47,657 nt of DNA, taken from the NCBI GenBank assembly GCA_025062155.1, contig JANXAM010000019.1, forward strand, positions 1-47,657, read 5' to 3'. A program made the translations under genes and the position numbers. The stretch comes from Gloeomargarita sp. SKYB120 (lineage in GTDB: Bacteria; Cyanobacteriota; Cyanobacteriia; Gloeomargaritales; Gloeomargaritaceae). The notes beneath the pieces were generated by a model, which worked only from the letters and a program-made list of their open reading frames with translations, ran no database searches and was not told where the DNA came from. The stretch's first letter is position 1, and the number at the start of each line of letters is the position of its first letter. Shown piece after piece: positions 1-47,657 of this stretch.

Positions 1-470
1 AAGGCTCGCACCTGCCGCATCAGACTGGCCATTTCCAGGGCATTCATCGCGTACTCCCAGCCTTTGTTGCTCTTGACGCCGGCGCGTTCGATGGCCTGCT
101 GCAAGTTATCCGTGGTGAGCACTCCAAAAATCACTGGTACCCCCGTTTGGAAACTGGCGGCGGCAATGCCCTTGGCCACCTCAGCAGCCACGTACTCGAA
201 ATGGGGGGTATCGCCGCGAATCACCGCTCCCAAGCAAATCACCGCATCGTAGCGCTGGGATTGGGCTAGTTGATGGGCCACAACCGGTATCTCGAAACTC
301 CCCGGCACCCAAAAGTAATCTACCTGGGTTTCCAGGTTCACGCCGTGCCGTTGCAGCGCGTCCCGACAGCCCTCTAGTAGCTTGCCGGTGATGAGATCGT
401 TAAACCGCCCGATGACAATGGCGAGCCGCAGGCCCTCGACATCGGTAAATGTGCCTTCAAAAACCGCCAT
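1..470 (-). CDS. ribH: 6,7-dimethyl-8-ribityllumazine synthase, 3' end outside the window
   Basis: Lumazine synthase joins 5-amino-6-ribitylamino-uracil to 3,4-dihydroxy-2-butanone-4-phosphate, the penultimate step of riboflavin synthesis; it forms large cytosolic oligomers. About 156 codons are readable from the ATG at 470 down to the window edge. They include the family signatures VIGRFN near the N-terminus, the substrate-binding VPGSFEIP, the phosphate-binding [14 protein letters not shown] and the FGVLTTDN stretch. Almost the whole domain is present and only a short C-terminus is missing. The ATG overlaps the psbZ stop codon (TAATG), which implies coupled translation. The identification rests on the motifs and is secure. 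Confidence 0.95.
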
Positions 471-658
471 TAGACCAGAAACACGTCCATCAACCCGATG
501 GTAAATATCAGTAACACCCAAACGCCAGCCCCCAGATAGACCAGTCGCTGGTAACGTTGCCATTCGCCAGGGGTCGCTAGCACCACCGGCACAGCCACCA
601 CTAGCACAAATGTCAGCAGCACCAACAGCAAAACCAGCGCCTGAAACACTATCGTCAT
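470..658 (-). CDS. psbZ: Photosystem II reaction-centre protein Z
   Basis: PsbZ is a two-helix subunit at the edge of the photosystem II core in the thylakoid membrane; it helps hold peripheral subunits and antenna in place. The ORF is 62 residues, the usual length. It has two hydrophobic segments (about 5-28 and 39-60) split by the polar loop [10 protein letters not shown], and ends in the family-typical GLMDVFLV. The reading frame stays open far upstream, but the conserved PsbZ start falls at the ATG at 658, so the longer version is rejected. Its TAA overlaps the ribH start. Upstream lies a 96-bp gap shared with the divergent phosphoketolase-like gene. Confidence 0.95.
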
Positions 659-763
659 GGTTTTCTGCTCCCAACACAGCCCACTTACCAGGCTATCAAA
701 AAGCGGGTGGCCCGCAACGCTCAACCATACTACAATGCTCAATAACTTACGCGGGTGGGGTGG

Positions 764-2953
764 ATGATGACCGTCGCAACGGACTGCTGGCAGGGCATTG
801 ATTACTTTGGGACAACGTGGCCCGATTGGTCGCATTATGGGCAACAACCAGCAGTGGACGCGACGACAGGCAGCATTCGCGACCCCCACGACCCGCAGGC
901 GGTTTACCAGACGCTGCTGGCTGCGGATGCCCTGCGCTACTTGGTACTGCAAATGACGGCAACCAAAGCCTCGGGCCACCCTGGGGGTTTTGCCAGTTGC
1001 GCGGAAGCGATTGCCGCCCTGTTCATGCTGGGCCACAAGAACATCCCAACGGAAGTGGGCCACCATGCGCCGGGGTTTTATGCGGCGTTGTTCTTGGATG
1101 GCTCACTGGAAGCGATGGGGATTCACACGGTAGCCCAACTGCGAGAGCGCTTCCGGGAAATGCACGGGTTGCTGGGGCACTTGTCGGGCGCGATTCCGGG
1201 AGTCATTGGGCCAGCAGGTCCCTTGGGCCAAGGGCAACATTTTGCGATGGCGGGGGCGTATCTCTACCCCGATGTGCTGTTTCCGGTGACGATTGGGGAT
1301 GGGGGGCTAGGGGAACCCTACGTCATGAGCAGCTTTTTGCATTTCCACACCGCGTTTCCCCAAGTGACGAATTTCTTGCCCATCCTGGTCTGGAACGGCT
1401 ATAGCCAGGAACACCACAGCATGAATGCAACAGCGGACAACGCCGCCATGGAACGCTACTGGCGCGCCCACGGGTTTGACGCGGTGGTTTTGGTAGATGC
1501 CAAGGATTTCGATGACCAGGGGCAACCGGGAGATTACGTCGACAGCACTTTGTTTGGCTTTGCGCAACGGTTGCGGTTTACGGAAGCGGTCCTCAGCGGG
1601 TTGGACCAGGCAGCCCAGAGCGCCCTCGGGGGAAAATTAACGGTCTTCATCCTGAAGCAACTGAAAGGGGCCGGGGTACATGCGCGGGGCGCCAAAGCCC
1701 ACAACCTGTATGCTCAGCATACCCTAGAGAATCCAGACATTGTACGGGCATTGCAGCAGCGGGCTTTGCCGGTAGAAGCCTGGGATTTGGTGCGGGAGAA
1801 CTTTCGGCGGGCAGGCGGTGGTCCGGCAGCTCAGGTTGCGGTAACGGAATCGGTGCGCCCCTTGCCGCCCTTGCCCCTATTCACCCACCAGGAATTTCCC
1901 ATCGGCGAAAAACAGGTGGCGACGACAGCCGTGGGGAAGTTAGTCGTGCAACTGGGGCAAAGCGACCCGAAATTTTTGGTGACCAACGCTGACGGCAATG
2001 AAGCGTCAGGGATTGCCAATATCAATCAGGGGCTGAAGGTGATTCACCCAACGGCAGACCCGCTGTATAACCAGTCGCCCCAGGGCCAGGTCTATGAACC
2101 CTTGAGCGAAGATGCCTGTGCGGGCTTGGCGGCGGCGGTGTGCCTGTTGGGGGGACGGTCGCTGTGGTGCTCCTATGAATCCTTTGCCATTAACGGGCTA
2201 CCCATCTGGCAAACAGTAACTCAGGCGATGGCGGAATTGCGGCGACCCACGCCTTCGACGATTGCCTTGTTTACAGCGGGGGCGCTAGAGCAGGGGCGCA
2301 ATGGCTGGACGCACCAACGCCCGGAAATCGAAGCCTACTACATGGCCCTGATGCGCAACGGGAATGTGTATCCGGTGTTTCCCCCTGATGCGAATTGCGC
2401 CCAAGCGGCCTACCTGTGGGCGGTGACCACGTTCAACAAAGGCATCGCCATTTTTGCCAGTAAAACGCCGTTGCCGGTGCGCACGACCTGGGAGCAGGCG
2501 CAACAGGCGGTCGCCCAGGGAGCTGTTGTCTTGCAAGAGACGCCGGGAGAACGGCTGGTGGTGCTGGCGGTGGTGGGCGATTTGGTCTTGATACCAGTAT
2601 TTGCGGCGGCGGCCCAGTTGCAAGCCCAAGGCATTGGCACGCGCATTGTCAGCCTGGTGAACCTGCGGCGGTTGTGTCGCCCCAGTGATGTAGCTTGGTC
2701 CACCTGCGCCGAACCGGATGGGGAATTTATGGACGATGCCACCTTTGCCCAACTATTTACGGGTGATGCGCTGTTGGGCATTAGCGGGGGGCCGGTGACA
2801 ACACTAGAACCCGTCCTGTTACGCGCGCAGATGCCCCGGCGGGATGCCATCGGCTGGCGGCGAGGAGAAACAGCGGCGTCTCCTGACCAATTGCTGGCCT
2901 ACAACGGGTTGAGCGCCGAACAGATTGTCCAGCGGGTACATTCCCTGTTGTAG
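764..2953 (+). CDS. Thiamine-diphosphate enzyme of the transketolase/phosphoketolase group
   Basis: Large ThDP-dependent protein (about 729 residues) with a transketolase-like layout: an N-terminal pyrophosphate domain (SGHPGG near residue 70, then GDGGLGEPYV as the metal/ThDP motif) and later pyrimidine and C-terminal domains. The segment FLPILVWNGYS recalls the LPIL..NGY element of phosphoketolases, which split xylulose-5-P or fructose-6-P to acetyl-phosphate. The protein is shorter than canonical Xfp (about 800). It most resembles the second, shorter phosphoketolase-like protein of cyanobacteria (Synechocystis sll0529 type, from memory). Substrate is not proven; a transketolase-like activity is possible. 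ATGs at 764 and 767 or a GTG at 755 could start it. A TACAAT box at 731-736 is a plausible -10. Confidence 0.75.
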   Translation: MMTVATDCWQGIDYFGTTWPDWSHYGQQPAVDATTGSIRDPHDPQAVYQTLLAADALRYLVLQMTATKASGHPGGFASCAEAIAALFMLGHKNIPTEVGHHAPGFYAALFLDGSLEAMGIHTVAQLRERFREMHGLLGHLSGAIPGVIGPAGPLGQGQHFAMAGAYLYPDVLFPVTIGDGGLGEPYVMSSFLHFHTAFPQVTNFLPILVWNGYSQEHHSMNATADNAAMERYWRAHGFDAVVLVDAKDFDDQGQPGDYVDSTLFGFAQRLRFTEAVLSGLDQAAQSALGGKLTVFILKQLKGAGVHARGAKAHNLYAQHTLENPDIVRALQQRALPVEAWDLVRENFRRAGGGPAAQVAVTESVRPLPPLPLFTHQEFPIGEKQVATTAVGKLVVQLGQSDPKFLVTNADGNEASGIANINQGLKVIHPTADPLYNQSPQGQVYEPLSEDACAGLAAAVCLLGGRSLWCSYESFAINGLPIWQTVTQAMAELRRPTPSTIALFTAGALEQGRNGWTHQRPEIEAYYMALMRNGNVYPVFPPDANCAQAAYLWAVTTFNKGIAIFASKTPLPVRTTWEQAQQAVAQGAVVLQETPGERLVVLAVVGDLVLIPVFAAAAQLQAQGIGTRIVSLVNLRRLCRPSDVAWSTCAEPDGEFMDDATFAQLFTGDALLGISGGPVTTLEPVLLRAQMPRRDAIGWRRGETAASPDQLLAYNGLSAEQIVQRVHSLL

Positions 2954-3025
2954 TGGGCGTTACCAACGTTGGGCAAGGCTCACTGTTATCTTGTGGGAGT
3001 TGTAGGATAGGGCGATTACTTTAGG

Positions 3026-3955
3026 ATGGCAGGGCAGTCGACAACTCCAGCGGCGATCAAGCTAAGTGATGTCTTTTCCCCCGAGGAGCTGGCAGCTTTG
3101 AACCGGCGCTCGGATGTCAAAGGATGGCGGCAATTGTTGGCCCACTTGAGCATTTTAGTTGGAAGCGGACTACTGTGGCACGGGGCCTGGACGCAGGGGA
3201 TGCTCTGGGGTTGGCTGGCGTTGCCCCTGTATGGCTTTAGCCTGGCGACTATGTTTGCCGCTGTCCATGAGTGTGTCCATCGCACGGCGTTTGCCACTCC
3301 CTGGTTGAACGATGCGGTGGCCTGGGTCGCTGGCGTATTGTCGTTTTACAACAGTGCGTTCTATCGCCGTTATCACCAGTGGCATCACCGCTATACGCAG
3401 ATTCCTGGTAAAGACCCCGAACTGGAAGACCCCGTACCCACGAACTGGCGGATGTATCTGTGGCAGTTGAGCGGGATTCCCTGGTGGTGGGGAAAAGTAC
3501 GGGGTCACCTGCGGGTGCTGCTGGGGAATTTTCAGGGATGTCCCTACATTGCTCCCGAAGCCCAGGCGACGGTGCGGCGTTCGACGGCAGCGCAGTTAGC
3601 GGTTTATGCCCTGGCAATAGCCCTATCGGTCTGGGCGGGCCAGCCGTGGTTTCTCATGGACTGGGTCGTGCCGCTAGCGGTGGGACAACCGTTTTTGCGC
3701 TTTATCTTGCTGGCAGAACACACGGGGTGTAGCTACGACAGCAACCCCCTGACCAACACGCGCACGACGTTGACCGGGTGGCCGGTGCGGTTGTTGATGT
3801 GGAACATGCCGTTTCATGCCGAGCACCATTTCTGTCCGGCAATTCCCTTTCATGCCTTGCCCCAGGCGCATCAAAAGTTGCGGGACAAGTGGGTGCATCT
3901 AGCGCCTGGCTACATCGCCGCCAACCGGGAAATCGTCGCCCAGTTTCCGGGATGA
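3026..3955 (+). CDS. Membrane di-iron fatty acid desaturase/hydroxylase family protein
   Basis: Integral membrane di-iron oxygenase of the desaturase superfamily (309 residues). The three histidine clusters are present: HECVH (about 81-85), YHQWHH (116-121) and FHAEHH (about 265-270), plus an extra H in AEHTGC. Hydrophobic segments lie around 38-80, 95-110 and 190-235. The substrate (acyl lipid, carotenoid or other) cannot be read from sequence; CrtR-type carotene hydroxylase and acyl desaturase are both possible. The start is the first ATG after the preceding stop, but its Shine-Dalgarno is poor (AGG abuts the ATG). Its TGA overlaps the next ATG (ATGA, 3952-3955), which ties it to the MetX-like gene. 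Confidence 0.75.
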   Translation: MAGQSTTPAAIKLSDVFSPEELAALNRRSDVKGWRQLLAHLSILVGSGLLWHGAWTQGMLWGWLALPLYGFSLATMFAAVHECVHRTAFATPWLNDAVAWVAGVLSFYNSAFYRRYHQWHHRYTQIPGKDPELEDPVPTNWRMYLWQLSGIPWWWGKVRGHLRVLLGNFQGCPYIAPEAQATVRRSTAAQLAVYALAIALSVWAGQPWFLMDWVVPLAVGQPFLRFILLAEHTGCSYDSNPLTNTRTTLTGWPVRLLMWNMPFHAEHHFCPAIPFHALPQAHQKLRDKWVHLAPGYIAANREIVAQFPG

Positions 3956-4959
3956 CCGGGGTTTGGACAGCCCAAGATGTGACGCTGCAATGTGGAATCC
4001 AGTTGCCGCAGGTGCAGGTCGTCTATCAGACCTACGGGGAGCTTTCGCCCCGGCGGGATAACGTGGTGCTCTACCCCACGTCCTACGGCGCGCAGCACAC
4101 GGACATCGAATGGTTGATTAGCCCGGATGGGATTCTCGACCCGAGCCGCTGGTTTATTGTGATTCCCAATATGTTGGGCAACGGGTTGTCCAGTTCGCCC
4201 AGCAACGGCGGGTTACCGGGCTTGGCGGAACAGGGGTGTGTGGTGACCCACTGGGACAATGTGACGTTGCAGGAGCGGTTGCTGCGGGAGGTCTGGGGCA
4301 TTGAACGGCTGGCGCTGGTGTACGGCTGGTCCATGGGAGCGCAACAGGCCTACCATTGGGGAGCTTTATATCCTGACCGCGTCGAACGCATAGTTGCCCT
4401 GTGTGGCACAGCCCGCACCACGCCCCACAACCGGGTGTTTCTGCTAAGTTTACGGGCAGCGCTGACGGCAGACCCGGCGTGGGATGGGCAAACGTTCCAG
4501 GGCGTACCCGAGCGGGGCTACCGGGCCTTTGCCTGTATTTACGCCAGTTGGGCGGCTTCCCAGGCGTTTTATCGCGCCGAAATCTACAAACAACTGGGCT
4601 ACCGGGATTTGGAGGACTACTTGGTGCGGGGATGGGAAGCGAACTACCGGCGACGGGACCCCAGGGATTTGCTGGCGATGATTGACACCTGGTTGCACTG
4701 TGACGTGGGCAACAATCCCGTTTACCAGGGAGATTACGAGCGGGCACTGCGTTCCATTCGGGCCAAAACCCTGGTGATGACCTGCACGACGGATTTGTAC
4801 TTTCCCCCAGACGACTGCGCCGCCGAAGCTGCCTTGATCCCCAACGCCACGTTTCGGTTGATTGATTCCATCTGGGGCCACCGAGCGGGGAATCCCTGGC
4901 AACATCCCCCCGATGCCGCTTTTATTCGCCAGGTGGTGCAGGAGTGGTTGGCTACCTGA
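3952..4959 (+). CDS. MetX-like alpha/beta hydrolase (homoserine O-acetyltransferase family)
   Basis: Alpha/beta-hydrolase of the homoserine O-acyltransferase superfamily, 335 residues. The nucleophile elbow GWSMGAQ puts the catalytic Ser at about 127. A likely acidic residue lies in TTDLYFPPDD and the His in GHRAGNP near the C-terminus. The early block YGELSPRRDNVVLYPTSYG is typical of MetX-like proteins. True homoserine acetyltransferases are usually longer (about 350-380), so it may instead be a plain hydrolase of this group. The ATG at 3952 overlaps the desaturase stop. The reading frame stays open upstream, but only from 3952 does it match the family. A glutamine synthetase-like gene follows after 82 bp. 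Confidence 0.72.
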   Translation: MTGVWTAQDVTLQCGIQLPQVQVVYQTYGELSPRRDNVVLYPTSYGAQHTDIEWLISPDGILDPSRWFIVIPNMLGNGLSSSPSNGGLPGLAEQGCVVTHWDNVTLQERLLREVWGIERLALVYGWSMGAQQAYHWGALYPDRVERIVALCGTARTTPHNRVFLLSLRAALTADPAWDGQTFQGVPERGYRAFACIYASWAASQAFYRAEIYKQLGYRDLEDYLVRGWEANYRRRDPRDLLAMIDTWLHCDVGNNPVYQGDYERALRSIRAKTLVMTCTTDLYFPPDDCAAEAALIPNATFRLIDSIWGHRAGNPWQHPPDAAFIRQVVQEWLAT

Positions 4960-5041
4960 AGCATTTGGTGTTTTTGACGACACTTTGGCGGGCGCTTTCC
5001 CCGGTTTAATAGCCGTTAATTCGAGAGCAACGGTTTTTCCC

Positions 5042-6349
5042 ATGACCCAGACCCTATCGGCGCTGGCGCAAGCGCGCGGCATTCGTTACTTTTTGATTTC
5101 GTTTACTGATTTGTTTGGCATTCAGCGGGCGAAGCTGGTGCCGGCAGCGGTGATTGACACGATGCAAACGGCCGCTGGCTTTGCGGGATTTGCCGCTTGG
5201 TTGGACATGACGCCGGCGGATGCGGATGTGTTTGCACGGGCCGATGCAGCAGCGTTGATGCCCTTGCCCTGGCAACCGGACGTGGCCTGGATGCCGGCGG
5301 ACTTGGCCACCGTCAAAGGCGACCCTTTGCCCCAAACACCCCGGCTGGTTTTGAAACGGGTGCTGGAGCAGGCGCAGGCGCTCGGTTACCGGGTGAAAAC
5401 GGGTGTCGAGTGTGAGTATTTTCTGGTGTCGCCGGATGGGGAATCGCTGGCGGATGGGCTCGACCGGCAGAGCAAACCTTGTTATGACCAGCAGGCCTTG
5501 ATGCGGCGGTTTGCGGTGATCAGTGAAATTTGCGATGCCATGCAGGCGCTCGGGTGGGGCGCTTACCAAAACGACCACGAAGACGCCAACGGTCAATTTG
5601 AAATGAACTGGCTCTACGACGATGCCCTGGTGACCGCCGACCGGCACGCGTTTTTCAAGTACATGGTGAAGTCAATTGCGGAAAAACACGGGCTGCGGGC
5701 CACCTTCATGCCCAAACCTTTTGCCCATCTCACCGGCAATGGCTGTCACTTGCACTTGTCTGTGTGGGATGCGGCGGGAGCGGTGAATTTGTTCCATGAC
5801 CCCCAAGACGAGATGGGTTTGTCACGCCTGGCCTATCACTTCATCGGGGGAGTCTTGCACCATGCGCCGGCCCTGTGCGCTTTTACGAACCCCACTGTGA
5901 ACTCCTACAAGCGTCTCCACGCGCCTGTGACCCGCTCTGGCGCCACTTGGTCCCCCACCACCATCAGTTACAGCGGCAACAATCGCACCCACATGATTCG
6001 TATTCCCGACCCAGGGCGGTTTGAATTGCGCCTCGCGGATGGGGCCGCCAATCCCTATCTCTTTGTGGCCGCCGTCGTTGCCGCTGGGTTGGATGGCATT
6101 AAGGAACAACGCGACCCCGGCCCTCGGTGCGACAACAACAACTACACGGACCCCCTACCCCCCGAGCAATACCCGTCCCTACCGGGCAATCTGTTAGACG
6201 CGCTGCGGGCTTTGGAACGCAACACCACCCTGACCACTCTCCTTGGAGAGAACTTTGTGGAGTCCTATCTCAAGCTCAAGTACCGGGAGTGGCAGGAGTT
6301 CCACAGCCAGATCACGCCGTGGGAGCGGGCGTATACCTTGGACTGCTAG
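5042..6349 (+). CDS. glnT: Glutamine synthetase family protein, 'type III' GlnT-like
   Basis: ATP-dependent ligase of the glutamine synthetase superfamily (435 residues). It starts MTQTLSALAQARGIRYFLIS and carries the N-terminal beta-grasp region, the metal-binding VECEYFLV (E near residue 123), NGCHLHLSVW, the NSYKRL loop and the RIPDPGRFELRLADGAANPYL nucleotide/glutamate region. Length and motifs fit the group named 'glutamine synthetase, type III' (rhizobial GlnT type), not the 470-residue GlnA or the very long GlnN. Such proteins may make glutamine or amidate other gamma-glutamyl acceptors; the acceptor is not visible. The frame continues upstream to 4862, inside the hydrolase gene, but the conserved start is the ATG at 5042. 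Confidence 0.85.
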   Translation: MTQTLSALAQARGIRYFLISFTDLFGIQRAKLVPAAVIDTMQTAAGFAGFAAWLDMTPADADVFARADAAALMPLPWQPDVAWMPADLATVKGDPLPQTPRLVLKRVLEQAQALGYRVKTGVECEYFLVSPDGESLADGLDRQSKPCYDQQALMRRFAVISEICDAMQALGWGAYQNDHEDANGQFEMNWLYDDALVTADRHAFFKYMVKSIAEKHGLRATFMPKPFAHLTGNGCHLHLSVWDAAGAVNLFHDPQDEMGLSRLAYHFIGGVLHHAPALCAFTNPTVNSYKRLHAPVTRSGATWSPTTISYSGNNRTHMIRIPDPGRFELRLADGAANPYLFVAAVVAAGLDGIKEQRDPGPRCDNNNYTDPLPPEQYPSLPGNLLDALRALERNTTLTTLLGENFVESYLKLKYREWQEFHSQITPWERAYTLDC

Positions 6350-6383
6350 GCTCTGAAAGCGCCAGTCCCACAGCGTTTTTGGC

Positions 6384-7763
6384 TCAGGAAGACACCTGCA
6401 GTTCGGGGGTCTCTTCAGTGCTCAAGCGCTGGAAGAGTTCTCGGAAATGGTCGCCCCGCGCTTCAAAGTTAGGGTATTGGTCAAAACTGGCACAGGCTGG
6501 GGACAGCAGGATGGTCCGAGCGCCCGTTTGCTGAGCCAGTTCCCGTGCCGCCTGTACCGCTTCGGCCAGGTTGTTCACCACTACGTAGGGCCTGTAGTTG
6601 ATCTGGTCTAGACGGTGGGCGAATGCCCTGGCCGCCGCCCCAAATAACACGACACCGGCTGCTTTTTCCTGAATCGTTTGCAGCCACGCGCGGTCGTCAC
6701 CCGCTTTGGCCTTGCCCCCTGCAAGTAGGATCGTTGGCTCGGTCATGCTGGCGAGGCCCACCTGCGCCGCCTCGTAATTGGTCGCCTTGCTGTCGTTGAT
6801 ATACGTAATGCCCTGGTGAACTCCCAAGACCTCTAACCGGTGAGGAACGCCAGGGAAGCGGCGTATGGCCTGGGTCATCACGTCCGGCGGCACCCCAATC
6901 ACCTGCGCAGCAGCGACAGCTAGCAAAAGGTTCTGCTGGTTGTGGAGACCGGGCATCCGAAAATCCCGGATTTCCAGCAGCACTTGACCGTTGTGCATCA
7001 CCTGCTGGTTTTCCAGGTAGATGCCGGGGCGTTCCGAAGGGGGCAAGTGGGTGCGTCCCTGGGTACTCGTCCAAAGAATGTCGGGCCAGCGCCCCACAAA
7101 GTTGGCTCGTAGGAAAGGGTCATCAGCGTTGAAGATTCGGATTTGGGATTGGGCCAGCAAGTGGGTTTTAATCCGGCAGTAGTTTTCCAGGGTGTAGTGA
7201 CGGTCGAGATGGTCTGGGCTGAAGGTGGTCCAAATCCCAATTTGGGGCGCCACCTCTGGCGATGACTCGATCTGAAAACTGCTGATTTCCGCCACGACCC
7301 AGTCCCAGTCTTGCCCCACCAGGTCGCAGGCCGGTATCCCGACATTGCCGCAGGCCGGCGCGCGATATCCCGCCGCTGTCAGCAGCGCGCTCACCAGACA
7401 GGTAGTGGTGGTTTTGCCGTTGGTACCGGTGATGCCGACCCAGGGGTACGTGCGTAAATGGCGCCAGGCTAACCCCATTTCCCCGACCACATCCACGCCT
7501 TGGGCCCGCAGTTGCACCAAAATGGGTTCGTCCCAGGGCACGCCAGGGCTGACCACCACCAGGTCAGGAAGCGGTTGGGGAATGGCAAACGGCTGGCCAA
7601 GTTGAACGGCAATTCCTAGTTCGTTTAAAGCGGTCTGCTGCGCTACTAAAGCAGCGGAAGTGGCGTTGTCCTGCACGTGAACGTCCCACCCCTGGCGCTG
7701 CAAGAGTCGAGCAGCAGCGGCGCCCGATTTGCCTAACCCCAAAACCAGTGCCCGTCTCTTCAC
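6384..7763 (-). CDS. murD: UDP-N-acetylmuramoyl-L-alanine--D-glutamate ligase
   Basis: MurD adds D-glutamate to UDP-MurNAc-L-Ala in the cytosolic phase of peptidoglycan synthesis. The protein has 459 residues, the usual size. It begins with a Rossmann-like UDP-binding domain (LGLGKSGAAAARLL), has the ATP P-loop GITGTNGKTTTTC at about 113-125, and later HRLEVLG and the Mur-ligase C-terminal motif YINDSKATN. The start is a GTG at 7763 that overlaps the TGA of glyS (GTGA, 4 bp), so the two genes are probably coupled. It converges on the glutamine synthetase-like gene across a 34-bp gap. Confidence 0.96.
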   Translation of the reverse strand: MKRRALVLGLGKSGAAAARLLQRQGWDVHVQDNATSAALVAQQTALNELGIAVQLGQPFAIPQPLPDLVVVSPGVPWDEPILVQLRAQGVDVVGEMGLAWRHLRTYPWVGITGTNGKTTTTCLVSALLTAAGYRAPACGNVGIPACDLVGQDWDWVVAEISSFQIESSPEVAPQIGIWTTFSPDHLDRHYTLENYCRIKTHLLAQSQIRIFNADDPFLRANFVGRWPDILWTSTQGRTHLPPSERPGIYLENQQVMHNGQVLLEIRDFRMPGLHNQQNLLLAVAAAQVIGVPPDVMTQAIRRFPGVPHRLEVLGVHQGITYINDSKATNYEAAQVGLASMTEPTILLAGGKAKAGDDRAWLQTIQEKAAGVVLFGAAARAFAHRLDQINYRPYVVVNNLAEAVQAARELAQQTGARTILLSPACASFDQYPNFEARGDHFRELFQRLSTEETPELQVSS

Positions 7764-9886
7764 GTCTTCACAATCTGCGAAAAGTCCGCCAGCACCAGGG
7801 CGCTGTTGCGAATCAAACCCAGCAAGCGCAGGCGGTTTTGCCGGATGCGGGGGTCCTCATCCATCACCAGCACACTCTCGGGGCCGTCAAAAAAGCGGGC
7901 CAACACGGGGGCTATCGCCTGCAATCCCTGCACCAGTTGGTCGTAGTGGCCGGTGGCCAAGGTCTGCCGAGCTTGAGTAAGCAGGTGGCAAATCTGCTGG
8001 TAGAGTTCCTGTTCAATGGGCTGTCGGAATAGCTGCGGGTCAATCACCGCGTCGGCGTCTAGGACATCGGTGGGCAAATCCCCCTGACTGGCCAGGCGGC
8101 TGGCACGATTCACCGTCGTATAAATCGCCTGCAGCGTGCCATTTTGCCGCAGTTCTTTCAACCAGTCAGCCCGCCGGAAAAAGTCGGCGATATTGGTCAA
8201 CGTCCGGTGCATACGGCTGGGTTGGTCGGGGTCAAGCAGGGCGTTGATCAAGTCGTAATCCAACCCCTTTTCCTGCAACAGGGTGTGCAAGCGTTGCCCC
8301 AGCAGCAACCGCCACTGTTTCTCCAGCTCCACCAGGTTGAAGTGGGGGTAGTCGCTTGCCAGGATGGTCGTCATGGTGTGGAACAGGTCCTGCAAATCCA
8401 GGGGATAGGTTGGGTAAATAGCTGCGGCGATGAGCAGGATACTGCGGGCCGCTCGCCGGAGTGCAAACGGGTCAGACGAGCCTGTCGGCACCAGCCCCAC
8501 CGCCAGGATGCCCACAACCGTGTCCAGACGGTCCGCCAGCGCGACCCACTGGCCGACGAGGGTGCTGGGCAACTCCTGGTAATGTTCGGCGATGGCTTGG
8601 GCCACCGCAGCATTCTCGCCCGTCTGCGCCGCGTAGTGACCCCCCATCACTCCCTGTAACTCGCTAAACTCCCCCACCATCTGGGTAACCAGGTCAGCTT
8701 TGCACAAGTATGCGGCGCGCAGGATGTCCTGGCGGGTCTGGTCGGGGTAATTGGTCGCCGGTAACACGGTTTGCAGCAGCTGTTCGAGGCGCTGGACCTT
8801 GCGCAAGACCGACCCCAATTGCTCCTGGAAGGTGACGCTGGCTAGCTGCGGGACATAAGCAGCCAACGGTTGGCGCAAATCAGCGTCGTAAAAGAAACGC
8901 GCATCCGCTAGCCGCGCCCGCAACACCCGCTCATTCCCCTGGCGGATCGTCTCGGCGCAGTTGGGGTGGCCGTTGCTGAGGGCGATGAAGTAGGGCAACA
9001 ACTCCCCTTGGGCGTTCACCACCGGAAAGTAGCGCTGGTGATGGGTCATGACGGTGGTGATCACGGCGGCAGGCAGTTGCAAAAAGGTTGGGTCAAAGGT
9101 GCCTAGCAGACCCGTGGGCCACTCCGTAAGGTGGGTAACTTCGGCTAGCAATGCTGGGGGCATCTGGGCGTGACCGCCAGGCGGCAACACCCGCTCAATT
9201 TCTTGGCGAATCCGGGCTTGACGAGCACCCACATCCGGTTCTACGCCCGCCTGGCGCAGGCAATCCAGGTAGCTCTCGGCGCGGGGAATCACAACCGGTT
9301 CCGGATGCAGCACCCGATGCCCACGGCTGACACGGTCGGCATGCAGCGTCTCGGACCCATTTGCAAGGGTCACGGGCAACACCTGGTCACCCCAGAGCGC
9401 TACCAGCCAGCGGATTGGACGGGAGAATTTCACTGGACCATCTCCCCACCGCATAAACCGCGCCCCCGTCAGCTGTTGCCACCACTGGGGAATCAATTCC
9501 GTCAGCAGGTCGGGCGCCGAACGTCCAGGGCGCGTCTGCACGAGATAGACAAAAGGGCCTTTGGGGGTGTCCCGCACCTGCACATCGGTTAGGTGGGCCT
9601 GCCGTGCGCGCAAGAACCCCAGAAGCGCTGGGGTCGGCTCTCCATTGTGGTAAGCTGCCTGGACGGACGGGCCTTTGATTTCCACCTGCTGGTCTGGTTG
9701 GCGCTCCGGGACGTTGCGCAAGTACACCGCCAGGCGGCGGGGCGTGCCGTAGTAATGGATAGCTTGGGGCTTTAGCTGCACCGCTTCTAAACTGGCTGGA
9801 ATCAACGTCTGCCATTGCGCCAGCGCCTCGCCGACAAAATCCGCCGGCAATTCCTCTGTCCCTAATTCCCACAGGCAATCGGTCAT
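7760..9886 (-). CDS. glyS: Glycine--tRNA ligase beta subunit
   Basis: Beta subunit of the bacterial alpha2-beta2 glycyl-tRNA synthetase. It carries tRNA-binding functions while the alpha subunit activates glycine. The 708-residue protein opens with LWELGTEELPADFV, the characteristic GlyS start, and contains RWLVALWGD, VTHLTEWP and MTHHQRYFP, all strongly conserved. The C-terminal part (LKELRQNG through DPRIRQNRLRLLG) is the anticodon-binding-like domain. glyQ is not in the window. It starts with ATG at 9886 and its stop overlaps the murD start. Confidence 0.96.
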   Translation of the reverse strand: MTDCLWELGTEELPADFVGEALAQWQTLIPASLEAVQLKPQAIHYYGTPRRLAVYLRNVPERQPDQQVEIKGPSVQAAYHNGEPTPALLGFLRARQAHLTDVQVRDTPKGPFVYLVQTRPGRSAPDLLTELIPQWWQQLTGARFMRWGDGPVKFSRPIRWLVALWGDQVLPVTLANGSETLHADRVSRGHRVLHPEPVVIPRAESYLDCLRQAGVEPDVGARQARIRQEIERVLPPGGHAQMPPALLAEVTHLTEWPTGLLGTFDPTFLQLPAAVITTVMTHHQRYFPVVNAQGELLPYFIALSNGHPNCAETIRQGNERVLRARLADARFFYDADLRQPLAAYVPQLASVTFQEQLGSVLRKVQRLEQLLQTVLPATNYPDQTRQDILRAAYLCKADLVTQMVGEFSELQGVMGGHYAAQTGENAAVAQAIAEHYQELPSTLVGQWVALADRLDTVVGILAVGLVPTGSSDPFALRRAARSILLIAAAIYPTYPLDLQDLFHTMTTILASDYPHFNLVELEKQWRLLLGQRLHTLLQEKGLDYDLINALLDPDQPSRMHRTLTNIADFFRRADWLKELRQNGTLQAIYTTVNRASRLASQGDLPTDVLDADAVIDPQLFRQPIEQELYQQICHLLTQARQTLATGHYDQLVQGLQAIAPVLARFFDGPESVLVMDEDPRIRQNRLRLLGLIRNSALVLADFSQIVKT

Positions 9887-9913
9887 GGCTTTAGTCTAGC
9901 GCGGGTGTGGCCC

Positions 9914-10471
9914 TCAATCCCCCAGCCAGCGCTCCAGCCGGTCTAGGAAGCTGGCCAATTTGCGCACCGCCTTTTGTTTAAGCTGCTGGAACCGCTGCTG
10001 GCGTTGCCAGGCTTGCCATTCCCGCTCGTAGGTCTCGCCTTCTTTTTGCAGGACTTGGTGCAGACGCCACCCCAGGGAAACCAGGGACGAAAAGGCCACC
10101 AGTGCCGGCAGATAGTAGGGCCAGGCCAGTCCCTGGGCCGTCCAGACCACCACGCGCCCGTCCCAAACCCAATCCAGAAATAGAAACGGCAGCGTTACCC
10201 ACACTAGTGTCACCCCCGCCTGCCGGACTTGCGCTTGCCACTGTTGCCACCGCCAGCGGTGAAAGTCCTGGCGTTGCTGCGCCAACAATTGCGCCTGTCG
10301 CCACTCCTGTTCCGCCTGGGCCAACTCCTCAGGCGTGATTCCCAGTTCCTGCGCAATTTCTTGCAACTGGGCTTGGGTCAGGGTGTCAGCAGCTTCCCCC
10401 TTCCGGGCTTGGCGAGCAATCGCCCACTGCAGAATTCCTTGGACCTCCTGCGGGCTATAGGTAGGTTGCAT
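9914..10471 (-). CDS. Membrane protein with 2TM domain and long helices
   Basis: A 185-residue protein of the small '2TM' type seen in many cyanobacteria. The N-terminal 75 residues are charged and helical (PQEVQGILQWAIARQARKG, then repeated AQ/EQ heptad-like stretches). Two hydrophobic segments follow (about 87-105 and 115-135). A basic, Gln-rich amphipathic tail (WQRQQRFQQLKQKAVRKL) closes it. The N-terminal layout, a short helical motif before the 2TM, is like SHOCT/2TM proteins. No catalytic motif is seen. The start is the ATG at 10471; a GTG one codon earlier (10474) overlaps the stop of the upstream secreted protein (TAGTG), so the pair is likely one operon. Confidence 0.65.
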   Translation of the reverse strand: MQPTYSPQEVQGILQWAIARQARKGEAADTLTQAQLQEIAQELGITPEELAQAEQEWRQAQLLAQQRQDFHRWRWQQWQAQVRQAGVTLVWVTLPFLFLDWVWDGRVVVWTAQGLAWPYYLPALVAFSSLVSLGWRLHQVLQKEGETYEREWQAWQRQQRFQQLKQKAVRKLASFLDRLERWLGD

Positions 10472-10473
10472 CA

Positions 10474-10794
10474 CTAGGGGGCGGGTTTAGGTTGCACCTC
10501 CACAGACGTGGCCGGCGGATTCAGCAGTTGCCGTTGCTTGGCCCGAAAGGCCTCTACCGCCCGTGACAGATCCCCTTGCGCGTCTTCCATAAACTCCGAC
10601 AGGCTGCGGGTGCTGGCGCGGAAAGCGGCATGGTTGATGAATTCCATCATGTTCATCAGGGGGGAGGTGGGTTCCGCCGCCGGGCCTTGGTACTCGTTTT
10701 GCCGCCGGGGTGCCAACCATTGACTGACTTGGGCGCCAGCAGGTGTACCCAGAGCCAGGACCAACCCCAACGCCAAAAGCGTCTGCCGTCCCAT
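10474..10794 (-). CDS. Small exported protein of unknown function
   Basis: 106-residue protein, not recognised. Residues 1-22 form a clear signal peptide (MGRQTLLALGLVLALGTPAGA, likely cut at AGA-Q). The mature part is polar, with a helical core (MNMMEFINHAAFRASTRSL and LSRAVEAFRAKQRQLL) and a Pro-rich end. The ATG at 10794 is preceded by a strong Shine-Dalgarno (AGGGAGG, 7 bases upstream), which decides the start over an ATG 66 bases further upstream. It is followed without a gap by the 2TM protein, so a shared envelope role is possible but only inferred. Confidence 0.6.
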   Translation of the reverse strand: MGRQTLLALGLVLALGTPAGAQVSQWLAPRRQNEYQGPAAEPTSPLMNMMEFINHAAFRASTRSLSEFMEDAQGDLSRAVEAFRAKQRQLLNPPATSVEVQPKPAP

Positions 10795-10943
10795 GGTGTC
10801 GCCTCCCTTGCACTGCGCTACTAACAGTTTATACGCATGGTTGTGGTGGTTGGTTGACACCTCCAGAAGGTTGGACTACTTTGAAAGAGTGGCAGTTCCG
10901 GCTGCCGGTACACCTAGTTTTTCAGGAGAACTTATGGATGGGG

Positions 10944-11121
10944 CTGACGGCAGTAGTTACCTGGTAGAGCGGTCTTGCTGGGTAAAACTGTAGTGGTCTC
11001 TACTCCTGCCGTGTTCAGTTTGTGAATTGATGGATTTGCCGCTGGGACTAGGTTCTTAGTGCCCCTAGGTTTATCCGCCATCACCGCTGAGCAGGGCAGG
11101 CTAGACGCAAGCGGTTGATGG
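10944..11121 (+). ncRNA. Candidate structured leader RNA upstream of mgtE (family unknown)
   Basis: No gene was found between 10861 and 11278. Inspection shows nested pairing: CTGA (10944-10947) with TCAG (11015-11018), CGGCAG (10948-10953) with CTGCCG (11006-11011), and inside them GTAGAG (10964-10969) with CTCTAC (10998-11003). Downstream, CCATCACCGCT (11078-11088) can pair with AGCGG (11110-11114) and TGATGG (11116-11121), with one bulged T. CTAGG/CCTAG (11048-11052/11064-11068) form a further stem. The 8-mer TTGATGGA occurs at 11027-11034 and again at 11115-11122, and either copy can pair with the CCATC at 11078-11082. I could not match it to tmRNA, 6S, RNase P, M-box or c-di-AMP riboswitch consensus. 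Confidence 0.4.
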
Positions 11122-11278
11122 AGGTAAGCCATGCCCAAACTGTAATGGTCGTTCCCTCATTATCAGGCTCACCCGACTGAGTGGGTCGCAGGGAGCAGCT
11201 TTCTTTTGCAAATGGCTGATGGCGACGAAGCACTTGTCATCGGCAGTGTCCCACCTGGCTTGGAAGGAAGTAGTCATC

Positions 11279-12655
11279 ATGGCGCGGTATCCCTTGGATG
11301 ATTTACTGGCGTATCCCAAAGCCTTTGGCGCGGCAAAGCGCACAGCCAATCAGTTGGATACGGTGGAACTATTGCGTTTGCTGCGGGAATTGCCACCACG
11401 AAAGCAAATATTGGCCTTTCGGATGCTGGAAAAAGACCGGGCAATTGCCGTGTTTGAGGCATTGACACCAGAGGAACAGGCGGAATTGGTCCATCGGATG
11501 ACCGACCCGGAAATTGCGGCATTTCTGGAAGCCCTGGAACCCGATCAACGGGTGCGGTTATTTGAAGAATTGCCCGCCAAGGTGACGAAGCGATTGCTCC
11601 AGCAATTGAGCGAAGAATCGCGCCGGGCCGTGAATTTGCTCTTGGGTTATCCCGAAAATAGCGTGGGGCGGCGGATGAATCTACGTTATTTGGCCCTACG
11701 AGATCATTTCACAGTAGAACAGGCCATTCAGGCGATTCGCGATTCCGGTTTACCGGATGAAGAACTCAATATCCTGTTCGTGATCGATGCCGAGCGCTTT
11801 TACCAAGGTTTCCTTCGCCCGACGCAGTTGATGAAGGCCGACCCGCAAACCCTAGTTGGTACCCTTGCCCAGGGGCGGGATATCGCCATCACGGTGACAA
11901 TGCCGGAGTTGCTCGCAGCGAAACGCCTCAAGGAACTTGACTTGCCTGCGATTCCGGTCGTGGATAGCGAGGGCCGTTTGGTAGGGGATTTGTGCTTCGA
12001 TGATGTGCTGGATTTGATCGAAGCAGAAGCCACCGGCGCGATGCTGACCAAGGCAGGGGTTGGGAATCTGCTCGAGCGTGACCAGGGCTGGAGTGAACGG
12101 CTGGTGCAGGGACCCATCCGCTACGCCATTCAATTGCGCATTGTTTGCCTAGTCATCACCCTGATCGGGGGGATGCTGGTCGGCGCTGTCGTCCAAACCT
12201 TTGAGGAGGTCTTGGAGGCGGTTGTAGCTGTGGCGGTGTTTATCCCAGTGGTCATGGACATGGGGGGCAATGTGGGCACCCAGTCCACCACCATCTTCGC
12301 GCGAGGGCTGGCGTGGGGGCACATTGATATTCGTCGCTACGGGAGTTACCTGCTGCGGGAGTTGCGCATCGGGGCGGCGATGGGCGCAATTCTTGGGGTA
12401 GCCGCAGGTTTGATTGCCTGGTTATGGCAAGGGATACCTAACGGCGTGCCGCAACTGGGCCTGGCGGTAGGCTTGACCATGTTTATCGTGCTCACGCTGG
12501 CAGCAGTGATAGGAGCGTTCTTGCCTTGGTTGTTATTGAAGCTTGGCTTTGACCATGGCCCGGCCTCCGACCCCTTCGTCACTACCATCAAGGACTTCAC
12601 GGGGTTACTGCTCTACTTCTTGCTGGTGAGTTGGCTGTTGGGTATCCAAGTATGA
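11279..12655 (+). CDS. mgtE: MgtE-family magnesium transporter
   Basis: Homodimeric Mg2+ channel/transporter of the inner membrane, 458 residues. In order: an alpha-superhelical N domain (leucine-rich, LRELPPRKQILAFRML through LLGYPENSVGRRM); two CBS domains (the second with PVVDSEGRLVGDLCFDDVLDLIEAE); a connecting helix; and five hydrophobic segments from about residue 285. The signature VVMDMGGNVGTQS in TM2-3 and the acidic pore-lining residues are present. In known MgtE the cytosolic domains sense Mg2+ and gate the pore. The start is the ATG at 11279 (MARYPLDDLL); an upstream in-frame start at 11219 would add 20 unconserved residues. The ATGA overlap with mgtC makes a magnesium operon. Confidence 0.92.
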   Translation: MARYPLDDLLAYPKAFGAAKRTANQLDTVELLRLLRELPPRKQILAFRMLEKDRAIAVFEALTPEEQAELVHRMTDPEIAAFLEALEPDQRVRLFEELPAKVTKRLLQQLSEESRRAVNLLLGYPENSVGRRMNLRYLALRDHFTVEQAIQAIRDSGLPDEELNILFVIDAERFYQGFLRPTQLMKADPQTLVGTLAQGRDIAITVTMPELLAAKRLKELDLPAIPVVDSEGRLVGDLCFDDVLDLIEAEATGAMLTKAGVGNLLERDQGWSERLVQGPIRYAIQLRIVCLVITLIGGMLVGAVVQTFEEVLEAVVAVAVFIPVVMDMGGNVGTQSTTIFARGLAWGHIDIRRYGSYLLRELRIGAAMGAILGVAAGLIAWLWQGIPNGVPQLGLAVGLTMFIVLTLAAVIGAFLPWLLLKLGFDHGPASDPFVTTIKDFTGLLLYFLLVSWLLGIQV

Positions 12656-13356
12656 CGTTGACCGAGTTCACCATACGCTTGGCGGTGGCCTTTTTGCTGG
12701 GGTCGGCTCTAGGGTTGGAGCGACAATGGCGGCAACGCATGGCGGGCTTGCGCACCAATACCCTGGTGGCGACAGGAGCGGCCCTGTTTGTGATGCTTTC
12801 GGCGTTGATCCCTGGCGATGCCAGTCCTACGCGAATTGCCGCTCAGGTGGTCTCGGGCATCGGGTTCTTGGGCGGGGGCGTGATCCTGCGCGAAGGCTTG
12901 ACCGTGCGGGGGTTAAACACGGCAGCCACTCTCTGGTGCGCCGCAGCGGTGGGGTCCCTAGCCGGTGCGGGACTGCTGTCCCAGGCAACCGTTGGGGCGA
13001 TTGCTGTGCTGATTGCCAATCTCGTCCTGCGACCCCTGGGCCATCGCATCAACCAACAGCCGCTCAAGGGTACCGAGGTAGAGTTGGTCTATCGCTGCGA
13101 AGTGACTTGCCGCGCCGAGAGTGAAGCCCACGTTCGCGCTCTGTTGCTCCAGGCGATGGCGGCGGAGGGCAAACTGCGGTTGCGGTCTCTGGCGAGCGAA
13201 GACCTAGAGGACAAACCCGACCGGGTAAGCGTCGAAGCGGAACTGGTGACCCAGGAGCGCAACGATGGGTTCCTGGAACAGCTCGTGAGTCGTTTAAGTT
13301 TGGAGCCGGGTGTCACCTCCGTTCGCTGGCGCATCACCGAGCAGGAATTTGGCTGA
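12652..13356 (+). CDS. mgtC: MgtC/SapB family membrane protein
   Basis: 234-residue MgtC-family protein. The N-terminal half has four to five hydrophobic segments with the signature GSALGLERQWRQRMAGLRTN, SGIGFLGGGVIL and VRGLNTAATLW. The C-terminal 95 residues form a soluble ACT-like domain (VELVYRCEVTC through VTSVRWRITE). In Salmonella MgtC aids growth at low Mg2+ and modulates the F-ATP synthase rather than carrying Mg2+; the role in cyanobacteria is not established. The ATG at 12652 overlaps the mgtE stop, so it is co-translated with the Mg2+ transporter, which supports a magnesium-homeostasis job. Confidence 0.9.
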   Translation: MTLTEFTIRLAVAFLLGSALGLERQWRQRMAGLRTNTLVATGAALFVMLSALIPGDASPTRIAAQVVSGIGFLGGGVILREGLTVRGLNTAATLWCAAAVGSLAGAGLLSQATVGAIAVLIANLVLRPLGHRINQQPLKGTEVELVYRCEVTCRAESEAHVRALLLQAMAAEGKLRLRSLASEDLEDKPDRVSVEAELVTQERNDGFLEQLVSRLSLEPGVTSVRWRITEQEFG

Positions 13357-13521
13357 TGTAGCCAAGCTGGTTGAGCTTGCCAGGGAGAGGACAGGAAAAC
13401 CAGGGACGCAGCTTTGCCCTGCTAGATGGCTCAGCTACACTCTACGACCCAGGGACAGAATCCTGGGAATTGGCCCACAACCTATCTATACTGGGAATTG
13501 AGTCGCTGGGAGGTCCTGCCC

Positions 13522-14703
13522 ATGTCCATGATTGAAACCCGTACTGAACCGATGGTGGTCAATTTCGGGCCGCATCACCCTTCCATGCATGGGGTTTTGC
13601 GGTTGATGGTCACCTTGGACGGGGAGAATGTGATTGACTGCGAGCCGGTGTTGGGGTACCTGCACCGCTCGATGGAGAAAATTGCCGAAAACCGGACGAT
13701 TGTGCAGTACTTGCCCTATGTCACCCGCTGGGACTACCTGGCGACGATGTTTACCGAGGCGATTACGGTGAACGCGCCGGAAAAGCTGGCGGATATTCCG
13801 GTACCGAAGCGGGCTAGCTATATCCGGGTCATCATGCTGGAACTGAGCCGGATCGCTTCCCACCTGCTGTGGCTAGGGCCGTTTTTGGCTGACATTGGGG
13901 CGCAGACGCCATTTTTCTACATCTTCCGCGAGCGGGAGATGATCTACGACCTGTTTGAGGCGGCCACCGGCATGCGCATGATGCACAACTATTTCCGGGT
14001 CGGGGGCGTCGCTGCGGATCTCCCCTACGGCTGGGTGGACAAGTGTGAAGACTTCTGCCGGTATTTCCTGCCCAAGGTGGACGAGTACGAGCGATTGATC
14101 ACGGATAACCCCATCTTTCGCAAGCGGGTGCAGGGCGTGGGGGTGCTCTCGCGGGAAGATGCCATCAACTGGGGGATGTCAGGTCCCATGCTGCGGGCGT
14201 CCGGCGTGAAGTGGGACCTGCGGAAGGTGGACCACTACGAGTGCTACGACGATTTTGATTGGGAAGTGCAGTGGGCCACGGATGGGGATTGCTTTGCCCG
14301 CTACATGGTGCGCATCGGGGAAATGCGGGAATCGGCCAAGATTATCCTGCAGGCGCTGAAGGGGCTGCCGGGCGGTCCCTACGAAAACCTCGAGGCCAAA
14401 CGGATGGCGGAGGGGCCAAAATCGGAGTGGAATGGGTTTGACTACCAATTTGTGAGTAAAAAGCCGTCGCCCACGTTCAAGATTCCCAAGGGGGAACACT
14501 ACGTGCGGGTGGAAGCGCCCAAAGGGGAGCTAGGTGTCTATATCATCGGCGACGACAGCCCATTTCCCTGGCGCTGGAAGATTCGGCCACCAGGATTTGT
14601 CAACCTGCAGGTGTTGCCCCAGTTGGTGCGGGGGATGAAAGTAGCGGACATCATGGCCATCCTAGGGAGCGTGGACATCATCATGGGTGAGGTAGACCGC
14701 TAA
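13522..14703 (+). CDS. ndhH: NAD(P)H-quinone oxidoreductase (NDH-1) subunit H
   Basis: 49-kDa-type subunit of the cyanobacterial NDH-1 complex, which drives cyclic electron flow and respiration at the thylakoid membrane; it forms part of the quinone pocket. 393 residues, the usual length. It has the N-terminal [41 protein letters not shown]-like VQGVGVLS and the invariant end [11 protein letters not shown]. The start is the ATG at 13522, with GGGAGG 8 bases upstream. The frame is open before that, but the extra residues are not conserved. Its stop overlaps the ndhA ATG by one base (TAATG). Confidence 0.97.
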
Positions 14704-15821
14704 TGGCGACAGGAATTGATTTGCAGCAGTCGTTTGTGCAGTTTTGGGAAGGGGTGGGTCTGACGCCGGGAGTTGCCAAGGCGCTATGGATGCCCCTGCC
14801 TATGATTTCAGTGCTGACTTTTGCCACGCTCTGGGCGCTGGTGGCCACGTGGTTGGAGCGGAAAATCTCGGCGGCGGTGCAGCAGCGGATTGGTCCAGAG
14901 TACGCCGGGCCGCTGGGGATGTTGATCCCGCTGGCGGACGTAGTGAAGTTGCTGGTCAAAGAAAATGTGCGACCGGGGAAGGCGGACCCTTGGTTGTTCA
15001 CGTTGGGGCCGGTCGTGGTAGTAATGTCGGTGCTGCTGGCCTACATCATCGTGCCCTTTGGTCAGAACCTGGTAATCACCGATTTGGGGGTTGGTATTTT
15101 CCTGTGGATTGCCATTTCCAGCATTGCTCCCATTGGCCTGTTGATGGCGGGGTACGGCTCGAACAACAAGTATTCGCTGCTGGGGGGCTTGCGGGCGGCG
15201 GCCCAGTCTATTAGCTATGAGGTGCCCCTGGCGCTGGCAGTGCTGGCGGTGGCGATGATGTCTAACAGCCTGAGTACTGTGGACATCGTCGAGCAGCAGA
15301 CGGGTTATGGGATCTTGGGCTGGAACGTGTGGCGGCAACCGGTGGGGTTTGTGATTTTCTGGATTGCAGCGCTGGCAGAATGCGAACGATTGCCCTTCGA
15401 CCTGCCGGAGGCAGAAGAGGAACTGGTAGCTGGTTATCAGACGGAATACTCGGCGGTTAATTTCATGCTGTTTTATGCGGCTTCGTACCTGAATCTGGTG
15501 CTGTCGTGCCTGCTGGTGGCGGTGCTATATCTAGGTGGCTGGGAGTCACCTATTTCGATTGAAGCCTTGGCCGCCTGGCTCAACTTGAGCCTGGAAAATC
15601 CCTTGGTGCAGGTCATCGCAGGGATGATTGGGATTACGATGGTCCTGATCAAGGCCTACTTCATGCTGTTTTTGGCCATCCTGTTGCGCTGGACGGTGCC
15701 GCGGGTGCGGATTGATCAGTTGTTGGATTTGGGGTGGAAGTTTTTGCTGCCAGTGGGATTGGCGAATTTGCTGGTCACGGCGGCGTTGAAATTGGCGTTT
15801 CCAAGTGTGTTTGGCGGCTAA
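14703..15821 (+). CDS. ndhA: NAD(P)H-quinone oxidoreductase (NDH-1) subunit 1
   Basis: Membrane subunit of NDH-1 (NuoH homologue) that joins the peripheral and membrane arms and lines the quinone channel. 372 residues with about eight membrane segments. Conserved blocks are [21 protein letters not shown], the loop-3 [42 protein letters not shown] and the C-terminal [15 protein letters not shown]. It directly overlaps ndhH. In most cyanobacteria ndhA is followed by ndhI-ndhG-ndhE; here the next gene is an IscA-like protein and none of those three is in the window. Confidence 0.97.
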
Positions 15822-15836
15822 CAGGAGGGAGGGTCT

Positions 15837-16181
15837 ATGTCGGAAACGCGGCGGGGCATTTTAATTACACCGGCGGCCATGCAACACCTGCAACAGCTGC
15901 GAGCGCAAAAGGGAGAAGACCTGTGCCTGCGAGTCGGTGTGCGCCAAGGCGGTTGCTCTGGGATGTCCTACATGATGGACTTTGAACGTCCCGAAAACAT
16001 TCGCCCCGACGACGAGGTGTTTGAGCAGGATGGGTTGACAATTGTGTGTGACCGGCGCAGCCTGCTCTACATCTACGGCATGGCGTTGGACTATAGTGAT
16101 GCGTTGATTGGTGGCGGGTTTCAGTTCACCAACCCCAACGCCACCCAGACCTGTGGATGCGGCAAATCCTTTAGCGTCTAG
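15837..16181 (+). CDS. A-type iron-sulfur cluster carrier (IscA/SufA-like)
   Basis: Small scaffold/carrier that hands Fe-S clusters to target proteins. 114 residues with the three A-type cysteines in GGCSGMSY (C40) and TCGCGKSF (C106, C108). ITPAAMQHLQQL and the FTNPNATQTC block are also typical. It lies 15 bases after ndhA with a good Shine-Dalgarno (GGAGGGAGG), so it is probably co-transcribed with ndhH-ndhA. NDH-1 contains Fe-S clusters, so delivery to that complex is an attractive but unproven idea. IscA, SufA and ErpA types cannot be told apart here. Confidence 0.93.
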   Translation: MSETRRGILITPAAMQHLQQLRAQKGEDLCLRVGVRQGGCSGMSYMMDFERPENIRPDDEVFEQDGLTIVCDRRSLLYIYGMALDYSDALIGGGFQFTNPNATQTCGCGKSFSV

Positions 16182-16186
16182 GCGTC

Positions 16187-16288
16187 ATGCGCTGGTTTCA
16201 GAACTGGACCTTTGATGACTGGATGAACCATGTGTTGTTCTTTGGTTCAGTTCTATGGCTAAGCCATTTCTGCTTGTCATGCCTTTAG
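16187..16288 (+). CDS. Possible small ORF after iscA (33 residues)
   Basis: A short open frame begins 5 bases after the IscA stop and would encode a Trp/Phe-rich peptide with one hydrophobic stretch (HVLFFGSVLWLSHFCL). There is no strong Shine-Dalgarno and I do not recognise it. It sits at the border of decayed DNA, so it may be the end of an older gene or chance. It is listed because the reading continues directly from an expressed operon. Confidence 0.2.
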   Translation: MRWFQNWTFDDWMNHVLFFGSVLWLSHFCLSCL

Positions 16289-16310
16289 GACGGCAGGGTA
16301 TAACTCTGCC

Positions 16311-16360
16311 TTGGGTTTTCCTACCATCGACCTGACAAACTAAAGGGGCTTAGCTGTATT
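16311..16360 (+). repeat. ~50-bp repeated element, copy A
   Basis: TTGGGTTTTC, then about 10 variable bases, CTGACAAACTAAAG, four variable bases, CTTAGCT and TAT. The same order recurs at 18082-18130, on the other side of trpF. Inside it CTAA and TTAG can pair around a six-base loop, with ACA/TGT outside, and in this copy a run of T follows the hairpin. It may be a mobile-element end or a terminator-like module. It lies just before the Uma2 pseudogene. Confidence 0.5.
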
Positions 16361-16365
16361 TTTTT

Positions 16366-17161
16366 TCCAAGGTACCCGCCATCGTGACCTTAGAAAGCGG
16401 CAATCATTTGAGCGTCAGTATGCCCAGTGCTCCCACATCAAAAAGGCGGAACTGATTGAGGGAGTCGTTTATGCGGCGTCGCTGGTCAAGACTCAACACC
16501 ACGCTCAGCCCTACGACGATCTCATTTTCTGGGTAAAAACCTACTGTCTAGCCACACCAGATGTCATGATGGGCAAGACGGCAGGGTTCGTTTGGATGCT
16601 AAAAATGAAATCCAACCGGATGTGGTAGTCCTGTTCTTGTAGTGGATAGAATGGACCAAAGTCAGATGTTTGTTCTACTGATTGAGCCTTATTGAGAATA
16701 GCCCCTGGGCTATCGGTAGTAGTCAGCGAAGGAATCAAACTTTTCGATGTACCTTGTGAGTACGAATCTCACTTTATGAAGTTAACTTAGACCAACGCCA
16801 CAATGCATCATTACTTGCACTACCCTAGATGTTTTCTTGAGGTACCAGGAAGGTGGTCAATCCCGTATTAGTGACGATGATTCCATCGAAGGAGCGCCGG
16901 AGTTGATTGCAGAAATTGCCTCGAGCAGTGGGTCCTACGATTTACATGATAAACCGGTGCGGGGTCAAGGAATAACCAGAGCGAATCTTTCACTGGTTTC
17001 GGTTAGAAAATCAGATGTATCGCCCCCAGTTCCCAAATGAACTTTCCAGGGTTTTGGTTAAATGTGCCTGATGGCGCGAGATGTCCAAGGGAGTGGCAAC
17101 CCTGCAGGCCAGATTGGCTACTCCTGAACATTTCGTACAAGCCCTAGGTGGACGAGCGTAG
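16366..17161 (+). pseudogene. Uma2-family (DUF820) protein, heavily degraded
   Basis: Fragments of one Uma2-family (PD-(D/E)XK nuclease fold) gene can be followed across three frames: AIVTLES, then ERQYAQCSHIKKAELIEGVV (from 16410), RLDAKNEIQPDVVVLFL (from about 16589), [20 protein letters not shown] (from 16840), [18 protein letters not shown] (from about 17000) and the tail LATPEHFVQALGGRA up to a TAG at 17159-17161. Defects are frameshifts near 16400 and 16570, an insertion of about 200 bp (16640-16839), a short deletion and frameshift near 16960-16995, and a stop near 17064. The 3' end runs about 18 bases into the 3' end of trpF on the other strand. It is clearly non-functional; a complete relative would be about 190-210 residues. 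Confidence 0.8.
16640..16839. mobile_element. ~200-bp insertion with 6-bp target duplication inside the Uma2 pseudogene
   Basis: TTCTTG ends the reading frame before the break (16634-16639) and recurs at 16834-16839, where the protein resumes. Removing exactly 200 bases joins VVVLFL to RYQEGGQ in frame, as the family requires. This is direct evidence for insertion with a six-base duplication. The insert has no coding capacity and is less GC-rich than the genes around it. Clear terminal inverted repeats were not found; a weak GTAGTG similarity exists near both ends. It is probably a small non-autonomous element (MITE-like), type unknown. Confidence 0.55.
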
Positions 17162-17797
17162 CGTCTGGGAACGCACCCGCTGCACCAGCAGTTGCACTCG
17201 CTCCACGTCCTTCCAACCGGGTTGCATTTCCACACCGCTGGATACGTCAATGCCGTAGGGTTGGGTTTGTGCCAGCGCCTGCTCACAATTTTCTGGCGTT
17301 ATGCCCCCCGCTAGCCACCAGGGAATGGCCGGGAGAACCTCCGAGCGCAGGTATTTCCAATCCCAGGTGTGACCCGTGCCTCCAAGTTGCTCAGGATGGT
17401 AGGCATCCAGCAGCAGGCGGTTCACCCAAGGTTGATAGCGTGTCGCTTGCGTCAAACTGTCCGCATGGCGCACGCGGATGGCCTTGATCAATCGCAGGTG
17501 AGGCATGGCTTGCCGCAGAGATTGACAATCCGCCGGTGATTCATCGCCGTGCAGCTGCACCGTATCAAAGCCGGCCCTTTCTACCGCGTCAATGACCTGA
17601 GGAACTGGCGCATTTGCAAACACGCCAACGCGCCACACGGGATAATTAGCCAGCGCTTGATTGATGGCCCGTTGTTGCTCAGGCGGGACATAGCGGGGCG
17701 ACCTGGGGACGCAAATAACGCCAATCGCAGTTACCCCCATCTGGGCAATGGCAACGGCCTGGGAAATCTGTGTAAGCCCGCAGATTTTGATTTCCAT
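17144..17797 (-). CDS. trpF: Phosphoribosylanthranilate isomerase
   Basis: TrpF performs the Amadori rearrangement of phosphoribosylanthranilate in tryptophan synthesis. It is a 217-residue TIM barrel with the opening motif MEIKICGLT (catalytic Cys), VGVFANAP, VQLHGDES, LLLDAY, the catalytic-Asp and phosphate region WLAGGITPENC and the C-terminal GIDVSSGVE. It stands alone, away from other trp genes. Decayed DNA with copies of the same ~50-bp repeat flanks it on both sides. The start ATG at 17797 fits the family. Confidence 0.95.
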   Translation of the reverse strand: MEIKICGLTQISQAVAIAQMGVTAIGVICVPRSPRYVPPEQQRAINQALANYPVWRVGVFANAPVPQVIDAVERAGFDTVQLHGDESPADCQSLRQAMPHLRLIKAIRVRHADSLTQATRYQPWVNRLLLDAYHPEQLGGTGHTWDWKYLRSEVLPAIPWWLAGGITPENCEQALAQTQPYGIDVSSGVEMQPGWKDVERVQLLVQRVRSQTLRSST

Positions 17798-17959
17798 AGT
17801 AAGATTTTAAGCTTTAGGCGGGGTGACCACGGTAAGGTCAATAACGGAGATGAAAAACCAAGGACAGGGCGGTACCCAGCAATCCGCAAAGTGACAAACA
17901 TAAAAGGCTTGGCCCCATGTGGTTTTTTCCTGGGATCAGGGATAGACCGGAGAAAGGTT

Positions 17960-18169
17960 ATGGAATTTCTTGTCATCTTGTTCTTTCTGGCTCCGCTTCT
18001 CATCATTGGGGCCATCATTGGCAACTATAGCCAAGCCATCTATGGTTGTCAGCGCTTGAGTCCCAGCGCACGGCCTGGCCTTTGGGTTTTCTCTCCTCTC
18101 TCTGACAAACTAAAGCAACTTAGCTATATGAGAAAACGTAGTTTGTGTTTGGTTACACTCCACGTTTGA
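17960..18169 (+). CDS. Small hydrophobic ORF, possibly a gene remnant
   Basis: 69-residue frame with a usable ribosome site (GGAGAAAGG) before the ATG at 17960. Residues 1-22 are strongly hydrophobic (MEFLVILFFLAPLLIIGAII), like a single membrane anchor; the rest is basic. The second half is read through repeat copy B, which argues that the frame end is accidental. No family is recognised. It may be the first exon-like piece of the decayed membrane-protein gene whose tail appears at 18540-18749. Confidence 0.3.
   Translation: MEFLVILFFLAPLLIIGAIIGNYSQAIYGCQRLSPSARPGLWVFSPLSDKLKQLSYMRKRSLCLVTLHV
18082..18131 (+). repeat. ~50-bp repeated element, copy B
   Basis: Second copy of the element at 16311-16360. 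Shared blocks are TTGGGTTTTC, CTGACAAACTAAAG and CTTAGCTATAT; the middle differs and has one extra or missing base. The CTAA/TTAG mini-hairpin is kept while its loop changes (AGGGGC in copy A, AGCAAC here), which suggests that the pairing matters. It lies within a small hydrophobic ORF and lacks the T-run seen in copy A. Confidence 0.5.
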
Positions 18170-18749
18170 CGGACCCACTGCCTCAACTAGGACCATCCCT
18201 GCTCAATCGGATTCGAATCAGTTACCAATCGAACCCTGTATCTTCCGCCACCTGTATCCAACACTGCCTCCCGACTCTATCGCTAAGCTTATGTCAAGTT
18301 TTGGGGTTTTGGTTCCAATCGTCTTGACAGCCTTGTACAGTAGGACTAAGTTAGGAAGCGTTGGTCGAGCAAGTATCGTAGCGATTCTATGCAGGGAGGC
18401 CTTGGTAGCTATTGAGAGCAAAACCAAAGGTGGGGCTACGCCCTGTGACCGAAGGGATGACATAGCTACATATGTCAACCTTTGTCGGCTTGGCTATACA
18501 TATCTAGGCAAGTGCTGTCTGATGGCGTAGAAACAGAGGCAGTGATTGTTGTTTACAAAAGCCAACGCCGCCGCCAGTTATCAAAACCCAACGGGCCGAG
18601 TACGGCGCAACGGGTCTGACCTTTTCCGTTCAGCGTACGACAAGTACCAGGTGGGCGATAGGATTCAGGTGGTCTATTCAGCCAGCCAACCCCACATTAG
18701 CTTCACCAAAGAAACCGTTGACCAGGCGCGGCAAGCTCAACAGCGTTAA
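18170..18749 (+). pseudogene. Decayed stretch with a possible DUF3592-like tail
   Basis: No intact gene is seen in these 580 bases, which look less GC-rich than the flanking genes. At the end, two frames give EAVIVVYKSQRRR (near 18540) and then YDKYQVGDRIQVVYSASQPHISF before a TAA at 18747-18749. The phrase 'YQVGD.I.VVY....P' is like the end of DUF3592-type membrane proteins (usually vGd.V.VlYdp.nP). One frameshift near 18580 separates the pieces. The assignment is tentative. The stop overlaps the SOD stop on the other strand. Confidence 0.3.
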
Positions 18750-19465
18750 ACTGTTTGCACCCAGGCGGCATAGCGTCGTTCTACCACCGGCCAGTTCACC
18801 ACCTGCCACCAGGCTTTGAGATAGTCGCCCCGCCGGTTTTGGTACTTCAGGTAGTAGGCGTGTTCCCAGACATCATTGCCTAGCAGCGGCGTCGCACCCA
18901 CGCTAATCGGGCTGTCTTGATTGGGCGTGGTCATGATGCCTATTTGCCCGTCAGGTTGTCCCACCAGCCACACCCAACCACTGCCAAACACACCCAATCC
19001 TGCTCGCTCAAACGCCTCTTGAAAGTTGGCAAAATCGCCAAATTTTTGTTGCAAAACCGTCGCCAGGGTACTGGTGGGTTGATTGTTGGGCCGGGGCGCC
19101 CGCATGCTTTCCCAGAACAAGCTGTGGTTGTAATGACCGCCCCCGTGATTGCGCACGGCCGTCCGAATGTCCGCAGGAATCCCGTCCAGGTTTTGGAGCA
19201 GTTGTTCGACGCTCTGGCCGATGAGTTCCGGGTGCTTGGCAATCGCAGCGTTTAGGGCGTTCACGTAGGCGGTATGGTGCTTGTCGTGGTGAAACCGCAT
19301 GGTGCGTTCGTCAATGACAGGTTCCAGCGCATCGTAGGGATAGGGCAACGGGGGAACGGTAAACCCCGCCGTGAGTTCTATGCGCTGCACATCCGCCCAA
19401 GCCGGTTTGACTCCCAAGCCCAGTAACGCCAAGCCCCCAACCAACACTTGCCGCCGATGGACCAT
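18746..19465 (-). CDS. sodA: Exported manganese-type superoxide dismutase
   Basis: Converts superoxide to peroxide and oxygen. The N-terminus MVHRRQVLVGGLALLGLGVKPAWA is a signal sequence with a twin Arg and an Ala-X-Ala end, so the enzyme is likely secreted (Tat or Sec) to the periplasm or thylakoid lumen. The mature part has the Fe/Mn-SOD ligands: His in RFHHDKHH, His in HYNHSLFW, and Asp/His in DVWEHAYYLKYQNRRGDY. GGGHYNH and NQDSP favour manganese over iron. The start is placed at the ATG at 19465 (239 residues); an ATG at 19492 would add nine residues before the twin Arg. It is divergent from psaC, 129 bp away. Confidence 0.9.
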   Translation of the reverse strand: MVHRRQVLVGGLALLGLGVKPAWADVQRIELTAGFTVPPLPYPYDALEPVIDERTMRFHHDKHHTAYVNALNAAIAKHPELIGQSVEQLLQNLDGIPADIRTAVRNHGGGHYNHSLFWESMRAPRPNNQPTSTLATVLQQKFGDFANFQEAFERAGLGVFGSGWVWLVGQPDGQIGIMTTPNQDSPISVGATPLLGNDVWEHAYYLKYQNRRGDYLKAWWQVVNWPVVERRYAAWVQTV

Positions 19466-19576
19466 GCTAGTGCCTGACTCGCCACCCCCCATTGTACGTT
19501 AAATTCCTTGAAGATTCCTGACGGAATATCCAGCTGGTCCCACCGGCTACGGTAAACTGGGGTGCGACACACCTGA

Positions 19577-19840
<264 letters not shown>

Positions 19841-19877
19841 CAACGATTATTTAAGAAAAATCCTTTCTCCTGCCGGT

Positions 19878-20909
19878 TTAGCGTGCAGCCCCAAAGCGTA
19901 CCAGTGCTTGCAGTTTCTCCCACGGTGCGCCGCTTTGGAGTACATCGCGGGCGAGCGTGATACCGGCGGTTATATTTTCCACTCGCTGAGCGACCCACAA
20001 GGCTAAAGCGCTGTTGAGCACCACCACATCTCGTTGCGCTGGCGTGCCCTTGCCTTGCAAAACCTGCCGCAAAATCTCGGCGTTTTCCTGGACATGGCCC
20101 CCCGCTAAAGCGGTCACTGGCGCCGGGGTTAATCCATACGCCTGGGGGTCGAGCACATCGGTTTGCAGGGGTGCATCGTCGGTCCAGTGGTAGTAATCGG
20201 TGGGCGCGCCCAAACCCGCTTCGTCTAGCCCTTCCCGACTATGGAGCACCACTGCCCGTCGCCGTCCCAACTGGTGCAGCGCTTGCGCCATTACAGGCAA
20301 CAGTTCCGGTTGATACACGCCCAACACCTGGTACTGCGGGCGCAAGGGATTCACTAGCGGGCCAATCAAGTTAAAGACCGTGCGAATTTTGAGCGCCTGA
20401 CGCAGGGGCGCGACGGCTTTCATGGCCGGATGGCAACCAGGCGCAAACAGAAACGTAATCCCCACGTCCCGCAGCGCCGCCACTGCCTGTTCGATTGGCC
20501 AGTTCAAGGGTAGCCCCAGCGCTTCCAGGACATCAGCGGACCCCACGCGACTGGAAGCTGACCGGTTCCCATGCTTGGCCACCGGCACCCCCGCTGCGGC
20601 TGCGACAAACGCCACCGCTGTCGAGATGTTGAAGGTGCCGGCCCCGTCGCCCCCCGTCCCGCAGGTGTCTAAGCAAGGTGGCCAGTCTTGGGTGACAGGG
20701 ACAACCGCCTGCCGTTGCACCACCTGGGCCATGGCCGCCAGTTCCGTTGCCGTGACCCCTTTGGCCTGCAACGCCACGAGAATCCCCGCCGCCAAGGCCG
20801 GTGGCATGTCTTCCTGTAACCAAGCCTGCATCAGGGCTTCCGCCTGTGCTGCCGTCAGGGGTTCCCGGTTCAACAGTTGCTGCAACAGGGGCGGCCCGAC
20901 TTCAGGCAT
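19878..20909 (-). CDS. trpD: Anthranilate phosphoribosyltransferase
   Basis: Transfers phosphoribose from PRPP to anthranilate in tryptophan synthesis. 343 residues. It has the PRPP-binding [48 protein letters not shown] and the [13 protein letters not shown] block, all diagnostic. Start choice: the ATG at 20909 gives an 8-base overlap with the hisA stop (ATGCCTGA) and the conserved N-terminus; an ATG at 20936 would overlap by 35 bases. It is read as the last gene of a minus-strand run after an ABC transporter and hisA, so histidine and tryptophan steps are co-expressed here. Confidence 0.96.
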
Positions 20910-21672
20910 AGATGGGTCCCTCGTCAAAGGGAACATCCTGCCAGCGACCCGGCCCCACCGCCCGCAACGCCTGTTTCAAGTCCACGTCCCCCGTGTACAG
21001 GGCCTTGCCGATAATGACCCCAGCCAACCCCAGCGGTTCCAAAGCCAGCAGCGACAGTAAATCCGTCATCGAACCCACGCCCCCCGACGCCAACACCGGC
21101 ACACTGACAGCACTCAACAGCGCCCGCAACCCGTCTATATCCGGCCCGGCTAGCGTGCCATCCCGCTCAATGTCGGTGTAAATGAAGCCGGCCACCCCCC
21201 GTTGCGCCAACGCCTGCGCCAGCGTTTGCACATCCGTTGCTGTTGTCTCCTGCCACCCGGCGACTGCCACCTGGCCCTGGCGCGCGTCGAGACTCACCCA
21301 AATCCGCCCTGGGAACTGGGCACACCAGCGCTCGACCTGCTCCGGCTGCTGCACCGCCACCGTCCCCACAATCACCCGGTCCACCCCCAGCGCCAGCAGT
21401 TGGGCAATGGTTTCCGTCTGGCGAATCCCACCCCCCACCTGCACTGGAATGTCCACCGCCCGTACGATGTCACGAATCACGTCGAGATGCTGGGGTGTCC
21501 CCGTCTTCGCGCCCGCCAAGTCCACCACATGCAAGCGCGTCGCCCCGTGTCGCACCCACGCCTGGGCCATTTGCACGGGGTTGGTGCTAAACACCTCCGA
21601 GCGGGCAAAATCCCCCTGGGTCAACCGCACACACTGCCCTTGCCACAGGTCAATCGCTGGGATGACGTCCAT
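20902..21672 (-). CDS. hisA: ProFAR isomerase (phosphoribosylformimino-AICAR-phosphate isomerase)
   Basis: HisA carries out the Amadori rearrangement in histidine synthesis, the analogue of TrpF. It is a 256-residue TIM barrel with the half-barrel repeat: catalytic Asp in [10 protein letters not shown], phosphate loop QVGGGIR, second catalytic Asp in [14 protein letters not shown] and second phosphate loop ASGGVGSM. The ATG at 21672 lies 3 bases after the stop of the ABC transporter, and its own stop overlaps trpD. Confidence 0.96.
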
Positions 21673-21675
21673 CGT

Positions 21676-23664
21676 TTAGCCCACCCTCTGCATCAATTTT
21701 GCCCGATAGTCGTCAGCGCTCCACATCTGCCAGCGGCCTTCGCCCAGGAGTTCCAGCACCTTCTGGTGATAATCCACCAGGGTTGGGCGATGGCCCACGC
21801 TCAAATACACCACCTGGGTCGCCTGCAATTGCTGATACAAATGCCGTTCGTTTGCCACATCCAGCGCGCTGGTGGCTTCATCCAAAATCGCATAGCGCGG
21901 GCGATAGAGCAACAAGCGGGCAAACGCCAGTCGCTGCTGCTCACCCAGGGATAAAACCGTCGGCCAATCCAAAATCTCATCCCAGTTAAACCGCGCCGTC
22001 AAGTACCCCAAATTCACCTGCTCCAGGACCCGCTGCAATTGGGCATCGGTGAGGCGCTCGTCGTTTTTGGGGTAGAGCAATTGCTCGCGCAACGTGCCCA
22101 ACACCATGTAGGGCCGCTGGGGCAAAAACAACATCTCGTCAATTGCCGGACGCACAATCACGCCGCTGCCATTGGTCCACAGACCCGCCACCGCCCGCAG
22201 AATCGAGCTTTTGCCCACGCCGCTGGCCCCCACAATCAGCAACCGCTCATCGGGCGCTAGATGCACTGTCAAATCCCGCACCAGCTCCTGTTCTGAATTG
22301 GGAGTCAACAGCGTCATTTTGTGAATGCGCAATTGGTTAGCTTCTTCAGTTTGAATGCGACCGTTGGGACTGGGTTTCCCCCAATGCATTTGATGCTGGG
22401 TTAACACTTCTTCAAACGCACCCAAACGATTGACACCGGCGGCAAAACTGGAAATCTGTTGAATCTGGTTGGTCACTAGGGACAACGCCCCCAGCACCTG
22501 CATAAAGGCTACATAGGCCTGGGTGATCGTCCCCAAGTCCGTCTTGCCGGCAAAGTACAACGGAGCGACGATGATATAGGGCACCAGCCGCGTGAAATAG
22601 TTATAGCCGTACTGGAACAAATCAATCAGCGCCTGCCAGAGAATTAACAGATCAAAGTTGCGCACCACTTGGGCAAAACGGCGGGTGACCTGTTGCAACT
22701 CCTGGGGTTCGCCCCGGTAAAAGGCAATGGATTCGGCATTGTCCCGCACATGCACCAGCCCATAGCGAAAGTCCGCCTCGTACCGCAATTGGTCGTAGTT
22801 AATTTTAATTAACCGCCGCCCGGCCAGCACCGCAATGACCGTCCCCACGGTGGCATAGACAATCAACCCCCAGGTCAAGGGTTTGGAAATGCTATAGAGA
22901 ATGGCCGTAAACGACAGCAGCGTTAACACCGTATCCAATATGTCTAACAAAAATGACAACGTGACCGAGGTAAAGGAACGAATATCTTCGGAAATGCGCT
23001 GGTCAGGGTTGTCAATTTCGGTGTGGGAGGAATTGGAATCCAACTCGTAATAAGACCGGTGGCTCAAGTATTCCTGGAGAAAATGGTGCGTCAGCCATTC
23101 CCGCCAGAAGAGTCCCAACTTCAACCGGATGTACCGATACCCCACCAGAATAGGAATGGCTGCAATAATCAACACCCCGTAGAGCGTCAAATTCAACCAA
23201 AATGTCGGTTGGTCTTTCGCCCCCAAGGCCGTATCAATAAAGCGAAAGATGTAACTCAGGGACACATTGGCCCCGTTGACGGCAAAGGACAAAAACAGCA
23301 GTAACCCCAGCAACAACCACTGTCGCCAGCGGGGCAATACCGCCCGGTGCGCCAACCCAAAACACACCCCGCTGAAGACCAATCCCCCGATCGCCCAAGC
23401 CAACGCCGGCGAGGCCACCAGTTTTTGCACCTGTTTAACCAGACCCCCGGCATATTTATTCACCATTTCTGGCGCGAGGGCTTGTCCGGCCAACGTCGCT
23501 CCTACGACCACAAAAAATGCCACGCACACTACCGTTACCAGCAGCACCCCCAGCAAGCCAGCAAACGCCCAGAAACTGAGTCGTGGCTCGAGGGGATAGA
23601 AATAGGGCTGGGCAATTTTGATAAAGCGTCGCCATAGCCGGCGGTCAAAATTAAACGTTTCCAT
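21676..23664 (-). CDS. SbmA/BacA-like ABC transporter (fused permease and ATPase)
   Basis: 662-residue fused protein. The N-terminal ~400 residues have about six membrane segments and the motifs LTHHFLQEYLSHRSYYELD, NPDQRISEDIRSF and RVEADF-like RYEADFRYGLVHVRDNAESIAFYRGE, which mark the 'ABC_membrane_2'/SbmA-BacA group (relatives move very long fatty acids, peptides or cobalamin). The ATPase has Walker A GASGVGKSS, signature LSLGEQQRLAFARLLL (LSLGEQQ) and Walker B YAILDEATSALD. The substrate is unknown. The start is the ATG at 23664 (METFNFDRRLWRRF); the frame runs 54 codons further upstream without conservation. It opens a run with hisA and trpD and is divergent from the kinase. Confidence 0.85.
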   Translation of the reverse strand: METFNFDRRLWRRFIKIAQPYFYPLEPRLSFWAFAGLLGVLLVTVVCVAFFVVVGATLAGQALAPEMVNKYAGGLVKQVQKLVASPALAWAIGGLVFSGVCFGLAHRAVLPRWRQWLLLGLLLFLSFAVNGANVSLSYIFRFIDTALGAKDQPTFWLNLTLYGVLIIAAIPILVGYRYIRLKLGLFWREWLTHHFLQEYLSHRSYYELDSNSSHTEIDNPDQRISEDIRSFTSVTLSFLLDILDTVLTLLSFTAILYSISKPLTWGLIVYATVGTVIAVLAGRRLIKINYDQLRYEADFRYGLVHVRDNAESIAFYRGEPQELQQVTRRFAQVVRNFDLLILWQALIDLFQYGYNYFTRLVPYIIVAPLYFAGKTDLGTITQAYVAFMQVLGALSLVTNQIQQISSFAAGVNRLGAFEEVLTQHQMHWGKPSPNGRIQTEEANQLRIHKMTLLTPNSEQELVRDLTVHLAPDERLLIVGASGVGKSSILRAVAGLWTNGSGVIVRPAIDEMLFLPQRPYMVLGTLREQLLYPKNDERLTDAQLQRVLEQVNLGYLTARFNWDEILDWPTVLSLGEQQRLAFARLLLYRPRYAILDEATSALDVANERHLYQQLQATQVVYLSVGHRPTLVDYHQKVLELLGEGRWQMWSADDYRAKLMQRVG

Positions 23665-23824
23665 TGGCGCAGGTACCCGGTTGGTCACAATGGCGTTTCC
23701 CCTCAACGCTAACCCCGATGAGTATAGCGTAAACCGCCAATTGCAAAGAAGAACGTCACTGACATCCCGAACACCGCCTGCTTGAGTAAAATAAACGCAA
23801 TAGCGGTTGGGCATCCCCGTCTCC

Positions 23825-25789
23825 ATGAGTTACTGTTTGAACCCCGACTGTCCTCGCCCTAGCCACAACCCGCCGGATGCCCTTGTTTGTGAAGCTTGTG
23901 GGAGTTCACTGCTACTGCAAGGTCGTTACCGCGCGCTGCGACCCCTGGGCCAGGGGGGATTTGGGCGCACCTTCCTGGCGATAGACGAAGACAAACCCTC
24001 GAAGCCTCGCTGTGTCATCAAGCAGTTTTTGCCGATGGCGATGGACGCCCAAGCCTACGCCAAGGCTTCGGAGTTGTTCCAGCGCGAGGCGGTGCGTTTG
24101 GATGAACTCGGGCATCACGAGCAAATCCCCAAGCTCTACGCTTACTTTGAACAAGACCAGCGCCAGTACATCGTCCAGGAATATATTGACGGGCTGAACT
24201 TGGCCCAGGAATTGCAAATCTACGGCCCCTTCAGCGAAGCGAAGGCATTGCAACTCCTGCAAGATGTAATTCCGGTGCTGGAGTTCATCCACGACCGCCA
24301 GGTGATTCACCGCGATATCAAACCGGAAAACCTGATCCGCAGCTCGGCCACCGGCAAGCTCTACCTGGTAGATTTTGGCGCGGCGAAGTTTGCTCCCACC
24401 AGCTCCATGACCAGCCTGCGCACAATCATCAGCAGCGCTGGATTTACCGCCCCGGAGCAAATGGTGGGCAAGGCGGAATTTGTCAGCGACCTGTACAGCT
24501 TGGGGGTGACCTGTGTGCACTTGATGACCGGGCGCTCACCCCTAGAGCTTTACGACATGGCCCACGATGGCTGGGTGTGGCAAAATTATGTGGCCCAGCC
24601 CGTGAGTGAAGGACTAGCGCGGATTCTCAACCGGCTGCTAGAGCGAGCGACCCGCAAGCGTTACCAATCGGCGACGGAAGTGCGACGGGACTTAGAATTA
24701 CTTGCCCCCCGTTCCACCACACCCACCTTGGTGGCTCCTAAAGGGGCGACGCCCCCGCCCAATTCGGCGCCGGCTCCTAAGAAAATCACCTTGCCCTTGC
24801 CCCAGCGTCCAGACAAGGGGACCCGCCCGGCGGAAATCCCGACAGCGCCCACCTGGGAATGTGTCTGCACTCTTGGCCCCTACAGCAACTGGGTGACTTC
24901 GGTCAGCGCGGTGCAGAGCGTGGGACTCGGTATCGTGATGGCTGCCGCTGGTAAGGACGGTATCCTGCGGGTGTGGCAGTTGAGCGGCTGGAACCAAGGG
25001 ACCGTCACACCCACGCCCCTATGGTCCTATACCTACACAGCCCCCCTGCTGGCGGTGCAATTTACCCCCGATGCCCGCTACTTGGTCGGGGGAGGTGAAG
25101 ACCGGACGCTGCGGGTGTGGGAGGTGAATAAGGGGAAAATCGTCCAAACGCTAGGGGGACTCTTTGCCAAGCACAGCAGCCCGATTTGCGCGGTAGCCGT
25201 CAGTCCCGATGGGCGGCTTGTTGCCAGCGGCAGCGAGGACAAAACCATCCGGGTGTGGGAACTGAGCAGCGGTAAATGTCTGGCGACCTTAACCGGCCAC
25301 AGCAGCCATGTTCGCACGTTGCAATTTACAGCCGATGGGTTTTTCCTGGTCAGCGGCGGTTGGGATAATGCGGTGGTGATCTGGGAACCGGTGAGTGGCC
25401 GTTGCCTGCGCACCCTGAGCGAGCCGTTTCGCTTTGGGGATAACGGGTTTAACGCCGTCGCCCTGAGCGCGGATAATCAGTGGTTGGCCACCGGCAACGA
25501 AAACCGGCTGTTGCACCTGTGGGATTTCAATCGGGGTGAACAGGTCTTTTGCTTCCCAGAGCAAAAAAGCGCCGTGACCGCCCTAACGTTTTCGCCTCGA
25601 GGCAATATCCTGGTCAGCGGCAACCGCGATGGTTTGATTACCACCTGGGATATGGTGTTGCGCCAGCAGCGGGATACGCTTAAGGGTCATAGCAAACCCA
25701 TCACGAGCCTGGCGTTTACCCCAGACGGCCAATTGCTCGTGTCGGGGAGCCGGGATAACTCGGTGCGCATTTGGCGACAACCGTTATGA
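23825..25789 (+). CDS. Serine/threonine protein kinase with zinc ribbon and WD40 propeller
   Basis: 654 residues. Order: a four-Cys ribbon (C4, C9, C22, C25); a Hanks-type kinase domain about 36-300 with GQGGFG (42-47), VIKQF (K66), HRDIKPEN (162-169) and DFGAAK (183-188); a Pro/Thr-rich linker (about 305-345); then seven WD40 repeats ending in VRIW or similar, enough for one closed propeller. All catalytic residues are present. No membrane segment is seen, so it is likely cytosolic, with the propeller choosing partners. This ribbon-kinase-WD40 layout is typical of cyanobacteria. It starts at the ATG at 23825, and its TGA overlaps the cofH ATG. Targets are unknown. Confidence 0.92.
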
Positions 25790-26907
25790 TCAGCCGGATT
25801 TTGGCACGGGCCAGCCAGGGGGAAGCAATCAGCCCTGCCGACGCCTATGCACTCTTGACTGCGGATTATCCGGTGCAGGCGTTACAGCAAGCCGCGGATC
25901 ACTTGCGCCGGACGTTGGTGGGAGACCCCGTGAGCTACGTGGTCAACCGCAACATCAACTTCACCAATATTTGCGAACAACACTGCGGGTTCTGCGCCTT
26001 TCGCCGGGATGCGGGCCAACCGGGAAGCTACTGGCTCACCCCAGAGCAAATCATCGCCAAAGTGCAAGCGGCGGTGCAACAGGGGGCGACCGAAATCTGC
26101 ATGCAGGGCGGGTTAAATCCCCAAGCGCGCCGGCACGGAACCACCCTGGGCTATTACCAACATCTCGTAGCGCTCATCAAAACCACGGCGCCCCAGGTGC
26201 ATCTCCACGCCTTTTCCCCCCAGGAAATTCAATTCATCAGTCGCCAGGACGGGGTGAGTATTGCCTATGTCCTGCGGGCGCTCCAGGATGCCGGTCTGGA
26301 TTCGATGCCAGGGACGGCGGCGGAAATCCTGGTGGATGAGGTGCGGCGGGTCATTTGCCCCGAAAAAATTGACACCGAGACCTGGCTGGGGATCGTACGG
26401 GAAGCACACCGTATGGGAATTCCCACCACCAGTACCATGCTCTGCGGGCATATCGAAACGCCAGCTCAGCAGGTGGCCCATCTGGAGCGCTTGCGGGCGC
26501 TGCAGCAAGAGACCGGAGGATTCACGGAATTTATCTTATTGCCGTTTGTGGGGGCGCAGGCGCCGGCTCCGCTGCGACGGCGGGTGGGACGCGACCAACC
26601 GGATTTACAGGCAACCTTGAAACTCACGGCAGTGGCGCGATTATTTCTCGGGCGGTGGGTGCAACACCATCAGCCCAGTTGGGTGAAGTTGGGTCTCGAT
26701 GGGGCGGTGCAGGCGTTGCAGTGGGGGTGCGATGACATCGGTGGGACGTTGATGGAGGAACACATTACTACGATGGCGGGGGCCAAAGGCGGCACCGCCA
26801 AGACAGTGGCGGAATTGCAAGCTGCCATCACCCGCATTGGCCGTCCCTACTGGCAACGCACCACCCTGTACCAGCCTTGTCAGCAACCGGCAAATCTGAT
26901 AGGGTGA
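25786..26907 (+). CDS. cofH: FO synthase subunit 2 (5-amino-6-(D-ribitylamino)uracil--L-tyrosine 4-hydroxyphenyl transferase)
   Basis: Radical-SAM enzyme of deazaflavin (FO) synthesis; FO is the antenna pigment of many cyanobacterial photolyases. 373 residues with the cluster motif CEQHCGFC (C63, C67, C70), the following [39 protein letters not shown] and the end block [13 protein letters not shown]. The partner cofG is not in the window. The ATG at 25786 sits inside the kinase stop (ATGA), so the two are translationally coupled, an unusual pairing with no known functional reason. Confidence 0.93.
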
Positions 26908-26936
26908 CGCTGAGGGGTGTGAGGAATGTCATTCCT

Positions 26937-28118
26937 ATGGAAAGGGTGTCCGGGCCGTGTGACCCTGACCCGCAAGCCCGTGCCTGGGTCGAGATTGACG
27001 CGCAAGCCCTGGCTGCGAACACACAAGCCATTCGCCGGTACTTGGGTGCCCAAACGGAATTGCTTGCCGTTATCAAAGCTGATGCCTATGGTCATGGGGC
27101 GGTCACCGTCGCGGAAGTGGTGCTGGCGCATGGAGCCACCTGGTTAGGCGTGGCTACCCTGGGAGAAGCCATCCAACTCCGCCGGGCGGGGATTGAGGCG
27201 CCGATTTTGTTGCTGAGCGGGGTCAACACTGCTGCTGAAGTGGCTGCCCTGCTGTACTGGCGGGTGGAACCTACCTTGGCGATGGGGGAACAGGTGTTTT
27301 TGTTTGCCCAAGCGGCCCAGTCCCTTGGTCAAACCCTGCCAGTGCATCTGGATGTGGATACGGGCATGTCGCGTCTGGGGATTCCCTGGTCACAGGCGGC
27401 GGATTGGGTGCGCCTAGTTTACCAAACGCCGGGGTTGCGGCTGGCCAGTCTCTACTCCCACCTGGCAACGGCGGACGACCCCGACCCCCAGTTTGTTTAC
27501 ACGCAACAGCAACGTTTTGAGCACGTGATTCAACAGGTGCGGCGCTGGGGATTGCCCTTGCCGAAATTGCATCTGGCCAATTCCGCCGGGATGTTGCTCG
27601 ACAGACAACTGCATTATGATATGGTGCGGGTGGGGTTAGCTCTGTACGGCTATGCGCCGGCGCCCCATTTGGCGGGCATCTTGCCATTGCAGCCGGTGTT
27701 GCAGGTGCGGGCGCGGATTACCCAAATCAAGGACATTGCGCCGGGGACCGGCGTGAGCTATGGGCAACGGTTTATTGCCGACCGACCGATGCGCCTGGCG
27801 ACGGTGGCGATTGGCTATGCCGACGGAGTGCCCCGCGCCTTGTCCCAGCAATTGACCGCCTTGATTGCTGGGCGACGGGTGCGCCAGGTGGGGATGATTA
27901 CCATGGACCAACTGATGCTGGATGTGACGGAGGTGCCGCACGCCCAGGTGGGCCAGGTGGTGACGCTCATCGGTGCCGATGGCGACCAGTGGATTACGGC
28001 TGAGGATTGGGCCAGAACCTTGAACACCATCACCTGGGAGGTTCTGTGCGGGTTTCGGCATCGGTTGCCGCGGGTGCTGGGGAAACTGCCGGCGCCCTTG
28101 GTGCAGGAGGTATCCTAG
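26937..28118 (+). CDS. alr: Alanine racemase
   Basis: PLP enzyme that makes D-alanine for peptidoglycan. 393 residues. It has the PLP-lysine motif AVIKADAYGHG (K47), the YSHLATAD and LHLANSAG blocks, the phosphate-binding DMVRVGLALYGY and the catalytic-Tyr region GVSYGQRF. The end CGFRHRLPRV is also conserved. The frame is open upstream to 26877; the ATG at 26937 is chosen because the family N-terminus (RAWVEIDAQAL) follows soon after and it clears the cofH stop by 29 bases. Its last 89 bases are also coding on the other strand for the HAD-like protein. Confidence 0.94.
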   Translation: MERVSGPCDPDPQARAWVEIDAQALAANTQAIRRYLGAQTELLAVIKADAYGHGAVTVAEVVLAHGATWLGVATLGEAIQLRRAGIEAPILLLSGVNTAAEVAALLYWRVEPTLAMGEQVFLFAQAAQSLGQTLPVHLDVDTGMSRLGIPWSQAADWVRLVYQTPGLRLASLYSHLATADDPDPQFVYTQQQRFEHVIQQVRRWGLPLPKLHLANSAGMLLDRQLHYDMVRVGLALYGYAPAPHLAGILPLQPVLQVRARITQIKDIAPGTGVSYGQRFIADRPMRLATVAIGYADGVPRALSQQLTALIAGRRVRQVGMITMDQLMLDVTEVPHAQVGQVVTLIGADGDQWITAEDWARTLNTITWEVLCGFRHRLPRVLGKLPAPLVQEVS

Positions 28119-28692
28119 CCCAGTCCCAGTCAGCCAGGGTATCAATGGCCCAGTGACTATACCGTTGCACCCAGTGGTAGGGCATTTGGCGAGCCACGCC
28201 TAAAACCCAGGCGCCGCTGGCTCTGGCCTGGAGAAGGCCGTTGCGGGTGCTCTCGACGACCAGGGTGTGTTCTGGGTCAGCCAGGTCCCGATAGTCGGCC
28301 ACATAAAAGTGAAACCAGCCAGCAGCGTCCCCCAAGATGCCTATGTCGGCGCATTCGGTTTGGCATCCTAGGCGATAGCCCCGTTCTTGGGCTTGCTGGA
28401 GAAACGCCAGGGCGTCGGGATGCCAGGGCAAGGCCGATAAGCGCGTCAAGGCTTGGGTGTACTGCTGGTGAAATCGTTGCACCAACTGGGTTAAGTAACT
28501 GTCGCTGACAGAACGCCCATAGCTGTCCCAAAGCTGGCGGAGAAAGTCTCGGTCAGACCCCCCCTGATACCAGGGATGGCGACGCCGAGGGGCGATATTT
28601 TCCCGGAGCAACAACTCCTGCAAGACCGTTTCCCGCAAGGGTTGGTCTTGCCACAACACGCCCGATAGCGCACAGACAATCGTGGTGAACAC
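28030..28692 (-). CDS. HAD-like protein lacking the catalytic aspartates
   Basis: About 220 residues in the fold pattern of phosphatase-like HAD proteins: N-terminal TIVCALSGVLW where active enzymes have FDxDGVL, a helical cap (LRETVLQELLLRENI through QQYTQALTRLSALPWHP), GCQTECAD at the motif II place and EHTLVVESTRNGLLQARASG where EDSxxGxxAA is expected. The nucleophile Asp reads as Ala, the second Asp as Ser, and motif IV lacks its Asp, so it is probably not a phosphatase. There is no ATG; a GTG at 28692 or TTG at 28698, right after the stop of the repeat protein, would start it by coupling. The Ala/Pro-rich tail lies antisense to the alr 3' end. Confidence 0.6.
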   Translation of the reverse strand: MFTTIVCALSGVLWQDQPLRETVLQELLLRENIAPRRRHPWYQGGSDRDFLRQLWDSYGRSVSDSYLTQLVQRFHQQYTQALTRLSALPWHPDALAFLQQAQERGYRLGCQTECADIGILGDAAGWFHFYVADYRDLADPEHTLVVESTRNGLLQARASGAWVLGVARQMPYHWVQRYSHWAIDTLADWDWARIPPAPRAPAVSPAPAATDAETRTEPPR

Positions 28693-28700
28693 AGCCAAAG

Positions 28701-30563
28701 TTAAGGCGTCGGGCTGGGACTGGGTTGGGGCGCTGGGGGTGCCAATTTCCGGATCAATTCCTGAGCGGCGGCGTGGGCGGTGGTGCCTGGGGGAATTTGG
28801 CGGGCTAAATTCAAGGCTTCGGCGGGGTTTTGACTCTCCTGCTGCCGCGCCTGCTCGAGTAACTTGCTGCTGGCCTGGTTGAGCAATTGCTCCACTTGGG
28901 GGCGAATGTCCGCTTGATTGCGCAACGGCAACGCCAATTGAATCGCCCGCAGCCAGCCTTGCGGTGTATTGAGGGCCGCTTGTTTTTCCGCATCCTGAAG
29001 TTGTAGGCGCCCCTGCCATTGTTTGATTTGCGCCTGGGCCTGGCTGTACAGCGCACGGCCCGCCGTAATCCGTCGTGCTTCGTTGATGGCTGTCTGCCAA
29101 TCGCCCCGGTCTGCCGCTTGTCGCGCTGCATCGAGCAAGGGCTGGTCTTGCAGGGTTTCCAGGCGCACCCGCCACTCCCGCACCCGTTCCTGCGCCCGCG
29201 CGTACAAAGCTCGCTGGGGACGAATCTGCTGGGCTTCGGCAATGGCGCTGCTCAAACCGGCAATGGTTCCTGCGGCTGCCCAACCTTCCGCCCGCGCCAG
29301 GATGGGACTGTCTTCCACAATTTGGATTTGATTTGTCCAGGCGGCGATGTCTGCCTGCGCCCGGTTCCACAGGGGATTATTGCTGGGGATTTGTCTAGCT
29401 AGCGCAATGGCCTGATTCCAGGCGGCCACTGTGCGAGCTTGAGCGATCTGGCGGGCCTGGTTCAGCAGGTTCAACGCCACAATCGTCTGCTGCCAGGTTT
29501 CAATCTGAATTTGCGCCTGGTTGTACAAGGGGCGGCTGGCGTCCAGGGTTTTGGCTTTGGCAATTGCCGCTTGATAACCGGCGACGGTATCGCTCCAGGT
29601 TTGGGCTTCGGCTTCCGCCAGCACGATAAAATCGGCGACTTCTTCCTGGAGATTGGCATCGGCGGGGACGCTCCGGGCTGCGGCTAAAGCACCGGCCAAA
29701 TCCCGCGCCCGCAGGTGCCGCACCGCCACTACGTCCAAAATATCCCGCGCCCAGCGTTGGTATTTCGCCTGCGCCTGTTCATACAAATAACTGTCTTTGG
29801 GAATCTGCTTCGTCTTGCCCATTGCTTCCAGCAGCGAGGCCACCTGTCCCCGTTGAGCCAACTGTTCCGCCTGCTCCAGCAAGGTGGCTTCTTGACGGGT
29901 GCGGAGAATTTTGCCAATCAGGGCCTGGTAGCGCTCCGTCTGGGCGTAGGATTCGTTGATGGTGGGCAATAGGCTGGCCTGCGCCATCGCCGTGCGCCAA
30001 TCCCCCTTGCGCAGAGCCGCTTCCGCTTCTTCGTAGATGCGGGTCACTTCCGTCCAGCCCATTTGCCATTTGCGTAATTCTTCTTGGGCCAGTTGGGCCG
30101 CTGCAGTGCCGGGGGGAATTTTTTGAGTGATTTCTAGGGCGGCTTCCAGGTTGCCGGCTTGGGCTTGTTCGTTCGCCAGCGCCAGCAAATCCATCGCCCA
30201 GGTATTGAGAAACCGGTCAATTTCAGCTCGCTGGGGGTGGTTGGGCGGCAAATCCGCCAGCAAGGCAATAGCCCGTTCTAGCCCGGCGACATCCTTACTC
30301 CTAGCGGCTTCCTGAGCGCAGTACAAACGACTCGCAACCGAAGCGGTCGGTAAAAACAACCGGTTGCACTTGGGGAAACTGGGGATACGCAACATCAGCA
30401 CCACCGCCCCAAACCCGACCAATCCCGACACCAGCGCAGTTCCCACCACCAAGAGCGGCCAGCGGTCCAGCCAGGAACTCGCCGGTTCAACGGGCACCGG
30501 TTCAGTTTCGGGCGTCATCAATTCCGAGTCGGGTGTGGGCATCCAGTCATTGCGAAACTGCAC
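28701..30563 (-). CDS. Membrane-anchored protein with ~40-50-residue helical repeats
   Basis: 620 residues. One membrane segment near the N-terminus (about 36-60, LLVVGTALVSGLVGFGAVVLML) follows a short acidic, Pro-rich cytosolic head. The rest is helical, built from repeats such as 'A...W..AI..AR.IP..NPLW..AQ..I..W', with recurring IP, LY-NQAQ and W landmarks (for example YNQAQIQIETW, WNRAQADIAAW, YARAQERVREW, YSQAQAQIKQW). The repeats resemble TPR-like solenoids found in cyanobacterial proteins of unknown function. It ends in a Pro/Ser tail. The HAD-like gene follows at once. Divergent from a glycosyltransferase, 55 bp away. Binding partners are unknown. Confidence 0.65.
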   Translation of the reverse strand: MQFRNDWMPTPDSELMTPETEPVPVEPASSWLDRWPLLVVGTALVSGLVGFGAVVLMLRIPSFPKCNRLFLPTASVASRLYCAQEAARSKDVAGLERAIALLADLPPNHPQRAEIDRFLNTWAMDLLALANEQAQAGNLEAALEITQKIPPGTAAAQLAQEELRKWQMGWTEVTRIYEEAEAALRKGDWRTAMAQASLLPTINESYAQTERYQALIGKILRTRQEATLLEQAEQLAQRGQVASLLEAMGKTKQIPKDSYLYEQAQAKYQRWARDILDVVAVRHLRARDLAGALAAARSVPADANLQEEVADFIVLAEAEAQTWSDTVAGYQAAIAKAKTLDASRPLYNQAQIQIETWQQTIVALNLLNQARQIAQARTVAAWNQAIALARQIPSNNPLWNRAQADIAAWTNQIQIVEDSPILARAEGWAAAGTIAGLSSAIAEAQQIRPQRALYARAQERVREWRVRLETLQDQPLLDAARQAADRGDWQTAINEARRITAGRALYSQAQAQIKQWQGRLQLQDAEKQAALNTPQGWLRAIQLALPLRNQADIRPQVEQLLNQASSKLLEQARQQESQNPAEALNLARQIPPGTTAHAAAQELIRKLAPPAPQPSPSPTP

Positions 30564-30618
30564 TTACTCTACATTAATTCTGGCAGTAACATCGCGCGAT
30601 TGTCCCTTTGCGCTAGCT

Positions 30619-31683
30619 ATGCGCATTCTCTGTGTGTCCACGCCGGTGGGGCCGTTAGGTTCGGGTCTAGGCGGCGGCGTCGAATTAACGCTGCGCAATC
30701 TGGCAACGGCTTTGCAGCAGCGGGGACATGCGATTCAAGTCATTGCGCCTGCCGGTTCGGTATTGCCGGGCGTGCCCTTGGTGGAAGTGCCGGGGGTGTG
30801 CCAACCCTTTGCCCAAAACCAGCAGCGGGAGGCGGCCATCACCATGCCAGCGGGAAATGTGCTGGGGCGGATGTGGTGGGAAGCCCGTCGCCACCCCTGC
30901 GACATTGCCATCAACCTGGCCTACGACTGGTTGCCCCTGTACCTGACGCCGTTTTTTGACCGGCCAGTGGTGCATTTGGTGAGCATGGGGTCGCTGCTGG
31001 CGGCCATTGACACGATACTGGCGGAATTGCTGGCAACTCACCCCCACTGTATCGCCATGCACACCCGTGCCCAGGCGGCCACGTTTGGGGAAGCGATTGC
31101 GCAGCAGGTGACGGTTGTGGGCAACGGCCTGGACCTGAACGCCTACACCTTTTGCGAACAGCCGGAACCGGTGCTGGCCTGGGTCGGACGAATTGCGCCG
31201 GAAAAGGGGTTGACCGATGCCTTAACGGTGGCGCGGCAAACGGGCTATCCCCTGCGGATCATGGGCGCTATCGCGGATAGGAGCTACTGGCACCAGGTAT
31301 GTCAGCAGTTTCCCGAAGCGCTGGATTACTACCAGGGGTTTCTCCCAACGACCGAGATGCAAGCCCAGTTGCGCACCTGCCTGGCGTTGCTGGTCACGCC
31401 CCACTGGGTGGAAGCCTTTGGCAATGTGGTGATGGAAGCCCTGGCCTGCGGCGTGCCGGTGATTGCCTACGCCAGTGGCGGGCCAGCGGAACTCGTGCGC
31501 CACGGGGAAACGGGTTGGCTGGTGACGCCGGGGGATGTCGCTGGTTTGGCGATGGCGGTAGAACAGGTGCGGCACATTGACCGGCGACGGTGTCGGCAAC
31601 AGGCGGAACAGGAATTTTCCCTCACCGCGTTTGGCCAGCGATTGGAACAATGGTTGCACCAAAACTTGTCTACAAGTCAATAA
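30619..31683 (+). CDS. GT4-family glycosyltransferase
   Basis: 354-residue GT-B glycosyltransferase. The N-terminal acceptor domain opens MRILCVSTPVGPLGSGLGGGVE with the Gly-rich loop of GT4 proteins; the donor domain holds VGRIAPEKGL, TPHWVEAFGNVVMEALACGVPVIAYASGGPAELV (the EX7E motif region) and GETGWLV. Sugar and acceptor are not predictable. The frame is open 85 codons upstream, antisense to the repeat protein, but the conserved start is the ATG at 30619. It is divergent from the repeat protein, so the short gap must hold both promoters. Confidence 0.88.
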   Translation: MRILCVSTPVGPLGSGLGGGVELTLRNLATALQQRGHAIQVIAPAGSVLPGVPLVEVPGVCQPFAQNQQREAAITMPAGNVLGRMWWEARRHPCDIAINLAYDWLPLYLTPFFDRPVVHLVSMGSLLAAIDTILAELLATHPHCIAMHTRAQAATFGEAIAQQVTVVGNGLDLNAYTFCEQPEPVLAWVGRIAPEKGLTDALTVARQTGYPLRIMGAIADRSYWHQVCQQFPEALDYYQGFLPTTEMQAQLRTCLALLVTPHWVEAFGNVVMEALACGVPVIAYASGGPAELVRHGETGWLVTPGDVAGLAMAVEQVRHIDRRRCRQQAEQEFSLTAFGQRLEQWLHQNLSTSQ

Positions 31684-31740
31684 CCTGTCCTGCACCCCAG
31701 CCACAGGTTATCATGGTTAAGGTAATACGTGAGGGTTGGC

Positions 31741-33030
31741 ATGTTTGCGCCCGCTGGTTTCCTGCTGCAGTCCGACGAGTCCCTTGCCTTAACCCAGCCC
31801 CCCACGATTCAGGTTTTGCCCAACGGTGTCACAGTCATTGCCCAGCGCTTACCAGGAGCAACGGTGAATTTTTCCCTATGGGTTGGTTGCGGGTCGCAGC
31901 ACGAGACCGACGACCAGAATGGCATGGCCCACTTTTTGGAACACATGGTGTTTAAGGGCAATGACCGGATTCCCCTAGGGCACTTTGAGCAGCGGGTGGA
32001 GCGGGTCGGAGGGATGACCAACGCCGCTACGAGTCAAGAGTACACCCACTTTTTTGTGACAACGGCACCCCAAGATTTTCCCGACGTTGCGCCCCTGCTA
32101 GTGGATTTGGTCTTGCGCCCTGGGTTGGCTGCCGAGGAATTCGACCGGGAACGCCAGGTGGTGCTGGAGGAAATTCGCCGCGCCCAGGATATGCCCCAAC
32201 GGCGGTTGATGCAGCGAGTGTTGTCCTTGGGGTTTGCCGGTTTGCCCTATGCTCGGCCCGTGCTGGGTCCAGCGGAGGTGGTGGCCCAATTAACCCCAGA
32301 AGCCATGCGCCGGTTTCATCAGCAGTGGTACAGCCCGGAACGGCTCACGGCGGTGGTGGTGGGGGATTTGGCGGTTGAGAACTTACTAGAAGTGGTGGTG
32401 CCCTGTTTGACCCCCTGGCGCACCCACGACCCGGCGCCCCAGTGCGTGTTTCCCACGCCCGTTTGCCCGCTGGTGCATGACGAGGAAATGGTCGATGACG
32501 TGGAGCAGGCGCGGCTGGTGTTGTCGTGGCCGGTGCCGGGGTTGCGGGATTTCCAAACGGTGTGTGCCTTGGATGCGCTGGCGATGGTGTTGGGTCAGGG
32601 GCGGACATCGCGCCTGGTGTGGGAGTTGCGCTATGAGCGGGGCTGGGTGACCGGGATTACAGTGCAGAATATGAGCTTTGTGCATCAGGGCTTGTTCTGG
32701 ATTGGGGTGCAGGCGCCGGTGCAGCATATACCCGCCGTCACTGAGGTGATTCGGGAACATCTCGCCCGCTTGGCGACGGAACTGATTTGTCCCGAGGAAT
32801 TGGCGCTGTTGCGGCGGCGGGTGACAAGCCGGTTCATTTTTGCCAATGAAACGCCAGCCGAACGGGCGGGTCTGTACGGGTATTACCAGACGGTGCTGGG
32901 GGATATCAGCCTAGGGCTAGGGTATCCGGGTACGGTGGCCAGTCTCCAGGCGAGTGTCCTGCAACAGGTGGCCCAAACCTATCTGGTGCCGGAGCGCATG
33001 AGCCGGGTGGTGATGCGTCCCCGTGCTTAA
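31741..33030 (+). CDS. M16-family zinc peptidase (processing-protease-like)
   Basis: 429-residue insulinase-family peptidase. The inverted zinc motif HFLEH (H64, E67, H68) and the downstream Glu in RQVVLEEIRR (about 143-144) are intact, so this is the active-type subunit. The C-terminal half has the inactive-like domain (GYPGTVASLQ near the end). No signal peptide is clear. The usual cyanobacterial neighbour is a second M16 gene; here sufC follows instead. Start: ATG at 31741; a GTG at 31729 is possible. Confidence 0.92.
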   Translation: MFAPAGFLLQSDESLALTQPPTIQVLPNGVTVIAQRLPGATVNFSLWVGCGSQHETDDQNGMAHFLEHMVFKGNDRIPLGHFEQRVERVGGMTNAATSQEYTHFFVTTAPQDFPDVAPLLVDLVLRPGLAAEEFDRERQVVLEEIRRAQDMPQRRLMQRVLSLGFAGLPYARPVLGPAEVVAQLTPEAMRRFHQQWYSPERLTAVVVGDLAVENLLEVVVPCLTPWRTHDPAPQCVFPTPVCPLVHDEEMVDDVEQARLVLSWPVPGLRDFQTVCALDALAMVLGQGRTSRLVWELRYERGWVTGITVQNMSFVHQGLFWIGVQAPVQHIPAVTEVIREHLARLATELICPEELALLRRRVTSRFIFANETPAERAGLYGYYQTVLGDISLGLGYPGTVASLQASVLQQVAQTYLVPERMSRVVMRPRA

Positions 33031-33128
33031 TGGTTGGCTTGCACCCCACCTTGGCAGGTGTTAGCTTAAAAGAGAAGGGATGCGCGATTCTCTTAGGGAA
33101 ATTCGTGCCATTGTTTGGATGAGAAAAA

Positions 33129-33920
33129 ATGACGGTTGCCACACCTGAAATTGCTACGCAGGCGCTATTAACGATTCGCGATTTAACCGCCGAAATTGAA
33201 GGGACGCCCATTCTCAAAGGGGTGAATTTGACGGTTAAGCCGGGGGAAGTTCACGCAATTATGGGGCCAAATGGGTCAGGAAAAAGTACCCTGGCCAAGG
33301 TGTTGGCGGGTCATCCGGATTACACGGTGACGGGGGGAGAGGTCTGGTATCGCGGGCAAAATTTACTGGAGCTAGCACCGGAGGAACGGGCGCATTTGGG
33401 CTTGTTTTTGGGATTCCAATACCCCATCGAAATTCCGGGCGTGACCAACGCCGAATTTTTACGTCTAGCTTGCAACCGGCGTCGCCAAGCGCGGGGGCTG
33501 CCGGAGTTGGACCCCCTGGATTTTGACGATTTCATCCAAGAAAAGCTGAAAGTGGTGCAGATGGATAGCGCTTTTCTATCGCGCAGTGTGAATGAGGGGT
33601 TCTCCGGCGGTGAGAAAAAACGCAATGAGATTTTGCAAATGGCTCTGTTAGAACCGGACTTGGCCATTTTGGACGAGACGGATTCCGGGCTGGATATTGA
33701 CGCACTGCGGATTGTCGCCAATGGCATTAACCAGTTGATTCATCCCCACAACAGTGTGATTTTGATTACCCACTATCAACGCCTGTTGAACTACATTACC
33801 CCCCACTACGTGCATGTGATGGAGGGGGGACGGATCGTGTGCACTGGTGGGCCGGAGTTGGCGCAGGAGTTGGAAGCGCGGGGGTATGACTGGTTGCGCG
33901 AGGCTGGAGATGGGGACTGA
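33129..33920 (+). CDS. sufC: Fe-S assembly ATPase SufC
   Basis: ABC-type ATPase of the SUF iron-sulfur assembly scaffold, working with SufB and SufD in the cytosol. 263 residues: Walker [10 protein letters not shown] (46-54), the SufC-type [17 protein letters not shown]-loop, signature [11 protein letters not shown] and Walker [15 protein letters not shown], with the H-motif THYQRLL. There is no sufB upstream; the preceding gene is the M16 peptidase, 98 bp away. The 3' end overlaps sufD by 11 bases. Confidence 0.97.
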
Positions 33921-35163
33921 AACCGGTCGGGGCCTGGCGCTGCTGGCGGGGCGGGACGACAAGGGAGCGTCTGATTTTCTGGCGTGGCGGGACCAGGTAC
34001 TGGCGCAGGTGCAAGCTCCTGACTGGCCTAGCGTAGACCGGGAAGCCTGGCGGGCCACTGACCTGCAACCAGTATTGGATAAAGACTGGCGCTTGGCGAT
34101 GGCGGTGGGCCGAGAAGCGGTCACGCTGGAGTTGCTGCCGGAGTTGCCGGCGCGGGTGTGGCGCATCAATGGCCAGGTGGTGGACCACACCATGTTGCCA
34201 GCGGGGGTGACGCTCGGTGAGTGGAAGGATTTGACAGCGGCGGAACGGGAACGCCTGGGGGCGGGCTTGCCAGCGGACGGGTTGACAGCGTTGAATCAGG
34301 CGGCGGTATCCCAAGTGCTGGTGGTGCGAGCCAAAGGCGAGGTCACGGAACCGGTGCATGGGCTGCATTACAGTCGGGCGGAAACGACGCCGGTGTTGGT
34401 TTGCCCGCGTTGGGTGTTGATGGTGGAAGCCGGCGCGCGGTTGACGTGGGTGGAGGATTACGCCAGCGCTGGTGCGACTTGGACCAACGGGGTGAGCGAG
34501 ATTTTTCTGGGGCCAGGGAGCCAGTTGACCCATTACCTGATCCAGCGGGAGTCCTGGGAATCGGCTCACCTGTTGCGCATGGCGGTACACCAAGCGCGCG
34601 ACAGTCACTACACCTTGCGCGTCGTCAGCGCCGGAGCGTTTTGGAGCCGGTGTGAACCGTCCATTTACCAGGAAGGGCCAGGGGCGACGACGGTCCTGCG
34701 GGGTTTGAGTTTGGTGGGCGGACGCCAGCACAGCGATATGCACAGCCGCATTGTCCACGACCATCCCCAGGGCACCAGCCGGCAATTGCACAAGTGTGTG
34801 GTGGCGCACCAAGGACAGGCGGTGTTTCACGGGAACATCCGGGTTGCGGCTGCTGCCCAGTTAACGGATGCCGGGCAATTGAATTTGAATTTGTTGCTCT
34901 CACCCAAAGCGCGGGTGGATACGCGGCCCCAGTTGGAAATCCAAGCGGATAACGTCAAATGCACCCACGGCGCCACAGTGAGCGATCTCGACCCCGACGC
35001 CTTGTTTTATTTACAAAGCCGGGGGCTGGATCGGCAAGCGGCGCGATTATTGCTAGTGGATGGCTTTGCCCAGGAGTTATTGCAAGAAATTCCCTTCCCT
35101 ACCCTGCGCCAACAGTGTCAAGCTTTGATGCGTCAATTGATTGGTACCGAGGAGCGCCTATGA
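33910..35163 (+). CDS. sufD: Fe-S cluster assembly protein SufD
   Basis: Partner of SufB and SufC in the SUF scaffold. 417 residues of a beta-helix protein; the C-terminal core has [71 protein letters not shown] and FYLQSRGL, the diagnostic SufB/SufD stretch with its conserved Cys and His. SufD rather than SufB is chosen from length and the short N-terminus. Start at the ATG at 33910, inside sufC; the frame is open further upstream. The stop overlaps sufS (ATGA). Confidence 0.94.
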
Positions 35164-36419
35164 CCACGACCACCCGACGTTTGTTAGGGCAAGCAACGCG
35201 GGCCGATTTCCCCATCCTGCATCAAGAAGTAAACGGCCATCCTTTGATTTACTTCGACAACGCGGCCACGTCCCAAAAGCCCCGCCAGGTCCTGGAATGC
35301 TTGCAGCATTACTACGAGTGCGACAACGCTAATGTCCACCGGGGCGTGCATACCTTGAGCAACCGGGCCACCCAAGCCTACGAAGAAGCCCGCGCCAAAT
35401 GCGCCCGTTTGATCCACGCGCCGGCCCCAGAGACCATCGTATTTACTCGCAATGCGACCGAGGCGATTAACCTAGTGGCCTATAGCTGGGGGATGAGCCA
35501 GTTGCAAGCGGGGGATGAAATTGTCCTGACGGTGATGGAACACCACAGCAACCTGGTGCCCTGGCAATGGGTAGCCCAGCGGACGGGAGCGACCTTGCGC
35601 TTTGTGAGGCTAACGCCGCAGGAGACCTTTGACCTGGAGCATTACCAATCGTTGCTATCGGACCGCACCAAGCTGGTCGCCTGCGCCTATGTTTCCAACA
35701 TGCTGGGGTGCGTGAATCCGGTGGCGGACATCATCCGGCTGGCGCATCATTGGGGAGCCAAGGTGCTGCTAGATGCCTGTCAGGCGGTGCCCCACATGCC
35801 GGTGGATGTGCAGGCGCTGGATTGTGACTGGCTGGTGGCATCAGGGCACAAAATGTGCGGGCCAACAGGCGCTGGTTTTCTCTACGGCAAGGCGGACCTG
35901 TTGCGGCAAATGCCACCGTTTTTGGGGGGTGGGGAGATGATCAGCGAGGTGTTTTACGAATACAGCACCTATGCCGATTTACCCCACAAATTTGAAGCTG
36001 GGACGCCAGCGATTGCCGAAGCCATCGCGTTAGGGGCGGCGGTGGACTATCTGCAGCATTTAGGGCTAGAAAATATCCACGCCTACGAACAGGAGCTAGT
36101 GAGTTATCTATGGCAACAATTGCAGGGAATTCCGGGGATTCGCCTGTTTGGTCCCCCACCGCCGCACCGGGCTGGTCTAGTGGCGTTTACCCTGGCGGAT
36201 GTGCATCCCCACGACCTGTCCACCCTGTTAGACGAAGCAGGAATTGCCATTCGTGCGGGTCACCATTGCACGCAACCCCTGCATCGTTACCTGAATATCT
36301 CAGCCAGCGCCCGCGCTAGCTTGTATTTCTACAACACCCCTGCAGAAATTGACCGGTTTATTGCCGTGGTGAAGGAAGCGGTGGACTTTTTCCAAGGAAT
36401 CAATGCACTGGGGGATTAA
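35160..36419 (+). CDS. sufS: Cysteine desulfurase SufS
   Basis: PLP enzyme that takes sulfur from cysteine for Fe-S assembly. 419 residues, class II desulfurase. PLP lysine in [11 protein letters not shown] (K231), active cysteine in RAGHHCTQP (C370), and conserved [11 protein letters not shown] and [10 protein letters not shown] at the N-terminus. The group II type (longer than IscS, without the flexible loop) fits SufS. The ATG at 35160 overlaps the sufD stop. The last 20 bases overlap the broken Uma2 gene on the other strand. Confidence 0.97.
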
Positions 36420-36951
36420 GCAGGTCATCTGCAGAGAACACGAGGTCAGGAAAGGTTAAAGACGACAAAAATTGCCCGCAATAGACAATGATTGGTTCAG
36501 TCCCCTGGCGATAGACTTCCACACGTTGAGCTTCCAGATGAACCAGCCAAACTTCTGGGATACCTGCGTCCAGGTACAGGGGCACTTTTACCTGCTGGTC
36601 GTAGGCAATACCGCTATCGGCAACTTCAACCAACCAGTAAATGTCTGGCAGCGTGGGATGACCAGTCCCATAGAAATCATCCCGCCAGCGGACGACGGCA
36701 ATATCAGGCTGGGGTTCAGAATCGCTCAAAGTGATGGGGTTTTGGGTGCGGCACTAGGCTTGGCGGCCAAGGGAACTGATCAACAAATAGGCGATGCGTT
36801 CTACGGCTGCCGCGTGACGGTAACTGATGGGAGACCTGACCACAATGTCGCCGCGAATCAATTCGAGCCGGACATCGGGCTGAAAAATCATGCGGTGGTA
36901 CTGGTCAACGCTGAACCGGTGGCGGACCAGCTCACTCGCAGTCATAGACAT
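36400..36951 (-). pseudogene. Uma2-family (DUF820) gene with one in-frame stop
   Basis: Reading from ATG 36951 (or 36945, with AGGA 5 bases before it), the frame gives a Uma2 N-terminus (FSVDQYHRMIFQ, LELIRGDIVVRSPIS) that stops at a TAG at 36754-36756 and then goes on in the same frame as CRTQNPITLSDSEPQPDIAVVRW to YWLVEVADSGIAYDQQVKVPLY and the end at 36400. Nothing else is broken, so a single nonsense change interrupts an otherwise complete 183-codon gene. Uma2 proteins have a PD-(D/E)XK-like nuclease fold and no firm function. The 3' end runs 20 bases into sufS. A natural amber or a sequencing error are the alternatives. Confidence 0.75.
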
Positions 36952-37039
36952 CCTGTCATGTCTTGAGTCGCGGATTCGGCGATGCAACTTTTTTTCATTG
37001 TACTGGGGCCAGAGCGGGCAATGTAAAGAAATGTGTATG

Positions 37040-37170
37040 CGAACGATTCCGCCAGAGCCGAAAAAGGCCGTATTTTCGTCGAATCGTTCGATGTGGCTCC
37101 CCATCGGGGTTTCAGGCGATTTTTAGGGGTGTTGCAAAGTACAAAAGCAGTACAAATCTCGAATCGTTCG
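37040..37170. repeat. Three copies of a CGAATCGTTCG element, one inverted, before the CRISPR array
   Basis: TCGAATCGTTCG is found at 37079-37090 and again at 37159-37170, exactly 80 bases apart. Ten bases of the reverse complement (CGAACGATTC) lie at 37040-37049, so the first two can form a perfect 10-bp inverted pair around a 31-base spacer. No gene lies here (36952-37217). The set sits between the start of the broken Uma2 gene and the first CRISPR repeat, where a leader and promoter belong. Confidence 0.6.
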
Positions 37171-37217
37171 CAAATGGGTCTTGCAAGTCCCGTCTCATCT
37201 GGGTTTTAATAAAGACT

Positions 37218-37477
37218 GTCCCCACTCGCTGGGGAAATCTATAAATTGGAAACGACTGGAACCTTTCTGGACACCCCCCTTTGAGGGCGAAAGTCCCCAC
37301 TCGCTGGGGAAATCTATAAATTGGAAACGTGTACTCGATACCGATGGTTAGATTCTCCATACGGAGTCCCCACTCGCTGGGGAAATCTATAAATTGGAAA
37401 CTCTAAAGATTTCATTAGTTGCTCTTTTGTCACCCGGAAGGGTCCCCACTCGCTGGGGAAATGGAAATTAGGAAATT
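37218..37477 (+). CRISPR. Short CRISPR array, three spacers, no cas genes nearby
   Basis: Three identical 36-bp repeats at 37218-37253, 37293-37328 and 37366-37401 start GTCCCCACTCGCTGGGGAAA and end ATAAATTGGAAAC; the stem is CCCCACTCGCTGGGG. A fourth, degenerate copy begins at 37442 (first 21 bases intact, then diverging). Spacers are 39, 37 and 40 bases. The GTCCCC...GGAAAC form is common in cyanobacterial type I/III arrays. Degeneration at the right end suggests that the leader is on the left and transcription is rightward. No cas gene is in this window, so it is an orphan or served in trans. The last repeat meets the stop of the next gene at 37476. Confidence 0.92.
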
Positions 37478-38008
37478 AATTCACCCAAGGCTGCAATACC
37501 TGCTGAATGGCCTGGCGCTGTTCGGCGTCGTAACCCCAGCGCTGGAGAAAATCACTGTAAGTTCCTGTTTCCCCTGCTGCATTTCGCGCCATTTCCCGGG
37601 CTTTGGGAGGTACTTCCGGTAGCTTCAACCGCTCAAGCAACTGTTGGGTTCGCCGTTGCACCCGGTCGGACCCCTTTGCCATCTCCAGGTCGCCGTTGCG
37701 CCGGTGCGTGATTCCCATCGCGGTGGACATCACCAGGTTTTTGACCAATAGTTCGCTGACAATCGCCGGTGACGTGGCGAGTGCTTGCACCAGCGGTTCA
37801 TCCGGTTGGTCTGCCCAGGGTTCATCCAGCGTTAAATAGGTCACGAAAAAGCCCCGCGCGCCGTTTTCGCTCTGCACCAGCGCCTGCACTCCCTGGGCAA
37901 ATTGTTGAGCATCGATCTCCCCTTTCGTACGGGCTTCGATAAGCGTTTGCGTCTGGGCAATCGCCTGTTCAAACGTAATGTCTGCCGGCACCTGAAAAAC
38001 GATAGAGG

Positions 38009-38012
<4 letters not shown>
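37476..38012 (-). CDS. Conserved-looking protein of unknown function in the carotenoid operon
   Basis: 178 residues, not recognised. It is mostly helical and soluble. Visible blocks are ITFEQAIAQTQTLIEARTKG, a RGFFVTYLTLDEPWADQPDE loop, VKNLVMSTAMGITHRR and a charged end with RVQRRTQQLLERLKLP. No signal peptide or membrane segment. The ATG at 38012 overlaps the crtB TGA (ATGA), so it is co-translated with phytoene synthase and pds. A link to carotenoid synthesis is inferred from position only. Its stop touches the last CRISPR repeat. Confidence 0.6.
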
Positions 38013-40338
<2,326 letters not shown>

Positions 40339-40413
40339 CTACGTTTCCCTTCCCCAATAATATAAGCAATCTGAACCAACTGTAACAATTCTTTAACGTC
40401 CGCGGGCCACTCC

Positions 40414-40437
40414 CTGGATTTCAATCCAGACTTTTTT
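40414..40437 (+). terminator. Terminator-like hairpin upstream of thrC
   Basis: CTGGAT (40414-40419), loop TTCA, ATCCAG (40424-40429), then AC and a run of six T. This is the shape of an intrinsic terminator on the plus strand, but no plus-strand gene precedes it between the crtP start (40329) and here. It could end a short unannotated RNA or block antisense transcription into thrC. The opposite strand has no T run. Confidence 0.45.
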
Positions 40438-40450
40438 AGTCGGATATGAT

Positions 40451-40479
40451 TTGACAGGGGTCGGGGGCTTTGTTACGAT
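40451..40479 (+). promoter_or_regulatory. Sigma-70-type promoter for thrC
   Basis: TTGACA (40451-40456), 17 bases, TACGAT (40474-40479). The -35 box is perfect and the -10 is near consensus with ideal spacing. A start near 40486 would give a short leader of about 24 bases before the thrC ATG at 40510. Confidence 0.7.
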
Positions 40480-40509
40480 AGGCACCATGTCCTAACTCCC
40501 CTGGTGCGT

Positions 40510-41799
40510 ATGGTGGCGACTTCGACTCCGGCGGCGACATTTTCCCACTTGCAGTGCAAAGAGTGTGGGGCGCAGTATCCCTTGGCGGCGATGCACGTGT
40601 GCGAGTTGTGCTTTGGGCCGCTGGAGGTGCAGTATGACCTGGAGGCCATCCGGGCGCAGGTGACCCGTAAGACCATTGCCCAGGGGCCGCACTCGATGTG
40701 GCGCTACCGGGCGTTTTTGCCCGTCGAGAGCGAAGAGCCGATTGATTTAGGGACGGGGATGACGCCGTTGATCCGGGCGCAGCGGTTGGGGCGGCGGTTG
40801 GGGCTGCGCAACCTGTGGATCAAAAACGACGCAGTGAACATGCCCACCTTGAGCTTCAAAGACCGGGTGGTGTCAGTGGCCTTGACGCGCGCCAAGGAAT
40901 TGGGCTTTACAACGGTGGGCTGCGCCAGCACGGGCAATTTGGCGAATGCCACGGCGGCGATTGCGGCCCATGCGGGCTTGGACTGCTGTGTGTTCATCCC
41001 AGCGGACCTGGAGGCGGGGAAAATCCTAGGAACGCTCATCTATCGCCCGACGGTGATGGCGGTCAAGGGAAATTACGACCAGGTGAATCGGCTTTGCTCC
41101 GAAGTGGCCAACAGCCAGGGCTGGGGCTTTGTGAATATCAATCTCCGCCCCTATTACTCGGAAGGCTCGAAGACGCTGGGGTTTGAGGTGGCCGAACAAT
41201 TGGGGTGGCAACTGCCGGATTGCATCGTCGTGCCCCTGGCGAGCGGGTCCCTGTACACCAAAATCTACAAGGGGTTCCGGGAACTGGTGCAAGTGGGATT
41301 GGTGGAAGACAAGCCGGTGCAGTGCCATGGTGCTCAGGCCCAGGGGTGCGCCCCGATTGCCGAGGCCTTTGCCGCCGGTCGGGATTTCATCGCGCCGGTG
41401 AAACCCCATACGATTGCCAAGTCGATTGCCATTGGGAATCCGGCGGATGGAGTGTACGCGCTAGAGGTGGCTCGCAAAACCGGCGGACAAATTGCGGCGG
41501 CCAGCGATGCGGAAATCGTCGCCGGTATCCAGTTACTGGCGGAAACGGAAGGCATTTTCACGGAAACAGCAGGGGGAACGACGGTGGCGGTGTTGCAAAA
41601 GTTGGCCCAAGCTGGTTATATTCACCCCGATGCCCTGACGGTTGTTTATATCACAGGCAATGGCTTGAAAACCCAAGAGGCGGTGCAGGGGGTCATTGGC
41701 GAACCGTTGACGATTGAACCAACCTTGAGCAGTTTTGCGCGGGCATGGGAACGCTCGCAAACCCTAGAACGTCTGGAGTGGCAACAGGTGTTGGTCTAG
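40510..41799 (+). CDS. thrC: Threonine synthase
   Basis: PLP enzyme that makes threonine from O-phosphohomoserine. 429 residues with an N-terminal Cys ribbon (CKECGAQYP...CELCFGPLEVQYD), as in the class of threonine synthases found in plants and cyanobacteria. PLP lysine in MPTLSFKDRVVSVAL; cofactor phosphate loop CASTGNLANA. EGSKTLGFEVAEQLGWQLPD and ETAGGTTVAVLQKL are typical. Start at the ATG at 40510 (a GTG two codons earlier is possible). A strong promoter lies directly upstream. Confidence 0.95.
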   Translation: MVATSTPAATFSHLQCKECGAQYPLAAMHVCELCFGPLEVQYDLEAIRAQVTRKTIAQGPHSMWRYRAFLPVESEEPIDLGTGMTPLIRAQRLGRRLGLRNLWIKNDAVNMPTLSFKDRVVSVALTRAKELGFTTVGCASTGNLANATAAIAAHAGLDCCVFIPADLEAGKILGTLIYRPTVMAVKGNYDQVNRLCSEVANSQGWGFVNINLRPYYSEGSKTLGFEVAEQLGWQLPDCIVVPLASGSLYTKIYKGFRELVQVGLVEDKPVQCHGAQAQGCAPIAEAFAAGRDFIAPVKPHTIAKSIAIGNPADGVYALEVARKTGGQIAAASDAEIVAGIQLLAETEGIFTETAGGTTVAVLQKLAQAGYIHPDALTVVYITGNGLKTQEAVQGVIGEPLTIEPTLSSFARAWERSQTLERLEWQQVLV

Positions 41800-42089
41800 G
41801 GGAAAAAGCCCGCAAAAATCTAGTGAATTTACAGTTGTCAATTCCTTGCGGCCACGATTTTTCCGAACTTTTGCGCACTACAAAATCATTAGAAATTTTT
41901 ATCGAGAAATGGCTTGACCTTGCAGTTGAGTGCAACGTTTAGCGTAAAGATAGTCAAGCCAAATGACGCAGGGGCTTACCTGACCGACGGGATTATCCGG
42001 GCGTATCGCAATAAGGGATGAATGGTTTTGGGAAGTGCCGGCCTGGGAAGGTGCGGTGCTTTTTTATGTTTGATGGTAGGGTAAATCCT

Positions 42090-43823
42090 ATGGTGGCGAC
42101 TTCCCTGCGGCGCATTTTCCCCTACCTGTACCCCTACCGATGGCGATTGGTGCAGGCGCTGGTGTGTACAGCAGGATTTGTCTTGTCCATGCCGGCGCTG
42201 GCGCATTTGGCGGGGATGTTGGCGCCGATGGTGGGAAGCGGCGATGTGCCTGCAATTACCCGTATGGGCGGGCTGGTGATGGTGTTTTTTCTGGTGCGGG
42301 GGTTATGCCAGTACGGCCAGGATGCGTTGATGGCGGATGTGGCCCTGCGGGTAACGATGGATTTGCGCTGTCAGGTGTACCGGCATTTACAAACGCTGGA
42401 CATCACATTTTTTGAGCAGGCCCGCACGGGGGATTTGAGCTACCGGTTGACGGAGGACGTGGACCGGGTGGGGGAAATGGTGCATAAATTATTCCATCAA
42501 TTTCTCCCGTCGGTGTTGCAATTGCTGGCGGTGCTGGCCTATATGCTCTGGCTGAACTGGCTGTTGACCCTGGCGACGGTGGTCGTAGCGCCCTTGATGA
42601 CCCTGCTGATTGGCTGGTTTGGGCGACGGTTGTTGTGGCTGTCCCAGCGCAGTCAGGCCAAAGTGGCGGATATTGCGGCGCTGTTGACGGAGGTGTTTGC
42701 CGGGATGCGGGTGGTGCAGGCGTTTGCTGCTGAAGACTACGAGTTGCAGCGGTTTGTGCAAGCGGCGGAACGGAATCGGCGGGCACGGTTGGGCGCTGAA
42801 CGGCTCAAGGCGGTGCAATTTCCGGTGGTGGGGTTTCTCGAGGCGATGAGCGTCTGGTTCCTGTTCTGGTTGGGGAGCTGGCAAATCCAGCAACAGTGGT
42901 TAACGGCGGGGGAATTTGTGGCCTTTGCGGCGGCGGTGGCCCTGCTGTTTGACCCGATTACGATTACCACGAGCAACTACAACGAATACAAGCAAGGGCA
43001 AGCGTCGGTGGAACGGGTGTGGGAGTTGTTGCGCTTGCAGCCCCAGGTGCAGGAATCCCCAACGGCGCGACCCCTACCGCCCATCACCGGCAAGGTGGAG
43101 TATCAGCGAGTAACATTTGGTTACACGCCGGAGCGACCGGTGTTGCGGGAAGTGGAGCTGCGGATTTGGCCGGGGGAGACGGTGGCGCTGGTGGGACCGT
43201 CAGGCGCCGGCAAAAGCACGCTGGTGCATCTATTGCCCCGGTTTTTTGACCCCCAGGCGGGCCGGATTTTGATTGACGGGGTGGACATTCGCACGGTGAC
43301 GCTGGCGAGCTTGCGGCGGCAAATCGGCATCGTTCCCCAGGACACGCTGTTGTTTTCCGGGACGGTGGCCCAAAACATTGCCCTGGGACGGACGGACTGG
43401 GAGTTGGCGCAGGTGGAATGGGCGGCACGGGTGGCCAATGCCCATGAATTCATCACCCGCCTGCCCCAGGGCTATCACACGTGGGTGGGGGAGCGGGGTG
43501 TGAATCTCTCGGGGGGCCAGCGGCAACGGATTGCGATTGCCCGGGCGGTGTTGCTCGACCCCAAAATTTTGATTCTGGATGAGGCGACATCCGCCCTGGA
43601 TGCAGAATCGGAAGCGCTGGTGCAGGAGGCGCTGGAGCGGTTGATGCAAAACCGAACGGTGCTCATCATTGCCCACCGGTTGTCCACCGCACGACGCGCC
43701 GACCGGATCGTGGTGCTGGAGCAGGGACAGATCATCGAGACGGGCACGCATGAGGAACTGCTCCGTCAAGGAGGCCGCTATGCCCAGTTCTACAGCCAGC
43801 AATTTCCCGATAGTTCCGTCTAG
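42090..43823 (+). CDS. ABC exporter half-transporter (MsbA/MDR type)
   Basis: 577 residues: six membrane segments in the first ~320 residues, then an ATPase with Walker A GPSGAGKST, signature LSGGQRQRIAIARAVL, Walker B ILILDEATSALDAESE and H-loop AHRLSTA. Works as a homodimer or with a partner in the inner membrane; lipid A, lipid, peptide or drug export are all possible. The frame is open 24 codons further upstream; the ATG at 42090 is preferred because membrane helix 1 follows at once (an ATG at 42066 is also possible). Between thrC and this gene about 290 bases hold no recognised gene. Confidence 0.88.
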   Translation: MVATSLRRIFPYLYPYRWRLVQALVCTAGFVLSMPALAHLAGMLAPMVGSGDVPAITRMGGLVMVFFLVRGLCQYGQDALMADVALRVTMDLRCQVYRHLQTLDITFFEQARTGDLSYRLTEDVDRVGEMVHKLFHQFLPSVLQLLAVLAYMLWLNWLLTLATVVVAPLMTLLIGWFGRRLLWLSQRSQAKVADIAALLTEVFAGMRVVQAFAAEDYELQRFVQAAERNRRARLGAERLKAVQFPVVGFLEAMSVWFLFWLGSWQIQQQWLTAGEFVAFAAAVALLFDPITITTSNYNEYKQGQASVERVWELLRLQPQVQESPTARPLPPITGKVEYQRVTFGYTPERPVLREVELRIWPGETVALVGPSGAGKSTLVHLLPRFFDPQAGRILIDGVDIRTVTLASLRRQIGIVPQDTLLFSGTVAQNIALGRTDWELAQVEWAARVANAHEFITRLPQGYHTWVGERGVNLSGGQRQRIAIARAVLLDPKILILDEATSALDAESEALVQEALERLMQNRTVLIIAHRLSTARRADRIVVLEQGQIIETGTHEELLRQGGRYAQFYSQQFPDSSV

Positions 43824-43906
43824 CCGCTTGGTTAAAATTTTGTTAAGGTAAAAGTCCGGTTGCCAGGCGTCGGGGGGGAATTTGGGGGAGTCCATTGCAC
43901 CGAACC

Positions 43907-44719
43907 ATGTGCCGTTTGATTGCCTATCTGGGAGAACCCATTCCGTTACACCGTTTAGTGTTATCGCCGCCCCACTCGCTGTTGGTTCAAGGCTACGCGC
44001 CCAAGGAAATGACGGCGGGTTTGCTCAACGGGGACGGGTTTGGGTTGGGATGGTATGACCAGCGGTTGCGGCCCCAGCCTTTTACCTACAAAAACATCCT
44101 GCCCATCTGGAATGACCTGAACCTGCCCCACCTGTGCGAGTACGTCATCAGTGGGTGTGTGCTGGGGTATGTGCGCAGTGCGACGCCGGGCTTGGCGGTG
44201 GACTACAGCAATTGCCAGCCGTTTGTGCAGGGGGTACTCAGCGCGGTGCATAACGGTCGCGTTGTCAACTTCCGCCAAATCCTGTACCGACCCTTGCGTC
44301 AGCAATTGACCGACGAAGATTATCTCGCCATCCAGGGGCTGACCGATTCCGAGCATCTGTTTGCCTGGATACTGCACCACTACAAACAAACAGGGGACTT
44401 GCGCCGGGCCTTGTACGACAGTTTCCAGAGCTTGCTCGACCTAGCCCCCCAAGTGGACGTGACCTTTAACTTTATCCTGAGCGATGGGGAGCAGTTGTTG
44501 GCGTCGCGCCTTGCCCACGGGAGTCCTGCCCCCAGCCTGTATTACCTGACCGGTCACCCCGATTACCCCGGCGTGGTGATCGCATCGGAACCGCTGTTTA
44601 CTGATGAGCGGTGGGTGGCCTGTCCACCGGGGTCGGTGCTGCAGGTGACGGCGACGGGTCAGGTGCAGGTGTGGACAGGTAGCGCCGCAGGCGTTCCAGT
44701 TCCGGTCGCTGGGCGGTAA
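43907..44719 (+). CDS. Class II glutamine amidotransferase domain protein (YafJ/EgtC-like)
   Basis: 270 residues. It starts MCRLIAYLG, so after Met removal Cys is the N-terminal nucleophile of Ntn-hydrolases. GDGFGLGWYD, SATPG, the HNGRVVNF oxyanion-type block and TDSEHLFAWIL are the landmarks of the stand-alone GATase group that includes EgtC of ergothioneine synthesis. No synthetase domain is attached and no egt genes are in the window, so the substrate (perhaps a gamma-glutamyl compound) is open. The ATG at 43907 is required to place Cys second; an upstream ATG-like start at 43895 would bury it. The last 122 bases also code for the CCB1 tail on the other strand. Confidence 0.82.
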   Translation: MCRLIAYLGEPIPLHRLVLSPPHSLLVQGYAPKEMTAGLLNGDGFGLGWYDQRLRPQPFTYKNILPIWNDLNLPHLCEYVISGCVLGYVRSATPGLAVDYSNCQPFVQGVLSAVHNGRVVNFRQILYRPLRQQLTDEDYLAIQGLTDSEHLFAWILHHYKQTGDLRRALYDSFQSLLDLAPQVDVTFNFILSDGEQLLASRLAHGSPAPSLYYLTGHPDYPGVVIASEPLFTDERWVACPPGSVLQVTATGQVQVWTGSAAGVPVPVAGR

Positions 44720-45158
44720 TGACCAAACGGTTGTCCTGGCAACGCACGGTCACCGTTTCGACGCGATTGGCTCCCCGCCAGTAAAACACCCCAGCCACCG
44801 GCGCCAGCAGTAGCAGACCCAGCGGTTTTAGACCCCACTCGGGCTTCAAGCTGACCAGCACCAGCCCCAGACAGAGACCGCTCAGGCCCACCAGCAGTGA
44901 CAACAGCAGCGCGAGAAACACACTTGGACGCACCTGTCCTTGCCAAACCTGAGTATCGTTACCAGTTGCACCTGTCACTGGCCAATAACCGCGCCGTTGC
45001 AAATATAACCCCAATTGATGCATGGCACTGGTTATCTCCGCTGGGGCCATCACTTGGGTCTGCGTCCGGTCTTTGACTGCCGCCCGTACAAAAAAAATCA
45101 GTCCCACTGCCAACAGCCCAGTGAGTAAGCCAGTGGACACAAGGGCGAGATTGGCCAT
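44598..45158 (-). CDS. Cofactor assembly of complex C protein CCB1-like (heme cn attachment to cytochrome b6)
   Basis: 186 residues. An N-terminal anchor (about 5-27), the phrase FFVRAAVKDRT, a loop with GLYLQRRGYWP and QGQVRPSVFLALLL, a second and third membrane segment with SGLCLGLVLVSL and GLLLLAPVAGVFYWRGANRVE, then a C-terminal soluble strand. This matches the CCB1/CcbB family that helps bind the extra heme of cytochrome b6f in cyanobacteria and plastids. The last ~24 residues are Pro/Ser/Ala-rich (STPAPDPSPSPAAPTPVD) and lie antisense to the conserved end of the amidotransferase gene. ATG at 45158. Confidence 0.8.
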   Translation of the reverse strand: MANLALVSTGLLTGLLAVGLIFFVRAAVKDRTQTQVMAPAEITSAMHQLGLYLQRRGYWPVTGATGNDTQVWQGQVRPSVFLALLLSLLVGLSGLCLGLVLVSLKPEWGLKPLGLLLLAPVAGVFYWRGANRVETVTVRCQDNRLVITAQRPELERLRRYLSTPAPDPSPSPAAPTPVDRPPTAHQ

Positions 45159-45329
45159 AAGAGACGGGGATGGATTAGACTGCTACCGATTCTATCACGG
45201 TTAAAAATGGCACCATCGCGTCCTGGGAAAAGCCCCCTGAAAAAAGTCAATTGTTGCGCCGTTATTCCATTAGTTAAAGTGGCTTCTAAAACAAGGTTTT
45301 TGCGTCGGACAATCATCGCCGTCACCGCC

Positions 45330-45357
45330 TTCATAGGGGGTCCATTTCAGCTAGAAT
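45330..45357 (+). promoter_or_regulatory. Possible gyrA promoter
   Basis: TTCATA (45330-45335), 16 bases, TAGAAT (45352-45357). The -10 is good and the -35 weak. The gyrA ATG at 45398 is 40 bases downstream. The rest of the 239-bp gap between CCB1 and gyrA holds no recognised gene. Confidence 0.35.
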
Positions 45358-45397
45358 AAGTAAGGCAATTGACCGTTGTGCGTACCCGTAACTGCCT

Positions 45398-47657
45398 ATG
45401 ACAACCGCCCAAGCGCGCACTATTCAGACGGATTTAAGCAACGAAATGTCCCGCTCCTATTTGGAGTACGCCATGAGTGTGATTGTGGGGCGGGCGTTGC
45501 CGGATGCGCGCGATGGTCTCAAACCCGTTCACCGGCGAATTTTGTATGCGATGCACGATTTGGGGTTGCAGCCCAACGCCCCCTACAAAAAGTGCGCGCG
45601 CGTGGTGGGGGAAGTGCTCGGGAAATACCATCCCCACGGGGATCAGGCGGTTTACGACGCCCTGGTGCGCATGGCCCAAGACTTTTCCATGCGGGAGCCC
45701 TTGATTGACGGGCATGGCAATTTTGGTTCCGTGGACGACGACCCCCCGGCGGCGATGCGCTACACTGAATGCCGGTTGCGGGCCTTGACACGGGATGTGC
45801 TGCTAGCCGACATCGAAGCCGACACGGTGGATTTTGTCCCCAATTTCGACGGTTCAGAGCAGGAACCCACGGTGTTACCGGCGCGGTTGCCCCAACTGTT
45901 GCTCAACGGGGCGGCGGGAATTGCCGTAGGGATGGCGACCAATATCCCCCCCCACAACCTGGGTGAATTGGTGGACGGTCTGGTGGCGCTGATTCAAAAT
46001 CCCGACTTGAGCGACCTGGATTTGCAGCGCTACATTCCTGGCCCGGATTTCCCCACCGGCGGGCAAATTTTGGGCACCGACGGCATCCAAGAGATGTATC
46101 AAACCGGGCGGGGGTCCATGACCTTGCGGGGGGTGGCACGTGTGGAGACGGTCAGTGCGCCAGGGCGAGCGGAAAAAGACGCTATCATCATCACCCAGTT
46201 GCCGTTCCAGGTGAACAAGGCGGCGTTTATCGAACGGGTGGCCGAACTGGTTAACGAAAAGGTGATCGAAGGCATCAGTGATATCCGGGACGAGAGCGAC
46301 CGGGACGGGATGCGGGTGGTGATTGAACTCAAGCGGGAAGCCCTGCCCCAAGTGGTGCTCAACAATCTCTACAAACAGACGCCCTTGCAGGTGAATTTCG
46401 GGGCTAACATCCTGGCGCTAGTCGACCGGGAGCCGCAATTGTTGAGCCTGAAACAATGCTTGCAGGTCTTTTTGGCCTTTCGAGAAGAAACCATCCAGCG
46501 CCGCACCCGTTATTACCTGCGCAAGGCCCAAGAACGGAATGAAATTGTGCAGGGGTTACTCGTGGCCTTGGGCAACATTGATAACATTATTAGTCTCATC
46601 CGGGAAGCGGAAAATACGGACGTGGCGCGGCAACAATTGATGACGGTTTACGAATTGACCGCCAATCAGGCCAACGCCATTTTGGAGATGCAAATCCGCC
46701 GGTTGACCGCACTCGAAAGTGAAAAAATTCACCAGGAACATGAGGAATTGACCGCGAAAATTGCTGATTTACAAGACATTCTGGCGCGGCGAGAACGGCG
46801 GTTAGAAATCATGATTCAGGAGTTGCAAGAACTCAAAGCCACCTACGCGACGCCCCGCCGGACGGAAATCATTCCCAGTTCGTCTGGTGAATTAGAAGAC
46901 ATTGATTTGATTGCCAACGAACCCTGCATCATTCTGGTCACGCAACAGGGGTATATCAAGCGCATGGCGGTAGATAATTTCAGTCGCCAGAGCCGGGCAA
47001 CGCGGGGCAAAGCCGGCGCTACGATGAAACCGGATGATGCGGTGGCGTTGTTCTGCTCGGCCCATGCGCACGACCACATTCTCTTTTTCAGCGACCGGGG
47101 GATTGTGTACGACTTGCGGGCGTATCAAATTCCGTTGGGTTCGCGCACAGCCCGTGGCGTTCCGTTGGTGCAACTGTTGCCGATTCCCTTGGAAGAAAAA
47201 ATCACTTCTATCCTGCCGGTAAGCACCTTCGGCGAGGATGAATATATTGTCATGCTCACGCGCAGGGGCTATATCAAGAAAACGGTGTTATCGGCCTTTA
47301 GTAACATTCGCGCCAACGGGTTAATTGCCATTAGTTTGGAGGAAGGAGACCACCTGGGGTGGGTGCGCCTGGCGAAAGCCACGGACAGTATCCTGATTGG
47401 GTCGCAACGGGGGATGGCTATCCGGTTTGCGGTGGACCATCAACAGCTCCGACCCTTGGGACGTGCGACGCGGGGCGTGCGGGCAATGGAGTTGCGCGAG
47501 GGCGATCAACTGGTGGGGATGGACATTATCACGCCTAATGACTCGCGGGATGTCCTGGTGGTGACGCGCAACGGCTACGGGAAACGAGTCGCCACGCATG
47601 AGTTCCGTTTGCAAAACCGGGGTGGGATGGGGATTACGTCCACCAAGTTTCGCAAAG
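45398..47657 (+). CDS. gyrA: DNA gyrase subunit A, C-terminus outside the window
   Basis: Cuts and rejoins DNA in type II topoisomerase reactions with GyrB. About 753 codons are present. The N-terminal domain has the active Tyr in [10 protein letters not shown] (Y122), [13 protein letters not shown] with Gln at the position of E. coli Ser83, and [18 protein letters not shown]. The C-terminal DNA-wrapping domain shows repeats ([34 protein letters not shown]) and SRATRGKAG in the place of the GyrA box. A short C-terminal part is cut off. GyrA rather than ParC is chosen because of the box-like repeat start and usual cyanobacterial content. Confidence 0.95.

Follow-up and report, generated by a model that had tools for sequence, protein, structure and literature searches.

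A putative translation-controlled leader of magnesium transporter genes in cyanobacteria and its diverged copy upstream of mgtE in a Gloeomargarita-like genome

Comparative analysis indicated that the leader preceding the mgtE and mgtC genes of a Gloeomargarita-like cyanobacterium is probably a diverged member of a cyanobacterial group of translation-controlled attenuators of Mg2+ transporter genes (leader-peptide attenuation). Sequence comparison among relatives established a family of uORFs, two exclusive folds, conservation of the hairpins P1, P2 and P0 and of a hairpin in the uORF head, a characteristic spacing and an association with Mg2+ transporter genes. The family, whose copies are scattered over the cyanobacteria, is undescribed in Rfam, Pfam, NCBIfam and the open-access literature searched. 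Leader-peptide attenuation of Mg2+ transporters is a known kind of control; the family, the peptide, the RNA and the phylum appear to be new.

Organization of the leader and downstream genes

The window, that is, the whole stretch of 47,657 nt that was analysed, comes from a Gloeomargarita-like genome (G000). Judged by mgtE, the closest relative with a name is Gloeomargarita sp. SKYG116 (L033/L004), hereafter the sister genome. The features of the leader and of the genes behind it are as follows.

10854–10882, plus strand: predicted promoter-like site TTGACA-N17-TACTTT, the top-ranking pair of hexamers, lying 51 nt ahead of the uORF start
10923–10929, plus strand: Shine-Dalgarno-like AGGAGA of the uORF, read from the sequence
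10934–10993, plus strand: leader uORF in the form found in the window, MDGADGSSYLVERSCWVKL followed by a stop, with the head M[ED]xxxSS homologous in relatives
10934–11059, plus strand: uORF as read in the sister SKYG116, 41 codons ending in MDLPLGLGS, with the stop 8 nt before P1
10944–11018, plus strand: nested stems over the uORF, matching in position the uORF-head hairpin of the family
11022–11133, plus strand: whole module of region 1, P0, P1, P2 and ATG, aligned to covariance model R3 (model positions 1–103)
11029–11036, plus strand: region 1 (GATGGATT), the first of the two arms that build the alternative fold, pairing with GGTTTATC at 11068–11075
11044–11064, plus strand: hairpin P0, between regions 1 and 2, holding the stop codon of the full-length uORF
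11068–11076, plus strand: region 2 (GGTTTATCC), 5′ arm of P1 and anti-Shine-Dalgarno
11078–11121, plus strand: hairpin P2, enlarged in the window clade to 10–11 bp with a bulge; P2 covaries in relatives
11120–11130, plus strand: region 3 (GGAGGTAAGCC), both the 3′ arm of P1 and the Shine-Dalgarno sequence for the ORF that follows
11131–11145, plus strand: mini-ORF (MPKL and stop) started from region 3; comparable short mini-ORFs occur in many relatives
11147–11207, plus strand: tentative terminator-like hairpin followed by TTTCTTTT (−19.8 kcal/mol, z −1.3)
about 11262, plus strand: Shine-Dalgarno sequence GGAAGGAA of mgtE
11279–12655, plus strand: mgtE, the putatively controlled gene (PF01769/PF03448; TIGR00400, 326 bits)
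12652–13356, plus strand: mgtC/sapB-family gene (PF02308, PF21770), its start overlapping the mgtE stop (ATGA)

The ORF at 10934–10993, the promoter-like site and the relatives described below go beyond an earlier sequence-only reading of this DNA. The promoter-like hexamer pair had a letter-shuffle p of 0.02, and it was absent from the output of a stricter promoter scan. The uORF of the window stops at codon 20 with a TAG (10991–10993), where the sister genome has TGG.

According to the sequence-only reading, two folds compete in a switch-like leader ahead of mgtE and mgtC, and its observations were upheld. The 8-mer TTGATGGA is indeed repeated at 11027–11034 and 11115–11122, as seen by direct reading, and CCATC at 11078–11082 can pair with the GATGG of either copy, so that two competing folds are possible. 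The second stem, at 11078–11121, has the form described (CCATC-A-CCGCT paired with AGCGG-TT-GATGG), with an outward extension of GGTTTA.CC and GG.TAAGCC; the fold of 11066–11132 reached −28.8 kcal/mol (z −3.5), with only 1 of 200 shuffles as good. The nested stems at 10944–11018 do exist (−29 kcal/mol) and lie mostly within the short uORF, but they exceed chance only mildly (z −1.6; 12 of 200 shuffles as good). Their outer arm pair, GGCAGTAGT and ACTCCTGCC, does not recur in L005, the closest other relative, and the stems were rejected as a conserved aptamer on this ground. By folding energy alone the entire 351-nt leader is unremarkable (z −1.5), and the hairpin at 11147–11207 was not called by a standard terminator scan.

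A repeat matching at 13 of 14 nt, AAACTGTA followed by G or A and then TGGTC, was also observed at 10985–10998 and 11137–11150 of the window. The uORF and the mini-ORF thereby both finish with Lys-Leu-stop and then TGGTC; in the sister genome the first repeat copy reads AAACTGTGGTGGTC.

Search of the window against Rfam 15, which includes the M-box (RF00380), gave no match at or above the gathering threshold, in line with the earlier statement that the leader is not an M-box. Matches to GHRLOS, Prion_pknot, sul1 and isrG, which appeared in the window at permissive thresholds, were regarded as chance only. Among the relatives, Rfam matched only group II introns elsewhere in L012.

Identification and distribution of related leaders

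In similarity searches the leader was kept as DNA only in the sister genome, with 98% identity, and on DNA similarity of the leader alone the case would have ended as lineage-specific. The motif emerged from side-by-side reading of the upstream regions of mgtE homologues, three of which were used to build covariance model R1. With R1, 23 of 390 cyanobacterial genomes gave matches at E <= 0.05, the last few being chance; the R1 matches L095–L098 and L100 (E 0.0005–0.05) lack such a uORF, are associated with unrelated genes and were treated as chance. A second model, R2, was built on 22 copies and yielded further ones, and R1 and R2 together gave copies of 39–80 bits in about 20 of the 390 genomes.

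A profile HMM of the peptide alone found the element in 28 of 380 cyanobacterial genomes, or 27 after one false positive was dropped (L136, E 0.009, with no such uORF and unrelated genes). It recovered loci missed by the RNA model, in most of which the hairpin was then found at the expected place; an R2-like hairpin lay at the right spot in 8 of 12 loci checked. The new loci (e.g. L124, L130, L132 and L135) have an Mg2+ transporter downstream. Thus the peptide search and the RNA search each recover the other part of the element. The peptide itself has no family in Pfam or NCBIfam.

Most copies of the leader precede mgtE. Twelve precede a gene for an Mg-translocating P-ATPase of the MgtA type (L038, L078, L081–L084, L087, L091, L092, L104, L105 and L130), called by TIGR01524 in L038 (894 bits; cut-off 611), by scanning of a fragment in L078 and by resemblance in the rest; canonical copies before a P-ATPase gene were present in two genomes of the same genus (G001 and G003). 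In G139 a second leader copy (L143) is followed by mgtC. A canonical copy at L085:1–1556 precedes an NRAMP-family gene, perhaps a sign of Mg2+ transport by the NRAMP protein. The copies in L089 and L123 reach contig edges, L101 has only a small mgtE-companion gene behind the leader, and L103 has mgtE fragments.

Several arrangements were observed around individual copies. Genome G149 holds three (L086, L102 and L103), two of them identical before mgtE and the third before degenerate mgtE fragments. In G333 the leader is separated from mgtE by a transposase gene that runs on the opposite strand (L141:2650–3783). Several genomes encode in this interval a small conserved cyanobacterial protein (xxxTCPxARYRG...LHTxGKxS...), found at L037:4132–4459, L034:4723–4981, L043:4673–4907 and L142:1241–1870. 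At L043:3670–3976 the tail of the element (MNLPLLALL and stop, with P1 and P2) is fused behind a truncated P-type ATPase start upstream of mgtE, the uORF head being missing; this fusion suggests that the module moves by recombination.

Outside the cyanobacteria, serine-rich acidic uORF-like frames (MEDVSSPSSSSEDASSPS... and MDAESSSPSSDTTDNS...) were noticed upstream of mgtE in two Chloroflexi, at L039:4706–4825 and L040:3666–3776, the latter between mgtC and mgtE. Neither is matched by the cyanobacterial peptide profile, and the peptide HMM found nothing in 201 genomes of Chloroflexota, the phylum of L039.

Conserved uORF and promoter-like site

In about 25 of 31 loci a TTGACA-led, sigma-70-like site (of the form TTGACA-N16-18-TAnnnT) stands 51–95 nt ahead of the uORF, and an AGGAG-like site precedes the uORF in most relatives. 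The uORF is canonically 36–58 codons long, with the consensus MEASGSSxxxATxQExxxSDEDPxPxxxxGxxxIxLMNLPxxxLx and a mean column identity of 39%. It is under coding constraint: among 18 pair comparisons, dN was lower than dS in all 17 pairs with dS > 0 (ratios mostly 0.2–0.7, one near 0.9), and no indel breaks the frame in the compared pairs.

The uORF head, at about codons 4–15, also forms a hairpin that covaries, with 81.7% of cells paired as against 39–50% when slid, and 13 double-changed cells versus 7.5 in shuffles. Serine codons 5–9 are AGT or AGC in 76 of 77 cases, compared with 37 of 128 elsewhere, a bias which the covarying hairpin can explain.

Of 34 uORFs outside the window clade, 29 have an acidic/proline cluster at codons 13–36, whereas shuffling gave 9.9 on average and 19 at most; in L092 the cluster reads EESEPEPEP. 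Those without such a cluster are the window, the sister and L005, and also L007, L086, L106, L107 and L135. In 16 of 31 loci, 7–8 nt separate the uORF stop from P1 behind it; with a footprint of the usual size, a ribosome at this stop would extend just as far as P1.

Two mutually exclusive folds

Region 1 corresponds to the MNLP codons of the uORF (GATGAATCTGCC). Its partner is region 2 (GGTTCATCTCC), and the helix of the two encloses P0, where the uORF stop lies. Region 2 can alternatively pair with region 3 (GGAGATGAACC) to form P1 around P2, and the two folds are mutually exclusive. In 22 sequences 95.7% of the P1/P2 cells were paired, compared with 36–53% when slid, and 18 cells were double-changed versus 6.0 in shuffles (0 of 500). 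The helix of regions 1 and 2 was significant (p < 0.05) in 17 of 31 loci, at a mostly constant offset; its pairs are mostly invariant, so that covariation there is thin, and several loci (L086, L090, L094, L103, L106, L107 and L005) have no good helix of this kind. The mean z was −1.9 for the alternative fold and −3.4 for P1/P2. With homologous folds covarying in relatives, and with the downstream gene identified as MgtE (TIGR00400), the two-fold leader proposed in the sequence-only reading was supported; the observations it had named beforehand as speaking against it turned out otherwise, since covariation is present, the predicted promoter (10854–10882) lies upstream and Rfam is silent.

Region 3 is a Shine-Dalgarno sequence. 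Most loci have a start codon behind it, which usually belongs to a mini-ORF (such as MKDFT or MNKFQSTS, each with its stop), and in L005 region 3 is directly the RBS of mgtE; in a few loci (e.g. L080, L088–L090 and L093) the motif has no ATG. Termination was considered as the output: terminator-like hairpins with T-runs are enriched downstream (43 versus 13 in one letter shuffle), yet their position is not conserved.

The window copy as a probable diverged member

A third covariance model, R3, comprising 103 positions, was built without any sequence of the window clade. It aligned end to end at the right place in the window with a low score of 15.9 bits, equivalent to an E value of 0.0014 when 601 nt are searched and of 0.33 for 141 kb; R2 alone did not report the window copy at E <= 2. 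Regions 1 and 2 of the window form a helix of 8 bp whose offset matches that of canonical relatives; taken alone, this helix is not significant (p 0.38). The uORF head M[ED]xxxSS is present; owing to the TAG, the stop is 74 nt from P1, versus a gap of 8 in the sister (L004), whose uORF tail carries MDLP where the family has MNLP. At 11120–11133, GGAGGTAAGCC-ATG makes up an RBS with its start codon 0–5 nt on and aligns with the mgtE RBS of L005. From the R3 alignment, the canonical offset of region 1, the sister gap of 8 and the RBS-ATG aligned to L005, we conclude that the window leader probably belongs to the cyanobacterial Mg-transporter leader family as a diverged, peripheral member. With its acidic/proline motif lost and its uORF cut short by the TAG, the window copy is a poor place to study the mechanism, although it was the starting point from which the family was recognised; these changes, if real, predict weakened or constitutive (ON-leaning) control.

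Proposed mechanism

In the proposed mechanism a ribosome would translate the short uORF. When Mg2+ is replete, the ribosome at the uORF stop would mask region 1 and P0, and its front would stand where P1 begins. With region 1 masked, regions 2 and 3 would pair as P1 and hide the Shine-Dalgarno sequence of the next ORF, either the mini-ORF or, in L005, mgtE itself, and expression would be off. In low Mg2+ the ribosome would be lost or stalled at the acidic/proline motif (SDEDPDP, about codons 19–29) and region 1 would stay free to pair with region 2 around P0, thereby releasing region 3 and turning expression on. The motif usually ends 23–58 nt upstream of region 1, outside the ribosome footprint; as this holds in nearly all loci, an aborted or stalled ribosome would leave region 1 free. 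We infer Mg2+ as the signal, ribosome destabilisation as the sensor, the direction of the switch and a relay from the mini-ORF over 130–1000 nt to the transporter gene.

Precedents exist in enterobacteria. Ribosome drop-off at EPDP of MgtL in low Mg2+ turns mgtA on (PMC11282234), and the acidic uORF mgtQ controls the mgtB RBS, which is freed through competition between stems (PMC8092293). As a counterpoint, shifting the motif by 20 residues diminished an EttA-linked acidic effect in E. coli (PMC11282234), and the cyanobacterial motif lies at codons 19–29.

Alternative explanations

The sequence-only reading had inferred an Mg2+-sensing or other leader RNA. A direct riboswitch would bind Mg2+ and switch without a ribosome, either through the entire leader or through P1/P2, whose loop is CUGGGCA; this would fit the Mg2+ transporter genes downstream, the two exclusive folds and the P2 loop residues (UGGGCA) conserved in many copies. 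However, P1/P2 consists of two helices in a simple 55-nt hairpin and lacks a large conserved core, the loop is not retained in L088–L090, L093 and the window, and neither the M-box nor any other Rfam family matches. The hairpin is conserved together with a uORF under coding constraint and with the spacing of the uORF stop, and a translated-looking uORF ending 7–8 nt before it in half the family makes the ribosome translating the leader peptide, judged from these sequences, a more likely sensor than the RNA itself. We consider a direct riboswitch unsupported and improbable. Amino-acid attenuation, in which stalling at Ser, Cys or Pro codons reports charged tRNA rather than Mg2+, seems hardly more probable. 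The well-kept head SSS(C) with its AGT/AGC codons would agree with it, as would the sensing of proline by Salmonella mgtP (PMC3641672), but the covarying head hairpin can account for the codon bias, serine or cysteine supply has no evident tie to Mg2+ transporters, and the best-kept mid-peptide feature is the acidic/proline cluster.

That the uORF products act in trans as small proteins (e.g. on the transporter), the hairpin merely setting their expression, is very unlikely. The coding constraint and the length of 36–58 residues are compatible with it; the stop position is tied to the hairpin, region 1 lies inside the coding sequence, overall peptide conservation is low, and mgtP provides a precedent for action in cis (PMC3641672). 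A different question is whether the leader is a decaying relic in the window genome, with mgtE left constitutive by the codon-20 TAG and the missing motif. The TAG against TGG in the sister, the absence of the acidic/proline motif throughout the window clade, the low model score and the shortened P1 all point this way. Against this, P2 is lengthened rather than lost, the pairings of regions 1:2 and 2:3 and the RBS-ATG are retained, the leader is 98% identical in two genomes, L005 also lacks the motif yet retains uORF, P1 and RBS, and the TAG may be an assembly base error. For this copy decay is, on balance, the less likely reading.

Comparison with known systems and significance

Translational attenuators of the ermC type resemble the attenuator proposed here in that the position of the leader ribosome decides which hairpin hides the RBS; they differ in having an antibiotic inducer, with induction following stalling. 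The enterobacterial mgtA leader, mgtL, likewise has a short acidic/proline uORF before an Mg2+ transporter gene and competing folds set by ribosome progress, and is ON in low Mg2+, as would be expected here. Its peptide is unrelated, with 17 codons and the motif at codons 2–5, whereas the cyanobacterial uORF canonically has 36–58 codons and the motif at codons 19–29. The output of mgtL is Rho access, whereas RBS sequestration is predicted for the cyanobacterial leader; the Rho RNA-binding domain (PF07497) had no match in G000 or 12 relatives, with controls matched in 9 of 14. In Salmonella, mgtQ, in the mgtC-mgtB intergenic region, shares an acidic uORF and stem competition freeing or hiding an RBS, but it has 8 codons, lies between genes and releases the RBS when region 1 is occupied, whereas completion of the cyanobacterial uORF is predicted to close it. 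The tandem attenuators mgtM and mgtP of Salmonella mgtCBR also place two short ORFs in one Mg2+ operon leader; their signals are ATP and charged proline-tRNA, and we saw no sequence resemblance to the cyanobacterial leader. The M-box (ykoK), including the M. tuberculosis (Mtb) pe20 M-box with a uORF (PMC12810186), shares the position in an Mg2+ gene leader and a translational platform on a small ORF. The cyanobacterial leader differs in having no aptamer match, and its sensor would be upstream translation.

It is possible, and we propose it only tentatively, that cyanobacteria, independently of enterobacteria, evolved a leader peptide that senses Mg2+ through destabilisation of the ribosome at acidic/proline codons and needs no Rho. 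This sensor would be a portable module, used in front of Mg2+ transport genes from at least three families unrelated to one another. Cyanobacteria need much magnesium for chlorophyll and ribosomes; to our knowledge, how they sense and import it is poorly known, and no RNA-level control of cyanobacterial mgtE or mgtA appeared in the literature searched. A peptide-plus-RNA element common to unrelated Mg2+ transporters would offer a handle on the cyanobacterial Mg2+ regulon, and a second, independent test of the ribosome as an Mg2+ sensor outside enterobacteria. If the proposal is true, ribosome instability would be a recurrent natural Mg2+ sensor in bacteria.
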